Below, in pieces: positions 1 to 64,000 of a DNA stretch of 64,000 nucleotides (the stretch's first letter is position 1; the number at the start of each line of letters is the position of its first letter). Both the position numbers and the translations under genes were made by a program. The notes under the pieces were generated by a model that saw only the letters and a list, made by a program, of their open reading frames with translations, had not been told where the DNA came from and did no database searches. Source of the DNA: Fragilaria crotonensis. Taxonomy: Eukaryota > Bacillariophyta > Fragilariophyceae > Fragilariales > Fragilariaceae. The stretch is from positions 1 through 64,000 of the forward strand of contig JAKSYS010000101.1 of the NCBI GenBank assembly GCA_022925895.1. Direction: 5' to 3'.

Positions 1-219
1 TCTCTAATACGACAGAGTAAAAAGTTCCAGTTACCGGTGTTCGCAAAAAAATGAAGCGCAAGGCGAGGCTGTCGTGTGTGAAGTGTGAACACAGAACTGT
101 AACATGTATTGTACCTTGTTCCGTGCTGCGCCTCAAGGAACAACAACGTGAGCTACAGGCAAACTATACCATTGAAAACTGATTATCCCACACAAATTCA
201 AGAAATCGATACAAGAAAG

Positions 220-1144
220 ATGAAGCTCTCGAAAATCACTCGCGCCGTGCTTGCCGAGTTCGTTGCTGTTACACTCCTCGTGTTCGTTGGGTGCGGCACC
301 GTAGTTAGTTCACAGTGGCTAAGGCGTCCCGACGAGAATCCAACCGATTTGAACGATGCGTTTTTGACCTCTGTTGCACTAGCGTTTGGAATAGGAATCG
401 CTGTGCTTGCCTTCAGCATCGCTCCCATCTCAGGAGGACACATCAATCCAGCTGTCACATTCGCCTTCGTGTTGTTGAGGAAGATGTCGCTCATTGATGG
501 ACTCATGTACGTCGTTGCTCAGTTCCTTGGAGGGATTCTTGGAGCTGCTATCCTTTGGGGGTGTACCGATGTCACAGGCAATGAGTAAGTTGATATTTTG
601 TGTGAAGTAATGCTGTCAATTGTTATTGTGTGCAAGTTTAGCTCATCGCTTTGCATTCAGGTACGCCGGTACTCCTCCCTTCAAACTTGGCTCCAACGAG
701 GTATCGGGATCAATTGGAAGTGGAAGTGCTTTCCTAATCGAGACAATGGGGACTTTCATCCTTGTCTGGACTGTCATGATGACTGCCGTTCACAAGAAGA
801 GCATCGCTGGCAACATGGCTCCCATCGCCATTGGATGGTCTGTGCTTCTGGCTCACCTCGTCCTACTTCCCTTCACTGGATGTGGTATCAACCCCGCTCG
901 CAGTGCGGGACCCCATTTTGTTACTGCCATAGCTGGCACCTTTGTTGGCTACCGCGGCGTCTGGGTGTTTTATACTGCTCCTTTTGTTGGAGCTGGGGCG
1001 GCTGCCTTGTTAACTTCTTTTATCTTTGGGTTGAACGAAGACGAAGAAGAGGAAGAGGAAGAAGAGGAAGAATTTCAGAACGCAAAATCAGTAGGCGAAG
1101 TGTCTGAACAAGCCTCATCCATTCCACCTGGGGACGTTGCATAA
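220..1144 (+). CDS. Aquaporin (MIP family channel)
   Basis: Water or small-solute channel of the major intrinsic protein family, an integral membrane protein. Two exons, 220..584 and 661..1144, joined over a 76-base GT-AG intron (GTAAGT donor, TTCAG acceptor) inside a Glu codon, give 282 aa. Both NPA boxes are present: GGHINPAVTF (Asn76) and GCGINPARSAGP (Asn199), the latter followed by the usual selectivity-filter Arg202. Six membrane spans are readable from the hydrophobic stretches. The C-terminus is a cytosolic run of about ten Glu residues, which is not typical. An in-frame ATG at 109 would add 37 residues with no membrane character; ATG 220 gives the usual short MIP N-terminus and is preferred. 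The substrate (water or glycerol) cannot be told safely. Confidence 0.9.
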
Positions 1145-1591
1145 GGAGATGCACTCCCCTACTCAACACGGTGTGAATATGCAGTTTTAAAGTGTGCGCT
1201 GACGCAATAGATTAGACTAAAGAGCCTTTTTTCTTCGTCGAATGATTGACTGCTGTTCACTTCCGTAACACTCAATTGTTAGTTCCCCGGTGCGCGGTAA
1301 ATTCTACCAAACGGATCCATTTCGATCACCCGGAGCGCTTTATTGCTATTGAGACTGGACTTGCGACACCTTGCGAGCAAATGCAGCGACGACTATTTCT
1401 TTTTGAAGTATGCATGCCTCAACCATATATGACACCTTCCTAGCTCAGATGTGCCCCTTAGTGCGGCGGGAGTGTTGACGAAATGTAGGTACATAACTGT
1501 CTACTCCCTTGGCAGAACCATTGCTATGGCCAGTTCACAATTCCAAAGGATGTCGAAAATGTTGGAGGCGACGAATACTAACACGCAATGG
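1145..1591. other. Convergent intergenic region
   Basis: About 450 bases between the 3' ends of the aquaporin and TPR genes. I see no gene, RNA or repeat here. Confidence 0.6.
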
Positions 1592-2881
1592 TTACAGGGT
1601 CGTAGGAAAGATGAGCCCGCTGACAATGCCTTGCTGGCCTTTCCATCCATCCGGTAGAGTATCGTTAACTTGAGCACCTTTTACCTTGAGCCTCTCAGCA
1701 TCGACGGCGCGCTTGTCCCACTTCGAACAAAGATCAGAATAACTTGCAAATGCTTCTCGTTGAGTAATTTTGGTCAGAGGATCGACTCCAGTCGTTTCAA
1801 TGGCGGTCTGAAACAGTCCTTCGGCAGTGACAGCCGAATCTGCGCGAACGTAACAATTCGCAGCCAAAGCTAGGGCACGCGCCAATCCCGAGCGCTTTTC
1901 CGATTCCGACAGTGTCGTTGCGCTTTCGTATATGCGTATGGCGTTACGAGAGTATTCCGAGGCAAGCTTGAGCAAATGCTCGTCGTCATCGTCGTCCAGC
2001 AAAAGTGTTGTAGCCATATTGTTGTAGATGCGACCCTCGAGTAGCGCATCATCTGTCATCTCAAGAGCTTTATGAAATGTTGTCATGGCAGGGTCGACAC
2101 GGACTCGATCAAGAAAGATGATTTCTGAGACCAATTGTGCGATGCCTTTATTGTTGTAGGCGGCAGCTGCGTGTGGCTCGATGCTCTTCGCAGCTACTCC
2201 TATGACCTCCACTACATCCTGCGATTTCTGATAGCTACTGGCTGAGGAGAGCTGCAGCAACCGAGTAGTTCCTTGAGAACATAAGGCAAGCCCTCTGGCT
2301 ATAGGCGACGACATAACATCAGCAGAGCCCAACAACTCCGTTGATATCTGCAAAGCGCCATCAAAATCACCTTGGTAACACAGTACTTTTGACAAGGCCA
2401 ACCGGGTTCTAGTGGGCGACGTCGAGTCGTCATTCATCAACTTCTTCAAGATCTGAGTTGAAAGTTCATACTGTCCAGTCTGTTGATAGGCATCCGCCAA
2501 TAACACAAGAACTGCAGTGTGAAGTGGGCCGCCGATTCCTTCAAAGATTTGAACTGCTCGCCTCAGACCTTCTATTGATGCAGGTGTTGGATCCGAAATT
2601 TCAGCAGTATTTATCTCTGGCAATGCAGTTAGAGATTCGATATGAGGTGAAACATGCGAATCGAAGAGGCCTAATGACGACGACGAGGCGAGGGGAGACC
2701 GAAACGATGAGTCAGTGCTAAAGCTGCGAACAGTGTCGCATCCGCCTTGACTACCTCGTGCATCCTTTCCCAAGAATCCAGAGGAAAGGAAGCAGCGAGA
2801 AGGAAACATACTGAATCTTCTCAACATCATTGTTCCACCCTCAGAAGCCAGGACAGATCGCATCATTGCCCTTCTCACCAT
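1592..2881 (-). CDS. TPR-containing protein, probably mitochondrial
   Basis: Single-exon gene. The first usable ATG of the frame is at 2881, giving about 429 aa; the frame continues upstream without an ATG, and another Met pair lies about 18 codons later. The N-terminus is rich in Arg, Ser and Met and nearly free of acidic residues, like a mitochondrial presequence. The body consists of repeated helical units of the tetratricopeptide type (for example the stretches around ADAYQQTGQYELSTQILKKL and YQGDFDGALQISTELL), so it is probably a helical scaffold. It is convergent with the aquaporin and divergent from the PPR gene. No more precise family is recognised. Confidence 0.7.
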   Translation of the reverse strand: MVRRAMMRSVLASEGGTMMLRRFSMFPSRCFLSSGFLGKDARGSQGGCDTVRSFSTDSSFRSPLASSSSLGLFDSHVSPHIESLTALPEINTAEISDPTPASIEGLRRAVQIFEGIGGPLHTAVLVLLADAYQQTGQYELSTQILKKLMNDDSTSPTRTRLALSKVLCYQGDFDGALQISTELLGSADVMSSPIARGLALCSQGTTRLLQLSSASSYQKSQDVVEVIGVAAKSIEPHAAAAYNNKGIAQLVSEIIFLDRVRVDPAMTTFHKALEMTDDALLEGRIYNNMATTLLLDDDDDEHLLKLASEYSRNAIRIYESATTLSESEKRSGLARALALAANCYVRADSAVTAEGLFQTAIETTGVDPLTKITQREAFASYSDLCSKWDKRAVDAERLKVKGAQVNDTLPDGWKGQQGIVSGLIFPTTL

Positions 2882-3263
2882 GGCGCTTCGTTTATTTGTG
2901 AGTGTGAGTCGTATGGGAATAGTAGGTCGTCGATTCGGATAGCAGTTGCGAAGTGGTGTGAGTTGAGAACACCTTGTTGTGACGATTCGTCTCGGGTGCT
3001 CATTCGACAAATTCTAAATTCCGTTTTCATCTCATTCGTCTGTCCGTTAACCGTCAAATAATGAACCGTCGTATCCGTCGACTTCTTCATGCATGAGCAT
3101 TTTGCAGAAACTCATGGGATGGCCAACCTTCTTGTTACTCCTCGATCGCGACGAGACGGCAGCGCGGTTTGAGATTTTTCCACAGAGTGTGTGAACAGTG
3201 AAACTGCCAAACACAAGTTAAAGGGGTAAAGCGGTATCGCCGAGAATAGCAAGGAGATTCAAG
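2882..3263. promoter_or_regulatory. Divergent promoter region, TPR and PPR genes
   Basis: About 380 bases between two divergently transcribed organelle-protein genes; it must hold the promoters of both. No specific element is recognised. Confidence 0.4.
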
Positions 3264-5762
3264 ATGATCTCCAGAACCCATGTGAGGTGGTTCAAATCAA
3301 CACGGCGTTGTGCCTGGCGACCAATTCTCAACAATCATCATGTGCAAGGCTGCGTTCCTTCCAACTTATCAGAGTCTTTCACAGCTTCAAGAATCTTATC
3401 GAATCATTGCCATGAGGTTAGGTATTTCTCGAGCCAAGTTCAGGATGTGATGCTACGTTGTATTAGCAAGGGGAATGCTTTGCTTAGCCACCAAACCAGG
3501 TGGACCGAGGATGAAATCGCCCAGGCCAACACCTTGGTAATAGCGCTACTAGAATACCCGAGGCGGACCAACGAGTCGATCAAATGCATGCTGCAATTAA
3601 TGAATCGATGGATCGACGAAAGGGGCGAAGCATCCAGTTATGAACCGTGGCGTGGACTTCCGAATCGTTTGTTGAACGCCATCAAAGAGACAGAGCCTGT
3701 CAACGTCAAAGAGGGCTTGCAGTTGTTGAACAAGCTGGATACAATGCCGAATGATGATCATAGGCCTGATCCAAAGGCATTCACTATGGTCCTAGCAATG
3801 TTGTATACGCCAACTGCGGACCCAAAAACAACGGCGCAAGTGGCGGAAGGCCTATTTCGGCGAGCCCTTGACAGAGGAGGTCGAAACGACGTCAGGGTTT
3901 GGAATGCGTACCTCAATGTACTGGCGCATTGCAGCATCGGAAATCCGGAAATGTCGGATGAAGCCGAAGCAGTCCTGAAGGAAATGATACAGTTGAAACT
4001 AATGAGCTCACATGGTGTGTCGAGTGTCCTTCATGCATTGGCGAATGGCGGACGTCCCGAGCGAGCACATGCACTTTTGGAAAGACTGAGAAACATGGAT
4101 GAAGTGGAAGTGACAGGAATAATGTTCAACACTTGTATTGATGCCTACGCGAAACAAGGAAACGGTGAGCAAGCAGAGGCTTTGCTCCGAACCATGCTAG
4201 ACAACAACATTACTCCGGACACGTTTAGTTTCTCCACTGCCATCAATGCGTGGACGCAAAGCAGTCATCCAGAGGCGGCAGAGCGCGCAGAGCAGCTGTT
4301 GACCATGATGGAGAAGACTGGATACCCCCTTGACTCGATGAGCTATACGCCAGTTATTGTTGCATGGTCAAAAAGCAATAAGCGATTTGCGACGGAGAGA
4401 GCGCTCGAATTGTTACAAACGATGGAACGACGATGTCTTCGTGGGGAAGAGGTTGCGTGTCCAACACATGTCACATACACAGCAGCTATCCATGCGCTTG
4501 CTAAGAGTCAAGATCCCAACGCTGTCGAAAAAGCGGAGGATCTGTTGCAACGCATGAAGGACATTGCTAGATCAGGAAGGCGAGACTTCGTGGTGAATAA
4601 AGTCGCGTACTCTGCCGTCATCGACGTCATCGCAAAGAGCAAGGCTCCCGGAGCAGGAATGAAAGCGCTAACGCTGTTGAGAGAGATGCAGGATCGAGTC
4701 GCGACTGGAGATTCTCAAGCCGTGGCGCCTAATGTATTCACCTACAACACGGTTATTGCTGCATTTGCAAATCATGGCGAAGCATTTGAAGCGCGCGCCA
4801 TGCTGGAGGAAATGATCGAGGAGGCTGCAAGAGGGAACCAAGACGTTTCCCCGGACGCATCGACCTATGGGACCGTGATGAATTCGTATGCCAATTGGAA
4901 GAGTCCTGAATCGGCTCCGGAAGCACTAGACTTGCTTGAGATGATGGATACCAATTACGAGAACGACAAATCCCAACCACAACCGAATGTCTATGTGTTC
5001 ACAGGCGTAATTCAGGCTTTGATGCACAGTACGTGGCGAGATGCTCCGGACCTTGCTGAAGCTTTACTCAAGCGAATGCAAGAAGAATTTAAGGCAGGTA
5101 ATGTCGATGCTCAACCCAATACGAAGAGTTTGGGCGCTGTCCTGGAAGTGTGCGGAGCGCATCTGGGAAAATTCAAGGCGCCTGAGCGATTTTCGTCTCT
5201 GATCGAATGGGCTTTAGCAGAGTCGATGAATGGGAACGACGCCATCAAACCTGATCGCTATTGCTACAATCTTCTTCTCATGGCATGGGTAGAGTCGCGC
5301 AGGAAGGATGCTCTGCGTCGAATGTACGACGTTTTAAGAATAATGTCAACTTCCAAGGACGAGAATACCAAGCCCGACACACATTCGTATGTTCAATTGA
5401 TGACAGTTATTCACAGGTCTAAAACACAAGACGGCCCAACAGAGCTATTACGAATCCTGCATTTCCTCCTTGCAGAATATGCGAAAGGCAAGGAACGTTT
5501 GAAGCCTTCGTCCAAGGCCCTTTATCTCGCCTTGTCGTCCTGCGACAGCTGCGATATTTTGGACGAGCTAGGAAGAATCATGCTTGATGCAGAAGAATGG
5601 CTCCTAACCCCTCTCGCATTCCAGCTCTACTTTGATGCCAGTCGCAGATTGGCGTTCGGGAATGCCTTGCTCCTCGAGGAACTGTACGACCTGAGCAAAA
5701 AGACTACAAAATGGAACAGCAGCGTAGAAGAGGCGTACACGGGAATTTATAACGTGATATAA
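3264..5762 (+). CDS. Pentatricopeptide repeat (PPR) protein
   Basis: Uninterrupted 832-aa reading frame from ATG 3264. The N-terminal 30 residues are basic and Arg/His-rich, consistent with mitochondrial or plastid import. From about residue 170 onward the protein is a run of roughly a dozen 35-residue helical hairpins with the PPR signature (for example VTGIMFNTCIDAYAKQGNGE, TFSFSTAINAWTQ, VTYTAAIHALAKS, FTYNTVIAAFANHG, STYGTVMNSYANW). Known PPR proteins bind organellar RNA one base per repeat and act in its processing, editing or translation; the target cannot be inferred. Several repeats are longer than 35 residues through acidic or basic insertions, as is common in diatom PPR proteins. 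No C-terminal E, DYW or SMR domain is seen. Confidence 0.9.
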   Translation: MISRTHVRWFKSTRRCAWRPILNNHHVQGCVPSNLSESFTASRILSNHCHEVRYFSSQVQDVMLRCISKGNALLSHQTRWTEDEIAQANTLVIALLEYPRRTNESIKCMLQLMNRWIDERGEASSYEPWRGLPNRLLNAIKETEPVNVKEGLQLLNKLDTMPNDDHRPDPKAFTMVLAMLYTPTADPKTTAQVAEGLFRRALDRGGRNDVRVWNAYLNVLAHCSIGNPEMSDEAEAVLKEMIQLKLMSSHGVSSVLHALANGGRPERAHALLERLRNMDEVEVTGIMFNTCIDAYAKQGNGEQAEALLRTMLDNNITPDTFSFSTAINAWTQSSHPEAAERAEQLLTMMEKTGYPLDSMSYTPVIVAWSKSNKRFATERALELLQTMERRCLRGEEVACPTHVTYTAAIHALAKSQDPNAVEKAEDLLQRMKDIARSGRRDFVVNKVAYSAVIDVIAKSKAPGAGMKALTLLREMQDRVATGDSQAVAPNVFTYNTVIAAFANHGEAFEARAMLEEMIEEAARGNQDVSPDASTYGTVMNSYANWKSPESAPEALDLLEMMDTNYENDKSQPQPNVYVFTGVIQALMHSTWRDAPDLAEALLKRMQEEFKAGNVDAQPNTKSLGAVLEVCGAHLGKFKAPERFSSLIEWALAESMNGNDAIKPDRYCYNLLLMAWVESRRKDALRRMYDVLRIMSTSKDENTKPDTHSYVQLMTVIHRSKTQDGPTELLRILHFLLAEYAKGKERLKPSSKALYLALSSCDSCDILDELGRIMLDAEEWLLTPLAFQLYFDASRRLAFGNALLLEELYDLSKKTTKWNSSVEEAYTGIYNVI

Positions 5763-5794
5763 TAGAAAACCGCTATCCTTCAATAATGGGAGGC

Positions 5795-8048
5795 TCAGAG
5801 ACGAGATGCCGTTCCCGTGTAGGCACCAGCTCCGTCACGGATGAGTCGGCGCAGGTGCGGTTCGTAGCCGGGCCCGGGCTCCGTCTGATTAAGAGGATCT
5901 TTCTTGGCCGCATCGAGTATGGCAGGATAAACATCGCCGTCGAATCGACCAAGCGCACTCTTCAAACGGAAGTCCGAAATATCAAAAGCGTCAACGAGGG
6001 GAACGGCGTTTGGACGAACAGTATCCAGGAGCTTAACAACATTTGAGCGGACCCAAGAAGCTTTCTCGGCTGACAGGTAGCCGTCCTCAAGAAAGTCTCC
6101 GATTTCTTTCTCCATCCAAAACAGAGCGAAAAGTCGAGCAAGGTCGGTCATCACTTGCACTTCGTTTGGCCCTAGCGATCCATCGCGCCTCTCATCCTCG
6201 ATTCCATCAATGACGTTCGTCAGCAGAACCAGCATTGAATAACCGCGCGATACACGCGCCATCGCAATAAGGGCATTGTTCCATGCCTCTTGATTTGACT
6301 GGCCTGAAGCCAACGATGTTTGGATGAGTTTTGCGACTTCAATTAGCAACCTAGCAGATCTGTGTCCAAAAGCCTTCAGTAGCACCTGCAGATCCAAAAA
6401 ATCTTCGACTGATGCGGCAAGACATTGTTCGCTACTCCCCTTTAGGATTGCCTTCAGCGAGGGAACCAAAAGGCGTGAGTCACATTTGTCATAATCACCC
6501 AAATCTTTTCCTGCTGCTACAGCGTCAACAAGTTTCAGTAAGACCTTGGCCACTTGCTGAGGGAGCATGTGATTGTCACCTTCCACAGTCGGGTTTTGAA
6601 GGTATGTGGTAAGAAGTTCAGGTAAACCAGAGCACATCAAGTAACCATGTCCTCCGCATGCCTTGCGACAATCTTCGATTCCATCGGCTGTCACTGTGGT
6701 GGTGAAAGATTTTAGACTTGATGTGGACGCATGCAGATCGGAAACTTCAATCTTTGTCACTTTGCCGTTCGACACTAGGCGATGCTCAATTTCCTTGAGG
6801 CGCTTGAGAACCTTTTTTCCGGTGAAGAAAAAGCAGTAGGACGCTGCGAGTAGGGGGAAAATGCGATGCTGTTGTTGTTTGTAGTCAATGACTTGAAGTT
6901 CTGTCTCGTCGTCCTCTGCAAATCCCTGACGTCTTACAGCAGAATATCGGGTCACTATAGTAGAAGCAGCTGCCAAGTTTTTCCCTGCCTCGTCTACGGC
7001 GAAAACGTGGTTAGGTACAGAATGTCAAGAGGCCTCGATTGTATTTGGAGTTCTTACCGATGATGTATGCTCGCACTTGCATCATAGTGATGTACGTAAT
7101 CTTGGAAGTAGCGTCGGAGACGGATTTCTTGGTGTACTTGCCGTGCGCGTCAACTGTTTGAAAGCGCATCGCCAGATTTCGACGAGGAATGATAACGTTA
7201 TCGAAACGAGCAAATCCATTGTCCATGTTGTTGTAACCAATCTTTGGACCCAAGTCACCGGTAATAACACCAGAAAGTAACTTGTGATCGTCCATAGAAC
7301 GAAGTGGGACTAGGAAGTTATGAATTCCTCGATCAACGCCATCACCGTCAATCAAACGCGCTATGACCATTGCATGGTTTCCAGTGCGGCCCAATGTTCC
7401 AGGCCAGGCTTTGGAGCTTGTCAATGTCGGGGAGTTAATAACCCAGCTTCCTCCCGGCTGGCCACCTTTATGCTCAGGTAAGAATGTCGCCGTGGTTTCG
7501 AGAGCACGAATGTTGCTGCCATGACCGATTTCAGTCTGAGCATAGCACCCAATCATCTTCCAGTCGCGGCACAAAGGCAGCCACTCAGCCTGCTGTTGCT
7601 CGTCACAGAGACTGACAATGTTTGGAAGAAACATGACCCAATGAAGGGCTGTTGGAAGGTCATCGCCAATGGCCTTGATCATCAACATAAAATCCTTGCT
7701 CTGGCAGATTTGGCCGTCGCACTCATTACCGATTCCTAGCTTGCGGCAAATCTCCACCATACGTACGTGCTTTGCCAAGGCCCGCTTGTGGCGATCCGAT
7801 CTGTGCAGGTAATGGTTATCATCGTTGCTAAAGATACCAGAAGGGTCGTTTGCAATAATCTCCTCAATCTGGCGTCGGCGCGCGGTTCGATCCTTACCCC
7901 CGTCCAACAAATTCGTCATGCGTTCGACAGAGAAGGAGGCTTTGTTACGTTCTTTCTGCAGATCTGCATTCACAGTCGTTTTGCCTTGGGTGAGTGTCAT
8001 GGTGGTGTGGGTATAGGATACAGCAAACGACTTAGAAGGATTGTTCAT
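5795..8048 (-). CDS. Acyl-CoA oxidase, peroxisomal
   Basis: First step of peroxisomal fatty-acid beta-oxidation: oxidises acyl-CoA to trans-2-enoyl-CoA with FAD, passing electrons to O2. Exons 8048..7058 and 6993..5795, joined over a 64-base intron (GTAAG donor, TAG acceptor) that restores YIIDEAGKNLAAAS, give 729 aa, a normal length. The family motif CYAQTEIGHGSN, followed later by the TSSKAWPG region, marks the flavin-binding core, and RYSAVRRQG starts the helical C-terminal half. The last three residues are SRL, a variant of the PTS1 peroxisomal signal. The open frame extends upstream without an ATG, so ATG 8048 is chosen; an alternative is ATG 8000. A tandem TGACGC array lies about 130-195 bases upstream. 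Confidence 0.92.
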
Positions 8049-8177
8049 CGTGGACGTGGAGTACAATTTCTTCCGCACTGCTTTCACGCAATTGTTGGTT
8101 TAAATGAGAAGGACACAAATCCGATCCTGCAACAATGCAAGATGATAGCCGTGTTGATGACAAGATGAGATGCGTGC

Positions 8178-8242
8178 GATGCGTTGATGCGTTGATGCGT
8201 TGATGCGTGACGCGTGACGCGTGACGCGTGACGCGTGACGCC
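8178..8242. repeat. Compound tandem repeat (GATGCGTT)n then (TGACGCG)n
   Basis: Three copies of the 8-mer GATGCGTT run directly into five copies of the 7-mer TGACGCG (8208-8242, the last with C for the final G). It lies in the presumed promoter or 5' leader of the acyl-CoA oxidase gene. TGACGC is the core of cAMP/CO2-responsive elements described in Phaeodactylum; whether it works so here is unknown. Confidence 0.9.
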
Positions 8243-8364
8243 AAGCCCTCGGATAGAGCGTGACTGTATCATACTACAGTACAAGTACCTCTGGGATTCA
8301 GTTCGACTGGAAACCAATGATCAATGATGATGATGGACGTACGGACGGATGACACCTGCATGGG

Positions 8365-10780
8365 TCCGATTAGGTTTCACCAATTTGACGTCAGCACTTT
8401 TCAGCACTTTTGTTGCGGAATTTAACTTGTACGGAATCTTTATCTTTGATTTTCTCAGCGCCCACTTTTCAAACCACCTCTTGTGCAAAACTACGTTCTA
8501 GATAAGGAACATAAATCAGCGCCACATTTGTTTGAATAGAAATAAAAATGATCGTGTCTAGATGTGTATATAACAGGGTACCAGTAGTGGATTCAAGTTT
8601 ACTCACACAAAACTCATAATTTTGATATTTCACAACCACGATGGTACGGCACTTTGTCTCCCTGTCATTCTTGTTTCTCTTGTTGTTCTTGCTCTCCTTG
8701 CTGCTTTTGTTTCTCTTGTTGCTGTTGTTCTGTTTTTGCTCTTGTTCGCTCTCTGTCTGTTGCCATTTTGCGTTACTACAGCACCCACCTACTGATTATT
8801 CTGTAACCAACCCCCTGTTTTGTTCTCTTTAGGATCATCCACAACAAGCAAGAAGGACCATTGATGCAGGATCCACATCCAGTGGATCAGACTCTATCTG
8901 CTCTCAAGGCTATGTCATGGACTGCTTCTTTGCCTTTCAAAGGTCATTTTTGTCATGCAACCGATTTCAATGTATCATTGGAAACCAAGTATGACCTCTT
9001 TCAGTACACTACTTCTATGTACAAAGGTTCCAAGCACATTATTTGGTCCTAGCTAATCAATGTCGCAAGAGATCCACTTGCCTGAGGCACCACTCAACGA
9101 CCTCTGTTCTGGACATGAAACTGATGTTTCTGATAATTTTGTTGATGTACAGCACACGTAGTACATTTAGTAGAATTAAAAACAACTTTCGTTCTTGTTC
9201 GACATCATGAGTAGGATGGGGACTACTATTTGGTGATCGAAATTTGATCTTCAAATAGTCGTCACAGTACGAGTAACACTAGTACAGTACAATGGCGACT
9301 ATTTGGTGATCGAATTCGATCTTCAAATAGTCGTCACAGTACGAGTATCACCAGTACAGTACAATGGCGACTATTTGGTGATCGAAATTCGATCTTCAAA
9401 TAGTCGTCACAGTATGAGTAACACCAGTACAGTACAATGGCGACTATTTGGTGATCGAAATTCGATCTTCAAATAGTCGTCACAGTACGAGTATCACCAG
9501 TACAGTACAATGGTGACTATTTGGTGATCAAAATTTGATCTTCAAATAGTCATCACAGTATGAGTAACACCAGTACAGTACAATGGCGACTATTTGGTGA
9601 TCGAAATTCGATCTTCAAATAGTCGTCACAGTACGAGTATCACCAGTACAGTACAATGGCGACTATTTGGTGATCGAAATTCGATCTTCAAATAGTCGTC
9701 ACAGTATGAGTAACACCAGTACAGTACAATGGCGACTATTTGGTGATCGAAATTCGATCTTCAAATAGTCGTCACAGTACAAGTAACACCAGTACAGTAC
9801 AATGGCGACTATTTGGTGATCAAAATTCGATCTTCAAATAGTCGTCACAGTACGAGTAACACCAGTACAGTACAATGGCGACTATTTGGTGATCGAAATT
9901 CGATCTTCAAATAGTCGTCACAGTACAAGTAACACCAGTACAGTACAATGGCGACTATTTGGTGATCAAAATTCGATCTTCAAATAGTCGTCACAGTACG
10001 AGTAACACCAGTACAGTACAATGGCGACTATTTGGTGATCGAAATTTGATCTTCAAATAGTCGTCACAGTACGAGTAACAGCAGTACAGTACAATGGCGA
10101 CTATTTGGTGATCGAAATTCGATCTTCAAATAGTCGTCACAGTACGAGTATCACCAGTACAGTACAATGGCGACTATTTGGTGATCGAAATTTGATCTTC
10201 AAATAGTCGTCACAGTACGAGTAACACTAGTACAGTACAATGGCGACTATTTGGTGATCGAAATTTGATCTTCAAATAGTCGTCACAGTACCAGTAACAC
10301 CAGTACAGTACAATGGCGACTATTTGGTGATCGAAATTCGATCTTCAAATAGTCGTCACAGTACCAGTAACAGCAGTACAGTACAATGGCGACTATTTGG
10401 TGATCGAAATTCGATCTTCAAATAGTCGTCACAGTACCAGTAACAGCAGTACAGTACAATGGCAAATAGTCCTTTGAGTACGGTAGTACTGTTGCAGTAC
10501 AGTGTAGTACTCGAGTGATTCAAAAGGGAAACACATGAAGATTCAAAAGGGAAACACATGAATCACTGATAGAAGGAGAAGAGTAGCAGTTATCTATCTG
10601 ACATGACAAAGGCTTGGCATGCGCATTAGGAAAAGCACCGATAGAAGTCAACAACAAAGATTCCGTGTTTTGTCAGCCATTCAAATTTCCGATGTCTTCA
10701 AAATTCTTCTACAGGAGGTCTCACTGTAGATTATTACTATGACGTGGGCGCTGACGTCAAATTGGTGAAACCTAATCGGA
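8365..10780. mobile_element. Non-autonomous element with 31-bp terminal inverted repeats
   Basis: Positions 8365-8395 and 10750-10780 are perfect inverted copies of a 31-base sequence starting TCCGATTAGG and ending TTGACGTCAGC; two more outer bases (GG) also match after one mismatch. A second, subterminal inverted match (TCAGCGCCCAC, near 8456 and 10744-10756) supports a common structure. This is the architecture of a cut-and-paste DNA transposon derivative. No transposase is present, and no convincing target-site duplication was found, so the superfamily is open. The interior holds a T-rich stretch (8640-8830), a segment of unknown origin with short open frames (8830-9200), the 73-bp satellite (9221-10462) and a short tandem duplication of GATTCAAAAGGGAAACACAT near 10515-10562. 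Confidence 0.7.
9221..10462. repeat. 73-bp satellite, 17 units, each with a 37-base palindrome
   Basis: Seventeen head-to-tail units with a 73-base period (the second is one base shorter). Each unit has an inverted repeat with arms GACTATTTG and CAAATAGTC enclosing GATCGAA-A-TTCGATC, so about 16 of 18 arm positions pair; the rest is a spacer ending CCAGTACAGTACAATGG. Unit variants alternate (GAGTATCACC or GAGTAACACC in the spacer), and units 9-10 and 11-12 repeat as a 146-base pair, showing expansion by blocks. The unit at about 9513 differs from consensus at four arm positions that are two paired changes. No open reading frame runs through it. Confidence 0.95.
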
Positions 10781-11153
10781 TCCTTCATCGTGGATCGTGG
10801 CTCGAAAGAATGCAGAAGTACCCGGAGAGATGGTAGACCTCACATCCAGTACTAGCCGTATGATAGTATCGTAGTATCCATGTCCCATGTCAGTGCAATT
10901 ACCATACTACCATACTACAGTACCCGAGTATAGAAATCCGTAGTCCAGGGTCCACAAATGAAACCACCCATGGCTCTTTGCATCTGTACAGAACAGTGTT
11001 CCTCCTTCAGTCCGAGAAGGAAATCAAACATGTGAGTGCGATGGGAGTGAAGCTGCTACAGAGCACAAAGACAATATACTGGGGAATCCGGCGTTGACTA
11101 AGAGTATCCAGTGCAGTCGTTTACAGAATCGCGCATAGTAACACAATGGAGAG
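10781..11153. other. Intergenic, upstream of the THUMP methyltransferase
   Basis: Rich in short TAGTA/CATACTA words. ATG 11146 opens a three-codon frame overlapping the main start at 11154. No gene or other feature seen. Confidence 0.4.
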
Positions 11154-13538
11154 ATGAGGGAAAGCAAGAATGGCTGTCGCTTGCGATGTAGCGTTAGCGG
11201 TGGCCTCGAGGCTTTGGCAGAACGAGAAGCTCGTCAACAACTCCGAGATGCCGATGTTGTGTGGTTGAATCGTGGAAGCTCCGGTTCGCAGCTAGAGATA
11301 CGCTGTCAGCCATCCAACATTCCAGATGTGATCCGATTCCGCTTTGTCGAGTATGTATATGTAGAAGTGGGCAGTGTACAAGTTCGTCTCGATGAGAAAA
11401 AGGATATCGATCGGATCCAGATGATTAAAGACAGTGCCATGTCTATTCTGCAACCGGACAGCGTCAATGAATGTATAAATTTGTGGCGAACAGCGCAAGC
11501 AGTGTTGAGTGATCGGCGTGACCTGGGGCTTGAAGCGCTCCCTGGTACCTTGTTGCCAACACTTCAAATCAAGGATGACGGTGATGATGTTTCCGAGAGC
11601 CGCAAGCAAGGGGAGGGGGGTGCATTCGTTGTCAACACCATATACACAAAGTCAAAAGTGGCCGAGGCTGTTGTTGGCGTCTTCCGTGAACTAGTCAAGG
11701 TCCACTCGCCAGGGTTCTCCGACGACAAAGTATTGTGGTTGGATGCGGGCGCTGGCTCCGGAGCGCTTCTGAACCACCTTCCGGCGACAAGCCGAATCGG
11801 TATTGACATACGACCATCTTCGAATCCTGAAGTCTATGTGATGGATTTCCTCAGTGTCACGCATGAGTGGATTCTCGAAAAGGCGTTATTGACCAATCAC
11901 ACCGACGAGGTTGCAACACACGGTTTTCCCCTGTGCATTTTGTCCAACCCACCATTTGCTGAAAATTCGAGAGGCGATTACAGTGCAGTAGTCAAGTTCA
12001 TCAATCATGCACTCAATCTTGACGCCGACTATATTGGTTTGATTGTACCAGACAAGTTCGCTCGTCAACGAGTATGGCAATCACTCGGTATGAACCCGCG
12101 TGCTCATTTGCTTGCGCGTTGTCTGCTTCCCGAGGATTCGTTTTATGACCCTTCAAGTTTATCATGTCGACGCATCAACACGTACTTTCTGTTTTTCAAC
12201 CTCAAGGGGTCGCCCACTGTGCCTCTCACCGGCACGTTTCAAGATGACGCCGATGAATCTCTACTTGTGCCTAGAATAACTGTCCAAGGCAAGCGGAGCA
12301 AGGGTGATTTTCCATGGATTAACACCGCAGAACTTCGGGATGCTGTGGCGTGCAGTCTCCGGAGTACTGGCTTCGAAATGAACGCATCGGGGAAATCGAG
12401 CCTCGTTTTATCTGCTGAACTGAAAGCGCTAAACAGCAATGGTACCTCTAGTGTGGAAATATATGCGCTTCTAAATCCCAAGCAACCGCTGTCACTCGCC
12501 AATTGCACCTCGCGTCGCATTCCAGAACACAGCCTTGGATGGCTTTCCAGCTCCACCAAGCCACCCACGGCATTCGCCATGCTTGACCTTGCTAGGACAA
12601 GTACGCAATCATTGCGTACCCTAGTCAATGCAGATTCAACTGCATGGACGAGCGAGGAGTTGGGGCACGAGGAATGCGGCATCATTCTCAACGCCATGTG
12701 CGGAGAAGGTACGATAGAGCTCGAATCTCAAGATTTGCAACCTCGCTTCTTTATGATTGCTGGGGATAAGAGCGAAGACGCTGTCAGGAGGACAGCAGAA
12801 CGCCTTGCGTCCCTTCACGGTCGTCAAGATGCGCTGCAGGAACGAAGGTGGCGTCCACCAGTCGATCTTGTCGTGTGGGATGCACAGCGACTCCCTCTAA
12901 GAAGCGGAATTGTGGATGTTTTCCTTGCAGACTTGCCGTTTGTCGGAGGAAAAGCCAAGAAGCACCAGGAGCCAAGTATCTCGGGAAATGCACTAGACAA
13001 CACTCTGGACTACAAACGCGTCATGGCACAAGCAGCTCGAGTTCTTAAATGCAAGGGCCGGGCAGCACTACTAAGTGCCGACACCAACGCACTTTCCCAC
13101 GCAACCGTACAATTCAACGCCTTTTGGTCTGTGCTATGGTGCAACAATATGAACCTGGGTGGTCTGGCTGGGAAGCTCTATCTCACAGAAAAACGTAAGC
13201 AGTGTTCCAAGGATTTCTGTGTTTGGGTTAACACGGTTGGAATTGTCGACTTCAGTGATGAGTTCAAACGTATTGCTGTCGATGCCTGCTCAGGGTTCAA
13301 GCTAAATGAAATGCTTGAGATCGAGCTGGATGACAGGAATCGTGTGTCTTCGAAAGATGACCTTGTGCTGGATGTCCAACTGATATCAAGCTTCTTTAAC
13401 AATGAACGACGCTTGATGAGCCATTGTTACCGTGTTTGGTTTGATCCATGTGTAATTAATGTTCAGTCGAAGCACCTTGAAAAGGTAATCAGAAACAGTC
13501 TCGAGAAACACCCACCGGCTGATATAGAGTTAAGATAG
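11154..13538 (+). CDS. THUMP-type RNA methyltransferase with two Rossmann MTase domains
   Basis: Single exon, 794 aa from ATG 11154. Residues 10-75 (RCSVSGGLEALAEREARQQL, then FRFVEYVYVEVG) resemble the N-terminal ferredoxin-like/THUMP region of THUMPD2/3 proteins. Residues about 160-350 form a complete SAM-binding methyltransferase: motif I DAGAGSG (197-203) and motif IV NPPF (265-268), the type used for N6-adenine, N2-guanine or glutamine. Residues about 470-790 form a second one: motif I NAMCGEGT and WDAQRLPL...DVFLADLPF, the signature of THUMPD/Trm14 tRNA or snRNA guanosine-N2 methyltransferases. Known THUMPD proteins have only the second. Function inferred: RNA guanosine methylation, with an extra catalytic or structural module. 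Nuclear or cytosolic; no targeting signal is seen. Confidence 0.75.
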   Translation: MRESKNGCRLRCSVSGGLEALAEREARQQLRDADVVWLNRGSSGSQLEIRCQPSNIPDVIRFRFVEYVYVEVGSVQVRLDEKKDIDRIQMIKDSAMSILQPDSVNECINLWRTAQAVLSDRRDLGLEALPGTLLPTLQIKDDGDDVSESRKQGEGGAFVVNTIYTKSKVAEAVVGVFRELVKVHSPGFSDDKVLWLDAGAGSGALLNHLPATSRIGIDIRPSSNPEVYVMDFLSVTHEWILEKALLTNHTDEVATHGFPLCILSNPPFAENSRGDYSAVVKFINHALNLDADYIGLIVPDKFARQRVWQSLGMNPRAHLLARCLLPEDSFYDPSSLSCRRINTYFLFFNLKGSPTVPLTGTFQDDADESLLVPRITVQGKRSKGDFPWINTAELRDAVACSLRSTGFEMNASGKSSLVLSAELKALNSNGTSSVEIYALLNPKQPLSLANCTSRRIPEHSLGWLSSSTKPPTAFAMLDLARTSTQSLRTLVNADSTAWTSEELGHEECGIILNAMCGEGTIELESQDLQPRFFMIAGDKSEDAVRRTAERLASLHGRQDALQERRWRPPVDLVVWDAQRLPLRSGIVDVFLADLPFVGGKAKKHQEPSISGNALDNTLDYKRVMAQAARVLKCKGRAALLSADTNALSHATVQFNAFWSVLWCNNMNLGGLAGKLYLTEKRKQCSKDFCVWVNTVGIVDFSDEFKRIAVDACSGFKLNEMLEIELDDRNRVSSKDDLVLDVQLISSFFNNERRLMSHCYRVWFDPCVINVQSKHLEKVIRNSLEKHPPADIELR

Positions 13539-13809
13539 TGCGTGGACTGTCCCAACCTTTACCTGGTTGCGGGTGTCAACCATTGATCGTGGAAAGTGCA
13601 GTGGATGCCGCACCGTGTCTGAATTTATTTTATACAACGCTGCCTGTAGCCTGAGATAAGTTCCTGGATACGTAATACTCCAGTACGCCACGAGTGTCTC
13701 CGGCTCCATTGATTGATTCATGTGCAAATCAATCTCAAAAATATCCTCAAGGCTTGGAGTACGATAACCTGTTTAACTTTCGAAGGGTTATCAATTCGAT
13801 AGTAACTTT
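13539..13809. other. Convergent intergenic region
   Basis: About 270 bases between 3' ends; nothing recognised. Confidence 0.5.
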
Positions 13810-14511
13810 TCAGTCTTTTCGTTCCAAGACTAGCACAACTGGTCTTTGTTCTGGGTCCATTCGATTGCTTCCAATCGCCTGCATAACCTCCTCAAAGGGT
13901 CTTCCATCAATGTTGTACATGAAGCGGCAAGTCTCCGGCATGCCGATGCCACCTGCAAGAATTTGCCATGTTGGGGCCTTCATGATGGCCTGACACGCCG
14001 TACAGGCACGGACGATATCACCTACTTGAACGCCGGCCAAGGCTCCATTGCTACCTTCTCCAACTTCATCAACAACTGTTAGACCACTGAAATCTTCGGA
14101 CTCGCCCAGGATAATGCCGAGTGGCAAGGAAGCGTCGCAAGTCAATATTTGCGATGTACCTTGTGGCCACCGCGGCGGAAAGTCCACTCGTTCGACCACC
14201 GTTGTTCCGTCGCTCTTCCGAATCGGTACTTCAGCAGAATACCGATTACGAACTACTTGCTTCTCTTGAAGATCTTTTTCTCGTTCTTGTCGTTCGGCCT
14301 TGGCCGCTTGTTGCTTTTCTCGTTCAAACGAAGCAACCTGTTGTCGGAGCTGTTCGGCTTGTTCCCGGAGTTCTCGAGCGACGTCTTCGGGGCTGGATTC
14401 TAATGATACTCTTGCTCGGAAAGTGGTAGACTTATATGGCGCTGTAACAAATGAGTGACATATCGTCAAGAAAAGTAGGAGCAGAACTGTCGATGTGACT
14501 AAGGCGGTCAT
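13810..14511 (-). CDS. PDZ-like plastid protein with coiled coil
   Basis: 233 aa from ATG 14511. Residues 1-20 are a hydrophobic ER signal peptide ending CHSFVTAP, which fits the signal-plus-Phe motif that routes proteins into secondary red plastids. Residues about 40-85 are charged (EQAEQLRQQVASFEREK and following) and predicted to form a coiled coil. Residues about 120-230 look like a degenerate PDZ fold: a carboxylate-loop-like LPLGIILGE, then a GALAGVQVGDIVRA segment typical of PDZ alpha-1, and a C-terminal VVLVLER strand. No enzyme motif. Probably a plastid adaptor protein; its partner is unknown. Confidence 0.7.
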   Translation of the reverse strand: MTALVTSTVLLLLFLTICHSFVTAPYKSTTFRARVSLESSPEDVARELREQAEQLRQQVASFEREKQQAAKAERQEREKDLQEKQVVRNRYSAEVPIRKSDGTTVVERVDFPPRWPQGTSQILTCDASLPLGIILGESEDFSGLTVVDEVGEGSNGALAGVQVGDIVRACTACQAIMKAPTWQILAGGIGMPETCRFMYNIDGRPFEEVMQAIGSNRMDPEQRPVVLVLERKD

Positions 14512-14689
14512 GGTCGAAGGTCGGGTTTCAAGTTCCTCATCAAAGTGATCAGAAAGATCTTGTTCAAACGGACTGTATCACAAGTTGCATCGGCACAGTA
14601 TCTTGAAAGATATGCTCCGAGTACTACTGGTATTGTACCACCCAAATAATGTACTCCAATACCATGGACTCTGTACTCTGTACTCTGTA

Positions 14690-15455
14690 CTCCCTCCGTC
14701 CGAATATAGTAGTCCCAACTAATATTTTAAAGGGGTTCCCATCCGGTGTCTTTCAGTCATTTGGACGTAGGCTCCTGGTATGTTTCTACGATTTGGCGAG
14801 GCATGCGCTCCCTCAACCGACACTACTTAGAGAAATTTCCGCATTGTGACATAAAATTCCGCCTAATCGACATTCCTTAGGTCATGTAGAATGAAACACA
14901 TGGAAACGGAACGGTATTCAAAGCAAATGACACGTATAGTTACATATAGTTTTGAATGAGCCTTGTATGAGGAAAAGTGTCCTTGCAATTCGAGACACGA
15001 TTTTTAATTAGACATTTTCCGTTATTGCTTCCTATATGGCGCGATATTGATTTGGTAAGCACATAAAAGCCATGAACAACGACCGTTAATGACTTCAAGC
15101 AAAACTACCGTCAGGACTGCAACCTTTCAGGTGTGACAGCGTTCTGGAAACGATTTATTTTGTTTAGCCCCCAGTACGTTTTGTGTTCCTCATGCGTAGT
15201 TGAAAAAGTCGTAACGGAAGCTTCGGGACGGGGGAGGTCATCTGCGCGAGTTACAGCCTTAAGAAAAATTTATTTAGAAAATTGCGACCTGAAAACTCAA
15301 TTTTGAACATTCAGATCGAAACGCATGCATTTGATGTTATACATGGATCGATAGTGTTCATTTCGAGCAATCCAAATGACATGACGTTTCAGTGAAATGC
15401 CAGAATTTTCTCGACTGAAAGTTTAAGTGGGACTACTATATTCGGACGGAGGGAG
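14690..15455. mobile_element. Stowaway-like MITE (Tc1/mariner type)
   Basis: 766 bases with perfect 28-base terminal inverted repeats, beginning CTCCCTCCGTCCGAATATAG, flanked on both sides by the dinucleotide TA (14688-14689 and 15456-15457) as expected for Tc1/mariner insertions. It has no coding capacity. The first ten TIR bases match the well-known plant Stowaway terminus CTCCCTCCGT. The transposase source is not in this window. Confidence 0.85.
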
Positions 15456-15764
15456 TACCTGCAATACCACTATTACTAGTATTTTGGTATAGGAGTTTGC
15501 AGTACAGTACCTGTACTTTGCTCCAAGAATGCGACATGCGACCGCGCCATTATTGCAGGGGCATTGTACTTTACCGATGTATATTACTACTACGGCGGAG
15601 CACAGTACGATACCTTCGTTCCGAGGTCACGTATCCGAATTCGAAGTCTCAATATAGAGAGAATGCAAAAATCCATGGCGATGTTGGAGCCACTTTCCAA
15701 ATTCCGCATAAACCCGACTTAATGCGAAGGCCATACACTCGAAAGTTTGTCTCCGTTCTCCATT
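15456..15764. promoter_or_regulatory. Upstream region of the 2OG oxygenase
   Basis: About 310 bases, GTAC-word rich, between the MITE and the oxygenase start. The MITE sits about 300 bases upstream and could influence transcription; no specific element recognised. Confidence 0.3.
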
Positions 15765-16810
15765 ATGCTGAGCAATTCCCAGGCCCCTTCGATCCCGTTG
15801 ATCGATCTCAAGCCATTCCTTGAAGGCAACGACGAGGACATCATCGTGCGCCAAGTTTCCGCGGCCTGTCGTGAGATTGGATTCTTTGCAATCAGGAATC
15901 ATGGAATAGACTCGCGCGTCATTGGGGAAATATGGCACGCCAGTGCCGCTTTCTTTGACTTGCCTCTATCCGAAAAGGAATTAGTTATGAGTACAGACCC
16001 TTCAGAATATCCGTTCGGATACGAGCGATCTGAAAACTTGGAATTGGCTAAAACGGGGACAAAGTCATTCGACGATCTCAAGGAGACCTTTTCGCTCGGT
16101 CCCAGCAACCCGGCATCTGGTATGCCTGCGCGACGCATTCCTCATAGTCCCGTTGACTTTGAGTCAGCCATTAAAAACTATTACGAAGCCATGGAACAAT
16201 TGGCTCTCAGTTTGGCTCAGGTCATGGCTCTGGGACTTGAACTGTCTCGGAATCATTTTGTAGACAAGATGGATCGTCACCAGAGCGCCCTTCGATTGCT
16301 CAACTATCCAAACGTCACTGAACCCACACCTCCCGGACAACTTCGCGCTGGTGCACATACTGACTACGGCGCATTTACGATTTTGAAAAGCGGAGGCCCC
16401 GGCCTTCAAGTGAAGCGCGATCAAACGTCGGATTCCTGGGTTGACGTTCCTACATTTGACTCTGAAGACGTCTTTATCATTAATCTGGGAGATATGATGC
16501 AGAGATGGACGAATGGTAAGTACGACGGAGCATCGCAGTGTATGTATATTTGCCAATTAATGGCCCCTATGCTAATCCCAATTCGCAACCAGATCAGTGG
16601 GTTTCTACTCTGCATCGCGTCATAGTTCCACCCTTTGATGGGCAAGATCATCGGCGGCAATCTATTGCATTCTTTGTCAATATTAATGGTGATGCAGACG
16701 TTGAGACTCTGTCAACATGTATCGACGATGACCACCCTCTCAAATATGAACCTGTAACTGCTGGTCAATATGTTCTAAGCAAGTATCTGAAATCCATGGG
16801 CGAGGAATGA
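15765..16810 (+). CDS. 2-oxoglutarate/Fe(II) dioxygenase, isopenicillin N synthase-like
   Basis: Two exons, 15765..16515 and 16593..16810; the 77-base intron (GTAAG to CAG) splits an Asp codon and the product is 322 aa. The DIOX_N region (SIPLIDLKPF ... GFFAIRNHGI) is followed by the double-stranded beta-helix core: iron ligands H198 and D200 (AHTDYGAF) and distal H258 (TLHRV), with 2-oxoglutarate-binding RRQS (R272, S274). The spacing is normal, so the enzyme should be active. The open frame extends upstream without an ATG, hence ATG 15765. No organelle signal is obvious. Family members hydroxylate or desaturate diverse small molecules; the substrate cannot be predicted. Confidence 0.88.
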
Positions 16811-17591
16811 GATGAAGCATGAAGAGTCTGCTACCAAGAGCAGTGAACCCTGAAATAAGCATGTCACTTTTGGAGTATTGCTCACAACGACAGCCGTCAC
16901 CGAACGAAATGATTCGCGGCACTGCAACATTCGTCATGAAATCACGTAAATCCGCTGTACTGATTGGTGGTATTTACTTTACACTCACTGACGGCCTCGC
17001 AAACGGCTCTACCCCGCCTATCCTTCGGTATGTCACTTTCCATGTTTGATGAGTTGCAGGTTCAGCATCAATCTGTAACGTTGACTACTGGTAGGTTTTG
17101 CATCCACATTGCCAACAATGGGGTGGTTCCAGTTTGCCTACCTAATTCTCCTGGTTTATCGGTAGCTTCCAACTGGACTCAATCTATAAGCGCCTCTTAA
17201 TTAAGACAAGGAATATGCACATAAAGCCTTAAAGGTCTTCCGATTAGAGTGTAGTATAAAGTATAAGCTTAAACTACTGGTAGAGTAGAATACTGGAGTA
17301 CTCCATCGGAACAACATGACTACAAAAACAGGTCGATTAGCAACGTACCGGTACTTGTACTGTACCGGGTACTGGCGGTGGAGGAGCGTCTGTCAGTGTG
17401 GCCGACGGAGGCCGCGTGGAGGAAGCTATTCCGCGCAGTGATTCTACAGATGCCTCGCCGTAATGTTCTTCGTAGACAACTTCAACTTCGCCCAGATATT
17501 TCTCATTCGACTCAGGGAGAAACATTTCGGCGTGTTGCTGCAACTTGCACCTCGCACCACCACTCCACTATCGCCCACCCTCATCAACCAG
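16811..17591. other. Intergenic region
   Basis: About 780 bases upstream of GUN4. Contains GTAC-rich words near 17270-17370 and C/A-rich sequence (CCACCACTCCACTATCGCCC) just before the GUN4 start, likely the 5' leader. An in-frame ATG at 17463 would add 43 residues before the signal peptide and is not favoured. Confidence 0.4.
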
Positions 17592-18335
17592 ATGCGTCTC
17601 TCTATTGTTTCCGCTGTTATCGTTGCCTGCGCAGGCAGTGCTGCTGCCTTCACTGTACCAGCAACTTACGGCAGACAATCTGTTGCTGTTTTCTCGGCAG
17701 TAGCTGGAGAACCAGCCGCCGAAATTGAGGCCGTGCAAGCGCCTGTCGAAGACATTGATGTACCAACCAACCTTCCCTCTGAAGTTGGTATGGACTATGT
17801 TCCCCTTGCAACCATGTTGGCGACTGGCCAATTCGAAGAGGCTGACCAATTCACTCGTGATGCGTTGATCGAGCTCGCAGGATCCAAGGCAGCAGGACGG
17901 AATTTTGTGTACTTCACCGAGGTGAAACGGATCCCGTCGACCGACCTGGCGACGATCGAGCGACTTTGGACCAAGTTCTCAAAGGGAAAGTTCGGATACT
18001 CAGTTCAAAAGGTAAGTTTAAATCGATGCTGGATGAAATTCACGGCATTATTGGATGACTGGTCTAAACGTTGCTTTTCCTCCATCCGACAGAAAAAGTG
18101 GAGACAAGCCAAGGGTGACTTTGAGGCATTCTGTCGCAAGATCGGCTGGACCACAACGGATGGTGAGGTTGAGCGCAAGAAGAAATGGTTCGGTGCCTCT
18201 GAATTTACCTATGATCTCAAGAAGGCGCCGGAGGGACACTTGCCTCTCACAAGTGCCCTGCGTGGAACATCATTGCTGAAATCTCTGCTAAACCACCCCG
18301 TGTGGGACAACGATGACTGGCAGAAGGAACCGTAG
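17592..18335 (+). CDS. GUN4: GUN4-domain protein, Mg-chelatase regulator
   Basis: Plastid porphyrin-binding protein that stimulates magnesium chelatase in chlorophyll synthesis. Exons 17592..18011 and 18093..18335 (81-base intron GTAAG to ACAG, phase 0) give 220 aa. Residues 1-20 are an ER signal peptide ending AGSAAAFTVP, an ASAFAP-like plastid import motif; ATG 17592 is chosen because it places this signal first. The GUN4 fold begins at YVPLATMLATGQFEEADQFT, with the typical core DLATIERLWTKFSKGKFGYSVQK, and ends LPLTSALRGTSLLKSLLNHP. It lies convergent with the plastid nucleotide transporter, both serving the plastid. Confidence 0.92.
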   Translation: MRLSIVSAVIVACAGSAAAFTVPATYGRQSVAVFSAVAGEPAAEIEAVQAPVEDIDVPTNLPSEVGMDYVPLATMLATGQFEEADQFTRDALIELAGSKAAGRNFVYFTEVKRIPSTDLATIERLWTKFSKGKFGYSVQKVSLNRCWMKFTALLDDWSKRCFSSIRQKKWRQAKGDFEAFCRKIGWTTTDGEVERKKKWFGASEFTYDLKKAPEGHLPLTSALRGTSLLKSLLNHPVWDNDDWQKEP

Positions 18336-18482
18336 ACGATATCACGTTTGCTCATCACAATTTGCTGGTACTAGTAGGTAGTCTAATTTGGGAGGATCTG
18401 TAGATTTACCATCACGCTACTAATTTTCACCTCCATGCCAGTCTAGATTTTGCACGAACAAAAAGAGGAAGTTATCGGTCGC

Positions 18483-20371
18483 TTATGCTGCATCTGGTGC
18501 CTTCATGGCCTCTTCAAATTGTGTCGCTAGCGAATTTGCAGCACGCAACCACAGGAAAACCAATCCGCCTAAGATTGCCGCTAGGTACTGCAAGCGTTCG
18601 TGGGTTAGAAAGGTTTTTGGTGCATGAAGACAACACATGAACAACACAACTTACCGGAGTCGCTGCGGCAAGACTGCCAACTCCAAAGATCAAGATCTGT
18701 TGAATCATGGCACCGCCACTCTTGCCAAGTGGATTTCCTACAACATCAATAGCTGCTTTCCCCTTCGTCTTCGACTCTTGATCCAGGGGAATATAAGCCA
18801 TTTCCTTGCAAGGGTCAAACAAACTGTACTTCGTGCTCTTGCTGAGAATGTTTTGAATTGCCCCAACAAAAACGGCAAGCATGAGTGGTGTCGTGCCGAA
18901 CATCGCCGCAACGGGTCCCAGGGAACCTGAGAGCATATTGAGGGCAAAAAAGGCTAGGCCTGTAAACCCAATCATCGATGGAGTCACCATGGCCGCCGTG
19001 CGCCAGCCGAATCTCTGGAAGATGGCACGACCAATAAGCATCATGAAAAAGGGTAACAGTTCCCATCGCTGATGAAAAGTTACCCATGAATGCAGAATAG
19101 TCGTTTGGATTGGGGAAGGCCAACTTTGTATCAGTGTTAGAACCAAGAAATAAACACACATGATCCAAAACGGGACGAGACTTGTCGGTACATACCTTGA
19201 GCTTCGACTTCCAGCTAACCTCGACGAGGTTGATACACATACCGTACCCGATCACTAAGGTCGCCAGATTGCGAATGTATGGAGAGTTCATAAGGAAGGT
19301 TGCAGACTCTCGGAGTGTCATTTTGACCTTCTTCTTCTTCGCTGCCGCCTTCGTCACAGGTTTGTCTTTGATGACATTCTTCAACATCCATGTGTAAGTG
19401 GCAACAAGAACGCCACCTGACGCAACGACTGCTCCCATCAAGTACCTCAGAGAAACAGCCCACGGATCGGCACCAGGTCCAAGACCAGCCCGCAACCCAG
19501 ACACCCATCGAACGTACTGACCAGAGAAAATCAACGCGACGTTTGCACCTAAACCAAACAAAGGATCTGCGGGGACAAGTATACGTTGCAAATTGTGAGG
19601 TGGGGTTCCAGCCATCATTCCAGGTCATCTCCTACAGGAGTACTTACAGTATTTCTTCGCCTCTTCCACAGTTGTCACTTCATTAGCAAACCCCCAAAAC
19701 AACAATGATGTAACGACACTTCCCCACATTTCTGCCAAGACGTAGAACATGGCAAAACTCCAGTTCCTGACAATTGCCAACGGCGCTGATGCGCCCGCGG
19801 GCAGCAACAAGGCTATTTTGTCCACCAAGGCATGCGGATGCAGAAATGCATTGTTGGGATAGATAACGAGCGCAAACGATGCAAAGAAGATGAGAAATGG
19901 AATAACAATAGCATAGAAAACGTTCCTCTGTTCCATGCGGTCGCAAAGTTTGGAATACAGGGCAGCAAAGCCAATCGCACTCGGAAGGTTGCAATACGTC
20001 TTTAGGAATGGAATGACTTCTGCACCACTCTTGGGAGCAGTGACCAGGAGAACATCCTTGGTGTCTCTCAATACCGTGTAGTTAAAGAGGATGCAAAAGA
20101 ACATCACCGCCAGTGGGATTAGCTTTTTTCTTTCCTCCGCCGGAGGAATACCAGCTTTGAAGCGGCCGATGAATCCTTTCTTTTCTTCTTCTGGCGCAGA
20201 TGCGGTTGAAGACATGCCAAGTCTCTTCCCTGTGCGGCCGCGGTGGGCAATAGGGCTCTTGAATCCCATGGATGTGCCGACTGACATGTGCAAGCCAATA
20301 GCCAAGTGAGGAACGGCCGTGAATGCATTCCCTCGGGAGTTCAGGGCGGCGAGAATTGCCACCCGAGGCAT
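18483..20371 (-). CDS. Plastid ATP/ADP (NTT-type) nucleotide transporter, one frame disruption
   Basis: Chlamydia/Rickettsia-type nucleotide transporter with about 11-12 membrane spans. Four exons: 20371..19648, 19566..19196, 19123..18655, 18587..18483, all GT-AG, rebuilding conserved stretches such as FANEVTTVEEAKKYYPLFGLGANVALIFSG (in two parts) and a C-terminus AANSLATQFEEAMKAPDAA. The N-terminus has a hydrophobic leader with NAFTAVP, a bipartite plastid signal. The exons total 1669 bases, one more than a multiple of three: in exon 3, after FSSAMGTVT, the conserved continuation FFMMLIGRAIFQRFGW is one base out of frame, at a C3T5 tract near 19046-19053. Either the assembly has one base too many or the allele is broken. 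Otherwise it would encode 555 aa. Diatom NTTs import nucleotides into the plastid or its periplastid space. Confidence 0.88.
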
Positions 20372-21092
20372 TGCATCATTCTAACCATTGCGGAGTGGCC
20401 TCAAGCGGTCCTCAAGAGGTGAATACGTTGCTGGCACCTCGATGCGATTTTTTCAATCGAAGGATGTTGTGTGATGGTGTCGAGTGTGTGATGCGTTGAT
20501 TTGCCAAAAAAACAATACGAACGAACGGTGAGAAGTGGAACAGTCAGTGGAAACAACTGGTGATAGATTCTCTTCTACTGGGTGGTTGATGGCCGATGGC
20601 CAGCTGATGGCTGATGGCAAAGATACTAACGGTACTCAATACCGGAGTACTACTACGTCGTAGAAGTCTACCACAGCAATCAAGTACGGAGGGTTAGTAC
20701 TAACTACCGGTACATTCATGGATCTTTACGTCTACTGTTTAACATTCACTATATTAAGGTATGTACATCCGTGTCCATGATCGTTTTCTCGATCATGCGT
20801 AAATCATACCCGCAGATTCAATTTTCAAGTGAAACGATGTCGTCATCATGACATATCTTGTGGCATCCACGATGTGAATTCCACGTGTAAAGTGACACAA
20901 GCACTTTGAGTGTGTCGAACCGTGATTTCGGATTCTGCATGCGAGCGTGCGAGTTGTTTTGAGTTTTACGTCGACCGGTCCTCAACTGCTGTCATCAGCC
21001 AACAATCACAAGTGACTGCGCATCAAGTCAACTGACGATGGCCGAACCGACGTTCGCCCTGAATCCCCATCATTAGACGAGCTGCTTTCCAC
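20372..21092. promoter_or_regulatory. Divergent intergenic region, NTT and NPPY methyltransferase
   Basis: About 720 bases; contains GGCCGATGGCCAGCTGATGG-type short repeats near 20590 and GTAC words near 20640-20720. It should hold both promoters; no specific element recognised. Confidence 0.35.
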
Positions 21093-21985
21093 ATGTCATC
21101 TTCTGAAATATGGCCTCGACCCTTCCCCTACAAGGTTGATTACAACGATCACTTCGAAACCCCGGACGTTGCCTATCTCGATATCTGCCCAATTCTCGAT
21201 TACATTTCCGAAAAATCAAGAGAAAGCCATTGCATCTACGATCCTTACTTCTGCAACGGCCGTACCAAGAAATTGTTGCGTGAGTTGGGGTTCTCGAATG
21301 TCGTTCACGAATGTCGAGACTTCTATCAAGACGTTGAGAATCAAACAGTTCCTGACCATGACACTCTCGTGACGAATCCTCCATACAGCGATCAACACAA
21401 GGAAAAGTGTCTAGAATTTGTGATGGAGCAGCTACACACGAAAGGTCGACCATTCTTTATACTGATGCCAAATTATATTGCGGCTCGAGAATATTATCGA
21501 AAACTAGTTGAAAAGGTATGCTCGAGCACATTTTCCACAGTGATGAGAGAGAGCCCATGTGTAACTAACTCCTTTTGGTTGCAACCCAGGACGATCACGC
21601 CGAAGATGTTGTCTATTTGCTTCCATCAATCCCGTATGAGTACGATCACCCTGAAGGGACTGGAAAAGCCGAATCACCGTTTAGTTCCATATGGTTTTGT
21701 GGAATTGGCAAACATAGGGTCGCGGATATCAAACGATGCAATGTAGGGAAGGCCACGTTGGTAACAAACCTCCAGGAGTTGCGAGATAACAAGGCGATTC
21801 CTACCAAAAAGCGACCTAATCCTAAGCAACGAAAGAAACGAAAAGCTCATGCACTCAAAAGTAGCACGGACGCTGCATCATCGCTCCATCCACAGGCGAC
21901 GGTGACCAATTCGGCAACGGCCGACCGGAAAGGCAAGAGTAAACATCGAGACGAATCTGGAAAACGCACCAAAAGGCGATTCTAG
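21093..21985 (+). CDS. NPPY-type SAM methyltransferase-like protein
   Basis: Exons 21093..21515 and 21590..21985 (74-base intron, GTATG to CCCAG, phase 0) give 272 aa. A compact Rossmann methyltransferase core is visible: DPYFCNGRTKKLLRELGF (motif I-like, with CNG in place of the usual GxG) and VTNPPYSD (residues 93-100, motif IV), as in N6-adenine or protein-glutamine methyltransferases. The last 70 residues are very basic (KKRPNPKQRKKRKAH, KRTKRRF), suggesting nucleic-acid binding or nuclear/nucleolar location. Substrate unknown: rRNA, DNA or protein are all possible. The second exon continues the fold with DDHAEDVVYLLPSIPYEYDH and SPFSSIWFCGIG. Confidence 0.7.
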
Positions 21986-22636
21986 CTAGCATGGTGGTAT
22001 TCAGTATTCTATCGTAAATCATAATGGACATACTCAAGTGCTTGAGAGAGACTGTACTCGTAGAGAATACAGGAAGACTGGAGTGGTGCTCGGTGCTCGG
22101 CGATCGCAATTGTACATACAGTACCAGATACACTGGTATTGAAGAGCCTGCGGCTTGTACAGTATGTGAGATATTGAGGAAGAAATAACGAGATTACCGG
22201 TACAGTAGACAGTAGACTACTGTAGTCGACGACCGGTCGCTCAATTGGTCGACGGATAAGAATTCAAAAAATGAGTGCGCTGGGTCACACGAATTCAAGG
22301 CAGTACGCCAGTAATACGTAACTCCTTGTATAACAGTGCTCTTAATTCTGTGTTGATACTGTGAATACTCGAGCTTTACGTCGGCCTTCTGTACTGATCA
22401 AGTACCTCTTGTACAAGATACCGTACTTGCAGCACCGTAGTCCAAGTACGTAGGAAAGTCATGTGACCATTCGCATGGAGGCAGCACCCGTGTGCCAGCA
22501 CTGCACCAGGGCGCCTGAAGTCCGGATGCACTACAAGTACTTTCGTATTACCCTATCGTCGATCGTCCGTTGATTATTGCATGGCTCGCGCTGTTTCGTC
22601 TTTCCCTGGTTATTGTGAAAGCCAAACTCGTTCAGC
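21986..22636. other. Intergenic, GTAC-rich
   Basis: About 650 bases upstream of coronin. Dense in words such as GTACAGTA, TACCGGTACAGTAG and AGTACGTAGG. No gene seen. Confidence 0.4.
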
Positions 22637-24176
22637 ATGTCGTTCCACATTCGTACCTCCAAGTACCGTCATGTCTTCTGTGATCAGCCAAAGCCGGATG
22701 TAAGTTGAGAAGGAACGACAAAACGCGCCGCTGTCATTGCCAAATGCGGGTTGTTTCGTTGACTTGGCGCTACGCTGCCACTATGTGACTGTGGCAGCCA
22801 ACCAAGGAATAATCGCCGTGACCACTATATGAATTACATTTGGGACCTTTTCTTACTTCTTTCCCTCTTCACACTCATTACTACTACAGCAATGCTTCAC
22901 TGGAATGCGTCTTTCTACGGTGACTGGTGATCAACAGTATATCAAAGCGTCCGCCAAGTACTTCGTCGTCGCTCTCCAGGGTGGTGGAGGTCCGATGTGC
23001 ATCGGTCGCTTGGATCGCCCCGGTCGTTTCGAGGATAGCACCTCTCCTGTGGCGCAGGGTCACACGGGATCCGTCCTGGATTTTGATTTCAACCCATTCG
23101 ATGATAGCATGTTTGCATCTGCAAGTGAAGATACAACAATCAAGATATGGGGAATTCCTGATGACTGGGAACCTACCGACGAGAAAGGATTTGCCAAGGC
23201 TGGCAAAAACCTTACCGAATCCTTGACTGATTTGCTTGGTCACCGAAAGAAGGTTACCTTACTTCGTTACAACCCCACCGCCAACAACATTCTTCTCTCG
23301 GCAAGTGCCGATTACACGGTCAAAACTTGGGATATCGAAAAAGGCGAAGCCGTAGTTTCCTTTGAAAGCATCCCTGATTTGATTCATGACATTGCTTGGG
23401 ACGTGAGGGGTGACATGTATGCAACAAGTTGTAAGGATAAAGCTATTCGCATCCTGGATGGTCGCAAGCCCGACCTTGCGTCCATTATGGAAAATGCACA
23501 CGAGGGTATGAAGAGCACAAAGGTGGTCTTTTTGGGTGAGTCCGGCAAGCTTCTGACAACCGGAGCATCCAAGACTTCGGCACGTGAAGTTAAGATTTGG
23601 GATCTTAAGAACTTATCCAAGCCGCTTTGCACCGAAACCGTCGATACCGCGTCGGGTGCACTGCTCCCGCTCTATGACAACGACACCAACGTACTCTATC
23701 TCTGCGGTAAGGGAGATGGTCAGATGCGTATTTTCGAATTCGAAGATAAGGATCCCTACATTCACAAGCTGAATGATGGATTCCGTTCGACGCAGCCGAC
23801 CAAGGGTATCTGTATGGTTCCGAAGAGAGGACTCGATGTCATGCATCATGAGACTGCCCGTTTGCTGAAATTGACCAATAACCAGGGCATTCATCCATTG
23901 AGCTTTTGTGTGCCTCGTAAATCCGACGCCTTTCAGGAAGATATCTTTCCGGATGCCCCGGCAGCAACGGCAGCGCATTCTGGTGAGGCATGGCTCTCTG
24001 GATCCTCCAAGGCCCCTGTTACCATGTCATTGGATCCTGCGGTTTCTGGCGCACAAGCCACCAAGAAAAAGGTCTTCAGGACCGTCTCGCAGCTCTCAAA
24101 AGATTTGGATGCGGCTAACAAACGGATCGCTTTGTTGGAAAAGAAACTTAAGGAAGCTGGTATTTCCATCAGCTAA
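22637..24176 (+). CDS. Coronin (actin-binding WD40 protein)
   Basis: Regulates actin filament turnover through Arp2/3 and cofilin. The first exon is tiny, 22637..22699 (21 codons), and carries the diagnostic coronin N-terminus SKYRHVF; a 190-base intron (GTAAG to ACTACAG) leads to exon 2, 22890..24176, restoring PDQCFTGMRLST. Product 449 aa. A seven-bladed propeller follows, with the typical FVVALQGGGGP, GHTGSVLDFDFNPF and GHRKKVTLLRYNPT blades, then the coronin-specific extension and a short C-terminal coiled coil (VSQLSKDLDAANKRIALLEK) for trimerisation. Without the small first exon the protein would lack its N-terminal blade strand. Confidence 0.95.
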
Positions 24177-24280
24177 AATGTACTACGTTTGGGTATTTTG
24201 TTACTAATTGGAATAGCAATGAGCGATATGATCGAATCATATCAGATATGCTTGTGTTCAGACACCTCGATAGTTTCGCA

Positions 24281-25252
24281 TTATCTCACATAAATAGCCC
24301 ATTCGCCAATGACGCTTTCTGATCCATACCATGTGAATGGCAGTGAGATCGATGCTGCATTACCATCCAAAAGATTCCAAGGAGTTGGGAAGACATGTGC
24401 ATGTCTGACCAAATCGCCGGTATCGGGACATGCCTCGAGTTGGACCGATCGTGCAGGAGCTTCCATAAAGGCTAGTTCTGTAGGAATGATTCCGTCGCCG
24501 CGAATAGAATCGTCGAGACGACCCAGAAGTGGCAAGTAGGACGACGCGGCAACAATCTCTTCAATGTTGGTGGTGAAGAAGTCTCCCTTCAAACCGGAAC
24601 TGCCCACACAAGTTACAGCGATTCCTCGCTTCACCAAGGCTTGTGACGAGCAACTTGGTGTGTTTTCCACTTCCTTGAGGAGTCCGCGTGTCTGATCTAC
24701 GAGTGCTCCGTCGGGTGACAAGTGTGGGGTCCCCAGTGTAATGAAGGACGTGACTCGATCTTGTGCCAGCATCGCGATCGGTGACGACGACTGACTCAAC
24801 CCTCCCAAGAAGGCACGTGCAACCCAACCACCTATGCTATGACCAATTATACATATCTTTGCATCTGGACCTTCTTCGTCTATGATTTCAGTCAATGCTG
24901 TTTCCATGGCATCGAAATACCAACTCAAGGTCTTGTGGTTTTTTAGGGTGCCGTCGAGATAGTCTTTGGTTGGGAGACTCTTCGCAACCTTAATCCATTC
25001 GGTACGAGGCAGAGGCGCAACTCGACATGTCCCCAATTGCTCCACACCCATCTCCTTCCTGAGATTATCGAACAGGACGTCATAGTCGACTGGGACACAA
25101 AATTGTGCTGGACATACTAGAACAGAAATGCGTTTGGATGATGAAAAATCGACTTTTGGGCCAAAGAAGAAGCTAAAGGGATTGCCATTAGGAGTCTGAA
25201 ACGCACTCGCGAACGACAGAAGCGCAAAGAAGATCGAGAGTCGGTTCGTCAT
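24281..25252 (-). CDS. Alpha/beta hydrolase (lipase-like), plastid-targeted
   Basis: 323 aa from ATG 25252. Residues 1-18 are an ER signal peptide ending SFASAFQTP, a clear ASAFAP-type plastid import motif. The nucleophile elbow is GHSIGG with Ser139; a His in VRHAHVFPTPW near the C-terminus and an Asp in the preceding DDSIRGDGIIP region would complete the triad. The strand VLVCPAQFC and segment FITLGTPH are typical of PGAP1/lipase-like hydrolases. Likely acts on plastid lipids or esters. Its 3' end converges with coronin at 104 bases. Confidence 0.82.
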   Translation of the reverse strand: MTNRLSIFFALLSFASAFQTPNGNPFSFFFGPKVDFSSSKRISVLVCPAQFCVPVDYDVLFDNLRKEMGVEQLGTCRVAPLPRTEWIKVAKSLPTKDYLDGTLKNHKTLSWYFDAMETALTEIIDEEGPDAKICIIGHSIGGWVARAFLGGLSQSSSPIAMLAQDRVTSFITLGTPHLSPDGALVDQTRGLLKEVENTPSCSSQALVKRGIAVTCVGSSGLKGDFFTTNIEEIVAASSYLPLLGRLDDSIRGDGIIPTELAFMEAPARSVQLEACPDTGDLVRHAHVFPTPWNLLDGNAASISLPFTWYGSESVIGEWAIYVR

Positions 25253-26300
25253 GGTGGATTATTGATCATTGAACGTCTTGGCCCTTTGTTCACCGTCGAT
25301 GGTTCGTGCGTTGGTGCCAATTGCGATGGAGCAATGAGTCACAATTCAAAATCCGAGCCTATCGACGGGATGGACACATTTTTTGTATGACGTACTGACT
25401 GACTTCCTACTTCCTACCGGTAGTTCGTAGTAGATGTTAAAAAGTCCTAAGCTGTACAGTACTCCGGTAGTAGTATGTCCGTAGATGGCACTGCTACGGG
25501 GTACTAGCGTTGTTAGTACTGGTACCCCAGTACTACTTGAACTACCGTTAGGAGTACCAGTACCTGGTACTGTATTAAATGCTACAGTTGTTTACCTCTG
25601 ATGTCAAGCGTCAGTCAAGCAGTATCTGTAGATGCATTTGTACGGTGTGAACTGTTAACACTCGAAGTACATCAAAGTCGTACAGTAAGAAAATACGAGT
25701 ACCCAGTAACCAGTAACTACTCAATCTCTTGACGCTTGACTTTTGTGTCTTGACTCTCGACGCTTGACTCTTGACTCTTGACCTAACTCCTCGAGTACAA
25801 GGTGCACAAGGTACAAGGTACAGGTACGATTCCGAGTAGCACATCGCATATTTACAACTCTGAGTGATGTCTTAGGCTTAGTGTAAAGACTTAGCGAGTA
25901 GTCTACAATATGCTATTTCGCTGGTGCTTACAATAGAGTGCCCGACTAGTTTTTTTCAGTATAGGTTGGCCTGACAAATGGGTGTTTTAGTCAGGAGTTG
26001 ACCCTGAAGTACAAGTAGTGTCTGCCCTCTCGTCGGGATGTGGTCAGGACAAAGGTCGAGATCAAGAAAACGGTGGTCGTCAACCAAGCTAAGCTACAAC
26101 TCGTTTGGTTGCATAAACGAAAACAAACGACCATTCTCGAAAATTTCTCGTAGGAATATTCGCAAGTATCAAGGTCGGCACTCCGTCGATCGATCACCTC
26201 GAGTTGAGGATTTAGCACCCAAAGATGGTGCGCCCTGAATGAAGTCAGACAGCGGGATCGCAATGCTTCGAGGCCGGCACATGCTTTACTTGCTGAATCC
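25253..26300. other. Intergenic region, 1 kb, GTAC-rich with short tandem words
   Basis: No gene recognised. 25390-25600 is packed with GTAC/TACCGGTA words. 25730-25790 has repeated CTTGACTC/CTTGACGC units on the + strand, an imperfect 7-8-base tandem array. Short open frames near 26000-26260 have no recognisable product. Confidence 0.5.
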
Positions 26301-28451
26301 TTAGTAGCTAAACCCGACAGACTTTGAATTCATTCTCCATTCGTAAGTACCGTCTCCACTGGTGCCGACAAGTTCGTTAAGGACAGCGTCAGCAACAACT
26401 ATGCCGTCAACCGCAGCAGACACAATGCCTCCGGCAAAGCCGGCGCCTTCTCCTGCTGGATACAGGCCACCGATCCCAATAGCTTGTAATGTTGCTGGGT
26501 CTCGCGATATTCTGACCGGTGAGGATGTTCTAGTTTCTACTGCGTGCAACAGCCCATCCTCGCAAAGGAAACCTGGAAGAGATTTATCAAAATGGTTGAC
26601 GATAGCATCCCTGAGAGCGGCTGTCATGGACGCAGGGTAAATTTCGTGGCAAGCGGAAGGCTTGACGCCAAGTCGATAGGATGACGACGGGGCACTTTCC
26701 GATGCCCGTCCCGCAACGAAATCTGTAAGACGTTGAACTGGAACAGTCAAGTTGCCTCCTCCCATGATCGATGCACGCTTCTCCATATCCCGTTGGAAGG
26801 CTATACCTGCAAGCACTCCATGCTCCTCACGATAGGGATCTAGGACTGGATCATCCGCAGCAACAGTAACGACGAGAGCAGAATTCGCCCACAGGGAATC
26901 TCGTTTGCTGAAACTCATTCCATTGACGCAGAGCTCGTTCGGGTTGGTGGAAGCGGGCACAATTTGTCCTCCAGGACACATGCAAAAGCTGTAGGCACCT
27001 CTATTCTGTGATCCATCAAAGGCCTTGTCCGTCGCAAGTCGATACGAAGGCACAGGCAGGCGACCAGAGTGACTCGAATCGCTGTCTCCTAATTCGGAAA
27101 AGTGCTCCCGATTTGCGGCATCCGTCAGGACCTTACCAGTGACGACCGACGGTCCCCATTCACTTCCATACTGAATTTCATTTATGAGGCGCTGCGGATG
27201 TTCAACACGAAATCCCGCCGCGAAACCCTTGGCTTCAAGCTGTACTCCCCCCTCATGCAATGACTCATAGAAATCACGGGCCGAGTGTCCTGTCGCCAAG
27301 ACAATGGCATCCGCATGTAACGTATCTTTTTTAAAATCTTCACGCCCTTGACGTAACCCACCTCGGCCTCGTTCGATCGCTGGGCTATACGACACTTCAA
27401 CTCCTTGGACGCGACCATTTTCATGCAATAACTTGTCTACTTTGGCACCAAAGTACACTTCACCGCCCAAATTGCGAAGCGACTGTCGCATGTTGCGCAT
27501 GAGTCGCACCAAGTTATCCGTACCCAGGTGCGGAGCCCCATCAAGAAGAATGGACGAAGGGGCGCCAAATTGGACCAGCGTTTCCAAGACGTAACGAACC
27601 GATTCCGAATTGCGACCGATTCTCGTCGTCAGCTTCCCATCACTAAAGGTCCCAGCCCCACCTTCTCCGAAACAAAAGTTGGATTCCGTATTGAGAAATG
27701 ATCGGTGCATCAAACCACCAATATCCTTGCCTCTTGATTCTACTGCTTGGCCGCGTTCCAGGATAATTGGTTTGACGTTACCAGATTGAGCCAATGTGAG
27801 TGCACAAAAGAGACCGGCAGGACCTGCTCCCACAATAATGACTGTAGGCTTCTGACTAGACGACTCATTTCCGTCGGGTGCAGTTAGTTCTGGGGTGGGA
27901 GAATCAGTGCCGTCGGCATTCAACAGTTCCTGTCGCCCTGACACCGGTTTGATTTTGAGCCTTGATCCAGGTTTCACAATCACATCCAAGACGTAGGCAA
28001 ACCGCGGACCATCTGAGACTTTGGTTTTGCGTGCATCCAAGGACCGCCGAACGACTCGAACTTGCGAAAGCTCATCTGGTAAAGTAGTGGCAGTAGGTGG
28101 TTCATTGATTTTCAATCGACGACACAGTGCCTGCACGACCGCAGGGGCGAGGTAGTCGGATGCGTCGTCACCGACTAAATGATCCGGATGGACAGTCACC
28201 CCGAATATACGCCAAGATTGACCGACTTTGTTTGGCTTGTTGGAAACCGCATGGGTTTTCTGAATCTTGCTCCGCGTGCCGCGTTTCTTTGCTGGTTCCG
28301 TATCTTGATCGGCGACGGATAAGGCAGTTCGCAACCATTGAATCCTGTGAATGGAATTGGGCCGACTTGCCCTTATCAAGGATCCGGAGAACGAGTCGGT
28401 ATACTGGATCAAGACGATGAGGAAAAACGACGCAGCAACTGAAATCCCCAT
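26301..28451 (-). CDS. FAD-dependent oxidoreductase, COG2509 family
   Basis: Single exon, 716 aa from ATG 28451. The N-terminus is a hydrophobic leader (SFFLIVLIQYTDSFSGSL), compatible with ER-mediated plastid targeting. Residues 80-170 form the small N-terminal domain of this family. The FAD site is VIIVGAGPAGL (205-215), followed by the family marker NFCFGEGGAGTFSDGKL and, near the C-terminus, GIGGLYPAGEGAGFAGGI. COG2509 proteins occur in bacteria, plants and algae and are annotated as FAD-dependent dehydrogenases of unknown substrate. It is divergent from the HA-domain gene. Confidence 0.88.
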   Translation of the reverse strand: MGISVAASFFLIVLIQYTDSFSGSLIRASRPNSIHRIQWLRTALSVADQDTEPAKKRGTRSKIQKTHAVSNKPNKVGQSWRIFGVTVHPDHLVGDDASDYLAPAVVQALCRRLKINEPPTATTLPDELSQVRVVRRSLDARKTKVSDGPRFAYVLDVIVKPGSRLKIKPVSGRQELLNADGTDSPTPELTAPDGNESSSQKPTVIIVGAGPAGLFCALTLAQSGNVKPIILERGQAVESRGKDIGGLMHRSFLNTESNFCFGEGGAGTFSDGKLTTRIGRNSESVRYVLETLVQFGAPSSILLDGAPHLGTDNLVRLMRNMRQSLRNLGGEVYFGAKVDKLLHENGRVQGVEVSYSPAIERGRGGLRQGREDFKKDTLHADAIVLATGHSARDFYESLHEGGVQLEAKGFAAGFRVEHPQRLINEIQYGSEWGPSVVTGKVLTDAANREHFSELGDSDSSHSGRLPVPSYRLATDKAFDGSQNRGAYSFCMCPGGQIVPASTNPNELCVNGMSFSKRDSLWANSALVVTVAADDPVLDPYREEHGVLAGIAFQRDMEKRASIMGGGNLTVPVQRLTDFVAGRASESAPSSSYRLGVKPSACHEIYPASMTAALRDAIVNHFDKSLPGFLCEDGLLHAVETRTSSPVRISRDPATLQAIGIGGLYPAGEGAGFAGGIVSAAVDGIVVADAVLNELVGTSGDGTYEWRMNSKSVGFSY

Positions 28452-28962
28452 GGTGATGTTGTCAGGTGAGGAAAAACGTAGGATATGAAATATGAAGAAT
28501 TGTCAGATCCACAAAATGGGAATGGATGAGGGGATAGAGAAATGGAGAGTGATGGTTGGTCGAGCCGTCGTGCCACCTTTGAAACCGTCGAGGTCTCGAG
28601 GTCGTCATCCCGCCTTGCCGTCATAGGGTTCTCTTGTGGATTTTCGTGACTGGGCGATTTCACTTCTGGTTTGTGTCTGTCGAGAACCCATGACCTGATT
28701 TCGAGCAGACAGCGGATTGTGAACAATTTCGGGATTTGAATTGAACGTGACATCCAAGTAGAATTTGTACTAAGGGGAATGAGATTCTCATCCGAATTTG
28801 CCACGAAAACCGCAGCACCCTACTGGTCGAGACATCTCGTGTTGGAACAGCGGGAGCAACAGGTGAAAGCCAAAGAGACAACTCTCTCTGGTTGACGAAG
28901 ACAAGCCGACGGCGACACTTGCTCACTCACATTTTGAATTCACCCACACAGACGCCCACATA
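28452..28962. promoter_or_regulatory. Divergent promoter region, FAD oxidoreductase and HA-domain gene
   Basis: 510 bases between divergent starts. No specific motif recognised; open frames here look like chance. Confidence 0.35.
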
Positions 28963-31900
28963 ATGGACCTGAATGTAAAGATGGACGATGACGACCATCA
29001 TCACCATTCACTTCATGACGACTTGGGACCTGTCATCCCACCCGAGGAAATGCCCCCTCACCCTGATTCAGATAGTCCTATTGGTCTTGAACATGACGAG
29101 TCGACCAGAAAGCGACTCGCTTACGATGAGTTCCCTGACGACGACGACGAAGAATCCAACAAACGTCGACGTAAAAGTGCGCCTCCCCAGAAGAAGCTTA
29201 ATGACGATCAGTGGGCAGAGATGTTTACCAGGTTGATTCAATACAAGGAACAACATGGGGTGAGTGTCCTCATCGCAATGAATTGATTTAATCAGCCGCG
29301 CAGCCTTGGATGAACCTCTGGCGATCCTCTGCTCAGAACACTAACATCACTCTAAACTCATCATTATCAGGATTGTTTGGTGCCCAAGCGCTACCAAGAA
29401 GATCCCAAACTCGGGACGTGGGTCGAGACACAGCGCGTACAGTACAAGAAACTCCACCAACAACATGGCGAGAACATCACTCCCAACAATCGCCTAAATG
29501 CTGACCGTTTGCAAAAGTTAGAATCAGCTGGATTCGCGTGGAGTGCCAAGAATATTCGCAAGCCCAAGCCTCCAGTTGTCAGTATGACACCCATGAAAAA
29601 GAAACCCGTGACGGACCATGTTAGTCGAGCACAAGCTCGACAACGTATCCACGATCAAACATGGACCGAAATGTACGAGCGACTTGCGGCCTACAAGGCC
29701 AAGTATGGAGTGAGTATTCGTGCATAGCCCCGGCGCTTTTTTTGTAGACAAGGATGTAATGACATTCCGCTAACGACTGGCAATTCCATCCCTTCTCAGG
29801 ATTGTTTGGTTCCCAAGAAGTATGAGGAGGACCCGAAACTTGCAAGTTGGATTGAAAACCAGCGTGTGTTGTACAACCGCGACTATAAGAGCCACGAACC
29901 TCGTTCCAGTCTCTTCAAACAAGACTCCTCCTATTCTGGAATTGCCTATCCATCTCCTTCCGAAGGGAAGACGCCGGAAGAATGGGGCCTCGAAATGGAC
30001 AAGGGGACCCCTGCTACAGAAGAAGATGCCGCTGAAGTTGCTGCCACTATGGCAGAGGCAACCATGGAAGTTGTCAATGATGTCGTCGCACCTATAAACG
30101 ACGCTACGATGGATGAAATGGGAGCTGTAGATGAACCGACCAGTGATACGGACGTTGCAATGGACTCTCCGAACGGGGATGGGACTGAACCCATGTCGGA
30201 GAACATGCTGCAACAGGTAAGGCGGCTGTCACAAGAGCGTAAGGAAAAATTGGATGCGTTAGGGTTTGTTTGGTCCCTTCGCAGCAAGCGAGTTGATGAT
30301 CATTGGGATCTAAGTAAGTGGAGTAAACGGTTCGTGACGCTCAAAACTCAAGTCGCTGGCTCACATCATCTGCATCCAATTCCAAGTGTTCAATCAACTC
30401 AAAGAGTACAAGATCAAGCATGGAGACTGCTTGGTCCCCTCTCGTTACGAAGAGAACTTCAAGTTGGGCAAGTGGGTCGAGACTCAAAGGTACGAGTACA
30501 CCAAGCTCCAGAGAGCGTCCACCCCGTCTGGAGATGGCGATGAATCAAAGCCCGGTGCCAATCCTCGCCTGACAGCCGAAAGGCGTCACCGGCTTGAGGC
30601 GATAGGCTTTGAATGGAAGGTTAAGCACAAGATGAAAAAATACTACGACCGGCAGTGGGACACAATGTTTGAAAAGCTGTTGCAGTTCAAGAAGGTGAGT
30701 ACTGCACTCAAAACCATCGTCTGTTTGCGAACCCTCGTCTCATTTCCATTTTACGGTCCAGGAGAACGGCCACTGCCTCGTTCCAAAGCGCTACCCTCCT
30801 GATGTTAAGCTTGGCACTTGGGTTCACACTCAGCGTATCCAATTTCGTAAGTTGTCGGCAGGCAATGACAAAAAGGATACGGCATCGGACGGGGAAGATG
30901 ATGCGCTGGAAGCGCAGATGAAAGCCGATGAACAATTAGCGCAGGACGAAGCTGACATGAAAGATGCTGTAGAGAGTCTTGTTGGTTCTGACCATGGCGA
31001 AAACAGAGCTCTAGAGTTTGCTGAACGGCAGGCTGCTGAAGACCAATTCTTCCGCCTCACCGAAGAGCGACGCCGTCGACTCGACGATGTTGGTTTTGTT
31101 TGGTCTGCTCGCGATTCGGAAAAGGCTGCCGAGCCAAGTCGTATTACACGCAACTCCTACGATGAGCAGTGGGACTCGATGTTCATACGCTTGAAGGAGT
31201 ACAAGGAAAAACACGGGGATTGTCTTGTCCCTAAGCGATGTAAGGAGGACCAAAAGCTTGGAACATGGGTCGATACGCAAAGAGTCCAATACAAGAAAAT
31301 GCGCAAGAAGCTTGGCAAGAATGGCATGAGCTACATGCAGAGCGAATCTGCTGAATCTCAGGCTGACGAGCTGGATGGTTCAGCGAGGAAGCCTCTCGTG
31401 GGTAGGTTGACAGATGATCGTATCCGTCGTTTGGAAAGCATTGGCTTCGTCTGGTCTCTCCGCGACGATTGGCAAAAGCATTACGAGGAGTTGTTGGAGT
31501 ATAAACAGGAACATGGCAACTGCAACGTTCCGGCTCGATACACCAAGAATCGCCGATTGGGCATTTGGGTGAGTGCTCAACGCCAACAGTACAAGCAAAT
31601 CACCACCGCTGTCGACGGGGACAAGCCGCGGAGAGCGGCGCCTTTGACACAAGAACGTATCGACCTTCTGAACGAGATGGGTTTCACATGGACAATTCGC
31701 TCGCGCGACAGTCTAGGTGAGTCGTGGAATCAACGTCTCGATGAACTCAAACAGTACAAGGAACAGTTCGGCACCTGCCAAGTTCCCTCCCGATACCTTC
31801 CCAACCCTGAACTCGGAATATGGGTTGGTACTCAGAGAACCCAGTACCGTCTCTATCAGCAAGCAAAGCTTAGTGGAAATAGCATTCCCAACACCACGTC

Positions 31901-32470
31901 GATGAATGAAGATCGCGTCCGCCAGCTAGAGGAACTGGGGTTTACTTGGACGCTGAGAACCGAAAAGGAGACGACTTGGAAGAAGCGACTTAATGAGCTC
32001 GCCTTTTTCCGTTCCACTCATGGGCACTGTGCTGTTCCACGGAGTTATAAGGGCAATCCTAGACTCGGAGAGTGGGCAGCGACCGTGCGAGAAGCCTATC
32101 AGCACCGTCACGACACCGGATTGCTGGATGAAGAGAAGATTGCTGAGCTCAATGCTTTAGGTTTCAATTGGTGTGAACCTTCTGAAGACCTTGCAGATGC
32201 GACCAACGATGAAGGTGCGTTTTGTATTCTTTGATTTATTGCTTTGTGCAATGCACGCACACTCACTCGCTCCTCGTTCAAGTCACGATCATCGTTTCCG
32301 GTGAAGATCACGACGATGCTCTCGAAGCGTCGGATACAGAAGGTGCGATTTTTGATGACAACCCTTTAGACAGCGTTCCTCCGCTTCCCCACGATGACAT
32401 TCCGACTGGGCTAGATGAAGGCCATTCAGGCAGCCTTATTCACGAGGCCAGCGAGCACGCCGAGATCTAG
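28963..32470 (+). CDS. Protein with eight helicase-associated (HA) domains
   Basis: Six exons: 28963..29259, 29371..29709, 29800..30313, 30387..30694, 30762..32214, 32283..32470; 1032 aa. A His/Asp-rich acidic N-terminus and a basic KRRRK stretch (possible nuclear signal) precede eight tandem HA repeats. Each begins with a Trp in a WxxMFxxLxxYKxxHG-like helix, continues CLVPxRYxxDxKLGxWVxTQR and closes with RLxxLxxxGFxW. Repeats 5-8 lie in one exon. HA domains occur at the C-terminus of some bacterial helicases and are thought to bind nucleic acid; no helicase domain is present here. Such HA-only proteins are expanded in diatoms. An acidic tail follows. Probably a nuclear DNA- or RNA-binding protein; the target is unknown. 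Confidence 0.88.
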
Positions 32471-32529
32471 GTATGTGTACCAACAAAAGCGAAGCAAGCC
32501 GCGGAAGTTGCGCATGTTACATAGGATAG

Positions 32530-34832
32530 CTATATTTTCTTTGATTTCAGCTCCTCCTCTTCTTCTTCGGCTGTTTTCTCTGCGAGTAATGGCTTATCAC
32601 CAAGAGACTCTGCTGCGTCGTGATACTTGAAGAGGTCTTCCCGAGGATCCCTTCCAGCGATACCTTTGCCATCGTTGTTGAGGAGAGTCCTTGCAATGAA
32701 CTGAGTGAATGTGGCAGACGCACTTGACTGCCCGCCCACTTTGATTCCTGTTGCTGGTAACTCGGGGCGGAGTTGCTTACTTGAATGAAGGGAACCCTCA
32801 TCTGTATTCTTCCTCTTTCCGCCTCGGGCATGAGAGGACAAAGGATTCAATATCTCACCAACGTAGGCATTAGTTGGAACTCTGGAGGCAAGAAGCTCTG
32901 AAAGACCGTCAACTTTACGACCAGCCTTGGATAAGGAAATCAATGCTCCGTTTTTTACTCATGGTTTCGTCGTACAGGACGACAACGCTGTAGAATTGAT
33001 AACGAGGTGTGAGCTCAAGTCTACATTACGTGAAGGCGCATGGTACTGGACAAACATACCTCCCATCCGAACAACCGACGAGAATTTGATTGAGCTTGCC
33101 GTGCCATTTCACTTGCACGACTCCCACCCCAGGCTTGGACGGGACTTCATCAATAGCTTTCCCTTCCTGTCCCCCGGCAACTTGGAAGAATCTCACAGTT
33201 CCAACCTCTTGGCGCTTCCCTGAATTCGTGGTCTCAAAACCAGAACACCCCACAACTAAATACTTCCCATTAGGACTAAAATCACAGCTTGACCGCTCAT
33301 GTGTTGCTGGTACATTCGAACAAGTTGCGACTGGTTTGGACGACTTTGAGAGTCGACGGGCGTCCCAAACATGCACGGCATTGTCACTTGAACTTCGAGT
33401 CGCAACTTGGGTTCCTCCGGGATTGTACACGACAGCTGTAACAGGTTTACCCTCTGAATGTGCATTGTACACGACACGCTCAGGCCGTGGTCCTACCTTT
33501 ACGGAGCTCCATATTTGAAGGCTACCGCAGGCCGTCCCCAAGGCAAATTCACGACCTCCTGGATGATAGGCCACTGCCGTGACTGCCGTTCGTTGCCCAC
33601 GGGCGTTCTTAGCACGGTACACTTTATCGCATACCAATTTTTGAAACTGTGTTTTGCCATTGAGGTTCCATAGACGAGCGCTTCCATCCAAACTCGAAGT
33701 CAAAACAATGTCTCGTTCTAGTGGGTGCCAGTCTACGCCGGTAACTTCATGCACGTGCCCCGAGGTCCTTGCCATGTCCATGACATATTGATCTCCTCTA
33801 ACGAACTGAAGACTGCATTGGAAAGGTCAGCACATGAGAAGGCGTCGGATAAGAGGGACAAGTATGTACAATGCCAGTTAGAGAGAGGAGTACGTACATG
33901 TTGTCGCCGTCACGATCGAGTATAGTAGGTTGTGGACTAGCGGTCCCCACCAATATTTGGTGGCCACTACTGCTGTAGCAGGCATGTACAACATTATAGC
34001 CCTCTTCGACAATAATTATTTTGAACGGCATCGTTCGTTGGCGGTCCATACCGGAAAAGTCATAGAGCCTCAGATACGGCCCAATTCCCACCGCGAAGCG
34101 AGACCCCGACTTGTCGACTATCAACGATGCCAAAACATGCTTATTGTTTTCGTCGGGGGCATCAATATGAAATTCATGAGCGATTGGAAAGCCGTGCTGT
34201 TGCGCAGTTGAATCTTGCTTGACAGTCCGAGGAGCTTCCGACTGCGGTATCACAGGCGTGTACGCTTGATAGGTTGGTTTCTCGTCGAACGAAGCGACCA
34301 TAGCGGCGATCTGGGCTTCGCGATCACGTCGAGTTACACCAACCGTTGGCGCTTCGTCTTCCTGCGGCTCCGTCACAATCTGTGATTCTCCATGCTCGGT
34401 AACGTCGTGCACTGTAGTGTCGTTCGACGCATCCGGTTCGGAAGGCATATCCATAGGAGCTTGAAGGATAAAGGTCGATTCCCAGACGCTTCCAAAGACG
34501 ATGACATCACCATGATGCAGTTCTACGGCCCCCGTAATGAGTTGGCCGTTCACACGAGTTCCATGCTTTCCTCCAAATTCTTTCAGCATTATGACGTCGT
34601 CACGCATAAAATAGAATGCGGCGTGTTTACGACTAATAGTACCGTGCTGGATACGAAGGTCCGCTGTGGTAGCTTGCCTGCCGACGATCAAACATCTGGG
34701 TGATGATGATGCTCGAAGAGAGGTAATTCTGGACAATTCAACACTCGTCCCATTTGATACCTTGAGTGAGAACCCTGATGAGGCTGGCATGTAGGCATCT
34801 GCTGGTATTTGAAGCTCATCTTCAAGGCTCAT
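32530..34832 (-). CDS. FHA domain - WDR70 fusion, one frame disruption
   Basis: Exons 34832..33894, 33805..33060, 32987..32530. Residues about 20-125 are an FHA phosphothreonine-binding domain (LIVGRQ, TISRKHAAF, GTRVNGQ). After an acidic linker comes a WD40 propeller matching WDR70/gastrulation-defective-1: LRLYDFSGMD, ILDRDGDNMYFVRGDQYVMD, then SSLDGSARLWN and SSDNAVHVWDARR, and a C-terminal tail with GLSELL and DPREDLFKYHDAAES. WDR70 acts with CUL4-DDB1 in chromatin ubiquitination at DNA breaks. The coding length is one base over a multiple of three: in exon 3, after VVVLYDETMSK, the frame shifts at a six-A tract (+ strand T6 at 32951-32956). With one base fewer it would encode 713 aa. Converges with the HA gene at 59 bases. 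Confidence 0.85.
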
Positions 34833-35371
34833 GGTCTTGGATGATCAGATCGATAAAATGAACCTCATGGTTTTCAACTGTACCGGTTACTGGTCACTGG
34901 TTTCTGGTCCTGTACGGGTACAGAATTCAGTATAGTACGGCTCGCCCACGAGAAGTGATCCACCCATCAGTCTCGTTTGGAAAGAAACTTCCTCATTATT
35001 CTCACACTTGGACTGATGTCTGGTGCCAGTAGGCCATACAATCAAGGTCTTTTACCATACCAACAAATGTCTGTAGATATAGACTTACTGTTCCACTTAC
35101 ATTAATGAAAGGCTGCCAATACTACTACTTTAGTGCTGGAAGCGTTGTCAGCACTCGTTTAACTCAACTCATCAGTTAGACGCAGTTTGTCCTAACAGAG
35201 ATTCCCTAGCTGGAGTGCCGCCACTCCTTTGCAAAGAGTGTGGAGCACTTGCAAGTGGACTGCAGGGAATGCGTAAGTTACCTTTTGTCTGGCCATGGCC
35301 GAGTAGGCACGTGGATCTATTCAACCTTTGACCGATAGATCTCGCAGATTTTGGGAGAGTGAAATAACTCT
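34833..35371. other. Intergenic region
   Basis: About 540 bases with the FHA-WDR70 promoter (GTACCGGTTACTGGTCACTG words near 34880). No gene seen. Confidence 0.4.
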
Positions 35372-36484
35372 TCATTCCAGACCGACATTGACTATAGCCT
35401 CGGTGGCGCGGTCGACATCTTCATCGTTCACGTCGAGGTGAGTGCAAGCTCGAAAGAGCCTTCCGCCAGGTCCGTATCCACCTGTAACCTTGACACCATA
35501 ACCATCAACCAGTCTTCGACAGAATTCATTTCGAGGCACGTTTGACTCGGCCGGCAATCCAAAGTACACAATGTTGGTATCAACTTTTCCATGCCGCAGC
35601 ATGTAAAATCCATGCCGGTACAGTTCTGCACCTAGGCGCTTCGCGCGGTCATGATCGTCCTTCAGGCGCTGCACATTGTTTTGGATGGCAAACAAACCCA
35701 TACCAGCCACGACTCCTGCCTGACGCATTCCTCCACCAAGGCGTTTACGCGCTCGTTTTGCCAACCGAATAGTTTCCGTGGATCCAACCAAAACGCTTCC
35801 AAGCGGAGCTCCGAGGCCTTTGGAAAGGCAGATAGCGACACTGTCTGCATGTCGACACATTTCTGCGGGAGTGACGTCGTGTGCAACAATGGCGTTGAAG
35901 ATGCGAGCACCGTCAATATGCAGAGCGATACCCAGCTCCTTTGTCAAAGCTCCCATTTCATCAATATAGGAAGGCGGAAAAGCCACGCCACCCATCATGT
36001 TGTGTGAATTCTCGAGACATAAAAGTTCCGTTTTCGGCCAATGGTCATCAATGTCCAATTTTCGCAAATCTCGAACGTCGTCCATGACGAATGTTGCATT
36101 CTCCTCGTCCTCGAAAAGTTGTCGCGAATGCACTCCTCCAAGGTTTGCGATATTGCCTCCTTCCCAAAGGCAAATATGTGAATTGGCTCCAATTATAATC
36201 TCGGATGCACGGCCATGGCAATGGGCAAGGATTGCCGTCAAATTCGCCATGGTGCCTGTTGGAACATAGAGACCACGCTCTTTCCCAAATAAATTGGCAG
36301 CATATTCTTCTAATTCCAAGACAGTGGGATCTTCCCCAAAGACGTCGTCACCAGTCGGTGAGTTAATCCCAAAGTGTTTCATGGCCTGCGACGGGGCAGT
36401 CAATGTATCTGAACGAAGATCAACAACTCTTGAAGAGAAACATCGGCGACTGAATCCCTGATGTAGTGCCCTGCGAAGAATCAT
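35372..36484 (-). CDS. L-threonine aldolase (low specificity)
   Basis: PLP enzyme that cleaves threonine or allo-threonine to glycine and acetaldehyde. From ATG 36484 it is 370 aa, the family's usual length, with a basic N-terminus (MILRRALHQGFSRRCFSS) like a mitochondrial presequence directly before VDLRSDTLT, the conserved start of the enzyme. PLP-binding Lys222 lies in CLSKGLGAPLGS; D191 and R194 (HIDGAR) contact the cofactor; GDDVFGEDPT and YVPTGTMAN are family hallmarks. An upstream in-frame ATG at 36616 would add 44 residues rich in Cys and Tyr and is less likely. Confidence 0.93.
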   Translation of the reverse strand: MILRRALHQGFSRRCFSSRVVDLRSDTLTAPSQAMKHFGINSPTGDDVFGEDPTVLELEEYAANLFGKERGLYVPTGTMANLTAILAHCHGRASEIIIGANSHICLWEGGNIANLGGVHSRQLFEDEENATFVMDDVRDLRKLDIDDHWPKTELLCLENSHNMMGGVAFPPSYIDEMGALTKELGIALHIDGARIFNAIVAHDVTPAEMCRHADSVAICLSKGLGAPLGSVLVGSTETIRLAKRARKRLGGGMRQAGVVAGMGLFAIQNNVQRLKDDHDRAKRLGAELYRHGFYMLRHGKVDTNIVYFGLPAESNVPRNEFCRRLVDGYGVKVTGGYGPGGRLFRACTHLDVNDEDVDRATEAIVNVGLE

Positions 36485-37218
36485 GAGGGAAAGGCAGTCA
36501 GGGATGAAGGTTGCAACGTAATAGTGTTGATATGAGAGACAATTCCAACAAAGGTTGCAAGTTGCAATTGTTGCAATCCATCGGTACTTGTAATCGGTAC
36601 CGGTGTCATATGTCATACACGATATCTGCGTTTACATACGCCTCGGAGTGTTAGCATGATAGCACTCTATTCTTTACTACGAGTCTGAGTCCGGCGTATG
36701 AGATAACGAGTGTACTCGGAGTACTGTTCAAGTCGGTAAGTAGTAGTATCAGGTACTAGTAGCTACTGCTAGCTACATGTAGCGCACTACGACTACTCCT
36801 CGTTTTCTTCGCTTGCTGGTACCGATACTGAAATTTCTACTAGTACGGAGTATGGAGTCACGCTTCCACTATAACCGTACTCGCAGTACTCTATCACAGC
36901 ACTGGCAGTACAAGTACTGTAAACTGTGTGTACCAGTACTCGTAGTCTGTAGTCTGTAGTCTGTAGTCTGTAGTACTAGCTCGTATTCAAATGCTGCCGA
37001 TCGGGGTTCCAAAAACTTTAAATCGTGCCTCTTGTCTGGTCATGGATTCTGCAGAAGATCCTTTCACCATGCGACGTATATGATAAATCATGTGAGTGAA
37101 GATTCCGGAACCTTTCAACTACTACAGTACCGTTGCCGCTGTGATAGCGAGAAGCGAACATGACCCATACCGACCTCTCACCAAAACGCGACAATCGCCT
37201 CTCAAATCCTCTATCTCG
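36485..37218. repeat. GTAC-rich intergenic region with (TCTGTAG)n
   Basis: Divergent region between threonine aldolase and the UNC93-like gene. 36720-36930 is packed with GTACT/AGTAC words; 36943-36975 holds four to five tandem copies of the 7-mer TCTGTAG. No gene. Confidence 0.7.
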
Positions 37219-38703
37219 ATGGCAGATGAAGTGACAGCCTTGGTTTCAGATGGGACATATCCCCGAAACGTCGATGAGGCTCGTCGCACTTTCAGAAATT
37301 TCGCATTCTTTTCCTTCGTCTTTGCTGCTAATCCGTCTTCGGCTCTCGCATGTCTATCGCTGGCAACGGCGCGTCTAGGAAGCGTGGGTGCGTGGTCCTC
37401 TGGCATGCTCTACCTAAGCTACACCTTATCGTCTATCATGGGAGCAACCTACGTTGTCAAGCAACTTGGTGGTCGCAATGCAATGATTCTGGGAATGAGT
37501 TTTTATGTCGTATACGTCTGCTGCTTTTGGATTGCCGTTACACAACCAGCCATGAAAGCCATGGCAGCCATCGGGGGTGCCTTCGTTGGAGGGATCGGAA
37601 GTGGAATCATATGGACTGCTCAAGGCAGCTACTTCACTCAGGCTGCCGAAGAGCATGCTCTTTATCTGGGGTGTGAATGGGCGGACTGTACGTCGTCGTT
37701 CTCTGGAATCTTTGCCTTTGCCTACTTATTGGAGGAGACCATTCTTCACATTTCATCATACATCATGATTCAATGCTTTCTTATGGAATGGAGCACTATT
37801 TTTGCAATTTATGCCGGAATTGCTTTCGTCAGTACGGTGGGTATGATATGGGTCAAAAACTATCCCATATCTGGGCAACGGTCTCAAGATGAGGAACTTC
37901 AAACGCCATGGCACAAAACGACTGCTGCTTTCTATTTGTTGCTGAAGGATTCAAAAATGAAGTATATGATGGGCATTAATGCTGTCTTTGGGTTCTCTGG
38001 TGCCTTTTTGAATTCATTTGTGAGTGGCCAGGTCATTCGCATTGTGTTGCATGATGTGGAATCCAAAACAGTGGGTGTCTTTGTGTCATGGGGCGCCAGT
38101 ATCGCGGCTTTGGCAAGCTTGATATTCGGTAAATTGGCGCACGACTTTGGCAAAGGGCATGTCGTCCTGTTTGGAAACGTCATGTTCCTCGGTGTCGTCC
38201 TGCCCTTCGTGTTCAAACCGAATCTAGAATCATGGACGTGGCCGTTGCTGGCCTTTGTCTATGCTTCACAGGGAATTGGTCGAGCCACGTTTGAAAGTAC
38301 GACAAAAGCAGTATTCGCGGACTTCTTTCCGTACGAAAAGGAAGGAGCGTTCGCCAATATTATACTACAGAATGGACTGTTTGGATCAATTGGCTACATT
38401 TTATCCTTCCAACTGACGTGCACAACTCCTGGACCCTACTGCATAGAGTACAGTAACGGCACACTTCACGACGTTCTGCGATTTGAACTGCTGATATGCA
38501 TTGCTTCTATGGTTGCAGTCCTTGGTTATTGGAGAGCGTCGACGATCGATCGGGACGAGCGTCTGGGGGATCAATCCGAACTAAGAAACTACCATCAGCG
38601 AGTTTCTGACGAATACCGTCGTTCGCTGGGCTCTGGAATGGAGAGTCCTGAAGGCGATGTTTACATGTCATTAGAGAGCGATGGCGACGATGATCAAGAA
38701 TAG
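37219..38703 (+). CDS. UNC93-like major facilitator transporter
   Basis: Single exon, 494 aa from ATG 37219 (the frame is open upstream but has no ATG). About 12 hydrophobic spans in the MFS pattern. The N-terminal FRNFAFFSFVFAANPSSALACL, the GGRNAMILGM loop and GGIGSGIIWTAQGSYFTQAA are typical of the UNC93 family. The C-terminal tail is acidic and Ser-rich. Animal UNC93 proteins regulate potassium channels or traffic receptors; in protists the role is unknown. It resides in some cell membrane; which one is unclear. Confidence 0.85.
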   Translation: MADEVTALVSDGTYPRNVDEARRTFRNFAFFSFVFAANPSSALACLSLATARLGSVGAWSSGMLYLSYTLSSIMGATYVVKQLGGRNAMILGMSFYVVYVCCFWIAVTQPAMKAMAAIGGAFVGGIGSGIIWTAQGSYFTQAAEEHALYLGCEWADCTSSFSGIFAFAYLLEETILHISSYIMIQCFLMEWSTIFAIYAGIAFVSTVGMIWVKNYPISGQRSQDEELQTPWHKTTAAFYLLLKDSKMKYMMGINAVFGFSGAFLNSFVSGQVIRIVLHDVESKTVGVFVSWGASIAALASLIFGKLAHDFGKGHVVLFGNVMFLGVVLPFVFKPNLESWTWPLLAFVYASQGIGRATFESTTKAVFADFFPYEKEGAFANIILQNGLFGSIGYILSFQLTCTTPGPYCIEYSNGTLHDVLRFELLICIASMVAVLGYWRASTIDRDERLGDQSELRNYHQRVSDEYRRSLGSGMESPEGDVYMSLESDGDDDQE

Positions 38704-38859
38704 GCATGGCCCGGTTGTGATTACTGAAGCTCTGTTGCCACGAAAGCAAATCCCATGCATTTCATCGCGAGGCCACGTTGCATCACGTTCGCTGAAGCAT
38801 ATCATATCGAAAGCAGGCGCCGTCGTTCGTCGGGCAGGTGCTGGCTTTGTATACCATCC

Positions 38860-40145
38860 TCACTGCCGAAGTCCATGCAGATCTTCCACCATTTCCATCC
38901 CCGTGCGGAACATGCCAGCAAACATGAGTACGTCAACCTCTTCTTCGGCGCCGTCGACTTCGTCGTCTGTGTCCTCAGCTTCAGCTGCCCGCGCAGCTCT
39001 TGCCGCCTCTTCCATCCGCTGAAGGGGCGTTTTCCAGTCCAAATCAGCTGGTGTTAAACCACAATGTTCCTTTTTTCCCTTGAGCACCGCCAAAATAGAG
39101 GTTCGGGTCCATTCTTGCAACCCCTCCGAGTCTTCCCAGGCTTGTCTTTGTTCACTGTTACAGTATTCTATAGCTTCCTCCAACGGCTCTTCGTCAGTCG
39201 CATCTTCAATTTCTTCAGCGTATTCGATAGCGCCGTCAAAGGTGTCGCCAAACGACAAATAGAAGGCACAGTACACATTTGCTTTGACAGCTAAAACGAA
39301 CGCGGCTTCAAGTTTCGACCTGTCATCCTCCTTACCATTGCGGTACTCCACCAGAACACGGAGTATTGAATCCATACTGACTTATCAGTGTTTGGGAGAC
39401 GTTCTAGTAACCTTTGCACTGACTCAGGACGGTTCGCTTCGAGATAGAGTCTCATCAAATGACAACGTGCCAGAGTAATTGGTTTTTCAAGCGAATCCAA
39501 GTCCATAACCTCCAGCAAGGTAGATCGAGCAGCCTTAATCTTGTTGGCTTGACGATACAAGAGTCCCAGTTGCATCAATAGCCCCAAATATGCACGACAC
39601 ACAGGAGGTGTTTCTGGGCCTCCAAAATTGTTCTTGTACAGCACCAACATGTTTTGACTTCGTTGAATACTGGCCTTGGCTTCTTCATGGGCCTTAAGAT
39701 GAGGATCAACATAGCGAGTATCAAAATCGTACACTTCCCACGCAGGACGAGCAGCGCCCCGCAGTTTCCATGACTCTGGACCCAGACGTTGCCGCTTCTT
39801 GACGATACCTGCCTCCTTCGCAGCATTTTCTTCTTCGTCCTTGCGGCGCTTTGCATCCGCCTCTTTTTGTAGCTTCGCCTCTTTAACCGCATCCCACTGC
39901 TTGAGACGATCACGCAAAGCATCGACAGACCGTTTGGTCTTGATAATGTGCAAGTTCAGCTTTTGAGCTTCCTTCTTGTCGCTTGTACCGTGATCCAAAA
40001 GTGCAGCACGTTCCATCTTGTTCTTACTTTTACCTTTTCCTTTCTGTTGCTTGGCGGCAGTACGTTCTTGATGATCTGCCGCAGTCCATACTTCACTTTG
40101 GCCGCGTTTCTTGCCAGCGGAAGCGGTGCCCTTGTTCTTCCCCAT
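38860..40145 (-). CDS. TPR-like protein with basic coiled-coil N-terminus, one frame disruption
   Basis: From ATG 40145. Residues 1-130 are Lys-rich (KGKGKSKNKMERAALLDHG, later KRRKDEEENAAKEAGIVKKR), likely coiled coil and nuclear or nucleolar. Then come helical TPR-like repeats (LVLYKNNFGGPETPPVCRAY, LLYRQANKIKAARSTLLEVM, RCHLMRLYLEANRPESVQRL). After DKSVWIQYS the frame breaks near 39360 and continues as RVLVEYRNGKEDD in another frame; the total of 1286 bases is one short of a multiple of three. With one extra base it would encode 428 aa ending in an acidic tail. The family resembles eukaryotic TPR proteins annotated only as hypothetical; I do not recognise a function. Confidence 0.65.
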
Positions 40146-40745
40146 GCTCAACAAATAGTAAACGCTTCTCGTAAATCAATGTCAATCAATAGTCAGCATA
40201 CAGACAAAGAAAATTGATTGGAACAACAGCACTTCGCAAATCGAGGGCAGATCAAAATCGGAAATCCTCGAAAGGGTGGTTCTACACGTTGTTGGCATTG
40301 CAAGCCAAAACGGACTGAAGGGCAGACATAACGTCTACTGTACTAACCAGTACTCGTAGGATTTCATAGCATTCATCGCCTATATGCTATATGCATACAA
40401 CGCGCGGTGGGTCCTGGGTTGTAGAGTTATAGTAGTAACATCAATTTCTGATGTTACTTATAATAAAGAATGGACGACGTGACGAGTGACTCCTTTAAAA
40501 CGCCTGTGCAGGTTGACTATCCCTCATTTGGACTGGCGGCAGCACGGTAATTGAACTGGGCATTTCTATAACTTGTTAAGGCAACTATCCTCCAATGATA
40601 TCACGGACACAAAATGGGACTGCCACGACCAGGTATATAGTCAGTTGGTATTCTAGCGGTTGATGAGGTCTAACAATCAAGGACAATTGATTCATTTAAG
40701 GAAACCCCCATAGATTGTCAAACTAGCGTTAGCAAAACTATCCGC
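40146..40745. other. Intergenic region
   Basis: 600 bases between the TPR gene 5' end and the POLA2 3' end. No feature recognised. Confidence 0.4.
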
Positions 40746-42886
40746 TTAGATTCGTTTGATTTCGATCGACACACGGTCTTGAATCACATGCTCCATTTCA
40801 ACATCGTCACCTCCGGCTGCCTCCAACGCCTCGCGATCCAAAGGGTGAATATTCATAAGCGCATACGTGCCTCCTGTCGTGCCCTTGGCTAGGTGCCCTG
40901 GGTTGACCACCATCGTCGAGTTGCAGACAGCGCGAGCGAAGCATGTGAGCTTGGATGGCAGAATCAAGATATCGGGTCGGCATGGCATTTGGCAGTACTT
41001 TAGTTGACGAAGATCAAGGTTCATTCCCAGCGGTGGAGGAAATAGAGGATAATAGCTTCGTTGCTCCAAGAGGTGTTGTGCGATGCGAGTCAATCGAGAA
41101 CCAGGCGCGAGGTTTGCGTTTGTCTCGTCGGCACTCATTTGGAAAATCGCATCGTTTGATGTAATGCCAATGACCATTTCATTGATCTGAAGGGTGCACG
41201 GATTCGGAACACAGTGAATACGACGAGGGCCTCCACCTTCGCGTCCAGCCGTCTCCACGTGGTGTAAGCCAAGCTTCCCAATCTCAATCCCTTCGGCGCC
41301 TGGAAGATTGAGCGTCTTGCCTGCCTGAGGCAATCGATCCGCGAGAGGGGCTTGGGGGAAAACCCACTCTGCGACGGCATCGTCGAGACTCGGCGCGAGG
41401 ACGAATTGAGTCTGCAGGTCTGCTTCAGTCTCAAACAGTTCTTCCAACAAGGCGGAAAACTTGTTGGCGAAGAAGACTTCGTAAGTAACTTGCATTTTGG
41501 TTCCATCGTCGAGCTCCAAAGTAGTTTCACTGTTAGCAATGTGAACGAACGGACCCAACAGAATGACAACATCCGGCTTCTGTGACCGAACAAGCTCAAT
41601 CAAGTCCATGAGAGGAGCGTACTCGAGATTATCACTGGTCGTGTATGGCCCACATGCAGTCAACACCTTCAACGGTCGACTGTCTTGCAAGTCATGGTGT
41701 AGACTCATCAACTCCGACGCCTTGGTTTTCATCGGGTCAAGAGTTGCTCCACAAAAGATACGACTCGGAACCATTTTGCGACCAGAAATATTCATTCCTT
41801 CCACAGCAACTATCTGTCCTGGGAATAAGGAATAAGGTACTTGACTGTCCTTCAATTGAGACAGATCCAAGTGGATTCGTGTTCCGTTCGAATAATGGCG
41901 TGTTCCCTCGAGCAACACTGAGGTCTGGTTGATTCTTCCTTCATGAGCCTAGAATTGGAGAGATAATGTATCAGCTACAGCACGTAGCGCATGACGACGT
42001 TAGGGACTAGGAGACACCAGTGTCACATACCTCGTTGCAGATTCGCCCAACGCACGTCACCTTTTCCTGTCGAGGTACTCCAACGGCTTCGAGCTCAGCA
42101 ACACCTTCGCTACCCAAAACTTCCACAATGTCTTCCCCCATGGAAGCCAAATGATCATCCAAAATCCGAGCTCGCTCTTCCAGTGTCGTAAACATGTGAC
42201 GATACGCTTGAGTCACATTGGTGGCAAAGTCCATGGAAATCAAACACCGTGGCTTGCCAATGGCGGCAACGTGTTCTCCAGTGAGCACCTTTTTGGGATG
42301 ATACGACACAACCACTTTTCCAACGCCGGTGCGCTCGTCGTACGATGGCATCTTCATCGCAGGCAGCTGTTGGGAAAGAATCTTGTTGGGGCTTACCGAA
42401 ACGCGTCGCGAGGTCTGTGCAATCGCATCAACGGCCGACGTCTGAGTATCCGTCGTCGGTGCGAGATGCAATCGCTTGGCTTCCGGTGTAACCATGGGCA
42501 ATCCATGACGTTTTCCCAGTCCAGGACGAGAGATCACAGCAGAATCGTAGTCTTTGATGACAGCGTTGCGATAGGCTTGAAATGACAGGTCCGTCAGCTC
42601 AGATACTTTTGTATTCAAGGAGAAGGCTTCCCACGTCGTTGCCAACTGAGATGGCGTTATGCCAATGCTGGTAGAAAGAGCCAGGCCTAGTGTTTCAGCA
42701 AGCAGTGTAAGTGTCAACTTTACTTAACCAGGATCACCACAAGGGACAAGCACTACCAGTTACAGTACTGAAAATGCTTCAAAACCTACATTTGCTTAAC
42801 ATATCGTCGTTCACTGATTGTAATCCAGCATTGGCGAACGCTGAACGCACTTCGCTGCGTAGCGCGGTGCACTTTGCTTCGGACAT
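40746..42886 (-). CDS. POLA2: DNA polymerase alpha subunit B
   Basis: Regulatory B subunit of the polymerase alpha-primase complex, which primes nuclear DNA replication. Exons 42886..42790, 42686..42031, 41948..40746; all introns are GT-AG (103 and 82 bases) and keep the frame, giving 651 aa. The short first exon (MSEAKCTALRSEV) completes the N-terminal helical domain; it is needed because the second exon lacks an ATG. The middle has the OB domain (VGRICNEAHEGRINQTSVLL, HLDLSQL, PGQIVAVEG) and the C-terminal half the inactive calcineurin-like phosphoesterase fold (VLTACGPYTTSDNLEY, DVVILLGPFVH, SRLTRIAQHLLEQRSYYPLFPP), as in all POLA2. Confidence 0.95.
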
Positions 42887-43073
42887 GGAACACTACACAG
42901 AGAGCGTGAGAACAATGGCTGAGGCAGAATCGATGCGATGCTGATTAGGTCGAATGTCCCGGCGTGAGGAGTGATGAGGCAGGTTGAATGTATGCATGTT
43001 GGGTACTCGTACTAGTAATACTTGTATCATACTCCAAGTACGAGGCACTGCTATCATATGCTGGAGTCAAGTA
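42887..43073. promoter_or_regulatory. POLA2 upstream region
   Basis: Short upstream region ending at the MITE; no element recognised. Confidence 0.3.
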
Positions 43074-43776
43074 CCACCTAAAAACTGCTTAGAACCAATA
43101 ATATCACTTAGAACCAATAAACACGTCAATTTCCATTTCTCCTACACAAAAGTTGCTCAAATTATGTTTTTCCCAAAGAATATGTATGACAACCTCATTC
43201 CTTTATTCATCCTACAGCCTTCGTATACTTGCAGGAAAGTGAGGTTGAGTGAGCGGTCGGTTCAATATTTCACACTGTATTTTGTCAATTGAGCTCAAAT
43301 CCAGCTCACGATTTTAACACATCGAGGTGGGCTTCCCATTGATGCTCGGAGTATTTTTTTTCACTGTTGCGATTTTTATAGAAACTCGTGACACACGATA
43401 CCGCGCCGTATTTTTCTTGTGGTCCAACGTTGGTGGTACAAGACACACGTGGCTACCAGCGTAACAGTAGACCGAAAATTACATCGATTTTGGACGAACG
43501 GGTGAAAAAGATTACGCGCGCACATATAAATTTTTCCTCATGCATGGATAAATTTTTATGTATCACTTAGAACCAATAATCTCAAAACGAGGCGATGAAA
43601 TCGTTCCATTTCTTGATGAATATCTTCTCCAGTACAAGATTGATTCAATTGTAACGTGGAGAACTATACGGAGAAGAAGTTGTAACGGAACGGAAATAGA
43701 GTGCGAAGCTTGAAGGAATGGATAAATTGAGTCGTAACATGCGTTAAATTATTGGTTCTAAGCAGTTTTTAGGTGG
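43074..43776. mobile_element. MITE with TA flanks, second family
   Basis: 703 bases with inverted termini starting CCACCTAAAAACTGCTTAG, flanked by TA on both sides (43072-43073, 43777-43778). Counting the flanks, 35 bases match in inverted orientation (43068-43102 and 43748-43782). The 13-mer TTAGAACCAATAA recurs internally near 43109 and 43568 in addition to the termini. No coding capacity. TA duplication suggests Tc1/mariner- or pogo-driven mobility. Confidence 0.8.
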
Positions 43777-44170
43777 TACTTGGTACCGGTAGTACGAGTA
43801 TTCTGTAATGTAGAACAGTTTGTAGAAAATAGCAAGACCAGAGTTCCGAGAAAAAAAATAATGGCGCGCGTTGCGTGTTGAACGATGTACAATACTGTAC
43901 TTGTACCATGTACGAGTACCAGGAACAAGGAACGTATGATATGAATGTGATTTGAATCTAAAAATGGGGCGCGCTCGAGATTGTGATATGGTATGTTAGA
44001 GTATGTTGCGAAGACCGCACAGCACAGCACATATACATTGAATTACTTGCGCCGAAAAATTGTATGCAAAGTACATGTAGTCGTAGTAGTGTAAGGAATC
44101 TAAAACGACGGAGTTATTTGCATTTGTAAGTTTCATAAACCTAGACAGGCACCTTTCTGTCAACTGACCT
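43777..44170. other. Intergenic region before tRNA-Lys
   Basis: About 390 bases, with GTACNNGTAC words near 43890-43920. No gene seen. Confidence 0.4.
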
Positions 44171-44242
44171 ACCCGATTAGCTCAGTGGAAGAGCGCCCGA
44201 CTTTTAATCGTGTGGTCGTGGGTTCGATCCCCACATCGGGTG
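44171..44242 (+). tRNA. tRNA-Lys (anticodon UUU)
   Basis: Cloverleaf readable by eye: acceptor ACCCGAT/ATCGGGT, D arm TAGCTCAGTGGAAGAGC, anticodon loop CTTTTAA (anticodon TTT at 44203-44205), T arm GTGGGTTCGATCCCCAC. No intron. A T4 tract a few bases downstream (44247-44250) can end Pol III transcription. Confidence 0.95.
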
Positions 44243-44336
44243 GTAACCTTTTGCTAACGGCTTCAAGTCTATAACCAACCTCATTTGAATCATGTAGACT
44301 TTATATACATTGATGACGTCTTCTTTTGTTGTTCTC

Positions 44337-44408
44337 TCTCTTATAGTGAAGTGGTTATCACCCTTGACTTTGAATCAAGTATCCTCGGTTCGAATCCGGG
44401 TAAGAGAA
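44337..44408 (+). tRNA. tRNA-Gln (anticodon UUG)
   Basis: Acceptor TCTCTTA/TAAGAGA, D arm TAGTGAAGTGGTTATCA, anticodon stem-loop CTTGA-CTTTGAA-TCAAG with anticodon TTG, T arm CTCGGTTCGAATCCGGG. No intron. A T4 tract lies just downstream. It is 94 bases after tRNA-Lys, same strand. Confidence 0.95.
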
Positions 44409-44529
44409 CACGACTTTTACACAAAAGCACCACATCTTTTACACAATTTTTGGCCGAGAATGCATAATTGTTGTCCTGCATTCTGACATTCTGACTGTAT
44501 GTATGCTGATGGCAACTGACATACACTGA

Positions 44530-46160
<1,631 letters not shown>

Positions 46161-46167
46161 AACTAGG

Positions 46168-48153
46168 TTAATGGACTCCATAACCACCTTGGCCAGCTCC
46201 CAAACTGACGCTGGCAGTTTTCGCGTCTTCCGCGGCGACCTCGTCGCCTAGGCATTTCAGAACCTCGCTATACCGCGACCACTCTTCCGGCGAATTTGCT
46301 CTTAGAGCAACGCCGGAACTGCAAATCGACCTTGCTATGCAAAGGCACTCAAGATCGTTCGCTGACATGCATGCGGCATGGCAAGTCCCCACCTCGAACA
46401 GTGGGCGTGCATCAATATCCCAGTAGTTGTCAACCAGACTTTCAGAAAGAAGTAGGACAGCTTTCTTCCATTCCTCAGGACTTACGGGTGTAGCAGGCAT
46501 GGATGTACCCATCCACATGAGGCTTCCTAGTTGCCTTGCCCCTACAATCGCGTTGCTTTCATTTTCAAACCGCAATTCCACAATATTGTGGCAAGCCAAC
46601 GCCGAAGCAACTTTGACGGACTCGGGTAATGAGGAGTAGTTACCTTCGTACTGATCCAACAGCGTCAACCATGTATTCATGAGATTAGTCCATCGATCAT
46701 CACCGCCATCGATGGATCCTTGTAACGTAATTCGCAGCAGAAGGAACGTGGCGTCGGTGAGCATTTGTGGCGTTGGAGGTAACCACGTCAACGTATCGAC
46801 TGATGTCGGCAAGGCGTTGTCGCCGTTTTGACCGTCTTGCGCGGATTCACCAGTGCTGGAACCAAAGATACTCTGAAAGATGGAGGTACCTGGCATGGAC
46901 ATTCGGCTAGTATGAGTTGGCACTCTTTTCTCCGTTGTTATGAGTGGTTTTCGGTAGGCATATCCGGAGTCAAACCAAACCCGAGAGTAGGATTCATCGT
47001 AGACGCGCAAAATCGATCGGGCATTCCGCCCTCCTTCGCGATCCAAAGCGAATCGTGCTCCGTATCCACAGAGACGAGAATCAAAAAAGAGTAATCCAGA
47101 TGATTCAAACTTTTTCACCCCGTCGTATCCATTTAGTGCCGAGACTCCTTCTGCGACTCTCCCGGAAGCATCGTATATCAGCCCAAATGCCCAGCTAGCG
47201 ATACCTCCGCATCCCTCCAAATCAATATGCGGCATACTCTTCTGGAGAAACCCCTCGGCAACATCTGAGCGACCACCAGCCGCCAATCCAACGGCGATAA
47301 GTGAGGCGCCGATGGAATAGCCCGTCATGGTATTTTGTCGGTCTTGCCAGTAGGAATAAACAGTGGTTGCAGCCCGAAGCGCGGCACGTTTGTCTCCCAA
47401 AGTTGCCGCAAGATCAATAGCGAACGATAGAGCGAGTATGTCACCTGGACACATTCGCAAGAGTTCCAGATAAATTTTGAGCGCCTCCTTGCGTTCGTGT
47501 TGCATCAAAAGATCCAACGCCTGAAGGTGGTGGCGTTCCCGCTGTGTCAATTTGGAGTTCTCTTTATGGTCAAGAGCCTTGTTAGCAATATCAACAAGCT
47601 GAATCTTGTCAGCAGTCGATAGCAACAGCTCATCTACACGACGTAGGTAAGTCATATCCGCTTGTACCAATATAGGTCCAACTGCCACCACGGCCATCAT
47701 GGGAGCTGCATCATGTGCCGTGGATTCCAGCAATTCCGACCATGCGATTGCGGCAGCATGTGCTGCCTTAATTTGCAAGCCTTCCTCGTAACCTCCACCA
47801 GTCATGGACTTCCCTTTGGTCAGTACCGTCAAAAGAAAGGCGTCGTAGGTTGCCATTGCGGAAAATTCGTCAGCTCCTCCAGGACCAAGAAATGTGACAT
47901 GTTCGCCAAAAAAATCGTTCGCAGTCACAGACAGATGCGACAACGGGGAAGTCGATAAGAAGCGCCTAGTATTCGCTGAAACAGGGATATGGTCGCTGCG
48001 TCGAACCAATCGCGTAGACGTGAACGATTGGCTTGACGATGAGACGCTGAAGTCGGGTCCACACGGAAGATCCAGACCCGCGACCGCAGCGGTAGCTACT
48101 GATCTCTTTGACAGAAGAAATCTGGTATTATCGAGTGCTGAGCGTCTCATCAT
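46168..48153 (-). CDS. TTC38-like tetratricopeptide protein
   Basis: 661 aa from ATG 48153 (the open frame upstream lacks an ATG). N-terminal 80 residues are Ser/Arg-rich with RRFLSTSPLSHLS, like a mitochondrial presequence. The central region matches TTC38: RERHHLQALDLLMQHERKEA, then CPGDILALSFAIDLAATLGD, followed by the WAFGLIYDASGRVAEGVSAL helical pair. TTC38 family proteins are poorly characterised TPR proteins found from bacteria to animals. The C-terminal third is helical and unassigned. Confidence 0.75.
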   Translation of the reverse strand: MMRRSALDNTRFLLSKRSVATAAVAGLDLPCGPDFSVSSSSQSFTSTRLVRRSDHIPVSANTRRFLSTSPLSHLSVTANDFFGEHVTFLGPGGADEFSAMATYDAFLLTVLTKGKSMTGGGYEEGLQIKAAHAAAIAWSELLESTAHDAAPMMAVVAVGPILVQADMTYLRRVDELLLSTADKIQLVDIANKALDHKENSKLTQRERHHLQALDLLMQHERKEALKIYLELLRMCPGDILALSFAIDLAATLGDKRAALRAATTVYSYWQDRQNTMTGYSIGASLIAVGLAAGGRSDVAEGFLQKSMPHIDLEGCGGIASWAFGLIYDASGRVAEGVSALNGYDGVKKFESSGLLFFDSRLCGYGARFALDREGGRNARSILRVYDESYSRVWFDSGYAYRKPLITTEKRVPTHTSRMSMPGTSIFQSIFGSSTGESAQDGQNGDNALPTSVDTLTWLPPTPQMLTDATFLLLRITLQGSIDGGDDRWTNLMNTWLTLLDQYEGNYSSLPESVKVASALACHNIVELRFENESNAIVGARQLGSLMWMGTSMPATPVSPEEWKKAVLLLSESLVDNYWDIDARPLFEVGTCHAACMSANDLECLCIARSICSSGVALRANSPEEWSRYSEVLKCLGDEVAAEDAKTASVSLGAGQGGYGVH

Positions 48154-48764
48154 ATTTGATGGGAAGACTAGCTGCTTGGGCAACTATGCTAGAGAAGGGT
48201 GCCTGAAAGAAGGTCTTTCGTCTGGATCAAGGATGATTTTTGATGAGACACCAACTCATCACACGCCATCAGTCGCTGTGTGATTGGATACTTGGATTTC
48301 AACCATCAACCATGACAGTACACTTGTTTTCGCATTATGTAACTCGTACACTACTGAGTACTGGCGTGTACTGTCAATCTCTTCGAGCACTTGACACATG
48401 CATACTACCGGTAGCTCTAGCTACGAGGTGCCATAGAGACTAGAGACCATAGAGTTCGTTATGCATGCCATTAGCCATTAGCTGATGCCGCAGCGCACTA
48501 TATCCATGAGGACTCTTTCTAGATGCTAGATGTGCTACATCTTGTAAGATAGAGATTCGTTCAATGTAATGGCACTGATACGACTCCATCGTTCCAACTC
48601 TGGAGCAGTACAACAGTAGATGAGTACTCCGATGACTCTATCGCACAATTGTAGAGTCAGTATCGCTCCCCTAAAAGCATGATCTAATGCTGTAACAGGT
48701 CTAATAAATCTGGATGACGGGATGATCATGGTTGGCGGTCATTCTCGGCATTCCGCACTTCAAG
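48154..48764. other. Intergenic region
   Basis: About 600 bases; 48420-48460 carries short repeats of AGAGACTAGAGACCATAGAG. No gene recognised. Confidence 0.4.
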
Positions 48765-49316
48765 ATGGACGACCCCGGCATTCATTCAATATATGGTGAC
48801 GAAAAATATGCCTTTTGTAATTCAATACACGGTGTCGAAAATTTCAACAAAAGTTCAAAAGGCGGACATACCGATGGCATCACGCAGTCCATCCAAGCAA
48901 GGACGACGATGGATAAGGAGAAGTGCATTCCCAAGTGCGACAGCGAATGCCCCCGCGAGAAGATGGACATTCAAGCCCAAGGAGCAGAGTGCGCAAGCCT
49001 TAATCACGCGCGACACGGCGAACTGCACGACCTTCAGACGGAGCGCTCGGGTGGTGACAAAGTGCGATCTGCGCAACATGAAACCAAGAATGTGCTTGGC
49101 AACCAGGAGCAAACACACGAATCGTCAAGCCCTTGCGATCCACATGGGTACTTTGGAAGCAGAAATGCTCGAGAAAGTCCGTCCGTGCCAGGAGCAACAA
49201 CAACAAGCCAGACCATCATCGGAGGATTCTTAGTTGAAAGCGAATCGGTGAATCCAAGTAAAGCTCGCCAACGCCAGAGGAACGCCACCAAGTTTTTCCA
49301 AGAGTGCACGATGTAA
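48765..49316 (+). CDS. Unassigned open reading frame
   Basis: 183 codons from ATG 48765, hydrophilic, with no domain I recognise. A second, overlapping 146-codon frame (48793..49233) has equally protein-like composition, so it is not clear which, if either, is coding. The region lies just upstream of a J-domain remnant and may be part of the same decaying gene. Confidence 0.2.
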   Translation: MDDPGIHSIYGDEKYAFCNSIHGVENFNKSSKGGHTDGITQSIQARTTMDKEKCIPKCDSECPREKMDIQAQGAECASLNHARHGELHDLQTERSGGDKVRSAQHETKNVLGNQEQTHESSSPCDPHGYFGSRNARESPSVPGATTTSQTIIGGFLVESESVNPSKARQRQRNATKFFQECTM

Positions 49317-49495
49317 TGGGCAATGCAGACTTGGCGCATGTCCGGTGACTTCATATTGAAAATCCATTTTTCAGGGACCCCCATTCTGGAGCAGCAAATT
49401 TATGCCCCAGCCATGCCGCACAGCTCGACCCGGATGCGAATGCCACAAGTGTATGATGGAACGATTGATTCGACGCTCTTCCTGTTCCATGCACG

Positions 49496-49757
49496 ATGAC
49501 TATGATGATCATCGTCTTTGTAACCACACCGACGAGGAGAGTCGTGGTTCGGAAAAATCTTCTTCTGGATGCCGCTAATGTTCTTGGGGTGGCAGTGGAG
49601 TCTTCGCCAGACCAGATTAAGATGACATTTCGAAAGCTTGCTATGAAGTATCATCCAGACAAATTACAGCCACGGCGATGATACTACGAAGGCCGATGCC
49701 GACGAGAAATTCAAGGAAGCTGCAAACGCGTACGCAGTACTGCGAGGATGCACCTAA
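49496..49757 (+). pseudogene. J-domain (DnaJ) remnant
   Basis: Reads NVLGVAVESSPDQIKMTFRK then LAMKYHPDK, a good J-domain helix II with the HPD tripeptide that stimulates Hsp70. Right after HPDK the frame is lost; the expected helix III-IV (DADEKFKEAANAYAVLRG) follows in another frame and ends in a stop at 49755. The start ATG 49496 gives only about 20 residues before the domain. Either a pseudogene or a gene with an assembly error; the protein would be unusually short in both cases. Confidence 0.6.
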
Positions 49758-49822
49758 AACACAGAGCGGTATTTTATAGCGAGAAACAGTCTTTTGGTGC
49801 GAGAGGTGCTTGCGTACTGTGG

Positions 49823-50407
49823 CTATACTTTCGTTGTTGAAATTTGTTGGCTCAATAGGTATTGCCTTACTTCGGGCCTCTCGCATTCAACATCAATTAA
49901 CATGGCGACGAGGAAGTCGTTGCGTGAAAGCCCACCCAGAGTGGGTGTATGGCACTGAACTGTAGTAGTGACCTCCCATCGCATCTCACGTGAACACAGC
50001 TTCCGCTGGAGGCTGATTTCGGGGTAGTGATTGTTCATATCGCCAACTGCGGCTATCTTGGAGATAAACGCTGCGCCTCCCACGAAATCTCTATGCTTGT
50101 ATTCACATACCAACGCCTTCGGTATATCATCACAATCCAGGTCAAGCCGCCAACTTGAATTGAGAGTACGCATCAGATCTCTAGAATCCACAAGACTGAG
50201 AGGCTTACCACCTTGACCAAACGGGTCACATCGTTGTGTTGGACGGCGCGCCAATGGATCAGGAAGTTGCTTCGAGAATAATCGTTTCCTGTTGTTGTTC
50301 GGGATGGTGTGCGGCCGCTCAACACTAGATGTGAGCCGATCGCATCCAGGACCAAATGATCTCACAAGTCTTCGCCCTTCAACCTGAATCCACTTCGCCG
50401 TTCGCAT
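49823..50407 (-). CDS. Pterin-4a-carbinolamine dehydratase-like protein
   Basis: 194 aa from ATG 50407. The first 90 residues are basic, suggesting organelle import. The C-terminal 100 residues match PCD/DCoH: WRLDLDCDDIPKALVCEYKH, then FISKIAAVGDMNNHYPEI and a GGLSRNDFLVAMLID end. PCD dehydrates 4a-hydroxytetrahydropterin. The usual catalytic HHP reads HYP here (second His replaced by Tyr), and the loop between this motif and the following His-containing strand is longer than usual, so activity is uncertain. Confidence 0.75.
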   Translation of the reverse strand: MRTAKWIQVEGRRLVRSFGPGCDRLTSSVERPHTIPNNNRKRLFSKQLPDPLARRPTQRCDPFGQGGKPLSLVDSRDLMRTLNSSWRLDLDCDDIPKALVCEYKHRDFVGGAAFISKIAAVGDMNNHYPEISLQRKLCSREMRWEVTTTVQCHTPTLGGLSRNDFLVAMLIDVECERPEVRQYLLSQQISTTKV

Positions 50408-51668
50408 GGCCGCCTGTTACGCAGAATGCATCTGTTCCCTCTGTTCTCCTCCAAAATGACAGTTCCCGCGCTGGAACGTCGCACATGCCTTCTACAAACT
50501 ACCTGGTACTACAGTACTGCGAAACAACTATTAACTATACAGTAACGATACGGCTACGACAGTAGCACATGCACTGTCATTGGCGGACGTAGTGAAGGAC
50601 GTGAGGACCGGTTGAAGTATGGCGAACGAACGTGTGCTCGGTGGTCGGAAAGAAGAAGTGCATGAGACATGTCGACATGTACCTCAAGAGATCACTCTCT
50701 CAAAACAATCCAATGTACAAGTTTCATTTACTTCAGTTTCTTGTCACGAATGCCTCCATTGGAATCACCACAAGAACATGTGCAAGGTTCAAGGCCTAGT
50801 CACTGTATGGTGTTTGCTTCCCCAACCTGAAGTGCTTGTTCAGCAGATTGGTATCATCTGTATTCCCAGGAACACACATTGTCAAGTCAGATGTTGTAGT
50901 CATCAGATTGGATGAAATTCATATCAACTGATTTTCATTGTTGGAATGTATCCTGCTCCAGTGCAAACACTCATCTCCTTGTTGAAAAAGTTGAAAGCAG
51001 CATAGGCTCATGAAGGTGAGATTTAGTTACATCTTCCTGACAGCTCAGAAATCTCCCCCAATTCTATCCCCATTTAGCTTCAGAAATCTCCCCCAATTAG
51101 CCTTATTGGGTATTTGTGGGACATCCGACATCCCCCAATTTAACCGGCGTGCTCGCGCTTCTTTCGATACCGTAACTCGATGCGACAGTAGAGCTTGGGT
51201 CAGATTGTATTCCAACTTCCAACAGTTTTAGCTTTTAGCTATATCGATGGGAAGATTGTTTTTTACACACATCTTAAAGAATTAACTCTTCCACGCGTCA
51301 CCGTCGCTTTTGCCTATTAGTAAGTAACCATGATAGTATTGTGTCTCATCATCACTTCATTGGAGCCATTTAAGGCATCCCGAGTACTCCACTCTTCTAG
51401 TTTCAATTTTGTAAGGCATCGTACAGACTTGAGCGCTGCTCAGCGCACTCCGTAGTTAAATGATCGGTACTGGAGGAGGCATTGCGATTGTTTCTGTCAC
51501 TCTGAATCGCACAAATTCGAATCTCTATTGGTTGACTGCTTGAGCGAAGCGCGAGTCGTCTGTGGCAATCCAGAGATTCATGAAGCATACATGGATCCTC
51601 GATTTCATTGGAACACGGATAGTACACATCCCTCCTTGTCACAGGTGGTATGCTTGCCGACGAATAGT
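50408..51668. other. Intergenic region, 1.26 kb
   Basis: No gene recognised. 51045-51140 holds three near copies of AGAAATCTCCCCCAATT about 30-50 bases apart. Short open frames at 50619-50915 and 51010-51231 have no family resemblance. Confidence 0.4.
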
Positions 51669-52913
51669 TTACGCCACAGAATGGCGTCTGATCGACAAGA
51701 CGGAAATCGGACCAGCTCTGTCAGGTGTGGGCACCAGTGAATCGTCCGTGGCCGATTTGACATGATTGCTCCGCAAAAGGATGCTTTGAGAGGGCGTCCA
51801 TGAGTCGTTCGACACCGAGTTGGCAACTTTCCTGACAGGCTCACGCAGACTCTTGCCCTGCAAACGCATCTTCGGCACAAAGGTTGGAAGCAGAAAGCAC
51901 AAGCAAAAAATGGATATCACGACTGATCGGGCGCAGAAGTAAGCCGATGGTGAATTCCGAAGCAATACCAATACTGGAATTCCTATTAGCGCCGCCTCAC
52001 CCATTGTAGCCATGGCAATGGCAACGTAGTATGACTCGTTAAACTCCGTCCGGATGTTTCGCGCCAGGTAACTCTGGTAGTTGGCAAACAAAACGGCACT
52101 GAAGTTGATGGCAAAATATAAGGCATAGAAGATTGTTTCCGTCGTCTTGTTCAGACTCAAGCACGTAGCAATGGACTCGCCCATTCGTCCAAATTCGTCG
52201 ACGCTGCTATAACCTAGAGGTCGGCGAGTCCATCGCAACGGATCCAAGATGGACCACGTTGTCAATAAGATAACATTCAATCCCATCAAAATCACGATTG
52301 GGTACAAGACGTCTTGAGCTCTGACGACAATGCGACGATATACGTGAGAGGAATCCATCAGCCGATTCAAACGCCACATTCGACAGAAAAGTGATGAAAA
52401 CGAGGCAACGAAGCCAATTGAGAAGAGCCAAACTGACGCCATGCATGCAATGTCAAGGCCAGGTACAGGCTCCTGTAGTGACATCGGAATAATAGATGAT
52501 GCCATGATGAAGGCGCCGACGCACAGAAGAAAAAGGAACTCAGGCTGTGACATTCGAATGACGCCCACCTTTCGATGTTTGCACGTGAATACGAACAAGA
52601 AGATGGCGGCGAGCATAACCAGTGACATAAAGGCCAATCCGATGCACAAGGACGTGGTAGTAATGAGATTCATGTTCTCAGTCTGTGGAGGCAGTGGGTC
52701 GGGAGCTTGGGCGGTACCGTCTGCAAAAACGAAAGGCTCCACGACAATCATCTCTGGTTTCGCATTCATGCTTCCGATGTCAACAATGATCGAGAGTCGC
52801 TCAGCAAATACAACGTCTGTATTAGTCTCGGATTCTCGAAAAACATTGAAGATCGAGTACTTTTGACCTCCAATACGACTGCCAGTGACAGGGTCAAAGT
52901 GGACCCTTCCCGT

Positions 52914-53251
52914 TGTTGTAAAACCTGATTCTGCCACCGTACGGGGTCCTTAACCGGGTACGTCTTCTTGTGGCGATTCTAACGGAGATATTAGCACTAA
53001 GAAGCGGAAGTCAATCAAACTTGTTCTAGTTGCTGGATTGTTTCGAGAGAATGATCCCTCGAAACAAATTAGTTCTACTTTCCTTCTCAGCCTCACGTTT
53101 ACTTGAACTACCGGTAGCGCTCGACGCACCTTTGACTATGTCTGCCCACGATGGCAACGTAGCTTGCACTACTGTCATAGTTGCATCGTTACTGGTCTGG
53201 TTGCTTGTGTATTCGCTCGTACCGTCGTCCGGCTGTCCAGTACTTCCAACA
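52914..53251 (-). repeat. 3' LTR of the copia element
   Basis: 338 bases, TGTTG...CAACA ends in element orientation. Nearly identical to 58773-59108. The RNase H frame reads on into it. Confidence 0.93.
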
Positions 53252-56200
53252 CGCTCCTCGGCCGGCATAGGTCGCTCGATAGCAAGTGTGTTCATGTGTT
53301 TGTCGCCCATAATCACATCCCGAAACTTCTTGAACAGGGCACCTTGTAGTGGCTTCGTGAAGAAATCACCAACCATCTGCAGGGTGGGGCAATGGCGGAC
53401 CTCGATTCCCTCGCTTTTGATCCTGTCCTTCATCCAAAAATACCTAATGTTAATGTGGCGGGATTTGGGTCCAGCGGACATGCGCCCGTTCTTTTCAAGG
53501 CGGATGGCGCTCTCATTGTCTTGTTCGAACACGTTCTCTTCAATCTTGTAGCCCTGTGCCTCCAGGAAGTTCTTCACCCAGATGGTGTTAGGTAGGTAGT
53601 CGCTTGCGCCGACGAACTCCGCCTCGGTCGAGCTCTTCGTGTTGAGCTTTTGTTTCGAGGATTTGCATAGGATGCCCCCACGACCAAACGACATCGTGCC
53701 ACCAGTGTGGCTCCTCGCTCATGTCCGGGTGTACGGCATATGATGCGTCCACCCACGTGCGGATGCTGCTCATGTCGTCGGCACCAACCGTGTATTCGAG
53801 ATCCATAGTCCCTTTGATGTATTGGAGAACCCTTTTGAGTTTGGACTGATCCTGTTTCGTGCTCTTGGACACGCGTGTACACAAAAGGCAATGGCGAGCA
53901 ATAGGTCCACTCGCGCACGGAGCGATACGTATAACAGCTTCGCCGATACACTGTGGAAAGCCTCACTTTCCTCCCTACTAAGTGGTTCAGAGGTGTCGTC
54001 AACCTCGAAGAGGGTCCTGTTCGCTGGTGTCGATGCGGGTCTTGATATGTCGAGGCCCGATTCCGTGATCGCTTCCTCCAGGTAATCTTTCATCGTGATG
54101 ACTGCGGTGTTCTCATCGGTGTATCGTATGCGCATCCCCAGGAAAGTGTGCTCTCGTCCTCTGGTGACAGTCATCTTATCGAATCGCTTCGAGTTCCAGA
54201 ATGACCCGGGTGACCACATCAGGGTTTACGTGCGAGATCTTCGTATCATCCACGTACCATGCGACAGTGCATTGTTTTCCTTCTATCATGCAATTGGCAA
54301 CGCACGAATCATACGGGTTCAACTCAAAACCCATGTCCTTCAGGTTTCCGATGAATAATTCATACCATAGGAGGGCTGACTTGACGCACCCATAAAGTGC
54401 CTTAATCAGACGCACGTAGAGGACCTCTACGCCGTTCTCCACGGTGACAAAACGCTCGTGGTCGGGGTTCAATTTGCAGAGCATCCTTACTGATGGCCCA
54501 ACGAATTTCATGATGACGAAGTCATCCATGAGTGCCTTGAGATAAGCACCCATGACATCGGCTGTGCCAACGTCTCTGGCCTCATACGCGTCTATGATGA
54601 TGGATAGTAGGAGTGCATCGGTGGACACGGTCGGGGACGCAGTCTGCGACTTGTCGTATAGGTTCCGCTGGGATCACCCGTCGGCGCACGTGCGCCCTTT
54701 GAGTGTTCCATCTCTCTTTTCCTTAAACATGTTTAGGGCTCGTATTGCCGCTCGTTTCTGTTTTCTCGTGAGTTTCGTTGGGTCAAGCGGCTCATAGACG
54801 TCCAGGTTCTCGAGTTGTGAGAATTCGGTCATGAGCGCCACTTCCGCAGCCTTTCCATGTTTGCGCAAGCCGGCTCGTTCGGACATTTGTGTGCAAGTCG
54901 TGGCCATTTGGGCCAGGATAAATTCGAAGACGAACCGTTTCTTGGTCTCCAAGGCGGTTCGCGACGCATGGCGTAGTGCGTGTTGCAGGATTTGCGTCGG
55001 GGGACAGCGTTTCGTGTTGATTCCCGAGTTGGTCTGTGATGCTTGTCGCAGTGCTTGCTGCAGAAGTTGCATAGGTGGATAGTAGGACTTCCGTCGTGGG
55101 GCATGTCCATGGCATCCTTGAAGCCTTGTTGTGCCGGTGCTCTGGTACGCAGGTTGTAGTGCGCCGTTCGGGTTGCCTCGTGTCCGTCCGCTCCTTGCGC
55201 CTCGTGTTCGCGCGCTCCTTGTTGCTCCTGCTGGTCCGCTCCTTGCGCCTGCTGGTCCGCTCCTTGCGTCTGCTGTGTCTGGGCTTCTTCCACGTAGTCG
55301 TCGTTCGTGACGTATCCGTGTTGGTCATCGTCCTCGTCCGGGGGGTCGTCATCCTCGCCGTTGTCGTCAATCGCATCAATGTCGTCGAATGTGTCATCGT
55401 CGCCGTCGTCTAGTATCACGTCGTCATCGGCGCCCGCAGCCGCTCCTTGGGCCGGGTCGTCAGGGAAGGGATCAGGGTCATCATGGGGTGCGCCGAGGGC
55501 ATCGAGTTCGTCGGGCTCGATGGGGTCGTAGTCAGCGGCATCAAAAACGTCGAGGGGGCCAACGTTGGGGGGAGCATAGTCACGGTCGTATTCCGTGTCG
55601 TCGATGGGGTGGTCGGGACGCCACTCAATGACGAGGCCGCGGTCTTGAATCAGGGGCCGTCCCTCGTGCATGGCAAGCGCTTTGACGCGAGCTATAGCAG
55701 TGTCGGGGACAGGGAGGACGGTCCAGTTGTGCCTGGAAATGCGGGAACCAGTGGCCAGGGACATGAAGTAGTAGTCGCCTTGTGCGTTGCCCGTGGGGCA
55801 GAGGGCAATGGCGCCCAGGGAACGGCTGCGTGGAGTGTTGCTGGGGTCGTTGTCCTCAAACACCTGCACGTAGGTTCCGAGTTCTACGCGCATCGCGTTG
55901 TAGTCGGGGGTGGCGGTGCCCGTGACGATGGTGGATGGACTCATGGTGGCAGAGATGCCAGTCGCATGGGGAAACTGATTGAGGCAGCGGACAGAGTCGT
56001 CGACCATGTGCGTGATCATGATTTTGGGCAGGCGTCGGAAGGGGAGGCCGTGTACGCAGCAGCGGAGACGCTCCTTGATTGTACGGATGGATCGTTCGAT
56101 TTCACCGACGTGACTGTCGGTGGTGACGATGTTCATGGCGATGGGACGAACATCGTCGCGGATGCAGTCAAATTCATTGTCGGCGTGGATGTCACATACA

Positions 56201-58772
56201 GTGAGACCGCGGGAACTGTAGATGTGGACAACCGTCTGGATTTCGGCGAGGATGGTCTTGTGAGTGCGGTCGGCGACGGTGGTGACGGTCCGGAAACCGA
56301 TGCCGCGGGAAATGGTGTGGAGGAAACAGATGCCTTGCACGAAGAAAAAATCCACGCATAGCGTGACGTTTCGGTGGTGTATGGTGACGGGCGCCGGAAG
56401 CGGTACGGCCTCGAAGGTGGGAGCACGAGGCGCAGCGGCCGTGCGGGTCGTCTTTCCTTTGAGTGTGGCCACGTCAGGACCATAGATGTGGGTGGCCCGT
56501 CGGGCATCATCGGGGGTGACGGGACAGTTCCGGATCAAGTTCTTGGTGAGGATGGAGTAGAACTCCGCTTCACCTGGTCGTCCAAGTTTGCGATAAAGTT
56601 CGCGGGCAGTGTCTGCTGCCGCGACTTGGCGTTTGGAGAAAAATAGCTTTTGTGCCGCTACAGTGGAGATCATGGTGTAGGCATTAACACGCTCACTAGT
56701 AGTAGTAGGATGCTTACGTGCTGCAGAGTCGTACACATATAGGCCGGAACCGTGTTCCGTGAACTTCATGATGCTGCCGTCGATACGGTGCACACAGATG
56801 GATGGTCTTCAGAGGTATCTAGCGTCACGCGGCAAACTTTCCGCACCACGTCCGCAAGTGAGAGTATGTTGGCGATGGAGTGTGGGTTGTACCAGACTGC
56901 CCCAAGGTTGTGGAAGTCGCCGATCATGTCCGAGTCCTGGTGTCCGCCGTTCGTGAGGGCACGCAGGGTGTGATCGCTCTTCCGGATATTCGTCAACATG
57001 GAGGCATTGTTGAACACCGAAATGGTAGATTGCGAGTCGAGGAGGATCCACTCTGGGTCGATGCCAGAGGCGTTCTGTGCCTGCGCCAGCATGTAGGCAT
57101 ACTGGGTGAGAGTCGTGCCGGACGTCACAGTCGTGTCGCTGACCGTGGGGCAGTTCGAGGCGTAGTGCCCTATGCTGTGGCAGTGGTAGCACTCGATGCC
57201 GTCGTGCGTGAGACCGTTGTTCCCGGCCACGGCACCGTGCTGCGCAAAGGTGATTCCACTGCCAGCTGGCGTCGCGGGTGTCGCGGGGGAGCTGTGGTGG
57301 TTGTTGGATGTCCGTGGCCTCGCAGCGTTCTCGGGGGTCCGATAGTTCACGAGCAGGTTGTAGGCTGCTGTTTCATCGCATGGGTACTCGTCCCGTCCCA
57401 TTGCGTACTGGTTCGAGAGGTGAGCGATGAGGGTGCCATACTTGGAGGGGTCCGCACCGGTCACGAGAGCAATGGCAAAGGTCTTGTCGTAAGCCCTGTT
57501 CTGTCGGTCCTCTTCAGAAGGTCCCTGCCGTCTTGGTCTTTGGCGGAGATGAGCTTGTGGTTGGCGGCGATACTGCCGCCCTGCTGGGTGATCGTGACTG
57601 CCCACGCGCGGAGGTCGTCTCGGTACGAAGCGGGGACTGTCCTGGATGCTGTTTGCAGTTTAGGAAACTGCGTTGGGCGTTCATGATGGAGATGAAGCCG
57701 TTCTTCTTTTCGTCAAATTGGAGTGTGATCGATCGGATCTGTTGTAGGAGCCAAAAACAGTTGTTCCTCTTCGTCTCTGGCTTGAAAGCTTCCAGGGACC
57801 GGAGCTTATCCTTCATGGACTCGCTGCATTGGCCGAGTACAACGGCTTGTATGGTCGCGAGGTTCCCTTTGAAGGCTCCCTTTCTTTACGAACTCGCGCA
57901 ATTCCTCATCCCAGATGGCCTTCTCAACGATGGACGCCCCCGGATCGAGTTCCGTAGGCAGCTCAAGCTGTGGTTCCTCCATCTCGTCGGCGAAGAGGGC
58001 CGTCATATCCTCGGCAAACTTCAAATTCTTTTTGACGTAAGCTTCGAGTGCCTCAAGCGTTTTTGTGAACTGCCTGCGGTCGGTTTGCTCTTCAAAGCAT
58101 TCGAACACGTTGGCATTCATGCCTTCGGTGTCACCCTTGAAATTGGTGCGCGTGGGTCGATGGGATGTCCTTCCCTGTTGACCGCGTCCAGACGTGGCAC
58201 CGGTACGATTTCGTCCTCCTCTCCCTGTTCCTTGCCCGCCGGTTCTTGCGGTCGCCGGGGCGCTGGTGCCGGTCCTGCTTGTGTCTGTAACGGCACTGAT
58301 GGTGGTGTTGTTGGCAACGGAGTTACTCATCGTTTCGTTCGGTGGGTGTTATGAGGCACACGTTGTTTGGGGCTCGCCACGTACGGACTCCGTTATCTGT
58401 GAGGAAGTGTACTTGCTCTCCTGGTCCTCTGACTATAACTTCCGTTACGGTGGCCGTCTTCCCTTCTTTCTCGTTCCACTCAATCTTGTTGTTCCAAGTG
58501 GCCGGCTTGTGTAGTTTGTTTTTGATCCAGATTCTGTCCCCTCGGTGGAAACTTTGTTCGTCGCGTTTCAACGCACGTCTCGTGCTCGCTTCGTGAGTGT
58601 TGACCAACTCCTCGTCTCTCTTCTTTTCTTTGTTCTCGATAGCCTTCTTTAGCTGTGCTGTGAGTTCAGCTTCTTGTAGCTTGAGTGTCTTCAAAGCACT
58701 CGTTAGTTCTTGTATTTTTCTCTCGTCTTCCATATGCTTTCGGATTTTTTACACTTTTTTCTCTCGAAACAA

Positions 58773-59108
58773 TGTTGTAAAACCTGATTCTGCCACCGTA
58801 CGGGGTCCTTAACCGGGTACGTCTTCTTGTGGCGATTCTAACGGAGATATTAGCACTAAGAAGCGGAAGTCAATCAAACTTGTTCTAGTTGCTGGATTGT
58901 TTCGAGAGAATGATCCTCGAAACAAATTAGTTCTACTTTCCTTCTCAGCCTCACGCTTACTTGAACTACCGGTAGCGCCGACGCACCTTTGACTATGTCT
59001 GCCCACGATGGCAACGTAGCTTGCACTACTGTCATAGTTGCATCGTTACTGGTCTGGTTGCTTGTGTATTCGCTCGTACCGTCGTCCGGCTGTCCAGTAC
59101 TTCCAACA
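58773..59108 (-). repeat. 5' LTR of the copia element
   Basis: 336 bases, partner of the LTR at 52914-53251, about 99 percent identical. The receptor gene's frame runs into this LTR. Confidence 0.93.
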
Positions 59109-60325
59109 CCCGTAACGCCCTCGAAGTCAAGAGATGGAATGGCCCCACGCATCTCTGCTTGCGTTGGGAAATCTTTCTTTATAGAGCAGGCACCCAGACC
59201 AATCGTCATGAAAGCGTCGTAGCTAAATGCGGTGTATGCTGACACAAGCGGTGCATTTGTACTAAACGCGAAATCCTCCTCGAAGAAAGTAGGATCAACT
59301 TCGTGTGACATCCAAGCAATTGCATCTTTCTGTAACTCAAGGTTGAACTGGAAGTCCGTCATGAAATCATAAAACTTGGGATTCTGAGGCACTTGACGTT
59401 CGATACGACCGATCCCCGCCATGGCTCGAATCAGACTTTCATCTTCGTCCTTCTTCATTTCGAAGTTGCTAAGCTCTTGAAGGAGCCAAACATAACCATC
59501 GTCACCACTTACCCCAGCACGACTTGCCTCTTGTAAAATGTCGGTCGTTGTAATGCCAAACGAAACCAAAAACACGTACCGAACATTCGTTTTAGCCAAT
59601 ATGCTCAGTGTAACTCGAATGTCTTCTCGTGTTGCACCCTGGTCATAGGGAACCGACACCACAGTCATATTCGCGAGTATTGCTTCCGCCGTCACGGCCA
59701 AGTTGAAGGCAATACCAAACTCGTCCCGGACGTACAAACAGGCGAAATGAGTGGCGCCCAGCAGAGAAAACCATGCAACAACGGCAGTGGAATCGCCAGA
59801 ATCAGTAGGGTACAGCAGAGTGAGGTCCGGATGGGTGATAGCATCGTCAAGAGAAGGAGACGATGCATGATTGGAGATAATCGGCACGTCCCATGCATTC
59901 CCCAGAATACTCACAAGTTGAGTTTCGGTAGAGGTGCTGCAGCAGTTGATAGGGAGAGGGGACATGTGCTGAAGTGAATGCTCACGGTTCCCCGTAACGA
60001 AATCAAAATAGCTCTTCGCTGCCTTGAGTGGATTGAAAGAAGAATCACGGAAAGCAGTTTCAAGAAACAGGTCGCAACGCTCGAGCGTCGTCGGAAGCCA
60101 GGGTAGAATTGCTCCGTTTCTTTCGTTAAAATGCTTGAAAGCGAAGAAGGCTCCAATTTGTGCGTAGATCTCGAAAGGTTCGGGAGTCATTTTCCCATCG
60201 ACTTCCACGGAGACAGATACAATAACGGGAACAAACGCAACGCGATGAGTCTCGTTGACTCGAATGACCTTCGATTCCGAGCTGACGAGGGGATACTCGT
60301 CTATCGCGTCTTGCATTCTGCGCAT

Positions 60326-61025
60326 TGCTGTTTCAAGGCTGCGACTGGAATCCGTCGCTAAAGTCAGGTCTGCGCTTTGTTAAAAAGTTATGTTTCCATG
60401 AGGTGACTGAGCGGGAACATGAGACATGCTGGCGAACGACTTCCTCCGCACACGTTCACTTTTTGTTAGGTGGATTTATCAACAAAGGTGGCAGGGCGGC
60501 AGGCGGCCGATCCCAGAAATGCGTATTTCGACACGTTGGCATACAGGTGTCGTATGGTACATACGAGTGCATAAAAGAATCGTACTATGAATACGACACC
60601 TTTGTGAGACATTCTTTCCTGAAACCCGAGTACCGTACTCCAGTATCCGCTGAGTATTTCTTATTCACGAATGTCCCAAACTATTCGCATGGTCACTGCG
60701 ACATCCTGGAGTTACAGGTTTTGTACCTTCTCTGGTTCGCTCCCACCTGTTTAAGGCAGGGTTTTACGACTACAGGATCTGTACCGGTATGACATAGTAC
60801 AGGTGCTTACGCCTCTAGACATATGGTCGCAGAGTATCAACTCTAGTAGCATACGGTAGTTGGTGTAGTACGGTAATCCAAGCTTATTGACACTTTTTGG
60901 AATGCCCTACTATATTTACAGAACCTGGTACAGAAACCGAAATGATATACATGTATACGGTCGGTACTCGAAATACAAATACAGAAGTGTAGTGTACGGA
61001 TGTTGGAACTAAGCCATATCATATA
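60326..61025. other. Receptor upstream region
   Basis: About 700 bases between the receptor N-terminal exon and the second retroelement. May include an unrecognised first exon and promoter. 60780-60990 is GTAC-rich. No separate gene is convincing. Confidence 0.4.
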
Positions 61026-61513
61026 TGTTAAATAATTCCGATACCGTATCTCAATATACAGTATTACCTTTGCCAGTACTACCTTATCACCGTCGTGAAT
61101 TTCAGTTTCATGTATTGTGAGCTTAGTTTTAATCTCCTACTAAGACTATCATTCCCACCCTTGTATCTCACTGATCAGGCCTCTGTTCCCTTCTCATTCT
61201 GGGAACACCAGGTGGGATTGATGTTGCAGTAAAACCTACTGGAACAACTCCAGTCCCATAGATCTCATCTTTCACAGGTTCAATCCCATGAATTCTTGTA
61301 GAGTCTTTGACCTTCCTAGGCCCCTGACTCATTCCCTTGTTGCCCAAAGGATCTCCTTCTTTCTTCTTCTTGGTATAGACAGTTATCCAACCATCATCAA
61401 AGGTATGATAGGCAGAACAGACATCTACTGTAGCGTCGTAGTCCGAGCACGGACAAGCTGACACGACAGTACCGTTCCCATTGTACGGTACAGTAGCACT
61501 GTAGATCTTGACA
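61026..61513 (-). repeat. 3' LTR of the reduced copia element
   Basis: 488 bases, + strand TGTTAAATAATTCCG at the left and CTTGACA at the right; near-identical partner at 63401-63887. Confidence 0.9.
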
Positions 61514-63400
61514 TCCTCCGTGTTCTGAGGATCATACAAAATGCCAATCTTGAGTCTCGTGACCCACCACTCACGACCAGTAGTAGCAATGCAGTCATCG
61601 CAGAACGCGACCACCATTGCCTCTAAATTTCCGTACCTGTCAAATAGGTAGAAGAGGCATGGGTCGGTCTTGCATTGAAAAAGCCCGAGTGACTTCAGAA
61701 TTTTCGAAAATGACTCCATCGGTGCGACACCCGTCTCCAACGTTGCAGCACCAGTAACGACCATAGTAATAGGAATGTCCTCCGCGATCGAAACATGTCC
61801 TGGCACATCCAATGGTACATTGTCATCTGGTAGGTCCTTCAACTTGATTGCGTCATCTCCCAATGCTGCAAATTTTCCACTATTTCCGATAGTGACTTCA
61901 CGATTCGAATCCGTCGAATTCGTTGTATGCTTGTTGTCGTATGCGACACCACCATTGGCGCCGCTATCATTAAATAGCATTTCCTCCGCAAGTCCCAGCG
62001 TAACTGCTGATCCGACAAAAGCGCTTGGTATGACAATGACATTATCATATTCGTCCGTAGTTTCATTCGTAGCCATGATAGGGGTGTTCATGTCAGTTGC
62101 AAGAACGTCCAAGTCACATTTGGATTCCTGTTCTTCAACCAACTCAACCTCAATGGCAGATGGTTCGGTCTCCGCCGCAATGTCCTCAATGCGTGCAGTT
62201 TTAGTATCGTTCTTAGTACGGCCTCCACTGCCACAGGCCGGGATCAAATGACCAAACAAAGTGTCTTCATGCTCGCCAAAAGCCACTGAATCGGACATGT
62301 TGTCGAAGAAGCTGTCTCCCACATCCGCACAATAGTCATAGCCCTTGTAGACGGGCATAGTACCCACGCATGACGCTCCGACAAACATTGCCATATCAGC
62401 TGTAGGGTCAGACTTGAAGTTCTTTGCGCTCGCACACTCGTTCGCATAATGCCCCTTCCCTTGACAATTATAGCATGTCACATTTGACTTATCGACGTCG
62501 TCGACAGTACTGGCTTCCTTCGTGGGACCCTCCGTAGATTCGACCTTGGCCGACCTGCACTCATGTGCCTTATGGCCAATCTTGCCGCAATTCCTGCATG
62601 TTCCCTTAAATGTGTTGCTGGAGCTGAGTACCGATTCCGAGCCCCTTCCACAACCATCCTTGACAAGGGTCTTGAATTGGAGTACCACTTCCTTTCGCAA
62701 TTTCGCAAGAGGCGTATCGCTTAGGTCTCCACGGAACTTGACGATGACGCTGTCATAGTCCTTCGACATAGCTGTCATTATGTGACTCTTCATTTGCAGA
62801 TCGTCCTTCTCATACTTCAAGTTGATCCTTGCGAGCCTCATATTCAAGTGGTCCAAGTCATTGAACCAGAGTTCTGGGTCCTTCTTCGTCCCAACAAGCT
62901 TGCAATCGCTAAATGCCTGATCCAGCTCGGGGTAATTCTCTTCCGCGTCCGTTGCACAGTATTTCTCTTGTAGTATAGACCATGCCTTGTACGGATCCCC
63001 TCCGCACCGTTCAATAAGTGCATAGGCCTTGTCGGTGCAACTCGCGACCAAATATGTCCACGCTGCTGCCTTTGCCAGGTACTTCCGGTTCTCTGCCGTT
63101 GTCGTCGGACGCATGACTGTAGCGGCAGCCGTGCCGCCCGTAGTAGCCGCCGTCGCTGGCGTGACTTCGACCTCTCCATACTCGAACTGTTCAACCGTTA
63201 GTGCCGTTCCGGTACTCTCTGGTTAGTGCGAGCAAAAATCCTTTCGAGCTGGCGAGCGCAAGTGTCTTACCCTCCCATGAGCGGTATCTAGCTTCGTCGC
63301 CGTCGAACGCAAATGCGCGGACCGTAGTTCCAAACCCTGTCCCGGATTCAGCCGTTTGTTCACCATCTTGCCTTGGATATAAACTGACCGTTTATAAACG

Positions 63401-63887
63401 TGTTAAATAATTCCGATACCGTATCTCAATATACAGTATTACCTTTGCCAGTACTACCTTATCACCGTCGTGAATTTCAGTTTCATGTATTGTGAGCTTA
63501 GTTTTAATCTCCTACTAAGACTATCATTCCCACCCTTGTATCTCACTGATCAGGCCTCTGTTCCTTCTCATTCTGGGAACACCAGGTGGGATTGATGTTG
63601 CAGTAAAACCTACTGGAACAACTCCAGTCCCATAGATCTCATCTTTCACAGGTTCAATCCCATGAATTCTTGTAGAGTCTTTGACCTTCCTAGGCCCCTG
63701 ACTCATTCCCTTGTTGCCCAAAGGATCTCCTTCTTTCTTCTTCTTGGTATAGACAGTTATCCAACCATCATCAAAGGTATGATAGGCAGAACAGACATCT
63801 ACTGTAGCGTCGTAGTCCGAGCACGGACAAGCTGACACGACAGTACCGTTCCCATTGTACGGTACAGTAGCACTGTAGATCTTGACA
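63401..63887 (-). repeat. 5' LTR of the reduced copia element
   Basis: 487 bases, partner of 61026-61513, followed by the target duplication CATATA. Confidence 0.9.
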
Positions 63888-64000
63888 CATATAAGTGGAG
63901 AGTATCGTACAGGGTGCAGGGTGCAGGGTCACTATTTGGGGCCCTCTGCGACTCTGCGAAGCCTTTGAATACATGTAAGGAGTATTGATTCCTCCACGTG

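Follow-up and report, generated by a model that had tools for sequence, protein, structure and literature searches.

The window analysed here, a 64,000-nt stretch of Fragilaria crotonensis DNA on contig 6 of the 62-Mb, 881-contig assembly that was searched, contains a tandem array in which each unit carries a palindrome, and in one unit two positions have changed in both arms in such a way that pairing is kept. This raises the question of whether such paired changes are a sign of selection on a hairpin, or of a copying mechanism within the palindrome, and of what an array of this kind might do.

The array and its unit

The array consists of 17.0 copies of a 73-nt unit with 96% matches, and both 9-nt arms are exact in 16 of its 17 palindromes, as would be expected from the sequence-only reading of 17 units of 73 bases with a palindrome in each (Table 1). 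The 37-nt palindrome is made up of outer arms GACTATTTG / CAAATAGTC, a collar GTG / CTT, and an inner stem GATCGAA-A-TTCGATC. The arms and inner stem had been described correctly from the sequence, but the collar, which sits between them and pairs incompletely (a U.U mismatch in the fold), had been omitted. The first palindrome has an additional ACT in its left arm (9221-9232). There are five CpGs in each consensus unit: the two ends of the outer stem and the two halves of the inner stem carry one apiece, and the fifth is in the spacer. When folded, one unit of the window is much more stable than its own shuffles (z -4.9).

The unit at about 9513, for which two pairing-preserving double changes had been reported, is indeed present. 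One-sided changes in the other units, including G-T wobbles, were found as well: the inner CpG pair is unchanged in 10 of the 17 window units, G.T in 4, A.C in 2, and doubly changed in 1.

Table 1. Positions of the array and of its host transposon in the window.
Feature	Position	Strand	Basis
Non-autonomous transposon copy holding the array	8362..10783	+	Homology to other copies stops at ~8362 and 10782-10787; terminal inverted repeats at both ends
Left terminal inverted repeat, GGG + 31-nt core	8362..8395	+	Core identical at both ends
Left end in common with the large elements, ~90-92% identical, overlapping the starts of their transposase ORFs	8362..9047	+	
Array A: 17 units x 73 nt, each a 37-nt imperfect palindrome + 36-nt spacer	9225..10463	+	TRF
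Palindrome of unit 5, with the paired changes; all five CpGs of the unit lost	9515..9551	+	
Solitary CAAATAGTC arm closing the array	10463..10471	+	Sequence
Right end of the element	10463..10783	+	Matches to other copies
Right terminal inverted repeat	10750..10783	-	

An array inside a multi-gene transposon

The transposon copy at 8362-10783 of the window has lost internal sequence relative to a ~12.5-kb element that codes for a MULE transposase domain, and the array belongs to the interior of this multi-gene transposon, a setting that the sequence-only reading had missed. Of the large element, the window copy retains both ends and array A. The right end has 20 full-length matches among the 40 scored of 158 candidates, all 20 of which adjoin places where there is an array. 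The terminal inverted repeats are 34 nt long, with a 31-nt core that is identical in the copies read, except for one mismatch in an extra end at L026. This core, with up to 2 mismatches, has 180 matches in the genome, versus 0 for the reversed-pattern control. Among the first 100 of these 180 places, many pairs have the 2.2-3 kb spacing of the window copy, ten are 11.9-13 kb apart, and six are only 157-165 bp apart, which a pair of ~160 nt at L026 resembles. These six pairs are too close together to hold an array, so the array is probably unnecessary in cis for mobility, and a requirement for it in transposition is unlikely.

A 12.5-kb copy on contig 175 (L048 and L020) has the PF10551 MULE domain at L020:6954-7541 (Pfam, 53.3 bits against a cut-off of 27.6, E 4e-14). 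The transposase coding line is interrupted in L020, as are several frames of the 12.5-kb copy, and there was no match for the transposase piece among solved structures (PDB). The copy also codes for a two-exon ORF, which we take to be 2OG-like from its HxD...H pattern, for an ORF pair without a Pfam match, for which acetyl_like is our working label, and for a DUF6824 ORF. The 2OG-like ORF has no significant match in Pfam or PDB, its exon 2 giving two weak PDB matches (E 0.22 and 0.61). Helicase-associated-domain and DUF6824 proteins were found in the profile searches, a combination that would point to a diatom. The transposon-borne DUF6824 gene (L048:5198-6553) is of a family that was matched at least 150 times here and in none of the 14 control genomes.

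There are three arrays in the 12.5-kb copy, all at gene boundaries. Array A is between the ends of the transposase and 2OG-like ORFs, starting in L020 at the stop codon of the latter and ~70 nt from the former. Array B is between the 2OG-like ORF and the ORF pair of unknown family, and array C is between the DUF6824 ORF, 35 nt past which it begins, and the right end of the element.

The transposase domain of the autonomous relative (PF10551) and the terminal inverted repeats are those expected of a MULE. However, no exact target-site duplication of at least 5 bp was found in any of 16 copies with both ends read (the window and 15 more), where the best candidates were an exact 4 bp (L021) and a 9-nt near match of 7/9 (L017). 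Since one of ~8-11 bp would be expected, we describe the element by its MULE transposase domain and do not class it as a typical MULE, the absence of target duplication being unusual for the superfamily. The nearest array is at least ~290 nt from the 34-nt terminal inverted repeat (window, L048), unlike the arrangement of a foldback element, and the blocks of 1-20 units and the homology boundaries of the 21 longer loci fit a transposon family, not a classical satellite. There was no match in the plasmid collection.

Muta1 and other MULEs of Aedes aegypti have 9-15 bp subterminal repeats and 8-9-bp target duplications in 14/14 families, and resemble the present element in having tandem repeats and many internally changed non-autonomous copies (PMC5225508). 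The units here are instead 52-73-bp hairpins placed internally at gene boundaries, the terminal inverted repeats are 34 nt, and such target duplication was not seen in the 16 copies. Tm1, a Mutator/Foldback element of root-knot nematodes, likewise combines a Mutator-type transposase with tandem arrays and has both MITE-like and larger copies; its 13-15-bp array units form most of the terminal inverted repeats, with 8-10-bp target duplications in 45/53 elements (PMC3169594). The barley Abermu MULEs are similar in being multi-ORF elements with one ORF in the opposite orientation and GGG...CCC ends; they have 9-bp target duplications in 267/278 cases, and differ in that the term "tandem repeat" is absent from the main text (PMC9168764). 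Tandem repeats of MULEs are described within terminal repeats (PMC3169594, PMC5225508), and nothing on such internal arrays in transposons was found in the titles and abstract starts of the literature searched. Internal arrays of symmetric hairpin sites, found again at the same genes in related families with altered letters but intact symmetry, would be the mark of a device for regulation or recombination carried within transposons.

Two other repeats are present in this part of the window, a perfect 23-bp tandem duplication within the right end of the element (10517-10562) and 7-8-nt tandem repeats (TGACGCG, GATGCGTT) between acyl-CoA oxidase ORFs and the transposon (8169-8241).

Conservation, CpG loss and paired change

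Further arrays of the same unit are present elsewhere in the genome, a possibility that the sequence-only reading had left to be explored: 672 units were identified in 51 blocks of 1-20 units at 40 loci (40 scored of 77 candidates), and exact sites of this first family number 799 genome-wide, with 0 for the reversed control. In the 545 A-type units, from 37 arrays, the outer arms have 74 variant cells of 9728, 54 of which are at two CpG bases, while the 16 non-CpG arm columns have 20 of 8651 (0.23%). This compares with 682 of 15320 (4.5%) in the spacer and 223 of 6877 in the inner stem and loop; any column gapped in over half of the units would drop out of these counts. The non-CpG arm bases are therefore ~19-fold less variable than the spacer of the same units, and the collar is 5-fold less variable (29 of 3252, or 0.9%, similar to the 0.8% of the arms as a whole).

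The consensus sequences of A-type and B-type units differ at 0 of 18 arm columns, 0 of 6 collar columns, 3 of 13 inner columns, and 14 of 31 spacer columns, some of the 14 being gaps; B-type units were partly found through their arms, which favours arm conservation in this comparison, and the A-type counts are less exposed to this. Pairing is less strictly kept. Two inner pairs are absent in 68 of 70 B-type units, in which the arms are fixed, and the inner stem often changes on one side only or by deletion. All 672 units have A at column 21, while its partner, column 55, is changed in 25 of them (A.C), 24 of these being in L046, L047, and L032 and one in L038. Selection on the arm sequence is well supported, and selection on base pairing as such weakly supported. 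Within the family it is the arm sequence that is kept, rather than pairing as such, and the array probably has a job.

The two paired changes of unit 5 involve four bases, all of them CpG transitions, and the fifth CpG of the unit is also lost. This five-loss haplotype is found at unit 5 in L009, L011, L013, L019, L021, and the window, and its four stem changes are carried by units 5 and 7 of L012, which looks like one inherited state. In the window alone, 3 left and 5 right losses at the inner pair among 17 units would give 0.88 double losses by chance, and 1 is seen. In the non-array ends of the element (15 copies per end, without copies of 93% identity or less and matches under 250 nt), transitions were found at 5 of 52 CpG bases versus 6 of 1046 others, and the observed/expected CpG ratio is 0.52 at one end (8362-9158) and 0.71 at the other, compared with 1.01 for the whole window, which suggests decay of the element through methylation.

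The larger set of units does contain an excess at paired sites. Both CpGs of the outer pair are lost in 44 of 480 scorable A-type units versus 22.1 expected (p 2e-8), and both of the inner pair in 33 of 465 versus 15.7 (p 6e-7), whereas eight unpaired CpG combinations in the 545 units gave p values of 0.02 to 0.77. Collapsing the units to 276 distinct combinations of background and state, as a control for kinship, leaves 26 versus 18.4 for the outer pair (p 0.02) and 27 versus 14.3 for the inner pair (p 3e-5). The co-loss of the inner-left and spacer CpGs (16 versus 9.7, p 0.02) is gone after this step, and the single departure among the unpaired combinations is then in the negative direction (p 0.003). 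Paired CpG sites thus change together 1.4-2.1 times more often than by chance, with little or no excess at unpaired sites. The double losses have a paired outcome in 40/44 cases for the outer pair and in 33/33 for the inner pair, most of which would follow from the one-sided biases (31 and 30 expected).

These counts are mildly in favour of pair-specific selection, but contrasts between nearest relatives with identical spacers are against it, since they do not separate the paired sites: joint change is 2.4x expectation for the inner pair and 5.2x for the outer pair versus 1.7-3.8x for the four unpaired combinations, and about half of the joint changes at the inner pair are in opposite directions. 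A modest pair-specific component in the co-loss of CpGs is likely, though not certain.

It would appear that the paired changes first noticed come mostly from the loss of CpGs in mirror-image contexts, and that pairing or copying may add to them but is not the main story. The extra component, ~1.4-2-fold, could perhaps arise by mismatch repair in an extruded hairpin or by short-tract conversion. The earlier proposal of hairpin selection or copying may hold for the excess of co-loss and not for the paired changes as a whole, given that these are CpG transitions and that changes which break pairing are common. The covariation of arm positions against the spacer that had been looked for is likewise confined to two paired CpG sites, as the non-CpG arm columns hardly vary and leave no covariation to test. 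Compensatory selection on a hairpin as the main cause within the family is set aside on the same evidence of CpG transitions and one-sided changes. The partly unpaired collar has remained asymmetric in almost every unit, which makes template switching across the entire palindrome unlikely. The case shows that CpG loss in mirror-image contexts can mimic compensatory evolution.

Related families, reversed cassettes and possible roles

In two or more diverged families the same pair of genes has an array between them, and the arms differ symmetrically between families. Four loci with a 2OG-like gene of ~70% DNA identity were read alongside that gene; arrays of 52 bp units lie between the 2OG-like and transposase genes at L049, L050, and L051, and at L052 there is no array in the 1.9 kb read beside the 2OG-like gene. 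On contig 54, arrays in opposite orientation flank a 2OG-like gene, as arrays A and B do in the large elements. The 52-bp units have arms CGACATTA / TAATGTCG or GGCGGCATT / AATGCCGCC, and exact sites of two other kinds number 110 and 72 genome-wide, with none in the reversed controls. A set of 165 such units, drawn from 19 loci, could be scored at the third arm pair (13/43) in 146 cases; 74 of these have A-T there and 67 have G-C, a symmetric non-CpG change that probably took place in one or a few events, while two pairs further inward are paired in only 78/157 and 70/157 units. Clear paired change outside CpGs was seen only between families.

The cassette between inverted arrays A and B is in one orientation, and 99-100% identical, in L020, L023, L024, and L025. 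In L018 (2616-4216) it is reversed relative to L020 (2885-4383) and 85% identical, with flanks of 99.1-99.8% identity, and it is also reversed in L039 (719-1308), at 91-94%. L028 (4683-6212) has the L018 arrangement, with the start of the gene adjoining an A-type array, and in this copy the entire block of array, cassette, and array is flipped with respect to the element ends. Overall, reversed cassettes are 85-94% identical, versus 97.7-99.8% for the flanks. The junctions of the cassette are at terminal palindromes, some of which are decayed. The spacers next to the 3' side of the gene are of A type in L020, L023, and L025 and of B type in L018 and L028, with the reverse pattern on the 5' side in the copies read. 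The reversed and exchanged cassette provides independent support for the earlier suggestion that the array is a recombination-prone site, and homologous recombination between arrays is enough to explain both reversal and exchange.

The best explanation, held tentatively and with confidence and doubt in nearly equal measure, is that a protein has its clustered inverted half-sites in the arrays, which would secondarily be boundaries of recombination. It is suggested by the arm sequence kept within the family, by the symmetry between families, and by the arrays at the same genes. Each unit would be a pair of inverted 7-10-nt half-sites around a ~20-nt core, and a putative two-fold symmetric DNA-binding protein, encoded by the element or by the host, would bind the clustered half-sites and so might control or insulate the internal genes. 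Inverted arrays on either side of the ORF cassette would occasionally recombine, giving the inversions and exchanges that are seen. Several observations fit this less well. Of the 582 units in which collars and arms are intact, 157 have a core 1-4 nt short of 19 nt, which argues against a rigidly spaced dimer site. The pair-specific co-loss of CpGs fits hairpin selection or copying better than it fits a site for protein alone. The symmetric change between families is weaker support if it was a single event, and the lack of an array in the stretch read at L052 also counts against protein half-sites.

It is unlikely that the arrays are instead transcribed as the 3' ends of element genes, with RNA hairpins that stabilise or terminate the transcripts or yield small RNAs. 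Units of the five types sampled do fold, with 83-87% of arm bases pairing across and mean z from -1.7 to -5.5 (in-register samples of 25 units per type, with exact arms by selection), the lowest being that of family I-A (25 of 197 distinct units). The positions of array A, at the 2OG-like stop codon and close to the transposase ORF, and of array C, just past the DUF6824 ORF, would also suit such a role, as would the symmetric change between families and the co-loss at paired CpGs. However, array B lies upstream of a divergent ORF pair, array A has the orientation of the transposase ORF and runs against the 2OG-like ORF, array C runs against the DUF6824 ORF, and one-sided changes and deletions are common. 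B-type units, which lack two inner pairs, fold weakly (mean z -1.7, 25 units) and yet have fixed arms; one in-register B slice of L020 gave z -0.2 and no hairpin. Of the other single slices folded, those of L049 and L056 were out of register and that of L060 is a decayed stretch. No known RNA family was over threshold in 8300-10900, the MIR7807 precursor (RF04213) reaching at best 44.5 bits against a gathering threshold of 90, with matches on both strands.

It is similarly improbable that the arrays have no function of their own, a palindrome within a transposon having been expanded by slippage and homogenised, and the paired changes being due to CpG decay and the copying of units. The unit-5 haplotype shared by descent, with its stem twice within L012, the enrichment of CpG transitions, the range of detected blocks from 1 to 20 units, and the inverted-repeat pairs too close for an array are all consistent with this. 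Homogenisation leaves unexplained, however, both the constraint on the arms and collar relative to the spacer and the return, at the same genes of related families, of arrays that differ in sequence but keep the inverted-arm design.

There is rather little to recommend the idea that the units are sites at which a site-specific recombinase inverts or swaps the cassette between the inverted arrays, although inverted arms around an asymmetric core can, in our view, be likened to loxP-type sites. The core asymmetry (GTG / CTT) is conserved, the junctions are at terminal palindromes, and the cassette is present in both orientations relative to the arrays, at 85-94% versus 99% identity with flanks of 97.7-99.8%. 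Against this, no recombinase family was found in the ORFs scanned (E up to 5, or 0.1), where frameshift-broken ORFs could hide one, the near-identical large copies L020, L023, L024, and L025 have one orientation, and ordinary homologous recombination between repeats would give the same result. A system of cassette exchange carried by a eukaryotic DNA transposon, in which inverted hairpin-like arrays flank a gene and recombination at the sites inverts it and swaps it between copies, much as in an integron or a phase-variation switch, is for the present also very doubtful.

That much of the CpG and core variation within the family is long-read assembly error at methylated sites is scarcely credible, given that the unit-5 haplotype is identical in six copies and that sibling copies are 96-100% identical in their non-array ends. 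Private variants could nevertheless have been over-counted through base errors in the assembly: the near-identical L018 and L020, matched over 2.5 kb with array B included, differ by 36 mismatches and 22 gap openings, and gaps in the core cluster in particular copies. Such core gaps recur across many units in the arrays of L013, L021, and L026, which would be either a hotspot of core deletion or a sequencing artefact. Just upstream of the 2OG-like ORF there are tandem duplications of ~117-132 bp (L020:2885-3281, L024:6645-7305), the number of which differs among copies.
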